Positions 1-64,000 of a DNA stretch of 64,000 nucleotides are shown here, piece after piece. A program made the position numbers and the translations under genes. The DNA is taken from NCBI GenBank assembly GCA_021229015.1, contig CM037777.1, positions 62,817,593 to 62,881,592 of the forward strand, given 5' to 3'. Under the pieces are notes generated by a model, which did not search any database, was not told the origin of the DNA, and worked only from the letters and a program-made list of their open reading frames with translations. How positions within the stretch are numbered: the first letter of the stretch is position 1; each line of letters opens with the position of its first letter. The stretch is from Solen grandis. Taxonomy: Eukaryota > Mollusca > Bivalvia > Adapedonta > Solenidae.

Positions 1-1069
1 CAAATATTTAATAGATTTACCCTGTATACAATGTTTTACAATCTTGTTTCACATTTACCCTATTCATTACTCTATCAAATACATATGAGTCAACTTTGTC
101 ATTCCTTGTTAAATTTTGTTCCAACAGAACACATAAAACCTCTTAGATACATTAAAAAAAAAGAAGAAAACCATTTGAATAATTGCTTGCATAAGATCAG
201 GATGTGTCTACACATTGTCTTGCGTTTTCTCTTCAAAACACAAAATGCTCTCTCAAGTTGTCAAAATGGCAGCTAGCAGTCCAGACCCATTTGTTCCCCA
301 AGCAAATAGGAGACTTTTTTTAAAACGTTAAGTTCTGTAAATGTCAGGTTGCTGGTATCTTGTCTGAGAAAAATAAACACAGGAGGCCAAGAACGGTTCT
401 GTTTAAACAGCAGTTCAAGGACCTGAAGCCCCGAGATGATAGGAGAGTGTTTATTCACAAAAACATTGTGCTCCAGTATTCTGTGAATTTAAACTGGTGG
501 CAGGTTTCTTTCAATGTTTTTTCCCAGATAGCAGAGTTCATGTCCATTACAAGGAATGCCATGTATTTATTTAATCATACACCTGAAGAACAACAAAATC
601 CTTGGAATAGTAATATCCTGTGCTCTTTAATCTGTCAGTCTGTGAGGACTCTGATGGACCTTACACTGTTTTGAACTCCAACAATAATGCCATAAGGTCC
701 ATGTTAGGGGAGATATTTTGATGTTTGACAATATATAATGTCTGTCTGGAACTAACAAATTGTGTCCCATCTGTATATCCTTGTCGGATTTTGATAAACA
801 TGGGGGCATAAATGTCATTGTGTAGAACTTGAACCGTGATTTCAGGCACATAACTTCATGGTCAAGGTCAAACTGAAGGGTCAGGTTTTGTATCCAGTTT
901 GACCTTCATGAAGCCACTTTTTGTGTCTTTATTAAACATTGTACAAATGTTAAAATACCATGAGACAATGTGCTTTGTGAAGAATTATATCATGTGACTT
1001 CTAGGTCAAGGTCATCCTGAAAGGTTTTCTCACACTTGTAGCATTTTGTGTTTTGTTCTACACCCCTTG

Positions 1070-1252
1070 GGCTGTATTCATAGAGCTCTTTAAGAAAAAA
1101 AAATCCCTTATTTTCTAAGATTTTCCTTTAAATCACTTAGATTTCCTTAGTTATCAAGGATTTCCTTTAGTGTTATTGGAGATTTATTCCAGTTAAGGAA
1201 TTATTTTCCTTAAAAAAATAGGAGCTTTATGAATATGATCCCAGGCCACATT
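1070..1252. repeat. MITE-like element with imperfect inverted ends
   Basis: The ends are imperfect inverted copies of each other: GTATTCATAGAGCTC on the left pairs with GAGCTTTATGAATAT on the right. The interior is short runs of ATTTCCTTAG-like sequence. The size and lack of coding potential fit a nonautonomous DNA element; the superfamily is not determined. Confidence 0.4.
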
Positions 1253-1438
1253 TTGATAAAAAAAAATCACCTTAAACATAATGTGACCCAACACAGTTCC
1301 CATGTCTGCAATCTGTCAGTCTCAGTTAGGATTAATTCTCTATAAATGTTTACCATAAATGAGATCTTTTTGTGACCACTTTTAAACCTGCAGGTCAGGC
1401 AGGCGATCTGGTTTTGTACTCTTTGCTATCTGTACCTT

Positions 1439-1502
1439 TTGTAATGATATGATAAATAGAGGAAGGGTCATTGTAATGATATGATAAATAGAGGAAGGGT
1501 CA
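1439..1502. repeat. two-copy 32-bp direct tandem repeat
   Basis: A unit beginning TGTAATGATATGATAAATAG and ending AGGAAGGGTCAT occurs twice, back to back and without mismatches. It looks like a recent local duplication. No function is implied. Confidence 0.8.
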
Positions 1503-2290
1503 TTGTTAACTGAAAATATTCAAATCAATGACGGGAATGATATGAAACTCTGCAGCTCTTTCATACTTTCAGGAAAGTATGAACAAAACTGATAGACACT
1601 GTTTATCACATTATATGAAGTACTGTAGCAGCTGTTTTCTTTTTGTTTTCATCAGTGTTTTGTTAACATAAAATCAGCTTTTTAGTTTTTAATATGCCTA
1701 AAAAATCAACGCCCTCTTATATAATTATGTAGCTTAATGATGATTACATCCATTAAAACAATAAGTTCCTTCAATCACTACATTAATACTAAAATATTTA
1801 GAACACACTGTATTTATACAATATTTCTGTTGTTTGCAATAAATAATATTTGATATATAAAAAAACATATAGGGCTTGTTATTTATTGCTAGACTGTATG
1901 TTGAGTGATAAGCTATAAAACCTGTTTAGACTGAGATTGTTTTCAGATGGTTGTTTTCCATGAAAACAGATGTCTACCAAATGTCAGATTTTCAGGAAGT
2001 GCATGCCAGTTCTGATCAGTTGTCTGCATGGTATGAAATGGTTTTCCATGGTGATAAAAGATTTAACAATCTTTCAATAAACATTAAAGAGCGCTGTGTT
2101 CCAGTGGTTGTATACAAAACAATGGATCCAAAAGTTCTGAGTTTGAATTTTAATGAGGACAAAATCTAATGATGGCAAAGTAATGTTCCAACCAAGAAAC
2201 TGTCCAGTATGACTGGTATCCGCTATAAGAACTTACTTCCCAATAAGTGTTAAAGAAATGAGTTAAAATCAATGAGCATTTTTTCTTCAG

Positions 2291-2685
2291 GTGCAGAAGG
2301 AAATGGAGCTTGGGTACCGTGAACATGCGAAGATGCAGAGGAAGGACTGGGACCCGTATGACCCTAATCTGATCGCAGAGGCTCTGTTTGCTGCAGCCAA
2401 CATATTCAGCTCCCTGAAACTTATTTATATATTCACGGTGAACCCTCATCTGGGTCCGCTGCAGATTTCTTTAGGACGTATGGTGATGGACCTGATGAAA
2501 TTTGGCATGTTATACATACTGGTGCTGTTTGCGTTTGCATGTGGATTGAACCATTTACACTGGTATTATGCTGCATTGCGGAGAGAGGAATGTAGCGCAG
2601 TGAGGAACAACATATCCTACGACAAATCAAGATGGTGGTATTCTGATATTAACCCATGTGATCGCAAATATAAGAGCTTTGCCAA
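2291..2685 (+). CDS. TRPC-type cation channel, exon covering S4 to S5
   Basis: Internal exon with acceptor TTCTTCAG at 2290 and donor GTGAGT at 2686, giving 131 complete codons and exit after two bases of a codon. It reads into the voltage-sensor-like S4, then the conserved S4-S5 linker (LGPLQISLGRM), a hydrophobic S5 (FGMLYILVLFAFACGLN) and the start of the extracellular pore turret with two cysteines (EEC and NPCD). The linker and S5 match the canonical TRP/TRPL/TRPC group of non-selective, calcium-permeable, PLC-activated plasma-membrane channels. The frame joins the exon at 3127 across an intron of about 440 bp, restoring an Asn codon. No break is seen. The TRPC subtype cannot be told from one exon pair. 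Confidence 0.92.
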
Positions 2686-3126
2686 GTGAGTGTCTGAAGG
2701 CTTATATATAAACTGATTACTGTAGTGATAAATATAGGGGGATAGGTGATAAATTTTTTTTTATTTGAATATTTACATTTTATCAAATTATGTAGTTATT
2801 TTTTTTTATTATTTTTTTTGTTGTAAAAAATCTGAATTTAGTAATGTTAAGCCTGTCTCTCTCTCCTGAGATTGTGTGTGTATGTGTATATGTACTCAAA
2901 ATATATAAATATGTTCACCTCAAATGTTATACACAGAAAGGTAGCTTTGAGGATGAGTGCAGTGCACAAGAACGGTAACTGCTATAGTATTATTTAGCTT
3001 TTCCCCTTGGTTTTTAGTTGTGTATGACATCACAGAAAATGCATCTGATGCAATTATATTTTACCAGAGTAGTAACGCAAGGTTAACAATTGCATGGTTA
3101 AATAAATGCCCATGATTGTATTCCAG

Positions 3127-3322
3127 TTTATTTGAGATCATCCAGTCCCTGTACTGGGCCATATATGGGCTAGTGGATTTGGACCACGTTGAGATAGAAG
3201 AACCTCACGAGTTCACCGAGTTTATCGCCAAACTGATGTTCGGGAGCTACAGTTGGATCGCCTTTGTGATCCTCGTCAACCTTCTCATTGCTATGATGAG
3301 CAACTCCTACCAGAACATCTCT
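3127..3322 (+). CDS. TRPC-type cation channel, exon covering pore helix and S6
   Basis: Internal exon of 196 bp with acceptor TTCCAG at 3126 and donor GTGAGT at 3323. It enters at the third base of a codon and exits in phase 0. It encodes the pore helix and selectivity region (LFEIIQSLYWAIYGLVDL), an acidic turret stretch and S6 with the family signature LLIAMMSNSYQNI, which lines the gate. The family is expected to continue with the TRP box (EWKFAR-like) in the next exon. I found no such exon downstream in the window, so it is either beyond a long intron or missed by eye. Splice phase and homology make this the direct continuation of the exon at 2291-2685. Confidence 0.92.
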
Positions 3323-4529
3323 GTGAGTTTCTTTTTACTCATTTACTGTTAGATTGTTATATTAAACAATTCCTCTCTATGTAAAAAAGTTGGTAAGTCT
3401 CATTCTCATTTGCATATCTGATAAGCCACAACTTTTCTTTGTAAGTCAATCCAGAAGTCATGTGGGAGTCAAGATCTGATTGAAGCAACCACTTCAGGTA
3501 ATAGACCCTGCTAATGTTTTTTGCGTTGTCACAGTGATGATGATGCAAACATCGTATCTGTTTGTATGTCGTCAATTAATTATTATGTAAAGCACAGTCA
3601 GTGCAGTACAGTATGGGATTTCCAATTGAAGTGTAAGAAATTGTAAACACCAGTATGAAAAAGAGAACAATGATTTTGTAAGCATTTATTGTACAAAACC
3701 ATGATAGAAGTCACAAATAAACAACATTTTACAGGCAAGTACATATGATCAAGCTTTAATATCAATTTTGTTCATGAAATATACCAATAGACTCTACCGA
3801 TACGGCTTCTTAGTGGGTGGGGGTAAAGTTTGGGAATATACGAAAATATTGAGTTCTCTTGTATTGTGCGTACCCCTCTTTCAGAAATGAAATACAAGTT
3901 AAAAAAGTATGCACAATACATGGCATTTTACGTAAAAATCATAGCTAAAACAATGCAACAACTGAGCATATGTCCCATTATTTACAAGTTAGGCTACAAA
4001 AAAGATAATCAACTGAAGCCTCAACTAGACTATCACAATTATGTTATATTGGTGATTTTACTCAAATGCGTAGTGTTGGGCCAAACAAGGGAAGTAATTC
4101 TTGAAGAACATTAGTATGTTATGGACTATTATGAAACATAGAGCTGAGGCATATTTTAAAAAAAGATGTAGAGTCATACTGGTGCAAATTCTAGGTTTTT
4201 GGCTACAGAAAGAAAATCTAGAAAATCAGGCGGCAAATGATGCCTATTTATGGTATATTTCTGCACTAATGTGGCATTTTGTATGTCGTTTTTATACTGC
4301 ACACTTGTCTATTTTCACTTTACACTGATGGTTTAAATACATCGGCATAAACTTATGCCATATTCCTGGATATGTCCCTGATAGATCTGAAATAAGCAGT
4401 TACATCAATATGTAAAGTGATGGAAATCTAGTGAAATTAAGAAATAAAATCACTTTACAAAAACATAAATTTATTGAATGTTTCTAAGAGGTTTTGAAAT
4501 GCATCTGTAATAAAATCAAAGTTTGTTAT
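3323..4529. other. noncoding sequence downstream of TRPC exon
   Basis: AT-rich sequence beginning with a GTGAGT donor, so probably intron of the TRPC gene. Open frames at 3830-4114 and 4101-4328 have no family resemblance and ordinary AT-rich composition. No repeat structure is obvious by eye. Confidence 0.5.
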
Positions 4530-4930
4530 TTTTATACCCCCACAAACGTAGTTTGGGGGGATATATAGGAGTCACCATGTCAATCGGTCCGTCGGTCCGT
4601 CTGTAGTTTTTTATCCACGCTATTTCTCAATAACTACTGGATGGATTTCAATCAAACTTCATAGGAAGCTTCACTGGTGAGCATAGATGTGCATATTATG
4701 AAATTGTTACGGTTGATTGACTTTCTTTTGAGTTATGGCCCTTTGCTGATTTTCTGGAGTTTTCTTTGTCCACGCTATTTCTCAATAACTATTGGATGGA
4801 TTTCAATCAAACTTCATAGGAAGCTTCACTGGTGAGCATAGATGTGCATATTGTGAAATGGTTACAGTTGACTGATTTTCTTTTGTGTTATTGCCCTTTG
4901 CTGATTTTCTTTGCATTATTTCCCAATAAC
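4530..4930 (+). repeat. pearl-like element, TACCCCC family
   Basis: The head is a hairpin (TATACCCCCACAAACG paired with GTTTGGGGGGATATA), followed by a GGTCCGTC tetranucleotide tract near 4587 and then a core unit starting TCCACGCTATTTCTCAATAA at 4612 and again at 4769, a period of about 157 bp. Same family, other orientation, at 19271-20117; a head-truncated copy is at 58470-58886. The right end is degenerate. Confidence 0.7.
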
Positions 4931-5042
4931 TAATTTACTTTCTTTAGCTACAGTTTTCCTAATCTCATTTATCTGTTGATGAACTTAGAACTTTATTACA
5001 TATACAATTTTAAATACGCTGGTCATTTAAATCTATTTTTTA

Positions 5043-5044
5043 TT

Positions 5045-5112
<68 letters not shown>

Positions 5113-5144
5113 TTTTATTTTATTTTATTTTATTTTATTTTTGC
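5043..5144. repeat. (ATTT)n microsatellite with (ATTTT)n tail
   Basis: About 100 bp of uninterrupted TTTA units, changing to TTTTA units at the right end. A translated Leu-Phe-Ile-Tyr run here is an artefact of the repeat. Confidence 0.95.
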
Positions 5145-5502
5145 ATGTGCATGCTGTTCAGACTGATTTGTTTACGGTGCCCTTACTGAATTGATGAATG
5201 TTGGAATTTTTTGTTAAAGACAGCCACTGAACATAAAAAGATATTCTTTTTTTATTAGTCTTGTATAATTTGTCACTTGAATTCATCAATTCAGTAAATG
5301 TGACTTACCTCCTATAGCTGGGCACTTGATTGTAAACAAAGGCTGTGTGGGGGGTATTCATCACCTTTAGTGATACCTCTAGTTTATCACAAATTTGAAA
5401 TGGATTTGTGTCATGTTATTTGTTGCATGCACAACAAATACATGCACCTAAGGAGGAATAGTGTTACCATGGTGTTGTGCTTCATGTATGTTTTAGAATA
5501 TC

Positions 5503-5753
5503 TTAACCCTTAACTTCATGAATATTCATGTACAAACTTAATGAATTAATGAATATTAATTGACTGAACCTAAAATGGTAAATGAAATCATGAATTTTTC
5601 TTTGCTACACAGACTATGTAGACACTGAGCTACAATATCATATGAGCCAACAGAGCAGACCCTGATCAGACGGCTCCTATAGCTGTCTGCATGATCTGGG
5701 TCTGCTCTGTTTGCCAGTGCATCAAAATGAGTCTATATGAAGTAAAGGGTTAA
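5503..5753. mobile_element. TTAA-ended palindromic MITE
   Basis: The left end TTAACCCTTAACTTCATG pairs with the right end ATATGAAGTAAAGGGTTAA as an imperfect terminal inverted repeat. The interior has the palindromic GCAGACCC / GGGTCTGC segment. It belongs with the 242-bp element at 6868-7109, sharing the right subterminal sequence ATCAAAATGAGTCTATATGA. TTAA at both ends would fit a piggyBac-type target, but no transposase is linked. Confidence 0.6.
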
Positions 5754-5775
5754 GGGAGAACCAAACCAGCACTGA

Positions 5776-6648
5776 TTTTTATACGCCCATCTTAAGATGG
5801 GGCGTATTATGTGAACACTCACGGCGGGCGGGTGGGCGGGCGTGCGGGCGGGCGTGGAACATTTGTTGTCCGGGCTCTAACTTCAATACCGTTTGCCCAA
5901 TCCTTTTCAAACTTTCCACACATGTGCATGGCCATAATATCTCGGATGAGTTCGATATCCAGCATTATCGCATGAATGATTAGAAGTTATGGCCCTTGAC
6001 GTACACAAAATACTTGAAATTGTGATTGTCTGGGCTCTAACTTCAATACCGTTAGTCCAATCCTTTTCAAACTTTTCACACATGTGCATGGCCATAATAT
6101 CGCAGATGAGTTCGATATCCAGCATTATCGCTTGAATGACTTAGAAGTTATGGCCCTTGACGTACACAAAATACTTGAAATTGTGATTGTCCAGGCTCTA
6201 ACTTCAATACCGTTTGCCCAATCCTTTTCAAACTTTTCACACATGTGCATGGCCATAATATCACGGGTGAGTTCGATATCTAGCATTATCGCGTGAAAGA
6301 CTTAAAAGTTATGGCCCTTGACGTACACAAAATACTTGAAATTGTGATTGTCTGGGCTCTAACTTCAATACCGTTAGACCAATCCTTTTCAAACTTTCCA
6401 CACATGTGCATGGCCATAAAATCGTGGATGAGTTCGATATTCAGCATTAATGCGTGAATGACTTAGAAGTTATGGCCCTTGAACACTTGAATAAGTCAAA
6501 AGAGACATTTTCCTTCAAATTAATGGAAATGTTTCAACATGATTGTTTTAATAAGTAACATTCATTAACTAATGGGATTTAGGAGACAATAGCTTGTTTC
6601 TCTGAGCTATTTCTGAGATCCCCATACAGTGATGGGCGTATTTTGTGG
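5776..6648 (+). repeat. pearl-like element, ACGCCCATCTTAAGATGGG family
   Basis: Begins with a perfect palindrome (CCCATCTTAAGATGGG), then a (GGGC)n-rich tract (5821-5850), then about four tandem units of 160-161 bp (equivalent points at 5891, 6051, 6212 and 6373), and closes with GTGATGGGCGTATTTTGTGG, which mirrors part of the head. Units differ by scattered substitutions. Short open frames on both strands arise from the tandem core and are not genes. Confidence 0.8.
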
Positions 6649-6867
6649 CAGTCCTGACCCTTGTTATCTTGAGTGTAAGCTCTCAATATGTTTGTGCTTT
6701 ATCATTTGGATACTAATAAAGGTCAAATTTATAGAAACGAGAGTTTGGGGGCTACTTATTACAATGTTGATGCTAAATCCCCCTGTCCAGCACAACCAAG
6801 AATTTCAGAGATCGCTGATTTTCTGTTCTGTAGAATCTTAACCTCAATCATTTGTTTAATAACAGGC

Positions 6868-7109
6868 TTAACCCTTTCCCTCATAGAGGACACCATGAAA
6901 AGACCTATGCAAACAACATAAAACCAGATCAGCCTGTGAGTAACTCGCAGGCTGATCAGGTTTTATGCTGTTCGCTGCTCTTCAGTGGTCTGGAAATGAG
7001 GATTTTGTAATTAAATTTGGTAAGGTTTAACTGTGGTTTTCTGCAGATCAGGCTTTATGTGGTACCTACTGAGTGCGTCAAAATGAGTCTATATGAGGGA
7101 AAGGGTTAA
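6868..7109. mobile_element. 242-bp MITE with 18-bp terminal inverted repeats
   Basis: Starts TTAACCCTTTCCCTCATA and ends with its exact reverse complement. The interior contains a second palindrome (AACCAGATCAGCCTG and CAGGCTGATCAGGTT) and no open frame. The TTAA ends suggest piggyBac-like target choice. Related to 5503-5753; a further partial end lies at 53754-53780. Confidence 0.75.
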
Positions 7110-9416
7110 ATATACTCTATTAAAGACTTACTTCCCTTATGAAAGAGCTACTTCCCCTGCTTGACACTCCACAGATAATGTAATTCCATCACACAACTTT
7201 GAGGATAGTTCTTATGGCAGTAACAAATAACAAAAATCTAGATATTTGAATTTATAAATGATTAATAAATAAATATGATGAAGATAATTCAAATACACAT
7301 ATTTTGAGGAAGCCTTCTGAAACTCAGGCATTGCATGTTTAACAAGTTTTGCTGTTAATCGACTGGACTAATTATAAAAACATGTAATGCAGCCAAATGG
7401 TCCATATACATAAAACTTGATGATTCATTGTATACTGGATAATATATTAAAACATAAGCTGATTGATGGATTGATTCCTGAATGTCTCGATTTGCAATTT
7501 GGATTGGATCATTATGCGGCTTGCAATCCACAGCCATAGTTTTTCTGTGAGGAGTCACAAACTGTAGTTATGAGTGGATTATTCCACTTTTGCAGCGTTA
7601 TACTGATAGGTTGCTGCACACACAAGACAAAATGGCTCCCCAATTACGGATAAACTGTCATTTTGACATAAAACACAATAAACTTACAAAACAGTAATCT
7701 AGTTTCAACATATTTGGAGACAGACTAAATTGTTTAGCAAAGGACCAGACAGGTCTTACAGAAATTATCAGCTTCCTGTGTCTCTGGATGATAATAAAAT
7801 AGCCTGCAGATAATATAATATACAAATTATGGGTTGAAGTGTTGATCGGGACAACATATACTGATCCTTCTCAATGACAGTACTCAATGACAGGTCATGG
7901 AAAATCCTTGTTTGGAACGGGGTTTGAACTCAAAACCTTCAGGTCTACGGTCTGGTATGTTACCACTGGACCACAGTTTTGTAATTGCAGACCGTAACTT
8001 GACCCATCACCTCATGGGCTTGTTTTCAGTCTGGTCCCAGCTGGTTTGTGGTAGATTGATAGTAGAATGCCTCCTTGCACTTGGGGTCTTACTCCATCAA
8101 GTTACCATACTCAGTGAAAAGTAAAAACAACATATTCTGGTCACATCTGGTAATGTTCTCTCCAGGCTCAGGCTTATCCATCATAACTCTGAGCTAAGAT
8201 TACCTTTTGTGTAATTTTCTCCACTTCATCAGCACTTGTTGCACAGTAATGGTTGGTCACATGGTGTACACAATGATGACAGCCATATCAAATGATATAA
8301 ATCCTGTAATTTTACTTCACTAAACATGTGTAGTGGACTTAATATTGTACAAATAATCTTATAGAACAATGTACTTATGATTAAGACAAATTTGTTCTAG
8401 CGACGATCGGTTAACTCAAATAGTCAAGTCAAGTCATACTAAGTTAAGTGAAACAGGCCCATGGCATCAAAGGGAACCTGACTTGTAATTCACTAAATAA
8501 TTATCTTTATCAGTGCATATCCTCAACTGAAAAAATCTCAGATTCCTAATAATTACAATTTTGAAGCTCTAAGAGACGATGCTTAGAGGATCAAGGAGGC
8601 AAGTATTCTTCTCTCCTTGTCAATAAAAAAAGGCAACTATAGGTCTGCAAAATTTGGAATTTTGCAAAATCAGATGCCAGAAGAAATATCATGTTTAACC
8701 AAATTTGAAAGCATGATAATCCTTTGGTACTTTGATTTTTTTTTAAGCACTATTCTTTGGCAAGGAAAAGTAATGCTGTCTCTAATACCTGGCTTTATAC
8801 TGTCACAGAGGAAAACCAGAAAATTTGAAATGTTCCTAAATGTTTCTGACTCAAGAATGTGTCTACAGCTGTCTTTTAATTGTGCAGTTATAATGTGTCC
8901 ATGAATTACCTTTAGTATGTATAAAAATGTATGTACTAGAATCTGAAATTGGTAATTAGTCTATTGATGATGTGTCTGGAAACTGTGTAGACGTTCTCCA
9001 AGTAGTCATCAAGGACCTGCCTAATGATTAACTTAATATTTCCTAAGAGGGATATATGATAGGATGTTTTGTGTGGTAAGAGAGAGTGTCACTAAACTGT
9101 GCCAGATGAATGTGGACTTGGTATTTTGTTTAGTGCTGTTATAACCCTGGGTATATTGCAGGCAAAAATGATATTGCAATATATTGCAATATTTGAATCT
9201 AATATTGTGATATACTGCAATATATTGCCTTAAATCAAAACATACATAAAAGATGTGTACGCTTCTTTTTTTAAAGTTATTTTAAGGTATTTTCATGATA
9301 TGAGCTTTTTGTGTAAGGTACCAACTCAAAATTTTTTGCCTTAACTTTTCAACTGATGTTTTGGCTTCAAGTTTCTGTTCATTTTTATAGCATTAATTCA
9401 CTTTATCATAATGTTT
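7110..9416. other. noncoding sequence before assembly gap
   Basis: AT-rich, without recognisable coding homology. It contains a tRNA-like SINE head (7900-7985) and, at 9170-9235, an ATATTGCAATAT-rich stretch. The frames at 8617-8904 and elsewhere show no family features. It stops at the N gap. Confidence 0.5.
7900..7985 (-). repeat. tRNA-derived SINE head
   Basis: On the minus strand the order is A box (TGGTCCAGTGGTAA, about 7973-7960) then B box (GAGTTCAAACC, about 7931-7921), at the spacing of a tRNA-type internal Pol III promoter. The putative anticodon and acceptor stems do not pair well, so this is a SINE or tRNA pseudogene rather than a working tRNA. The SINE body and tail are not clearly delimited. 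Confidence 0.55.
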
Positions 9417-9516
9417 NNNNNNNNNNNNNNNNNNNNNNNNNNNNNNNNNNNNNNNNNNNNNNNNNNNNNNNNNNNNNNNNNNNNNNNNNNNNNNNNNNNN
9501 NNNNNNNNNNNNNNNN
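9417..9516. other. assembly gap (100 N)
   Basis: Exactly 100 N, the conventional length for a gap of unknown size. The left edge of the retroelement repeat starts 31 bp to the right, so the true left end of that element may be hidden here. Confidence 0.99.
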
Positions 9517-9547
9517 CATCTTTTTAGTATATTAGATTATATTAATA

Positions 9548-11056
9548 TACTGGTTAAGAATAGGTAGTTTTTATAGTAGTAGGATTTTACTTAAGGGGTC
9601 TGTGGGGTCATTCAGGGGTTACAGGGTTTCCCACAGTTAGGATTTTAAAAGGGAGGTAAGGGTTGGCTAAAGGGGAGGATGGAGGCCAACATTTAATTTA
9701 AGGTTAATTTGGGAACCCGGGTTAACGGGAAAAATGGTGAAAAGGACAGTAGTTTCTTACTGTTTCTGTGTAACCAAAAGTATTTAAAGGAAGGGCAGTG
9801 GGTTTAATGGGGATCATTTTCCAAAGATTGGATTTTAACCAATTGATGGATCGCACCTGGAATGGGGATGTTTTTAAGCATCCCTGAGATCTCATCCAGT
9901 AGGGCAGTGAGGGCCATCCAGATTTACAAGGAAGCTGGAGTGAGAAGCTCAGACGGGCCCCCAGACCCAATGACAGTGGCCCAAGTAGGTAACCCCCACA
10001 GATCAGTAAGTTAAGCCTTACTTAAATCTTGGAGCAGCAGACATAAGGTTTTTCAAACTCCCCTGAGGTCAAAGGGTTTCATTTTTAAGTCGGGGGGAGG
10101 GGTTGTGACGGCTGGTTGCCGGTTATTTATGGACGCATAAATAACAGGGAAAACCCGTCCGGAGTTCATGGAAGCTGAGCGCGGCATGTGCGCAGCCAAG
10201 GAGAGGCGTTACACAAACAGGTACCCTACGTTCCAAGCTCAGTCTTGCTGAAGGTTTTGCAGTGTGTAGACGTGCTGCGTCTACGGGTTACCAATTACAT
10301 AGGCGAGACTACAGTGAAGTGTAGTTAGTTTATAGAAGCACTTATCAAATAACTTAGATAACAGTGTAAAGTAAGAGACACTTTAGTTAGAATAAACATA
10401 ATAAAATTGTTTTGCAATACACTTTGACTTTGTAGTTGTTATTTCTAGCACTACACACACTGTAGCCAGTAAATAATTACTGTAGTCAAAGGGGAAAGGA
10501 GATCCAAATTATTGCTTACATTTAGTTAACAAATCAACAGTTAATCACAGCATACAAGTATTTTCCTAGTGTAAGCACGTGTGGGACTAACAAAAATCCA
10601 TCACTGCATGTGAATTTGACTTTTATATGTATGTAAAGAAGCAGGTAGAGATAACAACAGAAGTGTTTTACATATCAATTTTTCTAAGAATGATTTCTTT
10701 TTACAAATTCCAGAGGTGTAGATTTTCAAACATCCACTAGATCTAGATCTTTAGACCTTTTTCTATTTTTGTAATTATATTCATTTGTCCTAAAGTTAAT
10801 TCATTAAAAAGCATTATTTTTAAATTAAGTATAATGCTAAACCCCCACAGAGCCAAACTTGCAGGTTTTGAGGATTTTGGTTGCAATTTAAGCAAGTAGG
10901 TTTGTACCTTTGATGTCTTTTGTTTCATTGGAACACACTGACTCTCTTTCTAAAGTACTTGACCTTGATTCTTCAAATGACAGAGTAAATTAAGCTGAAA
11001 GAAAAAAAGAAGTATTATAAAAGCCCTATTTTTTTTATTTGGAACATTTACAGTAA
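9548..11056 (+). repeat. left 1.5-kb direct repeat of the TatD retroelement
   Basis: Matches 17191-18696 over its whole length, from TACTGGTTAAGAATAGG to TTTACAGTAA. Differences are mainly one- to three-base indels in homopolymers, for example GGGAAAACCCGTCCGG against GGGAACCAGTCCGG. It ends only 19 bp before the gag ATG. It contains the shorter LTR-like segment at 10100-10455. Confidence 0.9.
10100..10455 (+). repeat. LTR-like segment inside left repeat
   Basis: Counterpart of 17734-18091. It follows a purine-rich tract (CGGGGGGAGG) and runs from GTTGTGACGG to CACTACA. The first bases (GGG for TG) are altered relative to the right copy. If this is the true 5' LTR, then 9548-10099 is 3' UTR of a truncated upstream copy and 10456-11075 is the leader of gag. 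Confidence 0.5.
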
Positions 11057-11075
11057 TTAAGTATTTATTTTGAAA

Positions 11076-12482
11076 ATGTCTCTGTTTATTAATACGGCTT
11101 CTGCAAAGCAGATTCAGAGAGCGCTCCCGAATTTCTCGGAGAGGAAAGCGGCCCTGCTTGTTGACTATAGAGACATTTTGGGTCAGCTTACTCCTGATAG
11201 CTTGCAGGTCTTCCTTAATAAAAGGCCAAGCAAAGAGTTTTTAGCTTTAATAAATTTTGCGCCGTACAAGGAATACAGTGAGGAGGAAGATAGAGATTTG
11301 GAAGCTAGATTAGCTAGCTTGGAAATTCTCTCTACCTCAGGAGAGCAGGGCGGTGCAAGATCGAAGACTACGGCTGGAGCGAAGCTCAGGTCGGTAGTTA
11401 CTAGGGTAGAACCTAATGATGAGCCTCAGCCTTTAAGAAGATAGGAGAAAAGATCTTCAAGAAAGAATCAGACTTTTAGTTCTGATGAGAGCTCAGAGCC
11501 TAGCTCCGACAGTAGCCTGGAGAAGGACTGTCGTCATAGAAGTAAAAAACATGGGCGAAACAGGAAATCCCATAAAAGCTCCAGGAAGCATGGCCATAGG
11601 CATAGGTCAAGCTCAGGGGAGAGGAGTTCAAGTTCCTCTAGTGAGTCTAGTTTATCTAGATCAAAGGGGGGTGACCCTAGAAGGCTGCCCAAAAACTTAA
11701 AGTTTACGGGGGAGAGCAGTTGGATCTCGTTTGAGGCGAGATTCATCAGCTATAAGAAAGTCCTAAAGTGGTCCCCCGAGGAATGTCGGGATTACCTGTA
11801 CTGGAGCCTAGAGGATAAGGCACTGGACTTTTTAAGTTTGGTACAAACTGGGAAGCGTCTCACTTATAAAGAGATGATGAAAAAGTTGGAGAAACGCTTT
11901 GGAACTATGGAGCTGTCAGAGACAGCTAGGACTAAGTTCCATCAGGCCCAGCAAAATCCTCAGGAGTCCTTGGAGGATTGGGCAGATAGAGTATTGACAC
12001 TCGCCACGCCGGCATTCCGAGGGATGTCTGAGAGCTTTGCTCAAAAGGAGGTAGTGTCACGATTCTGTCAGGGGTGTTTAGACAAGGAGGCAGGGAGGCA
12101 TTCCGGCCTTGCATACCCCAAGTCCATTGAGGAGGCACTAAACCACATTAAGTGCTTCCAACATTACTCTACTGCTATGAATGTGGGCGGGCGCCGACGG
12201 CAGGACCCGGTGCATATTAATGCAGTGGAGGAAAGGGACGGGAAGCTAGAAAAGATGATTGGGAGTCTGACTCAGCGCCTAGAACAGCTAGAGCAGACAA
12301 GGAGTCACCCTTCTGTGAAACCCTCCACTCCAATGAGGCCTGGTGAGAAAAATTGCTTTTTCTGTAACCAGCCAGGCCACTTCAAGCGCGAGTGTGAGAG
12401 GTACCAGGAGTGGGCATCCAAGAAAGCTTTAAACGGACAAGGGCGGGGAGCGCAGGGCAAGCACCCAGGCCCGAAGTATTAA
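11076..12482 (+). CDS. gag: Gag polyprotein with one in-frame TAG
   Basis: Structural protein of the retroelement, expected to form the capsid and bind RNA. The first ATG is at 11076. One frame runs to a TAA at 12480, interrupted only by a TAG at 11442-11444, giving 124 and about 345 codons around the stop. After the stop come a Ser/Arg/Lys/His-rich stretch (about 11445-11690), a retrotransposon gag helical domain (W at 11721, then FEARF and WSPEECRDYL), a Gln/Leu-rich segment and a CCHC knuckle (CFFCNQPGHFKREC, 12354-12395). The 3' end overlaps pol in the -1 frame, with a slippery site at 12428. The TAG may be a nonsense mutation, a readthrough stop or a consensus error. The frame is open on both sides, so it is not a frameshift. 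Confidence 0.85.
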
Positions 12483-15055
12483 TAGGCCCCCAATCACAGA
12501 ATCAGAAAGCTAAAAGAGTCCCAAATTCTCCAGGACAAAGTAAAAAGGGAGTGTTTCACTCTAATCTGCCAGTTAAGAGAATTTGTAATTCTAAAACTTC
12601 AGAAAAAGGGACTTTTAGTTCTAAATCATCCGATCAAGTAACTGACAAAGGAAAAGTTATAAAACAGGCCCCTATTCAGACCAAAAAGGCAGAGTTTAAC
12701 TCTGTGTCGTCAGAACTGATTCAGATTCAGCGCATCTGTGCTGGATCTTCATCAGTGAGAATGACAGTAGGGGGTTTTCAGGTTACGGCGCGGATAGATT
12801 CGGGTGCAGAAATCACAATACTGTCCCTAGATTGCTATACAAGGCTTAAAAAGAAGCCCAAAAAGACTAGGGATGTAGTGATGCAGATGGCGGAGAAAGA
12901 ATCCACCTTAAAGGGCTTTATTGTGGAACCAGTGCAGATGAGGCTGGGCAACCAAACATTTAAAGAGCGGGTATATGTTGCCCCAATCACAGATGATTTG
13001 CTTTTGGGTCATGATCTCTTGCATCATTTGGGGATACAGTTAGATTGGTCCACAGAAACATTGGTTTTTAATCAAGAAAGGATCCCACTGTGTACCCGAT
13101 TTAAGGAAGATCGACCCATTGTGGCCAGGGTAACTATAGCCAAACGCTTAGTGGTGCCCCCAAATTCAGCTGTGCGTGTGTCTTGCAAGCTAGATATGCA
13201 AAACTTGCCTGACTACATAATAGAGCCAAATGAAAATCATAGCCTTGAGGCCCCGAAAGTCCTCCGCAGAGCCGGTACCCAACCTGTTATGACTTTTGTC
13301 AATGCTACTGACCATTTTCAGACCCTAAAGAAAGGGCAGTTTGTGGCCAATGCCCTAGAGGTGCAGGGAGTAGAGACCAAGCCAGAAAAGACAGCAAGAA
13401 TAGAAACTACACAGCCAGTAGTGAGAAAAGTGGAGTCTAAAGTTAGCTCCCAGGACAAAGGATCTGGCTTGGTACCAGAGCACTTGGTACAAGTATATAA
13501 GGACTCCCTGCAGCACCTAGATACTGATCAGCGGGCGAAATTAGCCAAACTTCTATGTGAGTTTGAGGATGTATTTGCCAAAGATGAGTTCGATTTAGGC
13601 AGTTTTACTACCATCGAACACACTATAGATACAGATGGGGCAAGGCCAATCAAACAGCGGATGCGCAAGACCCCACAATGTTTTGTGGGTGAAGAAGAGG
13701 CCCATTTAAAGAAGATGATGGACGCGGGTGTGATCCAAGAGTCTGTTTCGGACTGGGCATCAGCACCGGTCTTGATTCGGAAGCGTGATGGTTCAGTTCG
13801 TTGGTGTGTTGACTATCGGGCTTTAAATGATGTCACCATCAAGGATACTTTTCCGCTTCCACTTATTGAGGATTGCTTAGACACGCTAGCAGGCAGCAGC
13901 TGGTTTTCCAAGCTAGACGCTAATTCAGCGTACTGGCAAGTAAAGATAGCAAAACCAGATAGAAAGAAGACAGCATTCCTCACTAAATATGGGCTCTTCG
14001 AACATGTAAGAATGGGTTTCGGACTTACAAATGCGCCCGCAACATTCTCAAGGGTAGTCAACCTTATTTTAAGGGGATTGAATTGGAAAACAGTCTTGGC
14101 ATTCCTAGATGATATCCTGGTAATGGGTGCCAGTTTTGAGGATCATCTTGGGAATTTGACCAAGGCTCTAAAGAGGTTTCGAACTCACGGCATGAAGCTC
14201 AAACCTAAGAAATGCCAGTTCTTCCAACAAAAGGTAGACTTCTTGGGAAGAATTGTCAGTAAGGATGAGATAGCCATGGCAGATAAGGATACAGAAACAG
14301 TATCAAATTGGCCTACTCCCACTTGTTCTAAGGATGTAGAGAGGTTCTTGGGTTTTGCCAATTATCACCGAAATTTTGTGAAAGATTTCGCTAATGTGGC
14401 ACAGCCTCTCTACGGTCTTACAGGAAAGAATGAGTTTCGCTGGGGTAAGCCTCAGCAGGAAGCTTTTAGTAGCCTAAAGCAGCTGCTCATTACCCCGCCG
14501 GTATTGGCTCTACCTAACAACACTGATCCATTTATTTTGGACACAGACGCGTCCGATTTAGCTGTTGGAGGTGTTTTGAGTCAAGTGCAGGGTGGGGTAG
14601 AAAAGGTGATATCGTATTGCAGTTTTACACTCACCTCGGAGCAGCGAAACTATTGTACAACCAGGAAAGAGCTTTTAGCTATAGTCAGGTTAACCAGGCA
14701 GTATAAACACTACCTTTTGGGTAAAGTTTTCACGGTGAGGACTGATCATTCCAGTCTGACGTGGCTGCTACGGTTTAAAGAACCTCAGGGACAATTGGCT
14801 AGGTGGATCGAGGAGTTGTCTCAGTACCACATGATAGTCAAACACCGGGCGGGGGCTAAGCATGAAAATGCTGACGCACTTTCTCGGTTGCTAGATGGAT
14901 TAACCCCGTGCCCCGAGTATATAGCGGGAATCTCCCCGGAAAGTTTGCCATGTGCAGGCTGCACATACTGCAAACGGGCAGATGAACGCTGGGGTGAGTT
15001 TTCAAGGTCAGTGGATGAAGCTGTTGCTTTAAAGGTCTCGGTAGGAGAGACTTGA
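12398..15055 (+). CDS. pol: Pol polyprotein: protease, reverse transcriptase, RNase H
   Basis: Frame -1 to gag, open from 12398 and reached by frameshifting at 12428. Counting from 12410 (881 codons), the pepsin-like protease motif DSGAEIT starts at residue 130 (nt 12797). The reverse transcriptase follows with YRALNDVT, LDANSAYWQV (Asp503), GFGLTNAPATFSRV and the catalytic FLDDIL (Asp567-568). RNase H has DTDASDLAVGGVL (Asp713), RKELLAIV, RTDHSSLTW and ENADALSRL. All catalytic acids seen are intact, which is the Ty3/Gypsy pattern. After RNase H about 60 residues remain, with a C-x2-C-x2-C motif (CAGCTYC) resembling the linker that precedes integrase in related elements, then TGA. Integrase itself is absent. 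Confidence 0.93.
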   Translation, partial: EVPGVGIQESFKRTRAGSAGQAPRPEVLIGPQSQNQKAKRVPNSPGQSKKGVFHSNLPVKRICNSKTSEKGTFSSKSSDQVTDKGKVIKQAPIQTKKAEFNSVSSELIQIQRICAGSSSVRMTVGGFQVTARIDSGAEITILSLDCYTRLKKKPKKTRDVVMQMAEKESTLKGFIVEPVQMRLGNQTFKERVYVAPITDDLLLGHDLLHHLGIQLDWSTETLVFNQERIPLCTRFKEDRPIVARVTIAKRLVVPPNSAVRVSCKLDMQNLPDYIIEPNENHSLEAPKVLRRAGTQPVMTFVNATDHFQTLKKGQFVANALEVQGVETKPEKTARIETTQPVVRKVESKVSSQDKGSGLVPEHLVQVYKDSLQHLDTDQRAKLAKLLCEFEDVFAKDEFDLGSFTTIEHTIDTDGARPIKQRMRKTPQCFVGEEEAHLKKMMDAGVIQESVSDWASAPVLIRKRDGSVRWCVDYRALNDVTIKDTFPLPLIEDCLDTLAGSSWFSKLDANSAYWQVKIAKPDRKKTAFLTKYGLFEHVRMGFGLTNAPATFSRVVNLILRGLNWKTVLAFLDDILVMGASFEDHLGNLTKALKRFRTHGMKLKPKKCQFFQQKVDFLGRIVSKDEIAMADKDTETVSNWPTPTCSKDVERFLGFANYHRNFVKDFANVAQPLYGLTGKNEFRWGKPQQEAFSSLKQLLITPPVLALPNNTDPFILDTDASDLAVGGVLSQVQGGVEKVISYCSFTLTSEQRNYCTTRKELLAIVRLTRQYKHYLLGKVFTVRTDHSSLTWLLRFKEPQGQLARWIEELSQYHMIVKHRAGAKHENADALSRLLDGLTPCPEYIAGISPESLPCAGCTYCKRADERWGEFSRSVDEAVALKVSVGET
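12428..12434 (+). promoter_or_regulatory. TTTAAAC -1 ribosomal frameshift site
   Basis: In the gag frame the codons are GCT TTA AAC, so the heptamer has the exact X XXY YYZ phase needed for -1 slippage into pol (TTT AAA). It lies inside the gag/pol overlap, 46 bp before the gag stop. A GC-rich stretch starting about 3 bp downstream (GGGCGGGG, GGGC, GCACCC, GGCCC) could form a stimulatory stem or pseudoknot. UUUAAAC is one of the most efficient known slippery sequences. Function here is inferred. Confidence 0.8.
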
Positions 15056-15848
15056 GAGGAAAGTTTGCAACGCGGCTACTGATGAGCCGACGTTGGAACT
15101 TGACCCAGAGGAGTCCATGGTAGTGACTCCGGGCTCTTCAATTCTGGGTTCACCTCAGAAGTCCACAGGGTCATCAACTCCGAGGGCCGTTACTCCTACC
15201 AAGGAGGCCTCCGTTTCACCACTTCCTGCAAAGGAAAGCACGGATGAGGCAGCTGTCGTGAGTTCAGGTCAGGCTAAGAAGCCCGCCCGGAGAAGACGGA
15301 GACCCCGTAGGCAACGGTTCCAACAGGAGATTTTTAGTCTCGGAGGATCTGAGGCCAGAACGGGAAGGACTTGTAGTCCAAGGAAGGTTTCCGCATCCCC
15401 CAAGACGAAGACGTTTCGTCCAGCCGAGGGGACACCATTGCCAACTAAAGGGATTTTTAGGTCCAAAGAAGGTATGGTGAATAGAAAGAGGACGGGTAGT
15501 CAAAAGAGTGCGCCAGTACCTACCAAGAGGAGTAAAAACCCAGCAGAGACACGTACTGTTACAGAGACCGCCAAAGGATCGCTACAACTGAGCGTTAACT
15601 GTGTGAAAGCCAAGGATATCCGGAAGGCTTCGCACCGGGAAAGGCAGTGTCTCGTTCCAGGATGTACGGAAGCAAACAAGTATGCCAAACCACATCATGC
15701 ATTTGAGCACCACATTCCGCGCATCTTTGATGAGGTCTACCTGCTGATGACAAGGAGGTACTGGAGTGCCGGAAGAGGGCCCTCACCCAAGTTACCCATT
15801 GGCTGCTGGGAAGACCAGGGACGGCGGATGAACTTGTACGCTATGTAG
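15045..15848 (+). CDS. basic protein with zinc-finger-like motif, 3' of pol
   Basis: Frame +1 to pol; it is open from 15045, overlaps the pol end by 11 bp, and its first ATG is at 15117. The N-terminal half is Ser/Thr/Pro-rich, followed by Lys/Arg-rich patches (KPARRRRRPRRQR) typical of nucleic-acid binding or nuclear localisation. Near the C terminus lies C-x4-C (CLVPGC, Cys codons at 15648 and 15663), then a His-rich segment (KPHHAFEHHIPRIF), which looks like a C2H2-type finger. After about 15740 this frame stops resembling anything, whereas the frame that becomes TatD opens at 15734 and gives a sensible continuation. I infer a one-base insertion or two-base deletion there. Originally this probably formed one protein with TatD, perhaps fused to Pol. 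I recognise no named family. Confidence 0.6.
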   Translation, partial: ERLERKVCNAATDEPTLELDPEESMVVTPGSSILGSPQKSTGSSTPRAVTPTKEASVSPLPAKESTDEAAVVSSGQAKKPARRRRRPRRQRFQQEIFSLGGSEARTGRTCSPRKVSASPKTKTFRPAEGTPLPTKGIFRSKEGMVNRKRTGSQKSAPVPTKRSKNPAETRTVTETAKGSLQLSVNCVKAKDIRKASHRERQCLVPGCTEANKYAKPHHAFEHHIPRIFDEVYLLMTRRYWSAGRGPSPKLPIGCWEDQGRRMNLYAM

Positions 15849-16930
15849 GGATGCAGAAGCAATTCTCCAAGATTGACAACAGCATCATCTCGGAGACCCA
15901 GGACCGCCATATGAGGACTTTTTGTTCTCATATTGGTAGAGAAGCCCCTACAGTGTTCGAGCTCTTCCCAGTCAACTCGATAGGGTCGATACTCCACTGG
16001 AAGGCACTAGTATTAATAGTGGCCACATTGGACAAGGACCAGCAGGAGTATTGGCGTGAGGCGTTCCCAGCACCTGAGGGCAAGATAACAATACCCACCC
16101 CAAAGGCGTACGACGCACATTTCCACCTGGACAGGCTCCGGAAGAGGTCTCACAACAAAAGTGACACCCCCTTACAGACAATTCTGGACCAGTCTCCTGT
16201 GTCACAGGAGAAGAAGGTGGATCTGGTGGGATGTTGTGCCAGCTTTTGTGATCCCAGCACATGGCCAAGCAACCAGGAAGTCCAAGAGATGCCGGAAGGA
16301 ATAGCCGTGGCCATTGGACTTCATCCACGTCATGCCAGTCGGGGATACAAAAGGACATCCAAGGAGGTGGGAAGATTAGCAGACCTTTTGAAACAGGACC
16401 GTGTGGTGGCACTAGGTGAGATAGGGATAGACCACACCGAACCAGTCCACCAATGGCATGAACAGCTTAGTATCCTGGATGTGGTTTTACCCCTAGTAAG
16501 ACCAGACCAAGCTGTCATCTTCCACTGTAGAGGGATGTCAGATGATTGCGGAACAGAAGCCTATCTGTTGCTGCTCCGTTGGGCCAGGAAGCACCTGCAC
16601 CGTAAGCACCCCGTCTATCTCCATTGTTTCAGTGGAGATGAGTATGTATACCGGAGGTGGTCCACAGCGTTTGCCAACTGCTACTTTTGCTTCACCAAGA
16701 ATACCCAGACTTTTAGTCCACCACAACTGGAAGCTGTGAAGGCGGTGCCAGACAACCGACTGCTGATTGAGACGGACGCACCTTACTTCCCACCAAGGGG
16801 GAGTGAGTGGTCGACGCCGAACCATGTTTATCAGACAGCAGAAGGTTTGGCCCACATCAGGGGAGTGAGAACAGAAGGCATTCTGGCGGTGACAACTGAC
16901 AATGCCCGCCAGCTGTTCGAGAAACGATAG
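15734..16930 (+). CDS. TatD-family metal-dependent nuclease of the retroelement
   Basis: TatD hydrolases are TIM-barrel, divalent-metal enzymes that act as 3'-5' exonucleases or endonucleases on DNA and, in some cases, RNA. The frame is open from 15734; the first ATG is at 15851 (359 codons to TAG), but the in-frame sequence before it looks coding. Numbered from that ATG, the expected ligands are all present: H90 and H92 in DAHFHLD, E190 in ALGEIGID, H225 in IFHCRG, H258 in YLHCFSG and D309 in ETDAPYFPP. VAIGLHPRH is also typical. The core is about 270 residues, the normal TatD size, with an N-terminal extension. Position between RNase H and the 3' repeat and the same strand as gag-pol argue that it travels with the element. 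It is closest in flavour to animal TATDN2-like proteins. The role, whether cDNA processing, target nicking or host defence, is unknown. Confidence 0.9.
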   Translation, partial: GLPADDKEVLECRKRALTQVTHWLLGRPGTADELVRYVGMQKQFSKIDNSIISETQDRHMRTFCSHIGREAPTVFELFPVNSIGSILHWKALVLIVATLDKDQQEYWREAFPAPEGKITIPTPKAYDAHFHLDRLRKRSHNKSDTPLQTILDQSPVSQEKKVDLVGCCASFCDPSTWPSNQEVQEMPEGIAVAIGLHPRHASRGYKRTSKEVGRLADLLKQDRVVALGEIGIDHTEPVHQWHEQLSILDVVLPLVRPDQAVIFHCRGMSDDCGTEAYLLLLRWARKHLHRKHPVYLHCFSGDEYVYRRWSTAFANCYFCFTKNTQTFSPPQLEAVKAVPDNRLLIETDAPYFPPRGSEWSTPNHVYQTAEGLAHIRGVRTEGILAVTTDNARQLFEKR

Positions 16931-16943
16931 AGGGTGTTTGGAA

Positions 16944-17010
16944 GGGGAGAAAGGGGCTTTTAGCCAAAAAGTGGGGAGAAAGGGGCTTTCAGCCAAAAAA
17001 GTGGGGATAA
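16944..17010 (+). repeat. 29-30-bp short tandem repeat in the 3' UTR
   Basis: The unit GGGGAGAAAGGGGCTTT followed by YAGCCAAAAA occurs at 16944 and 16973, with a partial third at 17003. It is purine-rich and just after the TatD stop. It may be a secondary polypurine feature or simple slippage. Confidence 0.8.
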
Positions 17011-17719
17011 AGGCCTAATAAGGAAAGTCATTTAAGTACTGGTTTTTATATTCCAGGAAAGGCCTGGTATTTTGCCAGGATAGGTCAGACTTAGGTTAAA
17101 AAAGGGACATTAGGCCTATTTATTTTTTTTTTTAGATTAAAGGTAAAGGGATTATTGTTGTTTTTTTCAGAAAGTGGTAATTGCCAGATGTACTGGTTAA
17201 GAATAGGTAGTTTTTATAGTAGTAGGATTTTACTTAAGGGGTCTGTGGGGTCATTCAGGGGTTACAGGGTTCCACAGTTAGGATATTAAAGGAGGTAAGG
17301 GTTGGCTAAAGGGGAGGATGGAGGCCAACATTTAATTTAAGGTTAATTTGGGAACCCTGGTTAACAGGAAAGGTGAAAAGGACAGTAGTTTCTTACTGTT
17401 CTGTGTAACCAAAAGTATTTAAAGGAAGGGCAGTGGGTAATGGGGATCAGTTCCAAAGATTGGATTTTAACCAATTGATGGATCCGCACCTGGAATGGGG
17501 ATGTTTTTAAGCATCCCTGAGATCTCATCCAGTAGGGCAGTGAGGGCCATCCAGAGTTCACAAGGAAGCTGGAGTGAGAAGCTCAGACAGGCCCCAGACC
17601 CAATGACAGTGGCCCAAGTAGGTAACCCCCACAGATCAGGTAAGTTAAGCCTTACTTAAATCTTGGAGCAGCAGACATAAGGTTTTTCAAACTCCCCTGA
17701 GGTCAAAGGCTTTCATTTT

Positions 17720-17733
17720 TAAGTCGGGGGGAG
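17720..17733 (+). promoter_or_regulatory. polypurine tract candidate
   Basis: AAGTCGGGGGGAG immediately precedes TGTTGTGACGG. A G-rich purine run abutting a TG start is the usual plus-strand primer site of Gypsy elements. Confidence 0.6.
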
Positions 17734-18091
17734 TGTTGTGACGGCTGGTTGCCGGTTATTTATGGACGCATAAATAACAGGGAACCAGTCCGGAGTTCAT
17801 GGAAGCTGAGCGCGTGCATGTGCGCAGCCAAGGAGAGGCGTACACAAACAGGTACCCTCAGCGTTCCAAGCTCAGTCTTGCTGAAGGTTTTGCAGTGTGT
17901 AGACGTGCTGCGTCTACGGGTTACCAATTACATAGGCGAGACTACAGTGAAGTGTAGTTAGTTTATAGAAGCACTTATCAGTAACTTAGATAACCAGTGT
18001 AAAGTAAGAGACACTTTAGTTAGAATAAACATAATAAAATGTGTTTGCAATACACTTTGACTTTGTAGTTTGTTATATTTCTAGCACTACA
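17734..18091 (+). repeat. LTR-like segment (358 bp) inside right repeat
   Basis: Runs from TGTTGTGACGG to GCACTACA. The ends are near-inverted (TGTTGTG against TGTAGTG), start TG and end CA, and follow a polypurine tract. Inside are an AT-rich box (GGTTATTTATGG with CATAAATAAC) and a poly(A) signal AATAAA at 18024. This is the size and layout of a normal Gypsy LTR. If correct, the leader-like sequence 18092-18696 after it belongs to a second, truncated copy in tandem. No tRNA primer-binding site starting TGG is seen after it. Confidence 0.5.
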
Positions 18092-18696
18092 CACACTGTA
18101 GCCAGTAAATAACTTACTGTAGTCAAAGAGAAAGGAAGATCCAAATTATTGCTTACATTTAAGTTAACAAATACAACAGTTAATCACAGCATACATGTAT
18201 TTTCCTAGTGTAAGCACGTGTGGGACTAACAAAAATCCATCACTGCATGTGAATTTGACTTTTATATGTATGTAAAAGAAGCAGGTAGAGATAACAACAG
18301 AAGTGTTTACATATCAATTTTTCTAAGAATTATTTCTTTTACAATTCCAGAGGTGGAGATTTTCATCATCCACTAGATCTAGATCTATAGACCTTTTTCT
18401 ATTTTTGTAATTATATTCATCTGTCTAATTTAATTCATTAAAAAGCATTATTTTTATTAAGTCATAATGCTACCTCCACAGAGCCAAACTTGCAGGTTTT
18501 GAGGATTTTGGTTGCAATTTAAGCAATAGGTTTGTACCTTTGATGTCTTTTGTTTCATTGGAACACACTGACTCTCTCTTCTAAAGTACTTGGCCTTGAT
18601 TTCTTCAACTGACAGAGCTATATGTGAAGCTGAAAGTAAAGAAGATAGTATTATTAAATGCCATACTTTTTTCTATTTAGGAATAGTTTACAGTAA

Positions 18697-19270
18697 GTTT
18701 TGCTTCTCAATTTGAACTAGAGCTGCCACTATCATACCTGAATTCACCCTACCCAACACATGACATGTTATCAAAAATCAATGTTCATGCAAATGTTAAG
18801 ATATGAATGTAATACTCAATTTTACGAACATATATATTGACCTAAATCTCTAAGTTTGACCTGGCACTTTAAGGCAAAGGTGCAATTTTGCATATGACAC
18901 ATAATATTATCCAGACTGTCTAGTACTTCTTGATAAAAAATTAGGGCTAATTTTAGGGCAAATTTAGGAATTTTGAAAATAAAATGGGGAATATTGAGGA
19001 TTTACATTTACTACCTCGAAGTATATTCTCTGTATATTTTGATCCAAAACAAAACACTGGTCACTTAGTCACAACAATAACAAGCTGAGCACTTAGATCA
19101 ACTGGTCAACCGTTTCTTACAGTCTACTCTGAATAAGATCTGTAGACTACATTAAAACTCACATAAAGTATGCATTGAATAAAGTCTCCTCCCCAAAATT
19201 GGAGGTATTATAAATAAGAGGCCTAACACACTGCCTTTAATCACCCACCAGAGTATATCATCTTAGTCAA
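18697..19270. other. noncoding sequence after the retroelement
   Basis: AT-rich with no open frame of interest. It shares nothing obvious with the sequence before 9548, so no target duplication could be identified. Confidence 0.5.
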
Positions 19271-20117
19271 AACTAGAGCTATCACTGAAGGTGATTAATA
19301 CCCCCGCAAAATACTTTAATGCAGGAGAAGCCAGACTTCAAGCAGAGCATAGATAAGAACCTGTATACATAGTATATTGGTTGTGATATTAATAAGTAAA
19401 GTTTTTATTTAAAGTTGATAGAGAGTCAATAATGGTTGTTTGTCACAGTAGTTTAAAAATATAAGGTTACAGTTCTTGAACACTGCACTTCTCCTAGTTG
19501 CCATCTGTTTACATTTTAAGTTTCAAGTATATACCATGTATAATATTCGAGTTATGTTCAGGACAAGAAAAACAAGGAAAAGTAACAAAGGGCAATAACT
19601 CTGTAATTACTTAGATAGAGTTATGGTTCTTGTGCACTGCACTTCCTCTCATTGTGCTTGACCATTGTATGAAATTGTTTTGAAATCCAACCAGTAGTTT
19701 ACAAGTTATACTCTGGACAAGGAAAAGTAACAAAGGGCAATAACTCTGTAATTACTCTAGATAGAGTTATGGTTCTTGTGCACTGCACTTCCTCTCATTG
19801 TGCTTGACCATTGTATGAAATTGTTTTGAAATCCAATCAGTACTTTACAAGTTATACTCTGGACAAGGAAAAAATACAAAGGGCAATAACTGCATAATAA
19901 GTCAAGATGGAGTTATGGTTCTTGTGCACTGCATTCCTCTCAATGTGCTTGATCATTGCATGAAGTTGTATTGAATTCCAACTTGTGGTTTTCAAGTTAT
20001 GCTCCGGACAAGGAAAATGCAACGGACCGCTGGACCAACCGACCGACCAACCGACCGACCGACCGACCACCGGGTGACTCCTATATACCCCCCTAAACTT
20101 TGTTTCGGGGGTATAAT
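19271..20117 (-). repeat. pearl-like element, TACCCCC family
   Basis: The same family as 4530-4930 in the opposite orientation: the hairpin head (TATACCCCCCTAAAC with GTTTCGGGGGTATA) is at the right, beside a (CCGA)n tract at 20037-20070. The core has units with GGACAAGGAAAA at 19715, 19861 and 20005, a period of about 145 bp, and a partial earlier unit near 19561. Confidence 0.8.
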
Positions 20118-21412
20118 GATTTAGATATGTTCTTAAATTAAACTGAATGATATAAAGAGAGGCCTCACTTTCAAGGGATCAACTTCATTCTAGCAATTAT
20201 GGTAGACAATCATAAGATGACCATATCTCCAAAATGAAATCAAATTCTGGCAAATGGCTTCAAAGAAGTATTTGAAAAATTTCTACTACAGGAAACTAGT
20301 TGATACCTATGACACTCATTTTCAAGGGACCAACTAGAGTAGAAATTATTGTTGTGTCTATCTCTGCAGAATGAAAATGAGTTTTGACCACTACTTTAAT
20401 TTTTTTCCCTTATTTTTTAACAAAAAAGAAAAAGAGTAAAAAGGAAACTAAAAGACCTCCAAGCAGCCTCATTTTTTTCAAGGACTTAGCTTTATTTAGA
20501 AAATAGGTTAACATCTATAAAGAAATGACCATTTGTGCTAAATGAAATCATATTTTGAACATTGGTTTCACAGAAAAGTAAGAATTGAAGAAAAAAAATG
20601 AGGTTTTTTAGGAAATCCCTTTGGATTTTTCATTTTTTAGGAATTTTAGCAAAACTAAAAAAAAAAGGATTTTTAGGAATTTTAGGGTTGCTGGACAGCC
20701 TGATATCTTATAATGGCAAACGTTTGTGCCAAGTTATTCCATCATTATTCATATAAACTGTAGAATGACAAAGTTATGGCTAAGCCACAAATGCTTTTTG
20801 CTTAATTACTGACCTCTATTTTAACAAACTACAAGTAATGATAAACATTACCTAGGTAACTCTTCTGTATTGCCTGGAATTCAGTAATTTCACCAATTCC
20901 AAACCCCATTCTTCTTAAATTCTCTTCCGAGACCTTTTTTAGGAGACTAACACTATGGACCTGAAAAAGAAATATGATGAAATTGCAAATGAAGTGTTGT
21001 AGTTGTGTATTAGTTATATCCCCTGAGGATTCAATTCACCAGGTTTTGAGCAAAATTGAAATAAAGTCATTTTCAGACCTTGGTGAAATAAAACCTTTGT
21101 AAGCAATAATATTTAACATTCCAGCTTCAGAGCATCTAAATATTTTGGCTTTTCAAATCTAAAGAGAAACTAGATGGTTGTTTTTGCAGAGTTTATTCAG
21201 GAGTTATTGCCAATTGGTATTTTTCAAAAGCCTTTTCAGGATTAGTGTTTATTCAGTTCTATGGATTCTCTTGTTTGTTCATGTTTTTTTTATAAATGTT
21301 TAATGGAAATAAAATTCTGATGGCCATATTATACTAGAATCGGACATTTTGATCAGATCAGTATAGCTTTAGACGGTTACCCAGGGAACACCTGTGTCAA
21401 ATGTTATTGTCA
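20118..21412. other. noncoding AT-rich sequence
   Basis: Contains several short, degenerate direct repeats, such as TTCAAGGGA followed by CCAACT at about 20173 and 20323, that look like decayed interspersed repeats. No gene is recognised. Confidence 0.5.
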
Positions 21413-21755
21413 AGCCCGCTTGCGGTGTGCTGGACTAAATGTCCACAATGGCAGTTCCGTGTATGTATGTGCGTGCGTTAGTGCGTGCGTGCATGTGTCT
21501 GTCCGGATTGGTCTTTTCCAGGTTATAACTTCATCATGGATGGAAGGATTTTCAAATAATTTAGCACAAATGTCAAGCTCGGTGAGACGGAGTGTCATTC
21601 ACAAGCACTTCAAATCTGGTTCTTGTGAATGACACTCCGTCTCAAAAGTCAAGGTCACAGATGGGGGTCATTTGCCAAAAACATACTTTCTTGTTTGTCC
21701 TGTCACAGTTGTAAGTCAAAGTTCAATGGCGGGCTCGACATGTTGCCCTTGGGCA
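21413..21755 (+). repeat. pearl-like element, CAAGCCCGCTTG family
   Basis: The head CAAGCCCGCTTGCGG carries a palindrome and is followed by a GTGC/GTAT tetranucleotide tract (21458-21500). The tail GGCGGGCTCGACATG mirrors the head. A perfect 17-bp inverted pair (GACGGAGTGTCATTCAC and GTGAATGACACTCCGTC) lies at 21587 and 21625. Open frames here are repeat-derived. Confidence 0.65.
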
Positions 21756-22711
21756 TCTGGTTCAAATCCGGTCAATAGTTTTAAAGAATAAATTTTTGCA
21801 GAATAAAACAAATAAAACCCACCCCTGGTAGCCACGTTTTTGACAGTTCCAAATAATTTGAGCAACTTGGTTCACCTAAAGAACATAATTATGTGCCACA
21901 TTCTCTTCTAATCTGGCATTTGGAGGAGAGGATCCATAGACAGCCATGATAAATCAGGATAATTTTAACAAAATTAGTAGATGGTCATGCATAGAACATC
22001 TGTAACCAAATTCTAGTCAAATCTGCCTAGTTCTTTTAAAGGATAATTTTTGAAGTTTTCTCCATTCACATATGTAATGCAAATAAGCTCTATCCCTGGT
22101 GACCATGTTTGTGATGGATTGGAATAATTTTTGAAACTTTATCAGAGGTCCACCTTAGAAGGTACAATTTCATCTGTCCAAATAATTATATTTCACTCAA
22201 TTTTGGTAAATATACTTCTCCATGACAAAGACTACTAACAATGTTGGTTTAATTCTAATAGATATTGAACCATTAATATTAAACTGTATAAACATACATG
22301 TCTCATTCTCTGCTTGTTCACTCTTTGCGAGAGAACATGTCATTACATTCTCCCTCAAAACTTGTTGCATTTAATCTTCAGTAGATTGGAAGACAGTGTG
22401 CATGGTAGAATTGATAGTAATGAATTAATAATGAATGGAAAATGGCTTCAGAGACTACAATGTTCTTCCAGAATACCGCACATATATTCCTTTCTAGTAC
22501 ACATATATCAAGCTGAACAAGCATAGAACGTTGTTTAGTCGTAAATGACATATGATATATCTATGATGTAGAAGTGTAAGGTGACTACAAATCGAACAGA
22601 AAATAAAAGTTCTTGCTGCAGCCTTTCAGTATATATATTGCAAAACATAAGACTATGAACAGTCAACTGCAAAAAAGGACTGCTCTTCTCAAGTGTTTTC
22701 AAGTAATTAAA
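21756..22711. other. degenerate repeat-derived noncoding sequence
   Basis: The first part (to about 22230) contains phrases such as GCAAATAAGCTCTATCCCTGG that recall the core of the AGCTCACC family, so it is probably a decayed copy. The remainder shows nothing identifiable. Confidence 0.4.
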
Positions 22712-23240
22712 CAAGAGCGCCATGATGGCCCTGGATTGCTCACCTGGGTATAGGGTTACCCAAGGAACATCAGTCTGTATTAAAACATTTTGAAATCGAA
22801 CCAGCAGTTTTGAAGGAGATGATCCCTGCAAAGTTTTATCAAATTCTGTCTAGCAGTTTCAGAGGAAAGATCATTTTAAGTTTTCATTATATACATATAA
22901 GGTAAATAATCCTGCCACTTGCATCCATAATTTATTATGGATCGGAATATTTTTTTGCAAATTTTGTGAAGCTTAACCATAGCATCTTTGCCAAATTGAA
23001 TCAAAATCTGTCAAGCGGTTTCAGAGATGTCATTTAGATCTTATTATACACATATAAGGCAAATTAGCCCCGCCCATGGCGGCCATGTTTTGTTTTTTTT
23101 ACGGTTCGGAATAATTTTAGCAACTTTTGTGAAGGTTCACCCAAGGAACATCCTTGCCAAATTTAATCAAATTCTGCCTAGCGGTTTCAGAAATGTCGTT
23201 TAAAGTAAATTTTTGACGACGGATGCAGGGTGAGAAGATT
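22712..23240 (-). repeat. pearl-like element fragment, AGCTCACC family
   Basis: Begins CAAGAGCGCCATGATGGCCC, the tail palindrome of the family, then GCTCACCTGGGTA and about three units with GTTACCCAAGGAACATC or its variants. It ends at GACGGATGCAGGGTG without the expected AGCTAAAAA head, so it is truncated. Confidence 0.7.
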
Positions 23241-23590
23241 TACAATTCAACATTGATATTGTGGCTTTAGTTTTTCTATAGTTTTACACGGGAGAAATTG
23301 GCGAGATTCTGTCGGTCAGATCTCTTCCGACCAAACGTGATTTTGAATTCGCGAACATTTTTTAGACGATGGGCAAGGGGGTGTTTTATGCCCCTGTATG
23401 TCTTTATTCATCTCTTCCACACAAAATAAGACCAGTTTTATAAAACTATCAATAATCGAAGGAGTTAAGGCAATTGAAACGACATACTGTACGATTGTAT
23501 CTGTAAGATATGTAACAATAAATGTATCATTTGTCACTCAAAAGCTGATCTTAATTTCACATTTATTCAGAATTCAGATACATTCAATAA

Positions 23591-23629
<39 letters not shown>

Positions 23630-24493
23630 ATATTTACCAGTACTCTTCCTTCAGCAATAAAATTCATAAAGGTACAGAACAGGTACTAATTGCGATTGAT
23701 ATCTGTAACCATTGTCATCCCACCCCTAATGCCATTTCAGCCTCCTGCTGCGTCCAGCCAGATAAGACCATGAAATACAGAGAGCTTGCCTTGAGACCAA
23801 AGTCGGTTTCCTTAATTTTTCAAAAATTAGTAAAAACTAATTTACTAATTGAGACAGTTCAACACCGTAAGTGATTTTTGTTAAAGTAAGAAACACTGAA
23901 AGAATTTGTTTTCATGATTTTTTTTTTTTTTTTTTTTTTGTATGAAGAAAACGGAATGACAGCAAAATAATTTTATATTTGCTAATATTAAAAATGTAGC
24001 ATTAAGAAGACTCGATAAAATGTCAAATAAATCACTATTTTTACTATATATTGTCATTTTTATGATTCCTTACTCTTAATTAAATAACATTAGTCTGATA
24101 TACCACAGCAAATATTCTATAAATTGAAAAAAACAAAACAAAAAAAAACATTAATTTGCTACCTCATGGAATGAGCATTTTTCTCTTTTCCGGAAAATAT
24201 ACGTGTTTATTCTGCGGACACCACCGGGAACAAAGTCGGGTAAATGTAAATATATACTTGTATATCTATGTTCAAGTATTCATTAAACACTTATTATTCC
24301 CAATTAGTATTACATTTATTAATTTTATTTATTCACTTTATTCATTTTTCTTCTGTCTGTCTTTAAAAAAAAATTAGATCTAGATACCACACGATGAAAT
24401 AGAACTATATGTAAAATGGTTTTAAGTCTTTTCTTATACATGTATTCTTGAGTGTCAAAATTAAAAAGACGAGTATAGCAGATCCGTGGTTAG
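23241..24493. other. noncoding sequence with simple repeats
   Basis: Holds a (TA)n tract at about 23594-23622 and a run of about 20 T at 23919-23939. The frame at 23398-23874 crosses the (TA)n and has no homology. The sequence before the first triplication copy (24494) is unlike the sequence before copies 2 and 3. Confidence 0.5.
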
Positions 24494-24820
24494 TTGGTAA
24501 ACCGAAGATATTCTAGAAATAGGAGAATGAAAAATCTAGTAGATCTATAAAGGTCTTGGTAACTAAAAAGGGTCGCACCCTCACCTATAACATTTTTATT
24601 TTTTTTCCGGAGTGGATGTCAATCGAGATTAAATTGACCGGTAGTATGAATGAAAGTAATATTTTATGAACTTATAAATAAAAATATCGCAAAAATCAAT
24701 GACCTCTCCACCACACCCATGTGAACAGCCCCTTCTTTCGGCTGCTCGATCGTGTAGCTTAGACGTAGCTTTTTATACCGTGTAGCTTTTTATACCGGTC
24801 CTTTCATACCACGTGCCAAA

Positions 24821-24853
24821 ATGGCCGTCTGCATGTCCTACGGAAAGCGAATG
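24821..24853 (+). CDS. possible 33-bp first coding exon (copy 1)
   Basis: ATG in the context CCAAAATGG, 11 codons (MAVCMSYGKRM), then a strong donor GTAAGT at 24854. Upstream, CTTTTTATACC could serve as a TATA-like element. The same exon is at 31027 and 36234. A possible next exon in the same phase is at 30169-30224. I recognise no protein family. Conservation between copies proves nothing because the duplication is recent. Confidence 0.3.
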
Positions 24854-26396
24854 GTAAGTCATATTGATTGTTTGTATGGATGAAAATCAACGCAAAAAAT
24901 ATTTTACAAAACAAATGTTTCAGTTGGTGATTCAATGGTGTGGCATACGATGAATATTTGATTTAAATCAAAATATATTACTGACAGAAGTTTCATAATA
25001 TCGATATCCTGGAGTATCCAGTTCTCGACAGCATAAGAAGTAATTATGCAAGAACTATGAACAAAACGATCCCTCAAATTTATGTCAAATATATCATTAC
25101 ATGCATCAATATCTTCCCTACAAATATAATTTTCAATGGTAATGAAAAAGAAATTTAAAAATAACTGTCAAAATCAAACAACAGTCAAAAAGTTTATTTC
25201 CAAAATGGCGTCTGCAGTTCTCGACAATGAACTGAAAATGAGTCTGCCATGAGTATGATGCACATATAGAGACAAAATCTATAAACAACAGTTGCATTGA
25301 TGTTCTGTGTTCTTAATCACAGAACAGATTGGTTTGTAAAATATTAGATGATCCAAATGATAAAAAGAAACACTATCACACTGAAAGTGTTCCAACATGT
25401 TATTATAGGGTGCCCTCCGAGTTTTGTAACTGGGGGTACAACAGCAATTTTCCTTAGCTTTGTATCCTTTCAACCAGAGAGTCCTACACTTTTGGAAGTT
25501 TATGGCCCTATACAAAGCTTAAATGGGTGTACTGTATAACAATTATCAAGTATAAAGTTTACTATCATATTAATTACAGCTATGGCTCTAAATGACGTCT
25601 GTACATAGTATTGTTGAGAAGTGTATTCATAATCAAACCTACACTTTTTTAAGAACAGATGTTGGTTTATATAAATCAGTGATCGTATGCTTGCTGAATA
25701 CTATCGGTAGATTTAACAAGTGGTTTAAAAAATCATAAAAAGAAGCATTAGTGAAAATGGTAGAAAATCAGTACTTCTTTATTAAATGAATATTTTTACC
25801 TGTTTCCCAAACATTTTTTTATAAAAAGAAGGTTTAGAAACAAGGATCAATCAATGTTGTTTATTGTCGATGGTTTCTCTGTAAAATTACGTCACACATA
25901 ACGTCAAATATTGCACTGGTATAAATTGCACTGGTATAAATAGCCCGATAATACCAATATGGCAAGAACTCAATACTTGAGGATACAGTATTCAAATGGA
26001 CCAATCTCAGAATCTGATCGTTGTGTGGATTCAAAGGTATAAGACGCAAATTAAAAAAAATAATAGAATTCATGTCATCATGTTACAAGTCATTCTGTTT
26101 ACTAGTTATAATTTCTCTTTTATGTGGATGACTTTTTGACAAAATAAACTTACAGAAGCTGTCTTATTTAATGATGCCCTGTGTTTTTAATCTGGGATTT
26201 TGCAAGTTTAATGCCCCTAATATAACAGATTTTGATAGTAAAGGTTCTCTAATGACTTCCCATTAAAATTGACATGAACGTATTTTTAAGAAGATTATTG
26301 AAACAGGTCAAATTTAAAAATTATTTGATCTCCAATCTAGAAGTTTACGCCCTGCCTCCTTAGCTTACATCCAGTATCCGCACCCGACTTCAAATA

Positions 26397-26628
26397 TTCC
26401 CATCTTCCACAGTGGCTAGAGTGTCTGCCTTGAGAGAGGCCGTTGTTCGATCCACAGCCGTGACATACTTAAGTTGTTAAAAATAGTACTGGTAGCTTCC
26501 TGCTTGGTACTCAGAATATATACAGGGTAGTTCCAGGACTGGTTGGCCCAGTGTGGGTTTGGTATCATGCCACATGTCTACAGATTGATACTAAGTGTTT
26601 GATGGGATGTTACACCAATCAAACAAAC
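26397..26628 (+). repeat. tRNA-derived SINE (copy 1)
   Basis: A box TGGCTAGAGTG at 26413 and B box GTTCGATCC at 26445, then a body containing GACTGGTTGGCCCAGTGTGG and a tail GGATGTTACACCAATCAAAC. The internal Pol III promoter spacing is normal. The same insertion is in all three duplicated units, so it predates the triplication. Confidence 0.75.
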
Positions 26629-26756
26629 ATTGATCAGTATTTTTCATTGGCATTCGAAATTGCCCATTTCAACCCATAAATCTGAATTCCCCAGATATAT
26701 TGAGAAAAAAAATCTTTATCTATATCAAGAGGACATTTTACCCCCGTTTAAATAAA

Positions 26757-27957
26757 CAAGAGGGCCATGATGGCCCTGAATCGCTCACCTGAGTACCATT
26801 GCTTCAACTGATGTCAAGGTTTTTAAACAGACAAGGATTCTGATATAACTTAATCTAAAACATTTTACCCCTGACAATACTACACACCAAATACCTAAGC
26901 AATGGGCCATATGGTTTCAGAGAAGACTTGGGCGCAGGGTCATTTATCACCGTAGGGCCAAGACTTTGAAAATCTTTGTAATGAACCATTAGATGCTACT
27001 ACATACCAAAAATCTTAGCTCTAGGCCTTATTGATTCATAGAAGAAGATTTTTTAAGATTTTCCTATTTAACTCTATGTAAAACAAGTGACCCCTGGTGT
27101 GGGGTCATTTATCACAATTGGGCTATGATTTGTACAATCTTGGTAGTGGCCCATAGATGATGCTACATACCAAATATCTAAGCTCTAGGCCTTATTGATT
27201 CATAGAAGAAGATTTTTTAAGATTTTCCTATTTAACTCTATGTAAAACAAGTGACCCCTGGTGTGGGGTCATTTATCACCATAGGGCTATGATTTGTACA
27301 ATCTTGGTAGTGGCCCATAAGATGATGCTACATACCAAATATCTAAGCTCTAGGCCTTATGGATTCATAGAAGAAGATTTTTTAAGATTTTCCTATATAA
27401 CTCTATGTAAAACAAGTGACCCCTGGTGCGGGGTCATTTATCACCATAGGGCTATGATTTGTACAATCTTGGTAGTGGCCCATAAGATGATGCTACATAC
27501 CAAAAATCAAAAGGTTAGGCCTTGTGGTCTCGGACAAGATTTTTTCAAGTTTTTCCTATATTAGCCTATGTGAAATCAAGTGACCCCTGGGGCGGGGCCA
27601 ATTTTGACCCCAGGGTCATAATTTGTACAATCCTGGTAGAGAGTCATAAGATCATGCTACATACCAAAAATCAAAAGGCTAGGCCTTGTGGTTTCAGAGA
27701 AGAAGATTTTTCAAATTTTCATTTTTAAAATCTATTTTTAGCTCCTGTGACCTAATTATGCGATGGACCAGAACCATTTATACAACTTTAGTAGAGCTTC
27801 ATCCAAGGAACATTCCTGCAAAATATTTTTCAAATTAGCCAAGCCGTTTAGGAGGAGATGTTGTTTGAAGCAATTGTTGACGCCGGACGCACGCACGGAC
27901 GCCGGACAAAAGGCGATCAGAAAAGCTCACCTTGAGCACGTTGTGCTCATGTGAGCT
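26757..27957 (-). mobile_element. pearl-like element inserted only in duplication copy 1
   Basis: Begins CAAGAGGGCCATGATGGCCC and ends GAGCACGTTGTGCTCATGTGAGCTAAAAA, so the AGCTCACC head is at the right. The core has units of about 164 bp (GCTCTAGGCC at 27018, 27182 and 27347, plus variants). Copies 2 and 3 have a clean empty site here, with AATAAA joined directly to AAAGCAAGGG. This defines both ends to within a few A residues and shows no obvious target duplication beyond A-rich sequence. Confidence 0.88.
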
Positions 27958-28730
27958 AAAAAGCAAGGGAAAACCCTGCTGTAAGAATATAATTTGATAT
28001 TTGGCGACACCTAACATTGTTTTGTACTAACATCTCATATTGCACTTCACTTAAGAGATTTATATATTTATATAACATTTCCTGACTTTATTTATGAGTG
28101 AAAATTAATTTTAATTAAACCAGTATTTCAGAATCTGAGTTTGATCAATGGCTGTGCTAAACAAATTTCCATCATTACTGTTGTAGTGAAAGTCATAATG
28201 GTATGAAACATGCACACACAACAACACTTCAAAAGACCTAAACTTGTTTTCAGTAGCCAAACCCTTCTGACGCTGGCTATATATCAACGGGGGCTCATTT
28301 TTCTATAGATTGTTGAATATGTTTTATAATCTGATAAATTAGTCCATTTTCCAGTTGAACATATTGTTTGTAAGAGGCACTGCTTCTGGACAGAAAATCA
28401 AGCATTTGAGAATTTTCCTGAATGATAATTAGTATTTATTGGTATTTATTTATTTTATTTTTACTTTTGTAGCTAAAGGATGGTTTGCAGACGTCCGGAT
28501 CCTTAAAGATAACTGTTAGCTTTATTTTTTAAAAGTTACAACCTTATTGCTTGATGTCATTTCCGAATAAAAATTCAGAACCATGTGAAAATGCTGACCA
28601 GCGACCAAATGGTTGATCTTTATTGAAGACCACAATACTTTAACCATAAATATAACGCATTTTGGATTACATATTGCAGTTAAAATATAGAATAATGTGA
28701 TACCATATAATATTTTCCCTCAGTTATTAG

Positions 28731-29140
28731 TGCTCTACCGGTTCACTTGAGGAGACTATAGGTTTGCCCTCCGTCTATGTCTCAGTCCGTCCGTCTGTCT
28801 GCAAAATCTGGATCCTGGATAGCTCTGAAAGTACTCAGAATTTTTTCATGAAACTTAAAATATAGATAGCATACTGGAGATTATGCTAATCTTTTTTTTT
28901 CTATGGCATCATATCTGGTTGCTATGGCAACCAATATACAAAAATCATAGCAAATGGTTTCTGCAATAACTCTAAATGAATAATGGAATTTAAAATATAA
29001 ATACTGGTAGATGCTTTAATGGAGATAATGTGTGTCATTTAAATTTTTCTATGTTATCAAGTCTGGTTGCTATGGCAACACATATACTAAATATTCCGCA
29101 AAAATATTGATCCTTCTATAACTCTAGAAATATATGTTTT
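28731..29140 (+). repeat. degenerate pearl-like element with GTCC tract (copy 1)
   Basis: CTACCGGTTCACTTGAGGAG, then a CAGTCCGTCCGTCTGTCTGC tract, then two core-like units containing TCTGGTTGCTATGGCAAC about 130 bp apart. Counterparts are near 33744-34155 and 38990-39400. The left boundary resembles the other pearl-like heads only in layout. Confidence 0.5.
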
Positions 29141-30168
29141 CCCCTTGTAAATATTATAAATGTCTTAAAAAACATATGAAAAAAATGAGATCTGAAATTC
29201 TTTAGAAAATGATATTGTTGACTGTATGATTTCCAGATGTAATTATTTAGGGCCTAAATAATGTCTTTGCTCTGCTTTTAGACGGTAAATATGCAACTTA
29301 ACACTGTACATTTAATTTCATTTCAGTTAACTGAATTACACCTTTAAGGCCATTTTAAACAGTGTTCAAAATTAGCTGTAGTCTGACAGCCCAGGGTTAC
29401 CATAAGTTCAGTTTTTGGTTACTGATTTCTAACAGAACAGTTCATATCTTTTATTGAGATTTATACATTCAAGTATATCTTCTATAAATACCAGCATAAT
29501 AAATAAAATGAACAAATCACAGTTATCAGACTCGGTAATTTACATAATTTATGAATATCTACCCGGTAATACATAATTAAGATGGAACATTTTAAAGATG
29601 CGTCGAGAATGAGCTTAAATAGGAAAGTGAAAAATGTATTATCCATTTAAAAAGGAAAAGCTATGCACATAAAAAAAAAAAAAATTTTTTTTTAAATAAA
29701 AAAACAACACTGATTTCTTACACATTGGTGAGTACTTTAAATTGTGAAAAAGTAAAAAAAAAACATGTGAGCCATCGAAGTTTAACATTGAGTTTAACGG
29801 AGTTCTATTGGGACCAAGAACAATCTAAAGCATGTAAATATGAAGAAGGCAAAAAAATAAATTGTATGTCATTAGTTGTGTCTATTGATGCAATGACTTT
29901 AATAACATTAGAGCTTAATTGCCAACAAATGGCAATACTAGTTTCTATTTTTATGTTTAACAATTATACAACAAGAAGACACAAATAAATGTTTATATTG
30001 ACAATATTATTGTGCACAAAAAAATTTATCACACACTTGAATATCGATCCTTAGATTTGCCAATATGCAAATGATGCTGCTGAACCAAAAGCTTATGCAG
30101 TAATGAAATTAAAAGTATTTGACCAAACAGAATACCTGTGTTTTTTGCAAAGACTGACATATTTCCAG

Positions 30169-30224
30169 AGGATTAGGTTTGTTACAACTATGGGGATGAG
30201 AAAAACTTATGGTGGAGGAAGCAG
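30169..30224 (+). CDS. possible 56-bp internal exon (copy 1)
   Basis: Acceptor CATATTTCCAG at 30168 and donor GTAACT at 30225. Read in phase 0, matching the end of the exon at 24821, it gives an open stretch including MGMRKTYGGGS. Counterparts at 35363 and 40636 are the same length. There is no family match, and it could be chance. Confidence 0.2.
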
Positions 30225-31026
30225 GTAACTAATTTTCCTTCAGTTAATTTATTATTTTGAGTCTAGCTGGATTAATAAACAAGAACTGTTGAAAGACATC
30301 ACTCTCAGCCCCTTGTCAGTATGGTATAACAAATTTAAATAAAGGGAAATAATTGAAAAATGCGACTAGGTAGAGTTATTGTTCTTGGACAGATAACTTC
30401 CTGTGAATCAAATGCCATATTTATGCTCCCCCCCCCCACACACACACAAGTGTTTGGGTACCTTCTCCAAATCTGAGAAAATACAACTATTTCAGTATTT
30501 GATACCTTTGTTATTTTTGTGAATTTATATACAATCTTGCCAGTTCCTAAACCTCTTGTTTCAATTGGATGAAAATTCATAGTTTTGATTTAAAATGGAT
30601 CATATTATGCATATCATCAGCATGTTTGATTGCAAATTATGACCATTTTTAGCTCACTAGAGCACGAAGTGCTCAGGGTGAGTTATTGGGATCACCCTTT
30701 GTTGGTAAACCGAAGATATTCTAGAAATAGGAGAATGAAAAATCTAGTAGATCTATAAAGGTCTTGGTAACTAAAAAGGGTCGCACCCTCACCTATAACA
30801 TTTTTATTTTTTTTCCGGAGTGGATGTCAATCGAGATTAAATTGACCGGTAGTATGAATGAGAGTAATATTTTATGAACTTATAAATAAAAATATCGCAA
30901 AAATCAATGACCTCTCCACCACACCCATGTGAACAGCCCCTTCTTCGGCTGCTCGATCGTGTACCTTAGACGTAGCTTTTAATACCTCTAGCTTTTTATA
31001 CCGGTCCTTTCATACCACGCGCCAAA

Positions 31027-31059
31027 ATGGCCGTCTGCATGTCCTACGGAAAGCGAATG
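31027..31059 (+). CDS. possible 33-bp first coding exon (copy 2)
   Basis: Same 11 codons and GTAAGT donor as at 24821. Confidence 0.3.
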
Positions 31060-32644
31060 GTAAGTCATATTGATTGTTTTGTATGGATGAAAATCAACGC
31101 AAAAATTATTTTACAAAACAAATGTTTCAGTTGGTGATTCAATGGTGTGGCATATGATGAATATTTGATTAAACTCAAAATATATTACTGACAGAAGTTT
31201 CATAATATCGATATCCTGGAGTATCCAGTTCTCGACAGCATAAGAAGTAATTATGCAAGAACTATGAACAAAACGATCCCTCAAATTCATATTAAATACA
31301 TCATTGATATATTCCCTACAAATATAAATAATTTTCAATGGTTATGAAAAACAAATTTAAAAATAACTGTTAAAATCAAACAACAGTCAAAAAAATTATT
31401 TCCAAAATGGCGTCTGCAGTTCTCGACAATGAACTGAAAATGAGTCTGCCATGAGTATGATGCACATATAGAGACAAAATCTATAAACAACAGTTGCATT
31501 GATGTTCTGTGTTCTTAATCACAGAACAGATTGGTTTGTAAAATATTAGATGATCCAAATGAGAGAAAGAAACACTTTCACACTGAAAGTGTTCCAACAT
31601 GTTATTATAGGGTGCCCTCCGAGTTTTGTAACTGGGGGTACAACAGCAATTTTCCTTAGCTTTGTATCCTTTCAACCAGAGATTCCTACACTTTTGGAGG
31701 TTTATGGCCAATTTTGGGTGTAAAAGCCCTATACAAAACTTAAATGGGTGTACTGTATAACAATTATCAAGTATAAAGTTTACTATCATATTAATTACAG
31801 CTATGGCTCTAAATGACGTCTGTACATAGTATTGTTGAGAAGTGTATTCATAATCAAACCTACACTTTTTTAAGAACAGATGTTGGTTTACATAAATCAG
31901 TGATCGTATGCTTGCTGAATACTATCGGTAGATTTAACAAGTGGTTTAAAAAATCATAAAAAGAAGCATTAGTGAAAATGGTAGAAAATTAGTACTTCTT
32001 TATTAAATGAATATTTTTACCTGTTTCCCAAACATTTTTTTTATAAAAAGAAGGTTTAAAAACAAGGATCAATCAATGTTGTTTATTGTCGATGGTTTCT
32101 CTGTAAAATTACGTCACACATAACGTCAAATATTGCACTGGTATAAATAGCCCGATAATACCAATATGGCAAGAACTCAATACTTGAGGATACAGTATTC
32201 AAATGGACCAATCTCAGAATCTGATCGTTGTGTGGATTCAAAGGTATAAGACGCAAATTAAAAAAAATAATAGAATTCATGTCATCATGTTACAAGTCAT
32301 TCTGTTTACTAGTTATAATTTCTCTTTTATGTGGATTATGTGGATGACTTTTTGACAAAATAAACTTACAGAAGCTGTCTTATTTAATGATGCCCTGTGT
32401 TTTTAATCTGGGATTTTGCAGGTTTAATGCCCCTCTTTCTGTCTCTAGATCAGCAGTCTTTAACTAATATAACAGATTTTGATAGTAAAGGTTCTCTAAT
32501 GACTTCCCATTAAAATTGGCATGAACGTATTTTTAAGAAGGTTATTGAAACAGGTCAAATTTAAAAATTATTTGATCTCCAATCTAGAAGTTTACGCCCT
32601 GCCTCCTTAGCTAACATCCAGTATCCGCACCCGACTTCAAATAT

Positions 32645-32872
32645 TCCCATCTTCCACAGTGGCTAGAGTGTCAGCCTTGAGAGGCCGTTGTTCGATCCAC
32701 AGCCGTGACATACTTAAGTTGTTAAAAATAGTACTGGTAGCTTCCTGCTTGGTACTCAGAATATATACAGGGTAGTTCCAGGACTGGTTGGCCCAGTGTG
32801 GGTTTGGTATCATGCCACATGTCTACAGATTGATACTAAGTGTTTGATGGGATGTTACACCAATCAAACAAA
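32645..32872 (+). repeat. tRNA-derived SINE (copy 2)
   Basis: Ortholog of the SINE at 26397, with intact A and B boxes and a slightly shorter spacer between them. Confidence 0.75.
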
Positions 32873-33743
32873 TATTGATCAGTATTTTTCATTGGCATTC
32901 GAAATTGCCCATTTCAACCCATAAATCTGAATTCCCCAGATAGATTGAAAAAAAAAATCTTTATCAAGAGGACATTTTACCCCTGTTTAAATAAAAAAGC
33001 AAGGGAAAACCCTGCTGTAAGAATATAATTTGATATTTGGCGACACCTAACATCGTTTTGTACTTACATCTCATATTGCACTTAACTCAAGAGGTTTATA
33101 TATTTATATATTTCCTGACTTTATTTATGAGTGAAAATGAAATTAATTTTAATTAAACCAGTATTTCAGAATCTGAGTTTGATCAATAGCTGTGCTAAAC
33201 AAATTTCCATCATTACTGTTGTAGTGAAAGTCATAATGGTATGAAACGTGCACACACAACAACACTTCAAAAGACCTAAACTTGTTTTCAGTAGCCAAAC
33301 CCTCCTGACGCTGGCTATATATCAACGGGGGCTCATTATTCTATAGATTGTTGAATATGTTTTATAATCTGATAAATTAGTCCATTTTCCAGTTGAACAT
33401 ATTGTTTGTAAGAGGCACTGCTTCTGGACAGAAAATCAAGCATTTGAGAATTTTCCTGAATAATAATTGGTATTTATTTTATTTTTACTTTTGTAGCTTA
33501 AGGCTGGTTTGCAAACGTCCGGATCCTTAAAGATAACTGTTAGCCTTATTTTTTAAAACCTTATTGCTTGATGTCATTTCCGAATTAAAATTCAGAACCA
33601 TGTGAAAATGCTGACCAGCGACCAAATGGTTGATCTTTATTGAAGACCACAATACTTTAACCATAAATATAACAAATTTTGGATTACATATTGCAGTTAA
33701 AATATAGAATAATGTGATACCATATAATATTTTCCCTCAGTTA

Positions 33744-34155
33744 TTAGTGCTCTACCGGTTCACTTGAGGAGACTATAGGTTTGCCCTCCGTCTATGTCTC
33801 AGTCCGTCCGTCTGTCTGCAAAATCTGGATCCTGGATAGCTCTGAAAGTACTCAGATTTTTTCATGAAACTTAAAATATAGACAGATAGCATACTGGAGA
33901 TTATGCTAATCTTTTTTTTTCTATGGCATCATATCTGGTTGCTATGGCAACCAATATACAAAAATCATAGCAAATGGTTTCTGCAATAACTCTAAATGAA
34001 TAATGGAATTTAAAATATAAATACTGGTAGATGCTTTAATGGAGATAATGTGTGTCATTTAAATTTTTCTATGTTATCAAGTCTGGTTGCTATGGCAACA
34101 CATATACTAAATATTCCGCAAAAATATTGATCCTTCTATAACTCTAGAAATATAT
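33744..34155 (+). repeat. degenerate pearl-like element with GTCC tract (copy 2)
   Basis: Counterpart of 28731-29140, same layout, few differences. Confidence 0.5.
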
Positions 34156-35362
34156 GTTTTCCCCTTGTAAATATTATAAATGTCTTAAAAAACATATGAA
34201 AAAAAATGAGATCTGAAATTCTTTAGAAAATGATATTGTTGACTGTATGATTTCCAGATGTAATTATTTAGGGCCTAAATAATGTCTTTGCTCTGCTTTT
34301 AGACGGTAAATATGCAACTTAACACTGTACATTTAATTTCATTTCAGTTAACTGAATTACACCTTTAAGGCCATTTTAAACAGTGTTCAAAATTAGCTGT
34401 AGTCTGACAGCCCAGGGTTACCATAAGTTCAGTTTTTGGTTACTGATTTCTAACAGAACAGTTCATACCTTTTATTGAGATTTATACATTCAAGTATATC
34501 TTCTATAAATACCAGCATAATAAATAAAATGAACAAATCACAGTTATCAGACTCGGTAATTTACATAATTTATGAATATCTACCCGGTAATACATAATTA
34601 AGATGGAACATTTTAAAGATGCGTCGAGAATGAGCTTAAATAGGAAAGTGAAAAATGTATTATCCATTTCATAAACAATATCGTAGGAATATATAGAAGC
34701 TATGCACATATAATCTGAACTTTGGTATTCAAATAAAATATAAAAAAAAAAACAACTAAACAATGCTTTTATTTATTATGAAAGTCATAGTAAATAGACA
34801 TTTGATTGGAATTTAGCCCTCACAGTGTGTAAAAAAACATGGGCACACTGATTTCTTACACATTGGTGAGTACTTTAAATTGTGAAAAAGTAAAAAAAAA
34901 ACATGTGAGCCATCGAAGTTTAACATTGAGTTTAACGGAGTTCTATTGGGACCAAGAACAATCTAAAGCATGTAAATATGAAGAAGGCAAAAAAATAAAT
35001 TGTATGTCATTAGTTGTGTCTATTGATGCAATGACAGCTATAATTGCGTCACATCAATGCGGTTGCATTCACTGATAAAAAACATTAAAAAAATCATGTA
35101 AGCTTCTTTTTCAATAACAACAGATGCTTAATTGCCAACAAATGGCAATACTAGTTTCTATTTTTATGTTTAACAATTATACAACAAGAAGACACAAATA
35201 AATGTTTATATTGACAATATTATTGTGCACAAAAAAATTTATCACACACTTGAATATCGATCCTTAGATGCTGCTGAACCAAAAGCTTATGCAGTAATGA
35301 AATTAAAAGTATTTGATCAAACAGAATACCTGTGTTTTTTGCAAAGACTGACATATTTCCAG

Positions 35363-35418
35363 AGGATTAGGTTTGTTACAACTATGGGGATGAGAAAAAC
35401 TTATGGTGGAGGAAGCAG
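35363..35418 (+). CDS. possible 56-bp internal exon (copy 2)
   Basis: Identical in splice signals and length to 30169-30224. Confidence 0.2.
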
Positions 35419-36233
35419 GTAACTAATTTTCCTTCAGTTAATTTATTATTTTGAGTCTAGCTGGATTAATAAACAAGAACTGTTGAAAGACATCACTCTC
35501 AGCCCCTTGTCAGTATGGTATAACAAATTTAAATAAAGGGAAATAATTGAAAAATGCGACTAGGTAGAGTTATTGTTCTTGGACAGATAACTTCCTGTGA
35601 ATCAAATGCCATATTTATGCTCCCCCCCCCCCCCCCCCCCCCCCCACACACACAAGTGTTTGGGTACCTTCTCCAAATCTGAGAAAATACAACTATTTCA
35701 GTATTTGATACCTTTGTTATTTTTGTGAATTTATATACAATCTTGCCAGTTCCTAAACCTCTTGTTTCAATTGGATGAAAATTCATAGTTTTGATTTAAA
35801 ATGGATCATATTATGCATATCATCAGCATGTTTGATTGCAAATTATGACCATTTTTAGCTCACTAGAGCACGAAGTGCTCAGGGTGAGTTATTGGGATCA
35901 CCCTTTGTTGGTAAACCGAAGATATTCTAGAAATAGGAGAATGAAAAATCTAGTAGATCTATAAAGGTCTTGGTAACTAAAAAGGGTCGCACCCTCACCT
36001 ATAACATTTTTATTTTTTTTCCGGAGTGGATGTCAATCGAGATTAAATTGACCGGTAGTATGAATGAGAGTAATATTTTATGAACTTATAAATAAAAATA
36101 TCGCAAAAATCAATGACCTCTCCACCACACCCATGTGAACAGCCCCTTCTTTCGGCTGCTCGATCGTGTAGCTTAGACGTAGCTTTTAATACCTCTAGCT
36201 TTTTATACCGGTCCTTTCATACCACGCGCCAAA

Positions 36234-36266
36234 ATGGCCGTCTGCATGTCCTACGGAAAGCGAATG
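36234..36266 (+). CDS. possible 33-bp first coding exon (copy 3)
   Basis: Same 11 codons and GTAAGT donor as at 24821. Confidence 0.3.
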
Positions 36267-37859
36267 GTAAGTCATATTGATTGTTTTGTATGGATGAAAA
36301 TCAACGCAAAAATTATTTTACAAAACAAATGTTTCAGTTGGTGATTCAATGGTGTGGCATATGATGAATATTTGATTAAACTCAAAATATATTACTGACA
36401 GAAGTTTCATAATATCGATATCCTGGAGTATCCAGTTCTCGACAGCATAAGAAGTAATTATGCAAGAACTATGAACAAAACGATCCCTCAAATTCATATT
36501 AAATACATCATTGATATATTCCCTACAAATATAAATAATTTTCAATGGTTATGAAAAACAAATTTAAAAATAACTGTTAAAATCAAACAACAGTCAAAAA
36601 AATTATTTCCAAAATGGCGTCTGCAGTTCTCGACAATGAACTGAAAATGAGTCTGCCATGAGTATGATGCACATATAGAGACAAAATCTATAAACAACAG
36701 TTGCATTGATGTTCTGTGTTCTTAATCACAGAACAGATTGGTTTGTAAAATATTAGATGATCCAAATGAGAGAAAGAAACACTTTCACACTGAAAGTGTT
36801 CCAACATGTTATTATAGGGTGCCCTCCGAGTTTTGTAACTGGGGGTACAACAGCAATTTTCCTTAGCTTTGTATCCTTTCAACCAGAGATTCCTACACTT
36901 TTGGAGGTTTATGGCCAATTTTGGGTGTAAAAGCCCTATACAAAACTTAAATGGGTGTACTGTATAACAATTATCAAGTATAAAGTTTACTATCATATTA
37001 ATTACAGCTATGGCTCTAAATGACGTCTGTACATAGTATTGTTGAGAAGTGTATTCATAATCAAACCTACACTTTTTTAAGAACAGATGTTGGTTTACAT
37101 AAATCAGTGATCGTATGCTTGCTGAATACTATCGGTAGATTTAACAAGTGGTTTAAAAAATCATAAAAAGAAGCATTAGTGAAAATGGTAGAAAATCAGT
37201 ACTTCTTTATTAAATGAATATTTTTACCTGTTTCCCAAACATTTTTTTTTATAAAAAGAAGGTTTAAAAACAAGGATCAATCAATGTTGTTTATTGTCGA
37301 TGGTTTCTCTGTAAAATTACGTCACACATAACGTCAAATATTGCACTGGTATAAATTACACTGGTATAAATAGCCCGATAATACCAATATGGCAAGAACT
37401 CAATACTTGAGGATACAGTATTCAAATGGACCTATCTCAGAATCTGATCGTTGTGTGGATTCAAAGGTATAAGACGCAAATTAAAAAAAATAATAGAATT
37501 CATGTCATCATGTTACAAGTCATTCTGTTTACTAGTTATAATTTCTCTTTTATGTGGATGACTTTTTGACAAAATAAACTTACAGAAGCTGTCTTATTTA
37601 ATGATGCCCTGTGTTTTTAATCTGGGATTTTGCAGGTTTAATGCCCCTCTTTCTGTCTCCAGATCAGCAGTCTTTAACTAATATAACAGATTTTGATAGT
37701 AAAGGTTCTCTAATGACTTCCCATTAAAATTGGCATGAACGTATTTTTAAGAAGATTATTGAAACAGGTCAAATTTAAAAATTATTTGATCTCCAATCTA
37801 GAAGTTTACGCCCTGCCTCCTTAGCTAACATCCAGTATCCGCACCCGACTTCAAATATT

Positions 37860-38109
37860 CCCATCTTCCACAGTGGCTAGAGTGTCGGCCTTGAGAGGCC
37901 GTTGTTCGATCCACAGAGAGGCCGTTGTTCGATCCATAGCCGTGACATACTTAAGTTGTTAAAAATAGTACTGGTAGCTTCCTGCTTGGTACTCAGAATA
38001 TATACAGGGTAGTTCCAGGACTGGTTGGCCCAGTGTGGGTTTGGTATCATGCCACATGTCTACAGATTGATACTAAGTGTTTGATGGGATGTTACACCAA
38101 TCAAACAAA
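37860..38109 (+). repeat. tRNA-derived SINE with duplicated B box (copy 3)
   Basis: As at 26397, but the segment GAGAGGCCGTTGTTCGATCC around the B box is present twice in tandem (37890-37935), a duplication private to this copy. Confidence 0.75.
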
Positions 38110-38989
38110 TATTGATCAGTATTTTTCATTGGCATTCGAAATTGCCCATTTCAACCCATAAATCTGAATTCCCCAGATATATTGAAAAAAAAAATCTTTA
38201 TCTATATCAAGAGGACATTTTACCCCTGTTTAAATAAAAAAGCAAGGGAAAACCCTGCTGTAAGAATATAATTTGATATTTGGCGACACCTAACATCGTT
38301 TTGTACTTACATCTCATATTGCGCTTAACTCAAGAGATTTATATATTTATATAACATTTCCTGACTTTATTTAAGAGTGAAAATGAAATTAATTTTAATT
38401 AAACCAGTATTTCAGAATCTGAGTTTGATCAATAGCTGTGCTAAACAAATTTCCATCATTACTGTTGTAGTGAAAGTCATAATGGTATGAAACGTGCACA
38501 CACAACAACACTTCAAAAAACCTAAACTTGTTTTCAGTAGCCAAACCCTCCTGACGCTGGCTATATATCAACGGGGGCTCATTATTCTATAGATTGTTGA
38601 ATATGTTTTATAATCTGATAAATTAGTCCATTTTCCAGTTGAACATATTGTTTGTAAGAGGCACTGCTTCTGGACAGAAAATCAAGCATTTGAGAATTTT
38701 CCTGAATAATAATTGGTATTTATTTTATTTTTACTTTTGTAGCTTAAGGCTGGTTTGCAAACGTCCGGATCCTTAAAGATAACTGTTAGCCTTATTTTTT
38801 AAAACCTTATTGCTTGATGTCATTTCCGAATTAAAATTCAGAACCATGTGAAAATGCTGACCAGCGACCAAATGGTTGATCTTTATTGAAGACCACAATA
38901 CTTTAACCATAAATATAACAAATTTTGGATTACATATTGCAGTTAAAATATAGAATAATGTGATACCATATAATATTTTCCCTCAGTTA

Positions 38990-39400
38990 TTAGTGCTCTA
39001 CCGGTTCACTTGAGGAGACTATAGGTTTGCCCTCCGTCTATGTCTCAGTCCGTCCGTCTGTCTGCAAAATCTGGATCCTGGATAGCTCTGAAAGTACTCA
39101 GAATTTTTTCATGAAACTTAAAATATAAACAGATAGCATACTGGAGATTATGCTAATCTTTTTTTTCTATGGCATCATATCTGGTTGCTATGGCAACCAA
39201 TATACAAAAATCAAAGCAAATGGTTTCTGCAATAACTCTAAATGAATAATGGAATTTAAAATATAAATACTGGTAGATGCTATAATGGAGATAATGTGTG
39301 TCATTTAAATTTTTCTATGTTATCAAGTCTGGTTTCTATGGCAACACATATACTAAATATTCCGCAAAAATCTTCATCCTTCTATAATTCTAGAAATATA
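38990..39400 (+). repeat. degenerate pearl-like element with GTCC tract (copy 3)
   Basis: Counterpart of 28731-29140, with more substitutions in the second core unit. Confidence 0.5.
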
Positions 39401-40635
39401 TGTTTTCCCCTTGTAAATATTATAAATGTCTTAAAAAACATATAAAAAAACTGAGATCTGAAATTCTTTAGAAAATGATATTGTTGACTGTATGATTTCC
39501 AGATGTAATTATTTAGGGCCTAAATAATGTCTTTGCTCTGCTTTTAAACGGTACATATGCAACTTAACACTGTACATTTAATTTCATGTCAGTTAACTGA
39601 ATTACCCCTTTAAGGCCATTTTAAACAGTGTTCAAAATTAGCTGTAGTCTGACAGCCCAGGGCTACCATAAGTTCAGTTTTTGGTTACTGATTTCTAACA
39701 GAACAGTTCATATCTTTTATTGAGATTTATACATTCAAGTATATCTTCTATAAATACCAGCATAATAAATAAAATGAACAAATCACAGTTATCAGACTCG
39801 GTAATTTACATAATTTATGAATATCTACCCGGTAATACATAATTAAAATGGAACATTTTAAAGTTGCGTCGAGAATGAGCTTAAATAGGAAAGTGAAAAA
39901 TGTATTATCCATTTCATTAACAATATTGTAGGAATATATAGAAGCTATGCACATATAATCTGAACTTTGATATTCAAATAAAATATAAAAAAAAAACAAC
40001 AACTAAACAATGCTTTTATTTATTATGAAAGTCATAGTCATAGTAAATAGAAAATTGATTGGAATTTAGCCCTCACAGTGTGTAAAAAAACATGGGCACA
40101 CTGATTTCTTACACATTGGTGAGTACTTTAAATTGTGAAAAAGTAAAAAAAAACATGTGGGCCATGGAAGTTTAACATTGAGTTTAACGGAGTTCTATTG
40201 GGACCAAGAACAATCTAAAGCATGTAAATATGAAGAAGGCAAAAAAATAAATTGTATGTCATTAGTTGTGTCTATTCATGCAATGGCAGCTATAATTGTG
40301 TCACATCAATGCGGTTGCATTCACTGATAAAAAAACATTAAAAAAATCATGTAAGCTTCTTTTTCAATAACAATAGACGCTTAATTGCCAACAAATGGCA
40401 ATACTAGTTTCTATTTTTATATTTAACAATTATACAACAAGAAGACACAAATAAATTTTTATATTTACAATATTATTGTGCACAAAAAAAATTATCACAC
40501 ACTTGAATATCGATCCTTAGATTTGCCAATATGCAAATGATGCTGCTGAACCAAAAGCTTATGCAGTAATGAAATTAAAAGTATTTGACCAAACAGAATA
40601 CCTGTGTTTTTTTGCAAAGACTGACATATTTCCAG

Positions 40636-40691
40636 AGGATTAGGTTTGTTACAACTATGGGGATGAGAAAAACTTATGGTGGAGGAAGCAG
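40636..40691 (+). CDS. possible 56-bp internal exon (copy 3)
   Basis: Identical in splice signals and length to 30169-30224. Confidence 0.2.
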
Positions 40692-41107
40692 GTAACTAAT
40701 TTTCCTTCAGTTAATTTATTATTTTGAGTCTAGCTGGATTAATAAACAAGAACTGTTGAAAGACATCACTCTCAGCCCCTTGTCAGTATGGTATAACAAA
40801 TTTAAATAAAGGGAAATAATTGAAAAATGCGACTAGGTAGAGTTATTGTTCTTGGACAGATAACTTCCTGTGAATCAAATTATGCTCCCCCCCCCCCCCC
40901 CCACACACACACAAGTGTTTGGGTACCTTCTCCAAATCTGAGAAAATACAACTATATCAGTGTTTGATACCTTTGTTATTTTTGTGAATTTATATACAAT
41001 CTTGTTAGTTCCTAAACCTCTTGTTTCAATTGGATGAAAATTCATAGTTTTGATTTAAAATGGATCACATTATGCATATCATCAGCATGTTTGGCAAATT
41101 ATGACCA

Positions 41108-42694
41108 TTTTTAGCTCACCAGAGAGCACGAAGTGCTCAGGGTGAGCTATTGGGATCACCCTTCGTCCGTCGTCAACAATTTGCTTTAAAAGACATCTCC
41201 TCTGAAACTGCTGGACAGAATTTGATAAAACTTGGCATGTATGATCCTTGGGTGAGCCTCTACAAAAATTGCTCAAATAAAGTTGATCCATGTAGAACTC
41301 TGGTTGCCATGGCAACAAATAGAAAAAATAATTGAAAAATTTGAAAATCATCTCCTCTGAAACAAATGGTCAGAATTTATTTTCCTTTGGCACAAATAGT
41401 CACCTCATAAATGTCTACAATAATTGCTAAAATAAAGTTGATCCCTTGAAAAATGAGGCCCCTAGGGGGTTGGCTAATTTCCTTATACACTCTATAGAAA
41501 ACATCAAATTCCTTTTTTCATGAAGCCAGCTGTGAGAATTTATTTTCCTTTGGCCCAAATGGTCACCTCATGAATGTATACCAATATGGCTAAAATAAAG
41601 TTAATTCCTAAAAATGAGGTCCCTAGGGGGTTGGCTAATTCCATTATATACTCTATATAGAAAACATCAAAATTCTTCTTCTGTGCAAAGGCCAATTTGG
41701 GGCCGAAATTTGGCCCCATTCCCATCCGTAAAAGTATGTATTTTTCCTCAACTGTAGGTGAAATCCCCCCCCCCCAAAAAAAAATAAATAAAAAAATAAA
41801 AGACCGTTAATTGCTCCGCATTTTTGGCTTTTCTCCGCAGTTTACACACTTCTCCTCAATTTGTTTTTTTTTTCTCATGTTACTGGTAATCCGCTTGGTA
41901 ATCTAAAGAGAACGAAAAAGAGAGAGGAAAAAAAATTTTAAAATGAGCTTATCTGTTTAACTTTTTTTTTCTTTTTTTCCTACTTTTTCTATTTTGCATA
42001 AAATTCTGCCAGATACATGGCGATGTCACGTACGCAAATTTCCGATTTTGTTACGAAAATATTTTAATGTAGAGATGCATTGTTTTGTGGATAAAAGCTA
42101 AAAAGACACACTGTAGGTAATTTGGAGAGTACTTTTAGTATTTTGCAAAATAGATTCACAACTTTCTCTGACCATGTAAATAAAATTTATAACCAAAAAA
42201 GCTTTGCATTTCTAAATGTTATCAGTTTTCGCGGATTTACCTTTTCTTTTGACAACTTGTAAATAAAAGGAATCTGAAACGATATTAAAGAATTATAAAG
42301 AAATATTTTGTTACAGAGTGTTATTTAAAAGTTTAATCATGTAATGTAAAAGTTAAATCAACCATTTTAACGAACTGCTTTCATTTTCTTCCCATACAAA
42401 AAGCCCTGTGTCTTTCAAACTATCATGATAGATTCTGCTAGTTTATTTTTCGAACACCATTCACATCGTGTAACTGCAACTGTTAATACAATATATTATA
42501 TTATCTTCAATTAATAAATTTCAGAATTTTACTTCCATGAAATTAATAGTCAGGATTGATTTCATGAATGTCTTCCATGATTGCTAAAATGAAGTTGATC
42601 TCTGGTTTGTCATTTGATTTCCTTATAGAAAAAATCATCTTGAATATGCTGATTTTACACTGGTGGGCGTTTATGGCCCTTGGGCCTCTTGTTT
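41108..42694 (+). repeat. pearl-like element, AGCTCACC family, full length
   Basis: The head TTTTTAGCTCACC carries the hairpin GAGCACGAAGTGCTC, then CTTCGTCCGTCGTCAAC. The core has units with AGAATTTATTTTCCTTTGGC (41375 and 41536, period about 160). The tail is GTTTATGGCCCTTGGGCCTC with palindrome GGCCCTTGGGCC. It abuts the DIRS-like remnant at about 42695 and overlaps the end of duplication copy 3. The middle (41750-42540) has AT-rich noncore sequence that may be a separate insertion. Confidence 0.75.
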
Positions 42695-44690
42695 AGTTCC
42701 TGATCGCCACGAAGACATGAATATGTCAGTTGCCGCTGTAGAAAAACCTTGACTTCTGAATGATTCCCGGACACTAAACAAGCAGTCATGACTAGATTCT
42801 TTGACAGAGGATGCACAACATCCATGTGTGGTAGATAAAGTATTTTCTTTGATTTTGGAAGAATTATTGGAGCATGAATCAGTAGCCTCATTAGTTTCGT
42901 AAACCAAATCTGTGTCGGCCATAGAGGAGCTATAATCAGACACTTGGCTCTGTCTTCTGTGACTTTCTGCAGACATCGCCCCATCAGACTGAAAGGTGGA
43001 AAAACATAAGCACAATTAAATACTTTCCAATCAATAGAAAATGCATCTACAAAAGAGGCATTCGGATCAGGCTTCCATGACCAGAACTGAGGCACTTTGG
43101 CATTTAATCTCGATGCAAATAAATCAATATCTGGTTTTCCAAATTTCCTAGTCAATTCATCAAAAACTGAATGGTCCAGTGACCATTCAATCCTATCATT
43201 GAACTTCCTGGATGGGGAGTCTGCTAAATTTAATTTTCCAGCAATATGTGCACATGTGACCCAGATATTCCTCTCAATACACCAGAACCAAATATCCTTA
43301 GACACTTCATTACATTTTTCTGACTTAATACCTCCCATGTTTGAAATATAAGAAACTGCTGTTGAACTATCTGAGAGGATTTGCACGTGTTTGCCAATAA
43401 TTTTAGCTGAGAGAGATTTAAGTGCCAGCATTATAGCCTTAAGCTCAAGAACGTTAACATGACCATCCTTCTCCTGATCAGTCCATCGACCACCTATTTT
43501 TAATTCGTCAAGAACAGCCCCCCATCCTGTTAAAGAAGCATCAGTGTGAATAGATATATCAGGATTGCCGTGACTGATGAGTCTATATTGATCATCTATG
43601 TTCTTGATCCACCAATTTAGGTCACTTTCCATGCTACAGTGTATCACAAATCAGCATTTTTTGTTCAAAATCCCCATGATTTAGTGCCAAAGCGACAGAT
43701 TTGCTTTTTTCCAAATTCCTATAATATAGCTGGCCAAACTGAACAGCTGAGAAAGTAGCAACTAATAACCCTATAACTTTGGCAACCTGTCGAATTTTTG
43801 CTGATCCTAAAGATTGCAGACTTAAACATTCTGACTTAATTTTCTCTTTCTTTTCTTGTGGCAGAAACACCTTCATCTGTTTGAATCTATAATATTATCA
43901 AAAAAAAAAATTCTTTTGGTTGGTATCATGACAGATCTTTCTAAATTAACAATGAAACCAACTCTCTCCATAAGAGTTTTTGTATCAGCAATGTTTTCAG
44001 AGCATTGTGAAAACGTATCTCCACATAGCAGGCTATCATCTATGAAGCCGCTATTTATATGACCTTCACTACGCAATTTAGCAAAAATTGGTTTAAGCAA
44101 TTTGGCAAACATCCTAGGCATGCATGCAAGACAATTCGGAGATGCCGTAAATTGATAAAAAGTATTTTCCCAATAAAACCTAAAATATTTTCGCTGTTCT
44201 TCAGCAATACTGACAGAATAGTAAGCGTGCCTTAAATCAATTGATCCCATGAATGTATCTTTGGAAATAAGGTTAAGTGTTTTCTCAAATGTATCTATTT
44301 TAAAATGTTGATAGGGAATACATTCGTTTATTTTATTTTTTTTCAAATTTAAAATCATGCGATATTCCCCATTCTTTTTTGGTCTTACAAAGACAGGTGA
44401 AATGAACTGGCCAGTTTCATACTGAACCTTTTTAATGACCTCCATTTCTAGGAGTTTTTCTATCTCTTTAGCAATTATTCCTGAGTCCCGGCTATTGAAA
44501 TGGGATTGGCATGGTACATTTTCGTTTTCAACTGAATAGAATTTCTTAAAAAATTCAATATTGAAATTTCCCACCATGTCTAAAATTTTGGGATTATTTG
44601 TAATCTGCCATTCATGAACAAAATGTTTAAGTCTACCAGCTTTAAATACAACAGTGCTTACCTTATTTTCTATTGTTTGAACTTTCGGCC
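42695..44690 (-). pseudogene. DIRS-like pol: RT and RNase H, frameshifted
   Basis: Reading minus strand from about 44690: a VFKAGRLKHF leader, then RT blocks SPVFVRPKKNGEYRMIL, GSIDLRHAYYSVSI and FRFYW, with the catalytic box GFIDDSLLCGDTFSQC (near 44040). A frame break falls in a poly-A run near 43900. The next frame continues with KVFLPQEKKEKI, and a second break near 43640 leads into RNase H (HTDASLTGWGAVL, DSSTAVSYI, ADSPSR). After that comes the DIRS-type domain (DIDLFASRLN, FWSWKPDPNASFVDAF, YVFPPFSLMGRCLQK). The SIDLRHAYYSV and FIDDSLL motifs separate this from Gypsy RTs. Both breaks are single-base type. Confidence 0.88.
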
Positions 44691-46664
44691 CGACAGGCCC
44701 CTCCTTGGCTGGTTTTTTGGCAGGTTAAATGGGTTCGAGTATCCATAGCTTGTCTGGTATGGCCTTCCCCTGGCCTGCATTCCTCGGCCTCGGCCTCTAA
44801 AACGACCTCTTAGCCCCATTCTGCCTCGGCTTTCCATAAAACCTCCTTTTTGAATTCTATTTCCCAGTTTGTTACTATCTTCTATCTCTTTAGCTTGTTT
44901 GCTGACATCGTTACCAAATAATTCTGATGTAAAAGGCACCGAGTGATTGCACAAGTGTGCATACTCGTTCTTCAATTCCGGTTTTAGGAAATCTTTTCTA
45001 GTCAGATTAATTTGCCTATTTGTATGACCCAATAAGGCCAGAACATTGTTACATCCATCAATCAATGGCGTCAATTCTTGGCAATCTTTTTCTGCTGCTG
45101 CCATGCTATTGACTGTTTTAGTCAGGATAGTTGCTGCCTTTATCACTGACAATTCAATATTTTGAAGTTTTTTGTCATTTAATCTTGCATTATGTGAGAC
45201 TGCATCCCAAATCAGGCGGTTAGTTTTCACGACGGTCAATCCCTCGCAATTTTCTGGCCTTGCATTATTTTCGTCTTTCACCAATTCATCGTATCTCTCT
45301 TCGTCTATTCCCTTATGGAACAGTTCATTAACAATTTAGAGCTAACGTACGATCCACATCCTTATCGACATGTTCCATGGCACGGAACTTTTTTGACATC
45401 GAATCGAACCGACTTATTTCATTAGCACTACGTTTCGTCGACGAAGTCGGCGGGCAGCTAGAAGTTTGTACCGTGTCAAAAACACGATCCTCTATCTAGG
45501 GCTGGGCCGATGGATCGGACTATCGATTAATTGCAATGGTTATGAGGACGATAGTACTGCATCGATAGTGGTTTCTGACCATCGATAATATCGCCGATAG
45601 TGTTCCTGACTATCGATAGTTCAGTAATATATACACCTGACCACAAAGTCTATCTGTTAAGCAAAAGAAAAAAACCAACAAACACTCCCTAACGTTGCAG
45701 TTAAAACAATAATTCATATCGTGTCGGTTTTTAGGATTTGTTGCCAGTCTAATGTACATGTAAGGGATGGATATGGCTAAATCACTGACAAATGACGATA
45801 AAACTGACTCATAATTATAGCTTTTGAGTTCGAACAACAAATCAAAACTTTCTCAATTTACAAGTCAATTACGTTTTCTTGAACTGTCTATAAAGTATAA
45901 CACATTTTATTTTCGTATGTTTATATAACATGATTAACATTATAGCTTAAAATAAACATTACGTTTATCGCTGACGTGAGCATGCTATGGTTCTGGAATT
46001 ATACCGTACCTGAAATAAACATCATGGCGACTCGCTCGCGTGACATTCAGTTTCAAATAGTTGAAAACAAAAGTGCAAAATCGGCAGTCTGGAAACATTT
46101 TACTTTTGAATAAGTTTATTTTTTCTTTACTTGAGATTATATATATATTTGACAAAGCTGTCAGTTGTGGATTTGAAAATAAAAACAAAGATAAAAAATG
46201 TTTATAGTTAACTGATACATTTATTTCCTTTTTATAAGACATGAGTCAAAGGGTCATTGGTAAAGCAATAGTATCGCAATGCATTGCAATATTAATCCTG
46301 CAATAGTTGAACTATTGCAATAGCAACATAATGACTATCGATAGTATCGCAATAGTCATTTTTGGGGTCAATGGTCAGCCCTACCTCTATCTCACCTTCT
46401 TCACACCCATAATCCTCAAAAAAATGGATCCTCCTGAGCCCAACTCTCCATCGAAGCCATTCTTGTCGCTAGAGAGTCTACCTTTTCATTCTGTTTAATA
46501 ACAGAGTCCTGAACCGATTTCAAAATTGTCAAAATGTCGGTATCGGCCGACGAATGTGACGCAAAAGCCACTGCTGCACTTTTATTCGGCTTCTTTACCG
46601 GTTTATCATCCTTCTTTAAGGGTTTATCGCCCGATTTATCCTTTCCGCAGAATTTGTCCGCCAT
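44670..46664 (-). pseudogene. DIRS-like gag, split by a hAT-like insertion
   Basis: Starts at ATG 46664 with a Lys/Asp-rich N terminus (MADKFCGKDKSGDKP) and a coiled-coil-like stretch. A frame break lies in a seven-T run (minus strand) near 46418. The frame resumes and is interrupted by the MITE at 45497-46383. Beyond the MITE, the frame into an RxxDxMSKKF-type segment breaks again near 45333, then runs to the stop at 44670. The C-terminal part is Arg/Gly-rich (RGRFRGRGRGMQARGRP). Removing the MITE and one target copy would restore continuity at that point. Gag overlaps the start of pol. Confidence 0.75.
45497..46383. mobile_element. 887-bp hAT-like MITE inside DIRS gag
   Basis: Terminal inverted repeat TAGGGCTG ... 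CAGCCCTA, flanked by a perfect 8-bp duplication CCTCTATC at 45489-45496 and 46384-46391. Eight-base duplications and this terminus are hallmarks of the hAT superfamily. Subterminal regions are packed with ATCGAT and CTATCGATAG motifs, likely transposase-binding sites. No transposase frame is present (frames at 45610-45840 and 45985-46242 have no homology), so it is nonautonomous. Confidence 0.92.
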
Positions 46665-48340
46665 TATGATATAAGCGCCCGATTGCGCAACAGGAAAACA
46701 CAAACACAATCCGTCCGATAGACGGCTGTAAAAATCACATCCGACAGAAATGTGATGTTCAAACAAAAGACTAGGTATCTCCCGACAGGAGAAACACAAT
46801 AATAATCGTTAATGCATAAATAAATCAGATAAAATCCAAAGAATATAATCCACATGAAATTTATGCATTCAAGAACCGCGCAAACTACAAGCACTGAACT
46901 GCGCATGCGCAAAGCAATCTCATTTGAGACCGATAGTCAGTATGACGAAATAGAATCGTACAAAACTTCGTACGAAATTGACATTAGTGAAACGCTGTTG
47001 AGCGTCAATTATCTTCGTACGAAGAAATGAAAGAAAAAAGTTCGTACGAAGTTAAGTGAAACGGACCCCTGGATATTAAGGAGAAGATGCTTTGAAAAAA
47101 AACCAAAAAAAACAATAGCAGATGGAGAATGTATTGGTATTGTTGTTTTTTTGGGGATTTTTTAATAATAATAAACGTAACATGCGGTTATCTTTAACTG
47201 GTAACTTTGTTGTTTATTTGATTTTATATCCCACTGTAAATAATTAAGAGTAATCGACCCTATCTGTCCGAAATGAGACGTAAACCAATCATCTAATCTA
47301 CAATTTGTAAAATTCCTCACATTGCTGAATGGGAAATTAAGGGTACACTTGAGATTTCCACCTGTCAGTGATTGGTAGTAATGCTTATCACCTTATGACT
47401 TGGTATATTGACAGATATAATTAAAAATGATATATTAACTAGTGTAAATGATGCCGTCATACTTTAAGCATGTTAAATAACAACAAATGTTCATTAACGT
47501 GGCACACAATTATGAAACCACACTTAAATACCAAATGCTACTTGATAATTTTAAACCATTACCATATATAAAAACGTAAGAGTCGATTCAAGAAAGTGAT
47601 TGCACAGCCTTACATTGATACAAAGATTGAATCATCTGAGACAGTGTACACGAAATTGACATTATGTGAAAACATAATGAAAGGATAATATATAAAACAA
47701 CACATTGGTTCAGGAAATCAGCTGTTTACCGTCAAGTGTTATTAATAAATCATCAGTATAAACCTTGTATTTTCCTGGAGTGAAACAGTACTAATCACAA
47801 TAATAACAACCAAACAATAATAATTGAAACTAATTAATTATCGCCTGTCTAGCTTGATGACCTGAACCAAAACCTTGTAACATATCAATGTGGTTAAAAG
47901 CATGTATAATGTTGTGATGTAGCAAAGGCACATTTCTTCTTAGGCACATTTCTTCTTATGCACAGATTATGCAACTTCATACACACAACCACTACCTTGC
48001 AATATTCTAATGAAGAGAATGGCAGGCATCTAAAGATATAAAATAACAGTAAAATCGGTGCCTCATTTTTAAGGTATCACCAACAAAACACATAGAAAAT
48101 AAATCACATGATCATAGGGTTTTAACACAAAGTAAATTGTCTGACAATGCAATGTCTGTATATAATTAAATTCAACTATCAAATTTCAAACAAACCTAAA
48201 TCTTGACATTACACCCCAAATAATCTTTCAACAACAACTCCTGACTTTCCGATCTATCTACATATATACAGTTTCAGTAAAACGCCTTTTGGTAGCTATA
48301 AAGATCCAATCAAATTAAACAACTTTCACTTAAAATAAGT
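46665..48340. other. noncoding sequence 5' of the DIRS remnant
   Basis: The first 250 bp may hold the DIRS leader. After 47072 the sequence is AT-rich with no coding or repeat structure that I can identify beyond a short direct repeat (GGCACATTTCTTCTTA) near 47925-47960. Confidence 0.45.
46920..47071. repeat. short palindromic MITE-like stretch
   Basis: The palindrome TTCGTACGAA occurs three times (46967, 47013 and 47039). CTTCGTACGAAATTGAC at the left pairs with GTCAATTATCTTCGTACGAAG at the right. The end phrase AAGTGAAACGGACCCC also recurs as AGTGAAACAGGCCC near 8446, so it is probably a dispersed family. Confidence 0.5.
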
Positions 48341-48720
48341 GGGTCATGATGGCCCTAGATCGCTCACCAGAGTACATAAGCGAATTTAAAGCAATTCAAA
48401 TCACTTTATATTATTACTTCCAGCAGTAACCAAAATCAAGTTTCAGATACAAAAAAATGCTTAAGTCGGTCATTCATCTTTCATGGGATCAACTTTATTT
48501 TTATGAATAATGGTTGACAGCCATGAGGTGACCTCATTTGTACAATAGGAAATTAAATAATTAATTCTACCCTCACTTTCGTAGCAAAAGAATTTAAAAA
48601 AATTCCTAAAAAGAGCTTCTAAGGAAACTACCCCGGCACCAAAGGGCATAAACTTCCCAAAGATCAAATATAGCAATTATGGTTGACATTCTGAGCATTT
48701 TTGTCATAGAGAAATTTTGA
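48341..48720 (-). repeat. AGCTCACC-family fragment
   Basis: Starts GGGTCATGATGGCCCTAGAT, a variant of the family tail, then TCGCTCACCAGAGTA. The rest is degenerate and runs to the next element head at 48721. Confidence 0.6.
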
Positions 48721-49846
48721 TTTTTAGCTCACCTGAGCACGAAGTACTCAAGGTGATCTTTTGTGATCACCCAGCGTCCGTCGTCAACAACTTACTTTAA
48801 GTAACATCTCCTCTGAAACCGCTAGGCAGAATATGATTAAATTTGGCAGGGATGATTCTTGGGTGAACCTTCACAAAAGTTGCTAAAATAAACTTGATCC
48901 ATATGGAACTCTGGTTGCCATTGTAACAGAAAGAAAAAAAAAATATGAAAAAATTAAAAATCGTCTTGCCAGATTTTACAGATCTTCTTTGGGTAACTCT
49001 TTACCAAGATTGCTAAAATTATTTCGATCGGGAAAAGAACATGGCCATGAGGGGCGGGGATAATTTGCCTTATATGTATATATAGTTAAATCTTTAAACA
49101 ACCTCTCCTCTGAAACCGCTGAACAGATTAAATTTGGCAGGGGTGATCATTTGAGGAAGCATCACAAAAGTTGCTAAAATTATTTTGATCCGTAAAAAAA
49201 CATGGCCGCCTGGGGCGGGGCTTATCTCCTCTGAAACCGCTGGATATAATTTAGTTAAATTTGGCAGGGATGATCATTGGATGATGCTTCACAAAAGTTG
49301 CTGAAATTTTCTGATCCATAAAAAACATGAACGCCAGGGGTGGGACCAATTTGCCTTATATGTATATATAGTGAAATCCTTAAACGACATCTCTGAAACC
49401 GCTGGACAAAATTTGATTAAATTTGGCAGGGATGATCCTTGAGTGAAGCTTCACAAAAGTTGCTAAATTATTCCGATCCGTAAGAAAACATAGCCGCCAT
49501 GGGCGGGGCTAATTTGAAATTATATGTGTATAGTGAAATCTCTAAATGACATCTCTGAAACCCCTGGACAGATTTTGATTTAATTTGGCAGGGATGATCC
49601 TTGGGTAAAGCTTTACAAAAATTGCTAAAATAATTCCGATCCATAAAAAAATATGGTTACAAGGGGCAGGACTTATTCGCCTTATATGTATATATTGAAA
49701 ACTTAAAATGACCTCTCCTCTGAAACTGCAAGACAGAATTCGATAAAACTTTGCAGGGATCATCTCCTTCAAAACTACTGTTTTACTGATGTTCCTTGGG
49801 TAACCCTGTACTCAGGTGAGCTACTAGGGCCATCATGGCCCTCTTG
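48721..49846 (+). repeat. pearl-like element, AGCTCACC family, complete
   Basis: Head TTTTTAGCTCACCTGAGCAC, then CAGCGTCCGTCGTCAAC, then about six core units marked by CTCTGAAACCGCT and GGCAGGGATGATC, then tail CTCAGGTGAGC and GGGCCATCATGGCCC. The GCTCACCTGAG head and CTCAGGTGAGC tail are inverted copies. Confidence 0.88.
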
Positions 49847-50571
49847 TGTACATCGAGTATGTAAAGAAACTAAATGGCCCCCTGGGCCTTATTTTTCCAG
49901 AAATCAACCTTATTTTAGCATTTATGGTAGACAGTTCTGAGGTTACCATCCATTTGTGCTTAGTGAAATTATATTCTGGCCACTGGCTTCATTGAAGATA
50001 ATGCAGTATCATGCCATAAACAACACCTATGACATTATCATGACACTGGACAAATCAGTAATAGAAAAACTCTCGTATGATGCAAATATACCAGTACCAT
50101 TTATTTACGTTTAAGATATACTGCTGCCTGAAATCAAACCAACGACTTCCATATACATGTATATGTGACAGATACACTAACCAATCTGCCACTGAGACTG
50201 TTAGGGACTACATGTGTATGTGCATGCAAAAATGTATGAACATTATGTATATAAAATAACTCTGGGTAATACACAATAAACATATTAAAGCAACTTGTAT
50301 TTTAATTGGAGTGTGAACAGAAATAGACAAAAAACTGTGTGATGCATGTGTAAATCATCCCAATCAAATGTACAAATGATTGTATAAAAAGGAAAGAGTT
50401 ACAAATACTGTTTAAGTGTAATGGTAGCATATAATTTGAAGAGGATAAAACGTATTATTATAAAGAGGACATAACATAAAACATATTATTCTCAAGTATC
50501 ATAGCTAGTCATAGATGAGTCTGGTTTGAAACGAAGGTAAACTTATAAGACCAGCATATATTTAAAAATGA
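49847..50571. other. noncoding sequence between pearl-like elements
   Basis: No gene or clear repeat. The left 200 bp resembles decayed family sequence (CATTTATGGTAGACAG, CTTCATTGAAG). The remainder is AT-rich. Confidence 0.4.
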
Positions 50572-50880
50572 AGGTCATACAGGCCATGGATCGCTGACCT
50601 GAGTATAGGGTTACCTAAGGAACATCTGTACTAAAACATTTTGATCTGGCCAGTAGTTTTGAAGGAGATGATTTTTTTAGTTTTCCTATTCTTTTCTTTC
50701 CGTTTCATTGCAACAAGAGTTCTACATGGATCAAATTTATTTTAGCAGCTTTTGTAAAGGATCATTCATGTCAAGTTAAATCAAATTCTGTCCAGCGACT
50801 TTAGGGTTACGGTTAGGATGTCGTTCAAAGTTTTTTGTATACCTTTAAAGCAAATTAGCCCCGCCTCTGGCGGCCATATT
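50572..50880 (-). repeat. AGCTCACC-family fragment
   Basis: Tail-like start (CAGGCCATGGATCGCTGACC), then GGTTACCTAAGGAACATC and two partial core units. It ends where the next head begins at 50881. Confidence 0.65.
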
Positions 50881-51895
50881 TTTTTAGCTCACCTGAGCAC
50901 AAAGTGCTCAAGATGAGCTTTTGTGATCGCCCTTCGTCCGGCGTCCGTCGTCGTGCGTCGTCCGTCGTCAACAATTTGCTTTAAACGACATCTCCTCTGA
51001 AACCGCTGGACAGAATTTAATGAAACTTGGCTGGAATGTTCCTTGGGTGAGTCTCTACAAAAGTTGCTAAAATAAAGTTGATCCATGAAGAACTCTGGTT
51101 GCCATGGCAACAAAAAGAAAAATAATTTGAAAACTTTAAAAATCATCTCCTTCAAAACTACTGGCCAGATTTCAAAATAATTTGGTACATATGTTCCTTG
51201 GGTCAACTTCTACCAAAGTTGCTAAAATTATTCCGATCCGTAAAAAAACATGGCCGCCAGGGGCGGGGCTTATTTGCCTTATATGTATATAGGGAAAACT
51301 TTAATCAACATTTCCTCTGAAACCACTGGACAGAATTTGATCAAACTTGGCAGGGATGATCCTTGGGTCAACCTTCACAAAAGTTGCTAAAATAAAGTTG
51401 ATCCATGTAGAACTCTGGTTGCCATGGCAGCAAAAAGAAAAAAAAATATGAAAACTTTAAAAATCATCTTCTTCAAAACTACTGGCCAGATTTTAAAATA
51501 AATTGGTACAGATGTTCCTTGGGTCAACCTCTACCAAAGTTGCTAAAAAAAAATTCCGATCCGTAAAAAACATGGCCGCCAGGGGCGGGGCTTATTTGCC
51601 TTATATGTATATAGGGAAAATTTTAATCAACATTTCCTCTGAAACCACTGGACAGAATTTGATTAAACTTGACAGGAATGATCCTTGGGTCAACCTTCAC
51701 AAAAGTTCCTAAAATAAAGTTGATCCATATAAAACTCTGGTTGCCATGGCTACAAAAAGAAAAAAAATATGAAAACTTTAAAAATCATCTTCTTCAAAAC
51801 TACTGGCCAGATTTTAAAATAAATTGGAACAGATGTTCCTTGGGTCAACCTATTTATCTCAGGTGAGCGATTTAGGGCCATCATGGGCCTCTTGT
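50881..51895 (+). repeat. pearl-like element, AGCTCACC family, complete
   Basis: Head TTTTTAGCTCACCTGAGCAC, an extended GTCC/GTCG tract (50934-50970), and long core units of about 310 bp that each contain CTCTGGTTGCCATGGC and CATGGCCGCCAGGGGCGG. The tail is CTCAGGTGAGCG with GGGCCATCATGGGCC. The core units are close copies, pointing to recent amplification. Confidence 0.88.
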
Positions 51896-52750
51896 ATCGG
51901 AATTATTTTAGCAATCAATGAAGAGGGTTACCCAAGAAACATCTGTACTGAAACATTTTGAAATCTGGCCAGTAATTTTGAAGGATATAATTTTAAAGTT
52001 TTCACAGTTTTTATTTCCGATGCCATGGCAACCAGAGTTCTACATAGATTTATTTTAGCAACTTTCAAGTTTATTTTAGCAACTTTCGTGACGATTCATC
52101 CCTGCGAAATCTAATCAAATTATGTCAAGCGGTTTCAGACGAGATGTTGTCTAAAGTTCTCTTTATATACCTTTTAGGCAAATTAGCCACGCCCTGGTAG
52201 CCATGTTTTTTTAACGGATGGGAATAATTTTAGCATTCTTAGAAGAGGGTTACCCAACGAACATCTGTACTAAAACTTTAAAATCTGGCCAGTAGTTTTG
52301 AAGGAGATGATTTTTTAGTTTTCATATTCTTTTCTTTCCGTTTCATGGCAACAAGAGTTCTACATGAATCAAGTTTATTGTATTTTAGCAACTTCTGTGA
52401 AGGTTTATCCAAGGATCATTCGTGCCAAGTTAAATCAAATTCTGTCGAGTTTTTTTATATATACATGTACCTTTAAAGCAAATTAGCCCCGCCTCTAGCG
52501 GCCATGTTTTTTTTTATTTACGGATCGGAATAACTTTAGCAATCGAGGAAAAGGGTTACCCAAGAAACATTTTGAAATCTGGCCAGTAGTTTTGAAGGGG
52601 AAGAATTTTAAAGGTTTTAATATTTTATTCTTTCCTTTACCATGGCAGGCAATTTTGCAACTTTTGTGAAGATTTACCTAAGGGTCATCCCTGACGCAGG
52701 GTGATCACAAAAACTCACCTTGAGCACATTGTGCTCCGGTGAGCTAAAAA
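51896..52750 (-). repeat. pearl-like element, AGCTCACC family, minus orientation
   Basis: Core units with GGTTACCCAAGAAACATC or variants (51927, 52248 and 52553) lead to the head in reverse, GAGCACATTGTGCTC then GGTGAGCTAAAAA at 52738-52750. The left end lacks the tail palindrome. Confidence 0.75.
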
Positions 52751-52823
52751 TCAATCCATGGATGCAAAGTAAGCAGGAACGTGGACAAACCAATATCTGA
52801 AAATAAAACAATTAATGATTATC

Positions 52824-53904
52824 TTTTTAGCTCACCAAAGCACGAAGTGCTCAGGGTGAGCTATTGGGATCACCCTTCGTCCGTCGTCTGTCGTCCGTCG
52901 TCAACAGTTTGCTTTAAAAGACATCTCCTCTGAAACCGCTGGACAGAATTTGATAAAACTTGGCATGTATGATCCTTGTGTGGGCTTCTACAAAAATTGC
53001 TCAAATAAAGTTGATCCACGAAGAACTCTGGTTGCCATGGCAACAAATAAAAAAATAATTGAAAACTGAAAATCATCTCCTCTGAAACAAATGGTCAGAA
53101 TTTATTTTCCTTTGGCACAAATAGTCACCTCATGAATGTCTACCATAATTGCTAATAATCCCTTTGAAAAATGAGGCCCCTAGGGGGTTGAATAATTTCC
53201 TTATATCCTCTGTATAGAAAACATCAAAATACTTTTTTTTTATGAAGCCAGCTGTGAGAATTTAATTTCCTTTGGCCCAAATGGTTACCTCATAAATGTA
53301 TGCCAATCCCTAGGGGGTCCCCTTCCCCCAAATTGGCCTTATTATATACTTTTCTCCCATTTTACTGTAGGTGAAAATTTCCCCCCCCCCCGCAAGAAAA
53401 TAATAATAATAAAAAAATAAAATAAAAGACCGTTAAATCGTTAAATGACTTTTCTCCGCATTTTACTTCTCCTTCTCAATTTGTTTTTAGCTCACCAGAG
53501 CACTAAGTGCTTAAAATTAATGAGATTACATGACCGTCGATTGTTCAGTGTCTTTTAAGTTGCATGATAATACTGTATTTTCTGAAAATGTTAGCGCTTG
53601 TGAATCACAACCGCACTGCTCCATAGAGTGTATAGGGATGGAATTACTATGGTGTCGAGAGTATGTGGGACATTTAGGTAGAAAATTACTTCTAGGCTAC
53701 TCATAGTTGTATTGGCTGCTTTTTCCAGATTAAAAACTGTTACTGATTTAACCTTTTCCTTCATATAGGCTCATATTGACACTCTCAAAAGGAACCACAT
53801 AAAATAGTCACAGTTCAACATTCCTTGTTACAGACAACAATTGTTTCAATTTAAAATGCAGATGTACTCTGGTGAGCGTCTATGGCCCTTGGGCCTCTTG
53901 TTTT
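52824..53904 (+). repeat. pearl-like element, AGCTCACC family, variant tail
   Basis: Head TTTTTAGCTCACCAAAGCACG, a (CGTC)n tract, and a core closely similar to 41108-42694. The tail is CTCTGGTGAGCG with GGCCCTTGGGCC. A second partial head (TTTTTAGCTCACCAGAGCAC) sits inside at about 53485, so two elements may be nested or recombined. Confidence 0.8.
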
Positions 53905-55302
53905 ACAAAGTTGCGTGGGGCAAGATAAATAAGCATACAGTATTGTTAAATACCATAGTGAAAATTTTTTAAAATATTAGCAGCTTCTAATTTCATTGTT
54001 TAATTCAAGTATCTGTGAAAGTATTGATCCATGTCATAAAGGTGTATTGTGTCAACATATTCTTCAGAACATGTAAACATTATACAGTAATCAATATCGG
54101 GCAAAAATTGAAAAAAGGGACAGTATAAAACGGAAATTCAATAATTTTGTTGTGCCATGTTTTTTGTTTTCTTTAAAGATTTACAAAGTACACAGCTATG
54201 TGAGTGGAGAGATGGGGTGACCCCTATTACAAATAGGAGAAAGATCTCGTAAGAATAATCCCTCAGGATAATAAATACTTCCGCGATCCAAACAATATCG
54301 AGAGAGAATCTCTCTGTCGGTCATTTCAACCAGAGAATCCAGTCTGTCCAGTCTGTCGCTTATTTTCGCCTGTTCCTTCCATTTCGCTGATGCGCGACGT
54401 TTTAAACAAACACGGCCGACATGATACTTACGTTATTTTATCGAGTTACGTGAGCGTTCAGCCAGTCGAAAGTTAACGAGAAAATTCTGCGATATCGTAG
54501 CTAAGATTTTTTTAATAAAACATAAAATCTTACGAGTGTCGTACGTGAAAACTTAAGATAAAATTTAAAGTGCGATGTTTAATAAAACGGGGCCCAGGCC
54601 TTTTGCAGATGATACATCTGGGGTGTTATTTTGATACCAAAGGTATCTTCAAGCTCACAGACGCTGGACGGAAGGCAGAATCGACGGAAGGCAGAATCCC
54701 TTTGTTGCCTAGAAAGCGGTATATAATAAGGGTCAGATGAATTGTACTGCATTTATAATTTGCATGTATATGCTATTTACTATTTATGTCTACATTTGCA
54801 AAATGTTTCGTCAATTTTCCTCGCAGAAACTTATTTCCGAGGTATGTACGTATGTAATCGCTGACTTTTCTACGGTTACTGGGTTTGGTGCGAACTCCAC
54901 AATCAATACACTCTTAGAAACGTTTTTCAGTTCCAGGCATATGTAAGCAAAATCATTGTAAGGATGGTAAACATTTGATTTATTTTTCATGCATACACCA
55001 AATGATATAGTTAAACATTAAAAAGAATATCATTATATGTGTGATGAGAGATTAATCATTTTTGCCAAAAATGTCTGTTAAAATAGTTAAGCCAAAAATA
55101 AAAAAAAATATTTGGACATTTTATAAAAAGTATAAAAAAATGTTTCTGAGACACTAATGCCCCGCCGGGATATGGTCAGAACCAAATATTTACTTGTATT
55201 TTTAAAAGTTTATATAATGATGTACATTTGTATAAAGTTTCATGACGATGTGAAGTTACCTTTAAAGAAAAAGAAGTTTAAACACCGAGATAAACTTAGG
55301 GC

Positions 55303-55880
55303 AAAATGACAAATTTTACCAGGTCACAGCCATAAAACTAAATAAATATTACCAGTAAATAGTCCATATCATCATGGTATATATGTATTGCAAGTTGCAG
55401 GAAGACGAAATCATCTTCATGGGGAAAAAAAATTAAATGCAGAACAACCAATTTTACCATGTTCATCCAACCGTGAAAAAATAGGTCACAGCTATGAATG
55501 TGCATAACTATTAAAAAATATTAAAATGATTTTATCATGATTAGTAGTAGTTTCATAAATATGTGAAGTCACATTCATAGAAAAAAAAGCTAAACGCAAA
55601 GGTAAACTTGAGGCAGAACAATCAATTTTACCATAATCGTAAAATATAGGTCACAGCCATACATTTGTATTAATATTAAGTAGATAAAATCGTGATGTAC
55701 ATGTGTACCTAGTTTCATAAAAATATGAAGCCATCTTTATAGAAAAAAAACTTAAACTGAGGCAGAACAACCAATTTTACCATGTTCATCCAACCGCGTA
55801 ATACAGGTCACAGCCATAAATTTGCATAAATATTAAAATTGATAATATCCTGATGTACAGGTGCACCTAGTTCCGTGAAG
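55303..55880. repeat. degenerate tandem repeat, period about 136-173 bp
   Basis: Four units marked by CAATTTTACCATG-like sequence (55311, 55447, 55620 and 55771), each followed by TAGGTCACAGCCATA or a variant. It resembles an old pearl-type core without recognisable ends. Confidence 0.6.
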
Positions 55881-56449
55881 TCATCTTAGAAAAGAAAGAA
55901 TTCTATCTGTCAGCTTTGCTTTCAATCATGCAAATTCTAAATGTCTACTAATGTAAAGTTCTGCAGACCTGATAATTGGTTAGAGATTTTTACGGTGGTC
56001 CGGAGGCATGCTCACCTGATTTTTCTAAGATGGTGGAAATACATTCTAAAGGGTATCTAAGAAATTTAATTTTTTGGCTATATTAAAGACATTTTTGGTT
56101 TATATTTTATAAGATCGTTTTAAATTTGCTTTCATTTGATTAAATTATGTCAATCTTATAAACTGTTAGAGAGAGAGGGGGTGGGGGAGAGAGATAATTA
56201 TAAGACCATAAAGTCCATAAAAAGATGTCAATATTATTCTTGTTACGACCGTGATTACGCTGTTCAAATCGTTTACGTAACATTGGGTTTGATCTGATAC
56301 TCTTCTATTAAATTCACTATAAGAGGCCAAATAAATTAAATCATGCATTCAGCACATTAATAAACGTCCGCGTATTTTCTTTTTTCATTTTTATGCTTTT
56401 TGTCCTTATAATCAACTTCAGTGCTTCTGTTTTGACAAGATTCTTGACC

Positions 56450-56585
56450 AAGGCGGGCAGTTAGGCTAACCATCGTTCTTGGGAAGGACCAGTACTAGAC
56501 TCACATCCTCCGTAAATATTTATCGCATAAAAACAACAAAGATGGTACCCGGGGCTCGAACTCACAGCCCTCTATACCAATATAT
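56450..56585 (-). repeat. possible tRNA-like SINE fragment
   Basis: On the minus strand, GTGAGTTCGAGCCCCGGG fits a Pol III B box. A matching A box is not clear, so this is a weak call. Confidence 0.35.
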
Positions 56586-57239
56586 TTAGATCCGTGAAAA
56601 AATGTTTTCTATATGATTTATTTTGCCTTTACTATGAATTTTATGGCACTGGCTTCAAAGCTAAGTTGAGTTCTAGCACAGCTGGGGGACTTTTTGGCTA
56701 TATTAAATCGTATCAAGTAAAAATAAAAAATGAAATAAATTGAAAAAACCTGAGAAGGTTATTATTTTTTCTACACAGTACAGTATTACATTACATTTTT
56801 GGCCTGTATTAAATAAGCATAAATTCGTTACATTCTATTAAACTTATTAACATTGACATGTCTGTTATTGTCCATTTGTTGTTTTAAATATAATCTGAGA
56901 AAGAGCACTAAAGCCGTCCATAAAATATCGCAGTTCAAAAGTGAATATAACATGGAGTTTGATTTGATCCTCGTTTATTAATTTTACTATAATACGCACA
57001 ATAAATGTTACTTAAATTTATACTTTTTAAATTCAAAGTTTATTTGTAAATCAGCAATACATATTGCTTTTGACCCTTTACAAATTGTGAATCAAACGGA
57101 ATATGGCAAAGACATTATAGATATAATTTTATCTTTATAATCATATATGTTCAAATATAATTTTATGACTAAGCAGCAATAACATCAAGGGTATTTTTTC
57201 GTATTCTTTCGTACATAGGTTAATTAGTATTACTCATAA

Positions 57240-58462
57240 TTTTAAACCGAAACTTAAATGATCGTTCTTTACACAAAATTGATAACGGATACCTCCCGAG
57301 CTCGTCATAAATAGCGGCGTTCGGCGTTGTTTCTTAAGACTAAGAACATATTTACGGAACCTTAAATGCAATTTATCAACCTTTTTTAGATTATAGACCC
57401 CCAAACTTCTGACCCATATAACAAAATAGGGACTTCCATACTATCAAACAATTGTAGCATTGTCTTAAAATACAATTTAGTTCTGTCAAACAAACCGTAA
57501 GCTCTCCGTGCTTGATCGTGTAAATTTTAAAAAAATCTTTCAAATTTCATTTAACTGCATCTGTGAAAGTACCGAGGTGATTAAATTTTATACCTTAGTA
57601 AACAAAATTGTCAACGATCTCAACGGACTCGCCATTCAAAAAAAATGTACATTTCTGTTACTTTTTTCTTTTCAAAAACACAGACTTTCGTTTTATTCAC
57701 ATTAATTTTATGCCCCATTTGACAGAGTAATGATATATGCTATCTATCAGGGATTGCAAACTGACTTTATCTGTAGTAAATAAAACAATGTCGTCCGAAA
57801 ATTAAAATAAGATATTTGGACAATAACTCAAGATCTTTGTCTGTAAATGAGTTTAAATCTTAAGACTTTCAACAATATCATTCACAAAAAAATAGAAATA
57901 AAATAGGCGATAACGGCTCACCTTGTTTAAAGCCAATTGTGAAATCAAAGAACTCAGATATATTAGTATTATTAGACAATTTGACACATGACTTGACACT
58001 TTTATATATGTTTTTTTTTATCATACTGACCATTTTACAGCATATGCCTGAATGTATAAGTTTATACCACAAAGCGTCACGGTTAACGGTATAGAACGCA
58101 CGCTGATAATCAATAAATATACACCAAAGTTTTGACTGCTTTGATAATACATACTGTATAATAGAATGGAGAATAAATATTGCATCAGCCGTAGAACGAC
58201 CATCACGAAAACCGAACTGGCTATCTGTGAATACATTATTTTCGCACCATACGTTAAGTCTATTTCTCAACAATAATGAAAGTAACATTTACCAACGTAA
58301 TACCTCTATAATTTGCAGGATCTGTTTTCGCACCTTTTTTCGGCTTCATTATTATAAAGATCGCAACTCTTTTGTCTTTCAGTGAAGATATTACATTTTC
58401 AATCTCCTCTACAGTAAATTCTATGTCAAGTTCATTAATAATCAAATCAGGGGTAAAATCAT
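57240..58462 (-). pseudogene. LINE reverse transcriptase, decayed
   Basis: On the minus strand, from about 58460: a conserved segment before the RT (TVEEIENVISSLKDKR), then DPANYRGITL, a frame break near 58275, then RT fingers and palm with FTDSQFGFRDGRSTADAIF and CIFIDYQRAF (normally Phe-Asp, here Tyr), GFKQGEPLSPILF, a frame break near 57880, and the catalytic FSDD at 57801-57790. Degenerate thumb-like sequence with several stops continues to about 57240. The ITL / SQFGFR / GEPLSP set is typical of non-LTR retrotransposons of the I/Jockey/CR1 assemblage; the clade is not resolved. The 5' part ends at the pearl-like fragment at 58470. Confidence 0.88.
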
Positions 58463-58469
58463 TATCATC

Positions 58470-58886
58470 ATCGGTTGGTCGGTCCAGCGGTCCGTTGCAT
58501 TTTCCTTGTCCGGAGTATAACTTGAAAACCACAAGTTGGAATTCAATACAACTTCATGCAATGATCAAGCACATGGAGAGGAAGTGCAGTGCACAAGAAC
58601 CATAACTCCATCTTGACTTATTACAGAGTTATTGCCCTTTGTTACTTTTCCTTGTCCGGAGCATAACTTGAAAAGTACAAGTTGGATTTCAAAACAATTT
58701 CACACAATGGTCAACCACAATATGAGGAAGTGCAGTGCACAAGAACCATAACTCTATCTAGAGTAATTAAAGAGTTATTGCCCTTTGTTACTTTTCCTTG
58801 TCCATAGCATAACTTGAAAAAGACTGGTTGGAATTCAAAACAATTTCATACAATTGTCAACCACAATAAGAGGAAGTGCAGTGCAC
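58470..58886 (+). repeat. pearl-like element, TACCCCC family, head-truncated
   Basis: Starts in the GGTCGGTCC tract without the hairpin head. Three core units with TTTTCCTTGTCCGGAG or variants (58498, 58645 and 58791, period about 147) match 19271-20117 in reverse. It stops abruptly at GCAGTGCAC, directly beside the TatD fragment. Confidence 0.85.
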
Positions 58887-58907
58887 TTTGGCCCAAAGGT
58901 ATGACCT

Positions 58908-59516
58908 TCACTCCACCGGGCCCGGGGGGCGACGATGGAGATACAGGCGTTCCGCATTGGCGGTAGCCTGTCGCAGCACTTCCTCCCAGGGCCTCTTGAT
59001 GACGCTGGCGACAGCTGCTGCTGTTAATCCCAGAAGTCCTGGTGTGGACCGCCGGTACCCAGCTGGTGGGAAATATGGACTATCCGTCTCCAGGAGTAGC
59101 CTGGTTGAGTCCATATTCCTAACGGCTGCCCGCTGGTCTGGGTGCTCCAACCTATCGATGAGGGAGGTGAACCCGAAGTATGTGTTCGGGAAGGCCTTGA
59201 TCCACTCTTCCATGAGTTTCCAACTCCCCGTATAACAGTGGAGATGGATAAGGCGATCTTTCCCCACAGAAGAATGGGCCCTCAGCTGAAACAGCAACGT
59301 CAACAGGGTGGCGTCGAATCCATCCTGCTGACCTCTACCGTGGAGTACAAGGATGTGATCTGGGCCAAGAAGCTCGAGGAGGTAGTCCAGCTTCCACATC
59401 TGCTCTGCCCAGGTTGCTGGGGGCAGAGTGTAGTCAAGCCCAACTTCTCCCAATCCGGCGACCAGGGGATCAGCGAGCAGAGTCTTCGGGCTCGCTGGGT
59501 TCTTCCAGCTTGCTCC
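58908..59516 (-). CDS. second TatD-family nuclease, C-terminal part at a gap
   Basis: Minus-strand open frame running from the gap edge at 59516 to TGA at 58910-58908, about 200 codons. The visible metal ligands are Glu in GLGEVGLDY (59447-59445), His in LVLHGRG, His in HLHCYTG and Asp in ETDSPYFPP. The N-terminal His-x-His would lie in the gap. It aligns in layout with the TatD of the retroelement at 15734-16930 (ETD.PYFPP, then a G..STP loop and an AEGLAH/AAAVAS-like helix) but is clearly divergent. No gag or pol is seen on its 3' side; a pearl-like fragment begins 22 bp away. GC content is far above the flanks. It could be part of another such element, a retrocopy or a host TATDN2-like exon. 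Confidence 0.85.
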   Translation of the reverse strand, partial: GASWKNPASPKTLLADPLVAGLGEVGLDYTLPPATWAEQMWKLDYLLELLGPDHILVLHGRGQQDGFDATLLTLLFQLRAHSSVGKDRLIHLHCYTGSWKLMEEWIKAFPNTYFGFTSLIDRLEHPDQRAAVRNMDSTRLLLETDSPYFPPAGYRRSTPGLLGLTAAAVASVIKRPWEEVLRQATANAERLYLHRRPPGPVE

Positions 59517-59616
59517 NNNNNNNNNNNNNNNNNNNNNNNNNNNNNNNNNNNNNNNNNNNNNNNNNNNNNNNNNNNNNNNNNNNNNNNNNNNNNNNNNNNN
59601 NNNNNNNNNNNNNNNN
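59517..59616. other. assembly gap (100 N)
   Basis: Exactly 100 N, so size unknown. It separates the TatD fragment (minus strand) from the DUF7869-like gene (plus strand); the missing 5' parts of both probably lie inside. Confidence 0.99.
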
Positions 59617-61775
59617 CATGCATGCTCTATATTTAGCACAGCAACCTTTGCTTAACTCCTCAGAGTCAGACACTGATGTCTCTGTTTCTGACTCCAACTC
59701 TGTGGAAGGCATAAGCTCAAGTGATATTAGTGATTTTGATACCAGTGATGTGAGAGGTGAGGGTAGGAATTATGCTAGGGATGATGGTAGGAATGATACA
59801 GGGGGATGAGGGTAAGAAGATGAAGGGATGGGGGAAGTGAGGGGGAATTATGCTAGGGTTGAGGGTAGGAATGATGACATGGTTGAGGGTAGGAATGATG
59901 ACATGGTTGAGGGTAGGAATGATGAGAGAGGTGAGAATAGGAATGAGAGGGATGAAGTGAGGAGTGGTGATAGACTTGATGGTAGGAATGATGACAGAGA
60001 TGTTGATATGGGTGATAAAGAACATGCAAATGAAAATCAAAATATGGGGATTTATGATGTTGAAAAGGGTGACAATAACGCCTTAGAAGCAGATAATTAG
60101 AGGCAGAGGTAGAAAGAGAGTCCGTAACACTGCAAATTGGAAACGTAACATAATGAAATCAAGAAGAAATGAAGGGAAGAGCTACATGACAAAGAGTGGG
60201 GTCATTAGACAATCAAGGCTTATGAAAGGTGGCTGTGGGATTGGGTGCAGGTATAAATGCCATGAAAATTTTCTGACTCTGATAGGCATAGGCTTTTTCA
60301 CTGTTTATGGAAAATTGGTGATCTAACAAAACAAAGAAATTTTGTCTCAAAATATGTAATTCAAAAACAAAAGCAAAACAAATCAGTCAATTTATCCAGG
60401 AGGCAAAATTCCATCCAGTGGCCTTTGCCAAAAATGAAAGAAAATGGAACCTCCTCTACTGAAAAGGTTTGTAAAACCTTCTTCTTGCAAACTTTAGATG
60501 TAAGTCAAAGATTTGTCTCAACAGTACATATGAAAAACCATTTCGGGTATTTGTGATGGTGAACAAAGAGGGAAGCACACTTCTAGACCAAACAAGACTA
60601 GCCCAGAACAAGTTAAGCAAGTGCGAGCCCACATTGAGTCTTTTAAACCTGTGGATAGTCATTATTGTCGGAAGGACTCAAAAAAGCAGTATTTGCCAAG
60701 TGAACTTAATATTACTAAAATGTACCACTTGTACAAGTCAGAGGTTGAATCCCCAGTACAGATCCAAATATACAGGAAAATATTCAACACGGAATATAAC
60801 ATCGCCTTTCATAAGCCTTTGAAAGACCAGTGTGATCTTTGTTCATCTTATAAGAATGCAAACACTGAACAAAAACAAAACATGGAAAATGAGTATCAAA
60901 ACCTTGTTAGTAAAATGAAACTATGTGACAAAGAAAATTCTAGTATATCTAAGTCAATTTGTGCTGCATGTTTTGATTTAGAGCAGATTCATCTAACACC
61001 CCATAGTTTTGAATCCAGCCTATACTATAAGCGCCGTCTTAGCACTTTTAATTTTACCATCTATGATTTAGCCAAGAAAGATGGCTACTGCTATGTCTGG
61101 AATGAAACCATTGCGAAAAGAGGCGGGTCAGAAATAAATCCTTCATTGCTAAAAAAAAGCAAGGAAGGGTTCAAAGATTTTGTTTTTTATAGTGATAATT
61201 GTCAAGGTCAAAACAAAAATCGGTATTATGTGACCATGATGTGGTACTGTCTTAAGAAATTTTGCAACATCAACAGTATCACTCACAGATACTTAGAAAA
61301 AGGTCACACATTCAATGAGAATGACTCTATACATGCGTCAGTAGAAAATGTAAGTAAAAACATGCAAATATTTAGCACATCACAGTGGGCTGCCACAATC
61401 AGAGCTGCTAGGTACATGTATAGAAAGCCATATATTGTAAAAGAAATGTCACTGTCTGATTTCTTCAATTTTAAAGCTTTGTCAGAAAATCTCAAAAATT
61501 TTGAATACAACTTTGACAATGAAAAAAAATACTGGGGAAAAATTAGAAGCTTTCACCTATCAGCATCACTTGGTGATGTATTTGAGTACAAAACAGAACA
61601 TAATGGCCAAGCAAAACAGGTTGATCTTTTTAAGAGATCTAGGCAAAGGGTGAAGATTGATCAAATGAAACTGGTTCAATTGAGAACAGAACAAATACCC
61701 ATCTCTAGAGAGAAGTATCATGACCTTATAAATGGTGAATGGAGAAATGGTGCCTTTAAATCAGACCACAACTAA
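59617..61775 (+). pseudogene. DUF7869-like transposon-associated protein, broken 5' half
   Basis: An intronless gene whose 3' part is a 384-codon open frame (60621-61775) and whose 5' part survives in pieces. The 5' part has an acidic Ser/Asp-rich start, 24-bp repeats giving RNDDMVEG (near 59870-59935), a WKRNIMKSRRN segment near 60140, and VCKTFFLQTLDVSQRF near 60470. Frame breaks fall near 59805, 60100 and 60520. The intact part has HIESF, SHYCRK, YRKIFNTEYNIAFHKP, CDLCSSYKN and CAAC, then YSDNCQGQNKN (Asp192 of this frame) and KGHTFNENDSIH (His229, Asp235, His238). The D-N-C-x-G-Q-N and GHT..E.D..H motifs match a family I know from insects and cnidarians as DUF7869, suspected to be RNase H-fold transposase-like. 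Exact function is unknown. Confidence 0.75.
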
Positions 61776-62726
61776 ATCTGTATGTACACCAAATTATTGT
61801 GTGTATAAAACATCAAATTAGTATAATGGTGTTATTATATAAAATCAAAATGTATAAACTAATTCTTAAATGACAAAGTTTAGTTTACTGTGCACCATTT
61901 ATTGCTATTTTAGATTAAAACTAAAAAAAAAAGAAAAAAAAAAGTTATATGAATGAATAATAAACCATGTTTTAATAACCTGGTTTTGTACCCAGGTCAC
62001 ATATTTTTTCAATGCTACATGTACATGTATGAAAAAATGTTTTTAAAGCATTAAAGTTGTTTAAAAAGCTGTATTTTGTTGGTTTGAATTATTTATTCAT
62101 CACATACTGTCCATTTAGACCTGTATTGCAGTCAGAATACATATAATTATTAATCAAAGTTTGTAAGCATTACTGTTCTAACTTGAGTTAGACCAGTATC
62201 GCTTTCAGATATTTGCCAAAATTTTTAAGTGGAAAACTGGTCTAACTCACAAATCTTTAAATATCTCTTTTTTAAATTATTTATTTAAATTGAAATTTAC
62301 CCAATGTTTAAATCTAATATAATGTTATAAAATTTCAAAAAATAGGCGGAGTAATATTAAGCATATTCGTATAAAGCAGTTTTTATTGTCTCCTGTAAAA
62401 TTTGTAAAAATGTAGTTAGACCTGTATTGCGTTCAGCCCTCGAAATATAAACTGAAAAATAATGCACTGACAACGTCACACACAGGTATCATGTAACGTA
62501 TGTTGGGATGGGAAGTAGGCAAATGCTGTAAAATCAGTTAAATTTTTGAAAACATAAGTGTATGTCTATATCATGTTCTAAGAGTACTTTTGAATGTAGC
62601 ATTCCCAAGACGTAGGTATTTTTGTACGTTCTTCTTAAGACTATGCCTATTACACATACAGGAAGAAATGATTAACAAAACATTATTTACCCTCTGCATT
62701 TCATATTTGCCAGACTGAACGTTGAG
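61776..62726. other. noncoding sequence with repeated 22-bp motif
   Basis: AT-rich. The motif TTAGACCTGTATTGC followed by a TCAG-containing end occurs at 62115 and 62415 and as a variant at 62188. A 13-bp perfect inverted repeat is at 62185-62248. No coding features. Confidence 0.5.
62185..62248. repeat. 13-bp perfect inverted repeat
   Basis: GAGTTAGACCAGT (62185-62197) and ACTGGTCTAACTC (62236-62248) form a perfect stem with a 38-base loop. It overlaps the repeated GTTAGACC motif, so it is probably a small nonautonomous element end. Confidence 0.75.
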
Positions 62727-63025
62727 TGTTAAATGTTCGGTCATCTGACTGTATTAAAGGTACAAATGTGGCACGATACAAGACGGTATCTACGAGCACT
62801 TCGTTTCCACACGTCAACTACAATGCAAGCCACGCAGTTGACGGATATCTACTAGGGTCAAAAAATGCAGACTTGTGTAACTGTTGTGCGGCTACAAACA
62901 CACAGATGAACCCCTGGATACGTGTGGATCTTGGAGGTGTCTTTCGCATATTTACATTGATGGTCTATGGTCGGACTGGAAAAGGGGGTACATTAAGTAT
63001 TCATAATGTTTGCATTAAGTTGATA
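62727..63025 (+). CDS. exon with F-type lectin (fucolectin-like) domain, partial
   Basis: The open frame to TAA at 63026 contains the start of an F5/8C-like fucolectin fold: NVARYKTVSTS, ASHAVDGY, a Cys-rich turn (CNCC), NPWIRVDLGG and FRIFTLMVYGRT. In the family these form the beta-sandwich that binds fucose in secreted or membrane proteins. The nearest upstream in-frame stop is at 62723, and an AG at 62725-62726 could be the acceptor, giving entry within a codon. No signal peptide is present, so this is an internal exon or fragment. The C-terminal half of the domain (second Arg/His loop) is not seen, and no clear donor precedes the stop, so the 3' boundary is uncertain and the copy may be broken. 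Confidence 0.7.
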
Positions 63026-63028
63026 TAA

Positions 63029-64000
63029 ACGGCAATTCGTATATAAACTTTACAATAACAAAATCATTTATTTGATTACTCACTTGATCTCCCGAGGCAT
63101 AAGACCTTTAGTCATCATAGTTATCTCTAAACTGTATTTACTAGTTAATTGATATGACTCACAAAGTTGTTTTTTTCTTCCTTTTTTTAAAAATATATCC
63201 CCGTAAATACCCAATGTTTTTTCATCATATATTGCCTACGGAATTCTCGTTTTCATACTCCTTAACAAAATGTATTGTATAAACACAATAAAACATATGC
63301 GCACTTTTGCCATTTAAGATACATTGAGATTTACTTCATGTAAGTGTTGATTTTTTTTTTATCTCATTCTAATACGACTCTCATCTTTCTCTATATGGGA
63401 GTTTTTAAAAAAAAGTGCGAATTTTGACCATATTTTTTCAGAAAGTGTCACAAAGAAGTTAGTTTTTTTCTTGTAGTTTGAAATCATGTACATACCTTAA
63501 ATTTGAACTAAATGGGCAACAGGGATCTCCCAGACCTATATTTTTACCAATTTTGATGATTCTATTGCAGAAAATTTAAGTTGTAATTCATTCCTGTCAC
63601 ACTTTTATTTCTCTATTTTTTAGGTTAAAAAAAAGTTTATTTTGATAATACTTTAATGTAAATCATGTAAAGGTAATTAACTTAAACCATTAAAATAAAA
63701 AGAAAAATAATTTCAAAGAAAGTAAATTTTAGATCTTTGAAATTAACAATTAAAACAAATATTTAAAGATATTTGGCGTGAAAAGTTGCATTTTATATTT
63801 GCTTATTCAATGCTCAACATCATTTTTTTTTTATTATTACAATAAAGGATTAAATTTTTTTCATGATTTTAGTATCTGACATCTCCAAAATTACAATGAA
63901 ACTTAAAAACTTAACTTAAACTGTCAGTGACAGGAAGGAATACAGCGTTACAGGAAGGAACCTAGCGTTACTGGATGGAAAGACAAAAAAGACAAAATAT
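63029..64000. other. noncoding AT-rich sequence at right edge
   Basis: No open frame or repeat family recognised except a two-copy phrase GACAGGAAGGAA / TACAGGAAGGAA with TAGCGTTAC near 63930-63970. The rest of the lectin gene may continue beyond the window. Confidence 0.5.

What the first reader, a model, noticed from the sequence alone, without database searches (positions are those of the whole stretch)
9548..18696. Gypsy-type retroelement with a TatD nuclease where integrase should be
The plus strand reads gag, protease-RT-RNase H, a basic zinc-finger-like ORF and a TatD hydrolase with all expected metal ligands, all enclosed by 1.5-kb direct repeats. No DDE integrase or tyrosine recombinase is visible. 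LTR elements need an integration enzyme; TatD proteins are metal-dependent nucleases with no known integration role. The nuclease may replace integrase (for example by nicking), help process cDNA, or work against host nucleases. Intact active-site residues, despite lesions in neighbouring frames, hint at recent selection. I know of no described retroelement class with this layout.
Basis: partly seen in the sequence, partly recalled or inferred. Interest (0 to 1): 0.93.

Follow-up and report, generated by a model that had tools for sequence, protein, structure and literature searches.

The report
Gypsy retroelement with extra TatD nuclease
A jumping gene that seemed to carry a DNA-cutting enzyme instead of the usual integration enzyme turns out to be a damaged copy: its sister copies carry both, so the real surprise is a group of retrotransposons that have kept an extra TatD-type nuclease gene whose job is unknown.

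Summary
The window holds gag, protease-RT-RNase H and a zinc-finger/TatD frame, and no integrase. But this copy is an internal deletion. In its own (unnamed, 1.32-Gb) genome I read 11 other places of the family: 10 of 11 have integrase and a PHD finger upstream of TatD. About 2.54 kb (integrase, PHD, start of ORF3) is missing here. The other copy without integrase shares the junction and looks like part of the same insertion. The 1.5-kb repeats are not LTRs; the LTR is about 285 bp with 4-bp target duplications. So TatD does not replace integrase. What remains is a Gypsy clade with a third ORF (N-terminal domain, zinc finger, helical domain, TatD) after a normal pol. Of 51 integrase matches at 45% identity or more, 48 have TatD downstream on the same strand; of 41 at 36-41%, none. 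TatD keeps its metal ligands; in another subfamily it is under purifying selection (omega 0.14-0.21). Related proteins occur in ten mollusc genera. Eight searches of an open-paper library found no report of such elements. Function is inferred: an accessory nuclease, perhaps acting on RNA-DNA intermediates.

The parts
9545..11052 (+). left copy of the 1.5-kb direct repeat (not an LTR): part of 3'UTR, LTR, then presumed flanking host DNA
10102..10385 (+). LTR copy (about 285 bp) inside the left repeat
   Evidence: blastn with L107 and sister LTRs
10386..11043 (+). block read as host flank, also found after the 3' LTR (18,019-18,692); no match in the sister copies fetched up to then
   Evidence: only L081, which is the window's own locus, matches
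11076..12482 (+). gag (weak HhH motif, Retrotrans_gag, CCHC zinc knuckle), in-frame stop at 11,442
   Evidence: sister L095 gag open over 473 codons
12410..15055 (+). pol remainder: aspartic protease, RT, RNase H, linker; integrase and PHD finger deleted
15051..15060 (+). deletion junction: about 2.54 kb present in sister L095 (5,567-8,102) is missing; same junction in L107
15060..15734 (+). ORF3, first part: basic region and zinc finger (N-terminal domain deleted)
   Evidence: tblastn with full-length ORF3 proteins
15737..16930 (+). ORF3, second part after a frameshift: helical domain and TatD nuclease (Pfam TatD 16,112-16,918)
   Evidence: fold from a relative
16931..17733 (+). 3' untranslated region ending in a purine run (GGGGGGAG) next to the 3' LTR
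17734..18018 (+). 3' LTR, about 285 bp (TGTTGTG...CACTTTA)
18019..18022 (+). target-site duplication GTTA, the same four bases as left of the 5' LTR of L107
   Evidence: read by eye
58908..59516 (-). second, different ORF3-TatD fragment (38% identical), cut by an assembly gap

Best explanation
The window copy is a deletion derivative of a Ty3/Gypsy LTR retrotransposon whose fuller relatives read LTR - gag - pol (protease, RT, RNase H, integrase, PHD finger) - ORF3 (N-terminal domain, zinc finger, helical domain, TatD nuclease) - LTR. Shown: relatives carry both integrase, with its D,D(35)E residues, and TatD; the window copy lost about 2.54 kb covering integrase, PHD finger and the start of ORF3; ORF3 marks the closer half of the Gypsy matches in this genome and not the more distant ones, in subfamilies whose TatD parts are only about 33% identical; TatD keeps its metal ligands and, where it could be tested, evolves under purifying selection. 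Inferred: the relatives integrate in the ordinary way with their DDE integrase; this copy, if it was deleted before integration, was moved by integrase made by sister copies. Inferred, and much less sure (about 0.4): ORF3 is an accessory nuclease that travels with the element's RNA or cDNA through its zinc finger and basic region, and trims RNA-DNA or single-strand ends during cDNA maturation or at the insertion site, as human TATDN2 cuts the RNA of RNA-DNA hybrids.
For: Sister copies: IN+PHD upstream of TatD in 10 of 11 other family places read; in one of the ten (L097) only the end of IN shows beyond a gap. Window aligns to L095 in two blocks at 99.4 and 99.6% with 2.54 kb skipped. Genome-wide rows: 41 of 46 pol matches at >=50% identity have TatD downstream on the same strand within 9 kb, 0 of 7 at 40-43%; 48 of 51 IN matches at >=45% have TatD within 6 kb downstream, 0 of 41 at 36-41%; 37 of 41 pol-TatD pairs have IN between; 34 of 41 long TatD matches have IN within 6 kb upstream. 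Chance expectation per IN row is about 3e-4 (116 TatD matches in 1.324 Gb). Three other subfamilies read nearly in full have the same order, with Pfam rve, H2C2, PHD and TatD, and IN residues D..D(35)E, also in L095, 4 of 4. LTR pairs 100% identical in 3 of 6; 4-bp target duplications in 5 of 6, the sixth not readable. TatD omega 0.14-0.21 in 9 comparisons with one older copy and 0.19 in one more pair. Ligands kept at all six positions in 19 of 20 copies with the whole domain; a truncated 21st keeps the four it covers. AlphaFold model of a family protein (P0210): mean pLDDT 88; top Foldseek hits are TatD nucleases, human TATDN3 and TATDN1 at ranks 8 and 13. A Mercenaria gene model joins this RNase H type to TatD (P0240).
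Against: Nothing measured shows that ORF3 is expressed or cuts nucleic acid. Within the window's own family the copies are too alike for a selection test (pN/pS 0.81 on 12 variable codons); among other young pairs omega scatters from 0.03 to 1.9. Of 41 long TatD matches, 13 had no listed pol row upstream, 9 of these have an IN row, 4 have neither. Two pol-TatD pairs besides this one and L107 lack a listed IN row, though their spacing (3.3 kb) is normal and only the best candidates were scored. In an RT tree the four TatD-bearing types of this genome do not form a group of their own among database pol proteins; this fits an old gain only if those database elements carry TatD too, which I could not see. 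In 6 of the 7 complete integrases of the window's family the frame is closed off from RNase H (560-645 codons; one copy has 1,677), so how this family expresses IN is unclear.
Confidence: 0.9

Rival explanations
1. TatD took over the role of integrase in a new class of LTR elements.
For: This copy and its near-duplicate have RNase H followed directly by ORF3.
Against: 10 of 11 other places of the same family and three divergent subfamilies keep integrase upstream of TatD; 37 of 41 pairs genome-wide. The two copies without it share one junction and matching insertion-site bases, so they probably count as one event.
Confidence: 0.02
2. TatD is a host gene fragment picked up by this single copy (transduction) or a separate mobile element inserted into it.
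For: Host TatD genes exist (recalled); TatD-like proteins of this family are often annotated as TATDN2 in databases.
Against: ORF3-TatD follows IN on the same strand at 1.3-3.3 kb in 48 of 51 IN matches at >=45%, lies inside the LTRs, and forms one clade apart from 11 reference TatD proteins (support 99/98).
Confidence: 0.02
3. ORF3 is a counter-defence or host-handling factor and not a replication enzyme: for instance it destroys host nucleic acids or R-loops that trigger silencing, or it opens chromatin sites together with the PHD finger.
For: Other Gypsy elements carry accessory genes for dealings with the host (PMC11952523, passages); TatD diverges much faster (about 33% identity between subfamilies) than RT (66-74%), as expected for a factor in conflict with the host.
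Against: Catalytic residues are kept while the rest diverges; no host target is known. Fast divergence is also expected of any poorly constrained accessory protein.
Confidence: 0.25
4. The window copy's lack of integrase is an assembly artefact and the real locus has it.
For: Both copies without integrase lie beside 100-base gaps and in error-prone sequence; the left flank of the window copy is rearranged.
Against: The same junction is read at two places separated by gaps (140 of 140 bases identical); the pol and TatD frames next to it are open.
Confidence: 0.08

Closest known systems
Ty3/Gypsy LTR retrotransposons with integrase and a PHD finger (database proteins such as P0090, P0092, P0130)
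   Same: Same PR-RT-RH-IN order, PHD finger in P0090 and P0092; RT-RNase H 73-75% identical to these three; the window element lies in a 97%-supported set of ten rows with them.
   Different: Those database proteins end with pol, so whether a TatD ORF follows is not visible; in this genome it does. This copy lacks IN and PHD.
Gypsy elements with an extra gene outside gag-pol: env of errantiviruses (recalled), short ORFs of the MDG1 group (PMC11952523: search listing and passages seen)
   Same: Accessory ORF in a Gypsy element, conserved by selection.
   Different: Those act in cell entry or cell-to-cell transfer, and the MDG1 ORFs lie upstream of gag; ORF3 lies downstream of pol and has a metal-dependent nuclease fold and a zinc finger.
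TatD nuclease family; human TATDN1/2/3, E. coli TatD and YcfH
   Same: Pfam TatD, metal ligands, TatD fold. TATDN2 is described as a Mg-dependent, structure-specific RNA nuclease that resolves R-loops (PMC10707325, passages seen).
   Different: ORF3 TatDs form their own clade with an added N-terminal domain, zinc finger and helical domain, and are carried by a retrotransposon.
Non-autonomous LTR retrotransposons with internal deletions (recalled)
   Same: The window copy keeps an LTR and part of the coding region and has lost a part needed for integration.
   Different: Probably one insertion only; no sign was seen that the deleted form multiplied.

Membership tests
Ty3/Gypsy LTR retrotransposon | LTRs with short target-site duplications | tested here: met
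   LTRs 98-100% alike in 6 of 6 pairs (one over 249 bp only); 4-bp duplications in 5 of 6 sister copies, read by eye, the sixth not readable
Ty3/Gypsy LTR retrotransposon | pol order protease-RT-RNase H-integrase | tested here: met
   met in sister places and in L111, L112, L113; not met in the window copy itself, by deletion
Ty3/Gypsy LTR retrotransposon | purine tract before the 3' LTR and tRNA primer site after the 5' LTR | tested here: inconclusive
   GGGGGGAG precedes the 3' LTR and TGGTGTCAGAA begins one base after the 5' LTR in sister copies; no tRNA was matched
integrase-less retroelement class | absence of integrase across copies | tested here: not met
   37 of 41 pol-TatD pairs have IN between
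TatD nuclease family | TatD domain and metal ligands (HxH, E, H, H, D) | tested here: met
   Pfam 3.8e-38; all six positions in 19 of 20 complete domains
TatD nuclease family | TatD (TIM-barrel) fold | tested here: met
   model of the relative P0210, pLDDT 88; Foldseek E 6.5e-14 to an S. aureus TatD nuclease; the window protein itself was not modelled
TatD nuclease family | nuclease activity | not testable with these tools
   no enzyme assay possible

The most novel reading that the evidence does not exclude
A large, old clade of mollusc Gypsy retrotransposons depends on an element-encoded TatD nuclease as a further replication enzyme beside protease, RT-RNase H and integrase: it processes RNA-DNA intermediates or cDNA ends before the DDE integrase joins them, so that loss of either enzyme makes a copy non-autonomous.
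Probability: 0.25. Interest if true: 0.82.

Novelty: new variant of a known kind. Interest (0 to 1): 0.62.

Why it matters
LTR retrotransposons are thought to need only gag and pol for copying and insertion (recalled). Here a second nuclease gene has been kept by a clade whose members include insertions with identical LTRs (3 of 6 pairs), that is, very recent jumps. Many proteins annotated in mollusc genomes as 'TATDN2' or 'TatD family' are likely to be pieces of these elements (inference), which inflates gene counts; the 'TATDN2' reported among non-Hox ORFs of the giant squid Hox cluster (PMC6962438, passage seen) may be one. The question what a TatD enzyme does for a retroelement is directly testable with purified protein.

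Tried and rejected
Rejected: TatD as integrase substitute; TatD as a stray host gene; 1.5-kb LTRs. The candidate target duplications listed for the 1.5-kb repeats were about as many as chance gives (my estimate) and were dropped once the true LTR was known.

Led nowhere: five scans of viral contigs found no relative; in the one scan of genome contigs the 80 loci kept, of 500 encoding a relative, all bear bacterial titles; selection test within the window's own family, too few differences; equal contig length (9,947) of pol protein P0125 and TatD protein P0213 hints at linkage in another species but may be coincidence, and their closeness to L113 did not settle it. In one search the RNase H and pol-tail queries were cut out of frame by my error, so their 91% identities mean nothing; nucleotide alignment replaced them. 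In one search, 21 reference proteins were chosen but only 11 entered the tree (those with the start motif). The first-pass ligand patterns were too strict and were replaced by alignment positions. For the selection test I fetched only copies listed without stops. A Pfam TatD search of the genome, to find the host's own TatD genes, did not complete.
Full report
What is in the window. Between 11,076 and 16,930 on the plus strand lie gag, a pol frame with aspartic protease, RT and RNase H (12,410-15,055), and a frame with a TatD nuclease domain. Full-length relatives found later show that this ORF and the TatD ORF are one protein, ORF3, broken by a frameshift near 15,735: relatives match up to 15,734 in one frame and from 15,737 in the next. 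No integrase is found in the window with seven pol proteins as queries, all with an integrase domain listed, or with the sister copies' own integrase at DNA or protein level; a few chance-level matches (E 2 or more) were listed.

Relatives in protein databases. The named proteins at the top of the TatD search are from molluscs: Pecten, Mizuhopecten, Mactra, Ylistrum, Nucella, Argopecten, Pinctada. An alignment search, in which 7,992 candidates were scored, added Mya, Mercenaria and Dreissena and clusters (90% identity) of up to 182 member sequences. One of its best hits, P0210, bears the name of a bacterial symbiont bin (Candidatus Thiodiazotropha); I take it for host DNA in that bin, an inference. 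The longest proteins share an N-terminal domain, a basic linker, a zinc finger, a helical domain and TatD. One Mercenaria gene model, P0240, joins a piece of the same RNase H type to TatD. The pol search listed the best 120 of 770 hits: Gypsy proteins, many with integrase and a PHD finger. In an RT-RNase H tree the window element falls in a set of ten rows (97% SH-aLRT); of the nine others six have an integrase domain listed and three do not.

The window's own genome. The search tool holds the assembly: 1.324 Gb in 811 contigs, unnamed; the window is C1:62,817,593-62,881,592. From the protein relatives I infer a mollusc. The TatD query gave 116 matches, nine of them complete and 99-100% identical in the listing. 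I read the surroundings of eleven other places of this family. In 10 of 11, integrase and PHD finger are found upstream of ORF3; in one of the ten (L097) only the end of integrase is visible beyond a gap. In 9 of the 10 the ORF3 N-terminal domain that the window copy lacks is also matched; in L109 it is not. The window aligns with L095 in two blocks, 11,044-15,054 (99.4%) and 15,051-16,950 (99.6%), skipping about 2.54 kb of L095 that holds the linker end, integrase, PHD finger and ORF3 start.

The one sister without integrase. L107, about 92 kb away on the same chromosome, has the same junction (140 of 140 bases identical) and 99.5% identity over 5.9 kb. The four bases left of its 5' LTR, GTTA, are the four bases right of the window's 3' LTR, and its 3' untranslated region stops at a gap close to where the window's left repeat begins. 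The simplest reading is one insertion of a deleted element, later tandemly duplicated or split by the assembly. The '1.5-kb repeats' then consist of 3' untranslated region, LTR and about 660 bp of host flank. The true LTR is about 285 bp (TGTTGTG...CACTTTA), identical between the two ends in 3 of 6 sister copies and 98.3-99.7% in the other three (one of these, L101, over 249 bp only). Target duplications of 4 bp, read by eye from the printed flanks, are seen in 5 of 6; the sixth (L101) has a cut 5' LTR. So the family jumped recently, with integrase and ORF3 on board.

How general is the layout. All counts here are rows of search listings, and one element can give two rows. Of 46 pol matches at 50% identity or more, 41 have a TatD match on the same strand within 9 kb downstream; of seven at 40-43%, none. 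With integrase as query, 48 of 51 matches at 45% or more have TatD within 6 kb downstream, 0 of 41 at 36-41%. In 37 of 41 pol-TatD pairs an integrase match lies between; the exceptions are the window copy, L107, and two pairs with normal spacing. Seen from TatD, 34 of 41 long matches (780 bp or more) have integrase within 6 kb upstream; four have neither an integrase nor a pol row. Only the best candidates were scored, so these are lower bounds. Three divergent subfamilies of which 9 kb each was read (L111, L112, L113; RT 70, 74 and 66% identical to the window's, TatD about 33%) have gag, pol with integrase and PHD finger, and an ORF3 frame of 787, 803 and 928 codons. Their integrases and that of L095 keep the D,D(35)E residues, 4 of 4. 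A lineage outside (L130, pol 43%) has RT and integrase followed by C2H2 fingers and no TatD in the 7.6 kb read. Against a simple picture: in an RT tree the four TatD-bearing types do not group by themselves among database pol proteins, so either those elements carry TatD too or TatD was gained or lost more than once.

Selection and structure of TatD. One older copy (L129) against nine copies of its subfamily gives dS 0.21-0.25 and omega 0.14-0.21; a second pair (L114, L117) gives 0.19. These comparisons share copies and are not independent, I had fetched only copies listed without stops, and among very young pairs omega scatters from 0.03 to 1.9. In the window's own family the copies are too young to test: pN/pS 0.81 on 12 variable codons. 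Of 20 copies with the complete domain, 19 keep all six metal-ligand positions; L117 has Y for one H; a truncated copy keeps the four it covers. The ORF3 TatDs form one clade apart from 11 reference TatD proteins (99/98), with other species' proteins interleaved, which favours one old acquisition. The model of family protein P0210 (492 residues, 49 aligned sequences) has mean pLDDT 88; its best structural matches are bacterial TatD nucleases, with human TATDN3 and TATDN1 at ranks 8 and 13. In the viral library one protein matched below E 0.001, from Yasminevirus.

How it most likely works. Insertion in the clade is by the ordinary integrase (inferred from its intact residues and the 4-bp duplications). 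The window copy cannot make integrase; if the deletion arose during reverse transcription it was inserted by integrase from a sister copy; the junction shows about one base of homology by eye, which does not tell this from a later genomic deletion. The role of ORF3 is open. [quoted passage not shown] the primary paper was not held). A nuclease of that kind bound to element RNA or cDNA by a zinc finger could remove RNA from hybrids or trim ends. I put this at about 0.4, a host-directed role at 0.25.

Literature. 'TatD' with 'retrotransposon' gave 14 papers, with 'transposable element' 27 (25 listed), with 'bivalve' 5; TATDN/transposable element/mollusc with two of three terms 704 (20 listed); TATDN2/oyster 2; PHD finger/Gypsy 5; TATDN2/R-loop 1; accessory ORF/Gypsy 11. 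None of those listed describes a TatD ORF in a retrotransposon, judged from titles, abstract starts and, for two papers, passages. Word searches inside three papers on mollusc and annelid transposons found no mention of PHD or nuclease. The library lacks most subscription journals, so an earlier description cannot be excluded.

Noticed in passing
window 58,908-59,516 (-): A second TatD fragment, 38% identical to the first and closer to P0214-P0217, cut by the gap at 59,517-59,616: another subfamily of the same kind in one window.
   Followed up: partly
window 19,572-19,903 and about 58,600-58,850: A tandem repeat of about 146 bp seems by eye to occur at both places, directly after the second TatD fragment; from memory it recalls the 'pearl' repeats of bivalves.
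   Followed up: no
window 57,878-58,553 (-) and 43,876-44,463 (-): By eye remains of a LINE-like RT, and a weak (about 20-22%) match to the Gypsy RT.
   Followed up: no
window 60,534-61,775 (+): Open frame of 413 codons of unknown identity.
   Followed up: no
L095 5,615, 5,672, 5,768; L101: In L095, whose LTRs are identical, pol is interrupted by three stops between RNase H and integrase, whereas the copy at L101 has one open frame of 1,677 codons; how young copies with stops supply integrase is unclear.
   Followed up: no
L112:90-2495 (-): ORF3 of this subfamily carries an extra CCHC zinc knuckle (E 1.5e-8) in its N-terminal half.
   Followed up: no
L089 (C11:5,684,001-5,694,000): An inverted ORF3-TatD fragment interrupts RNase H of another copy, an odd nested arrangement.
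   Followed up: no
gag of window, L095 and L111: gag begins with a weak helix-hairpin-helix motif (Pfam HHH_3 below its cut-off in the window and L095; by eye in L111).
   Followed up: no
L130 (C1:2,225,500-2,233,100): A related Gypsy lineage ends pol with what look like C2H2 zinc fingers in place of the PHD finger.
   Followed up: partly
database proteins P0107, P0134, P0136, P0150, P0210: Pol and TatD pieces of this kind are filed under bacterial names (Sedimenticola, Thiodiazotropha, Desulfobacterales bins), which looks like host DNA in symbiont or sediment bins.
   Followed up: no
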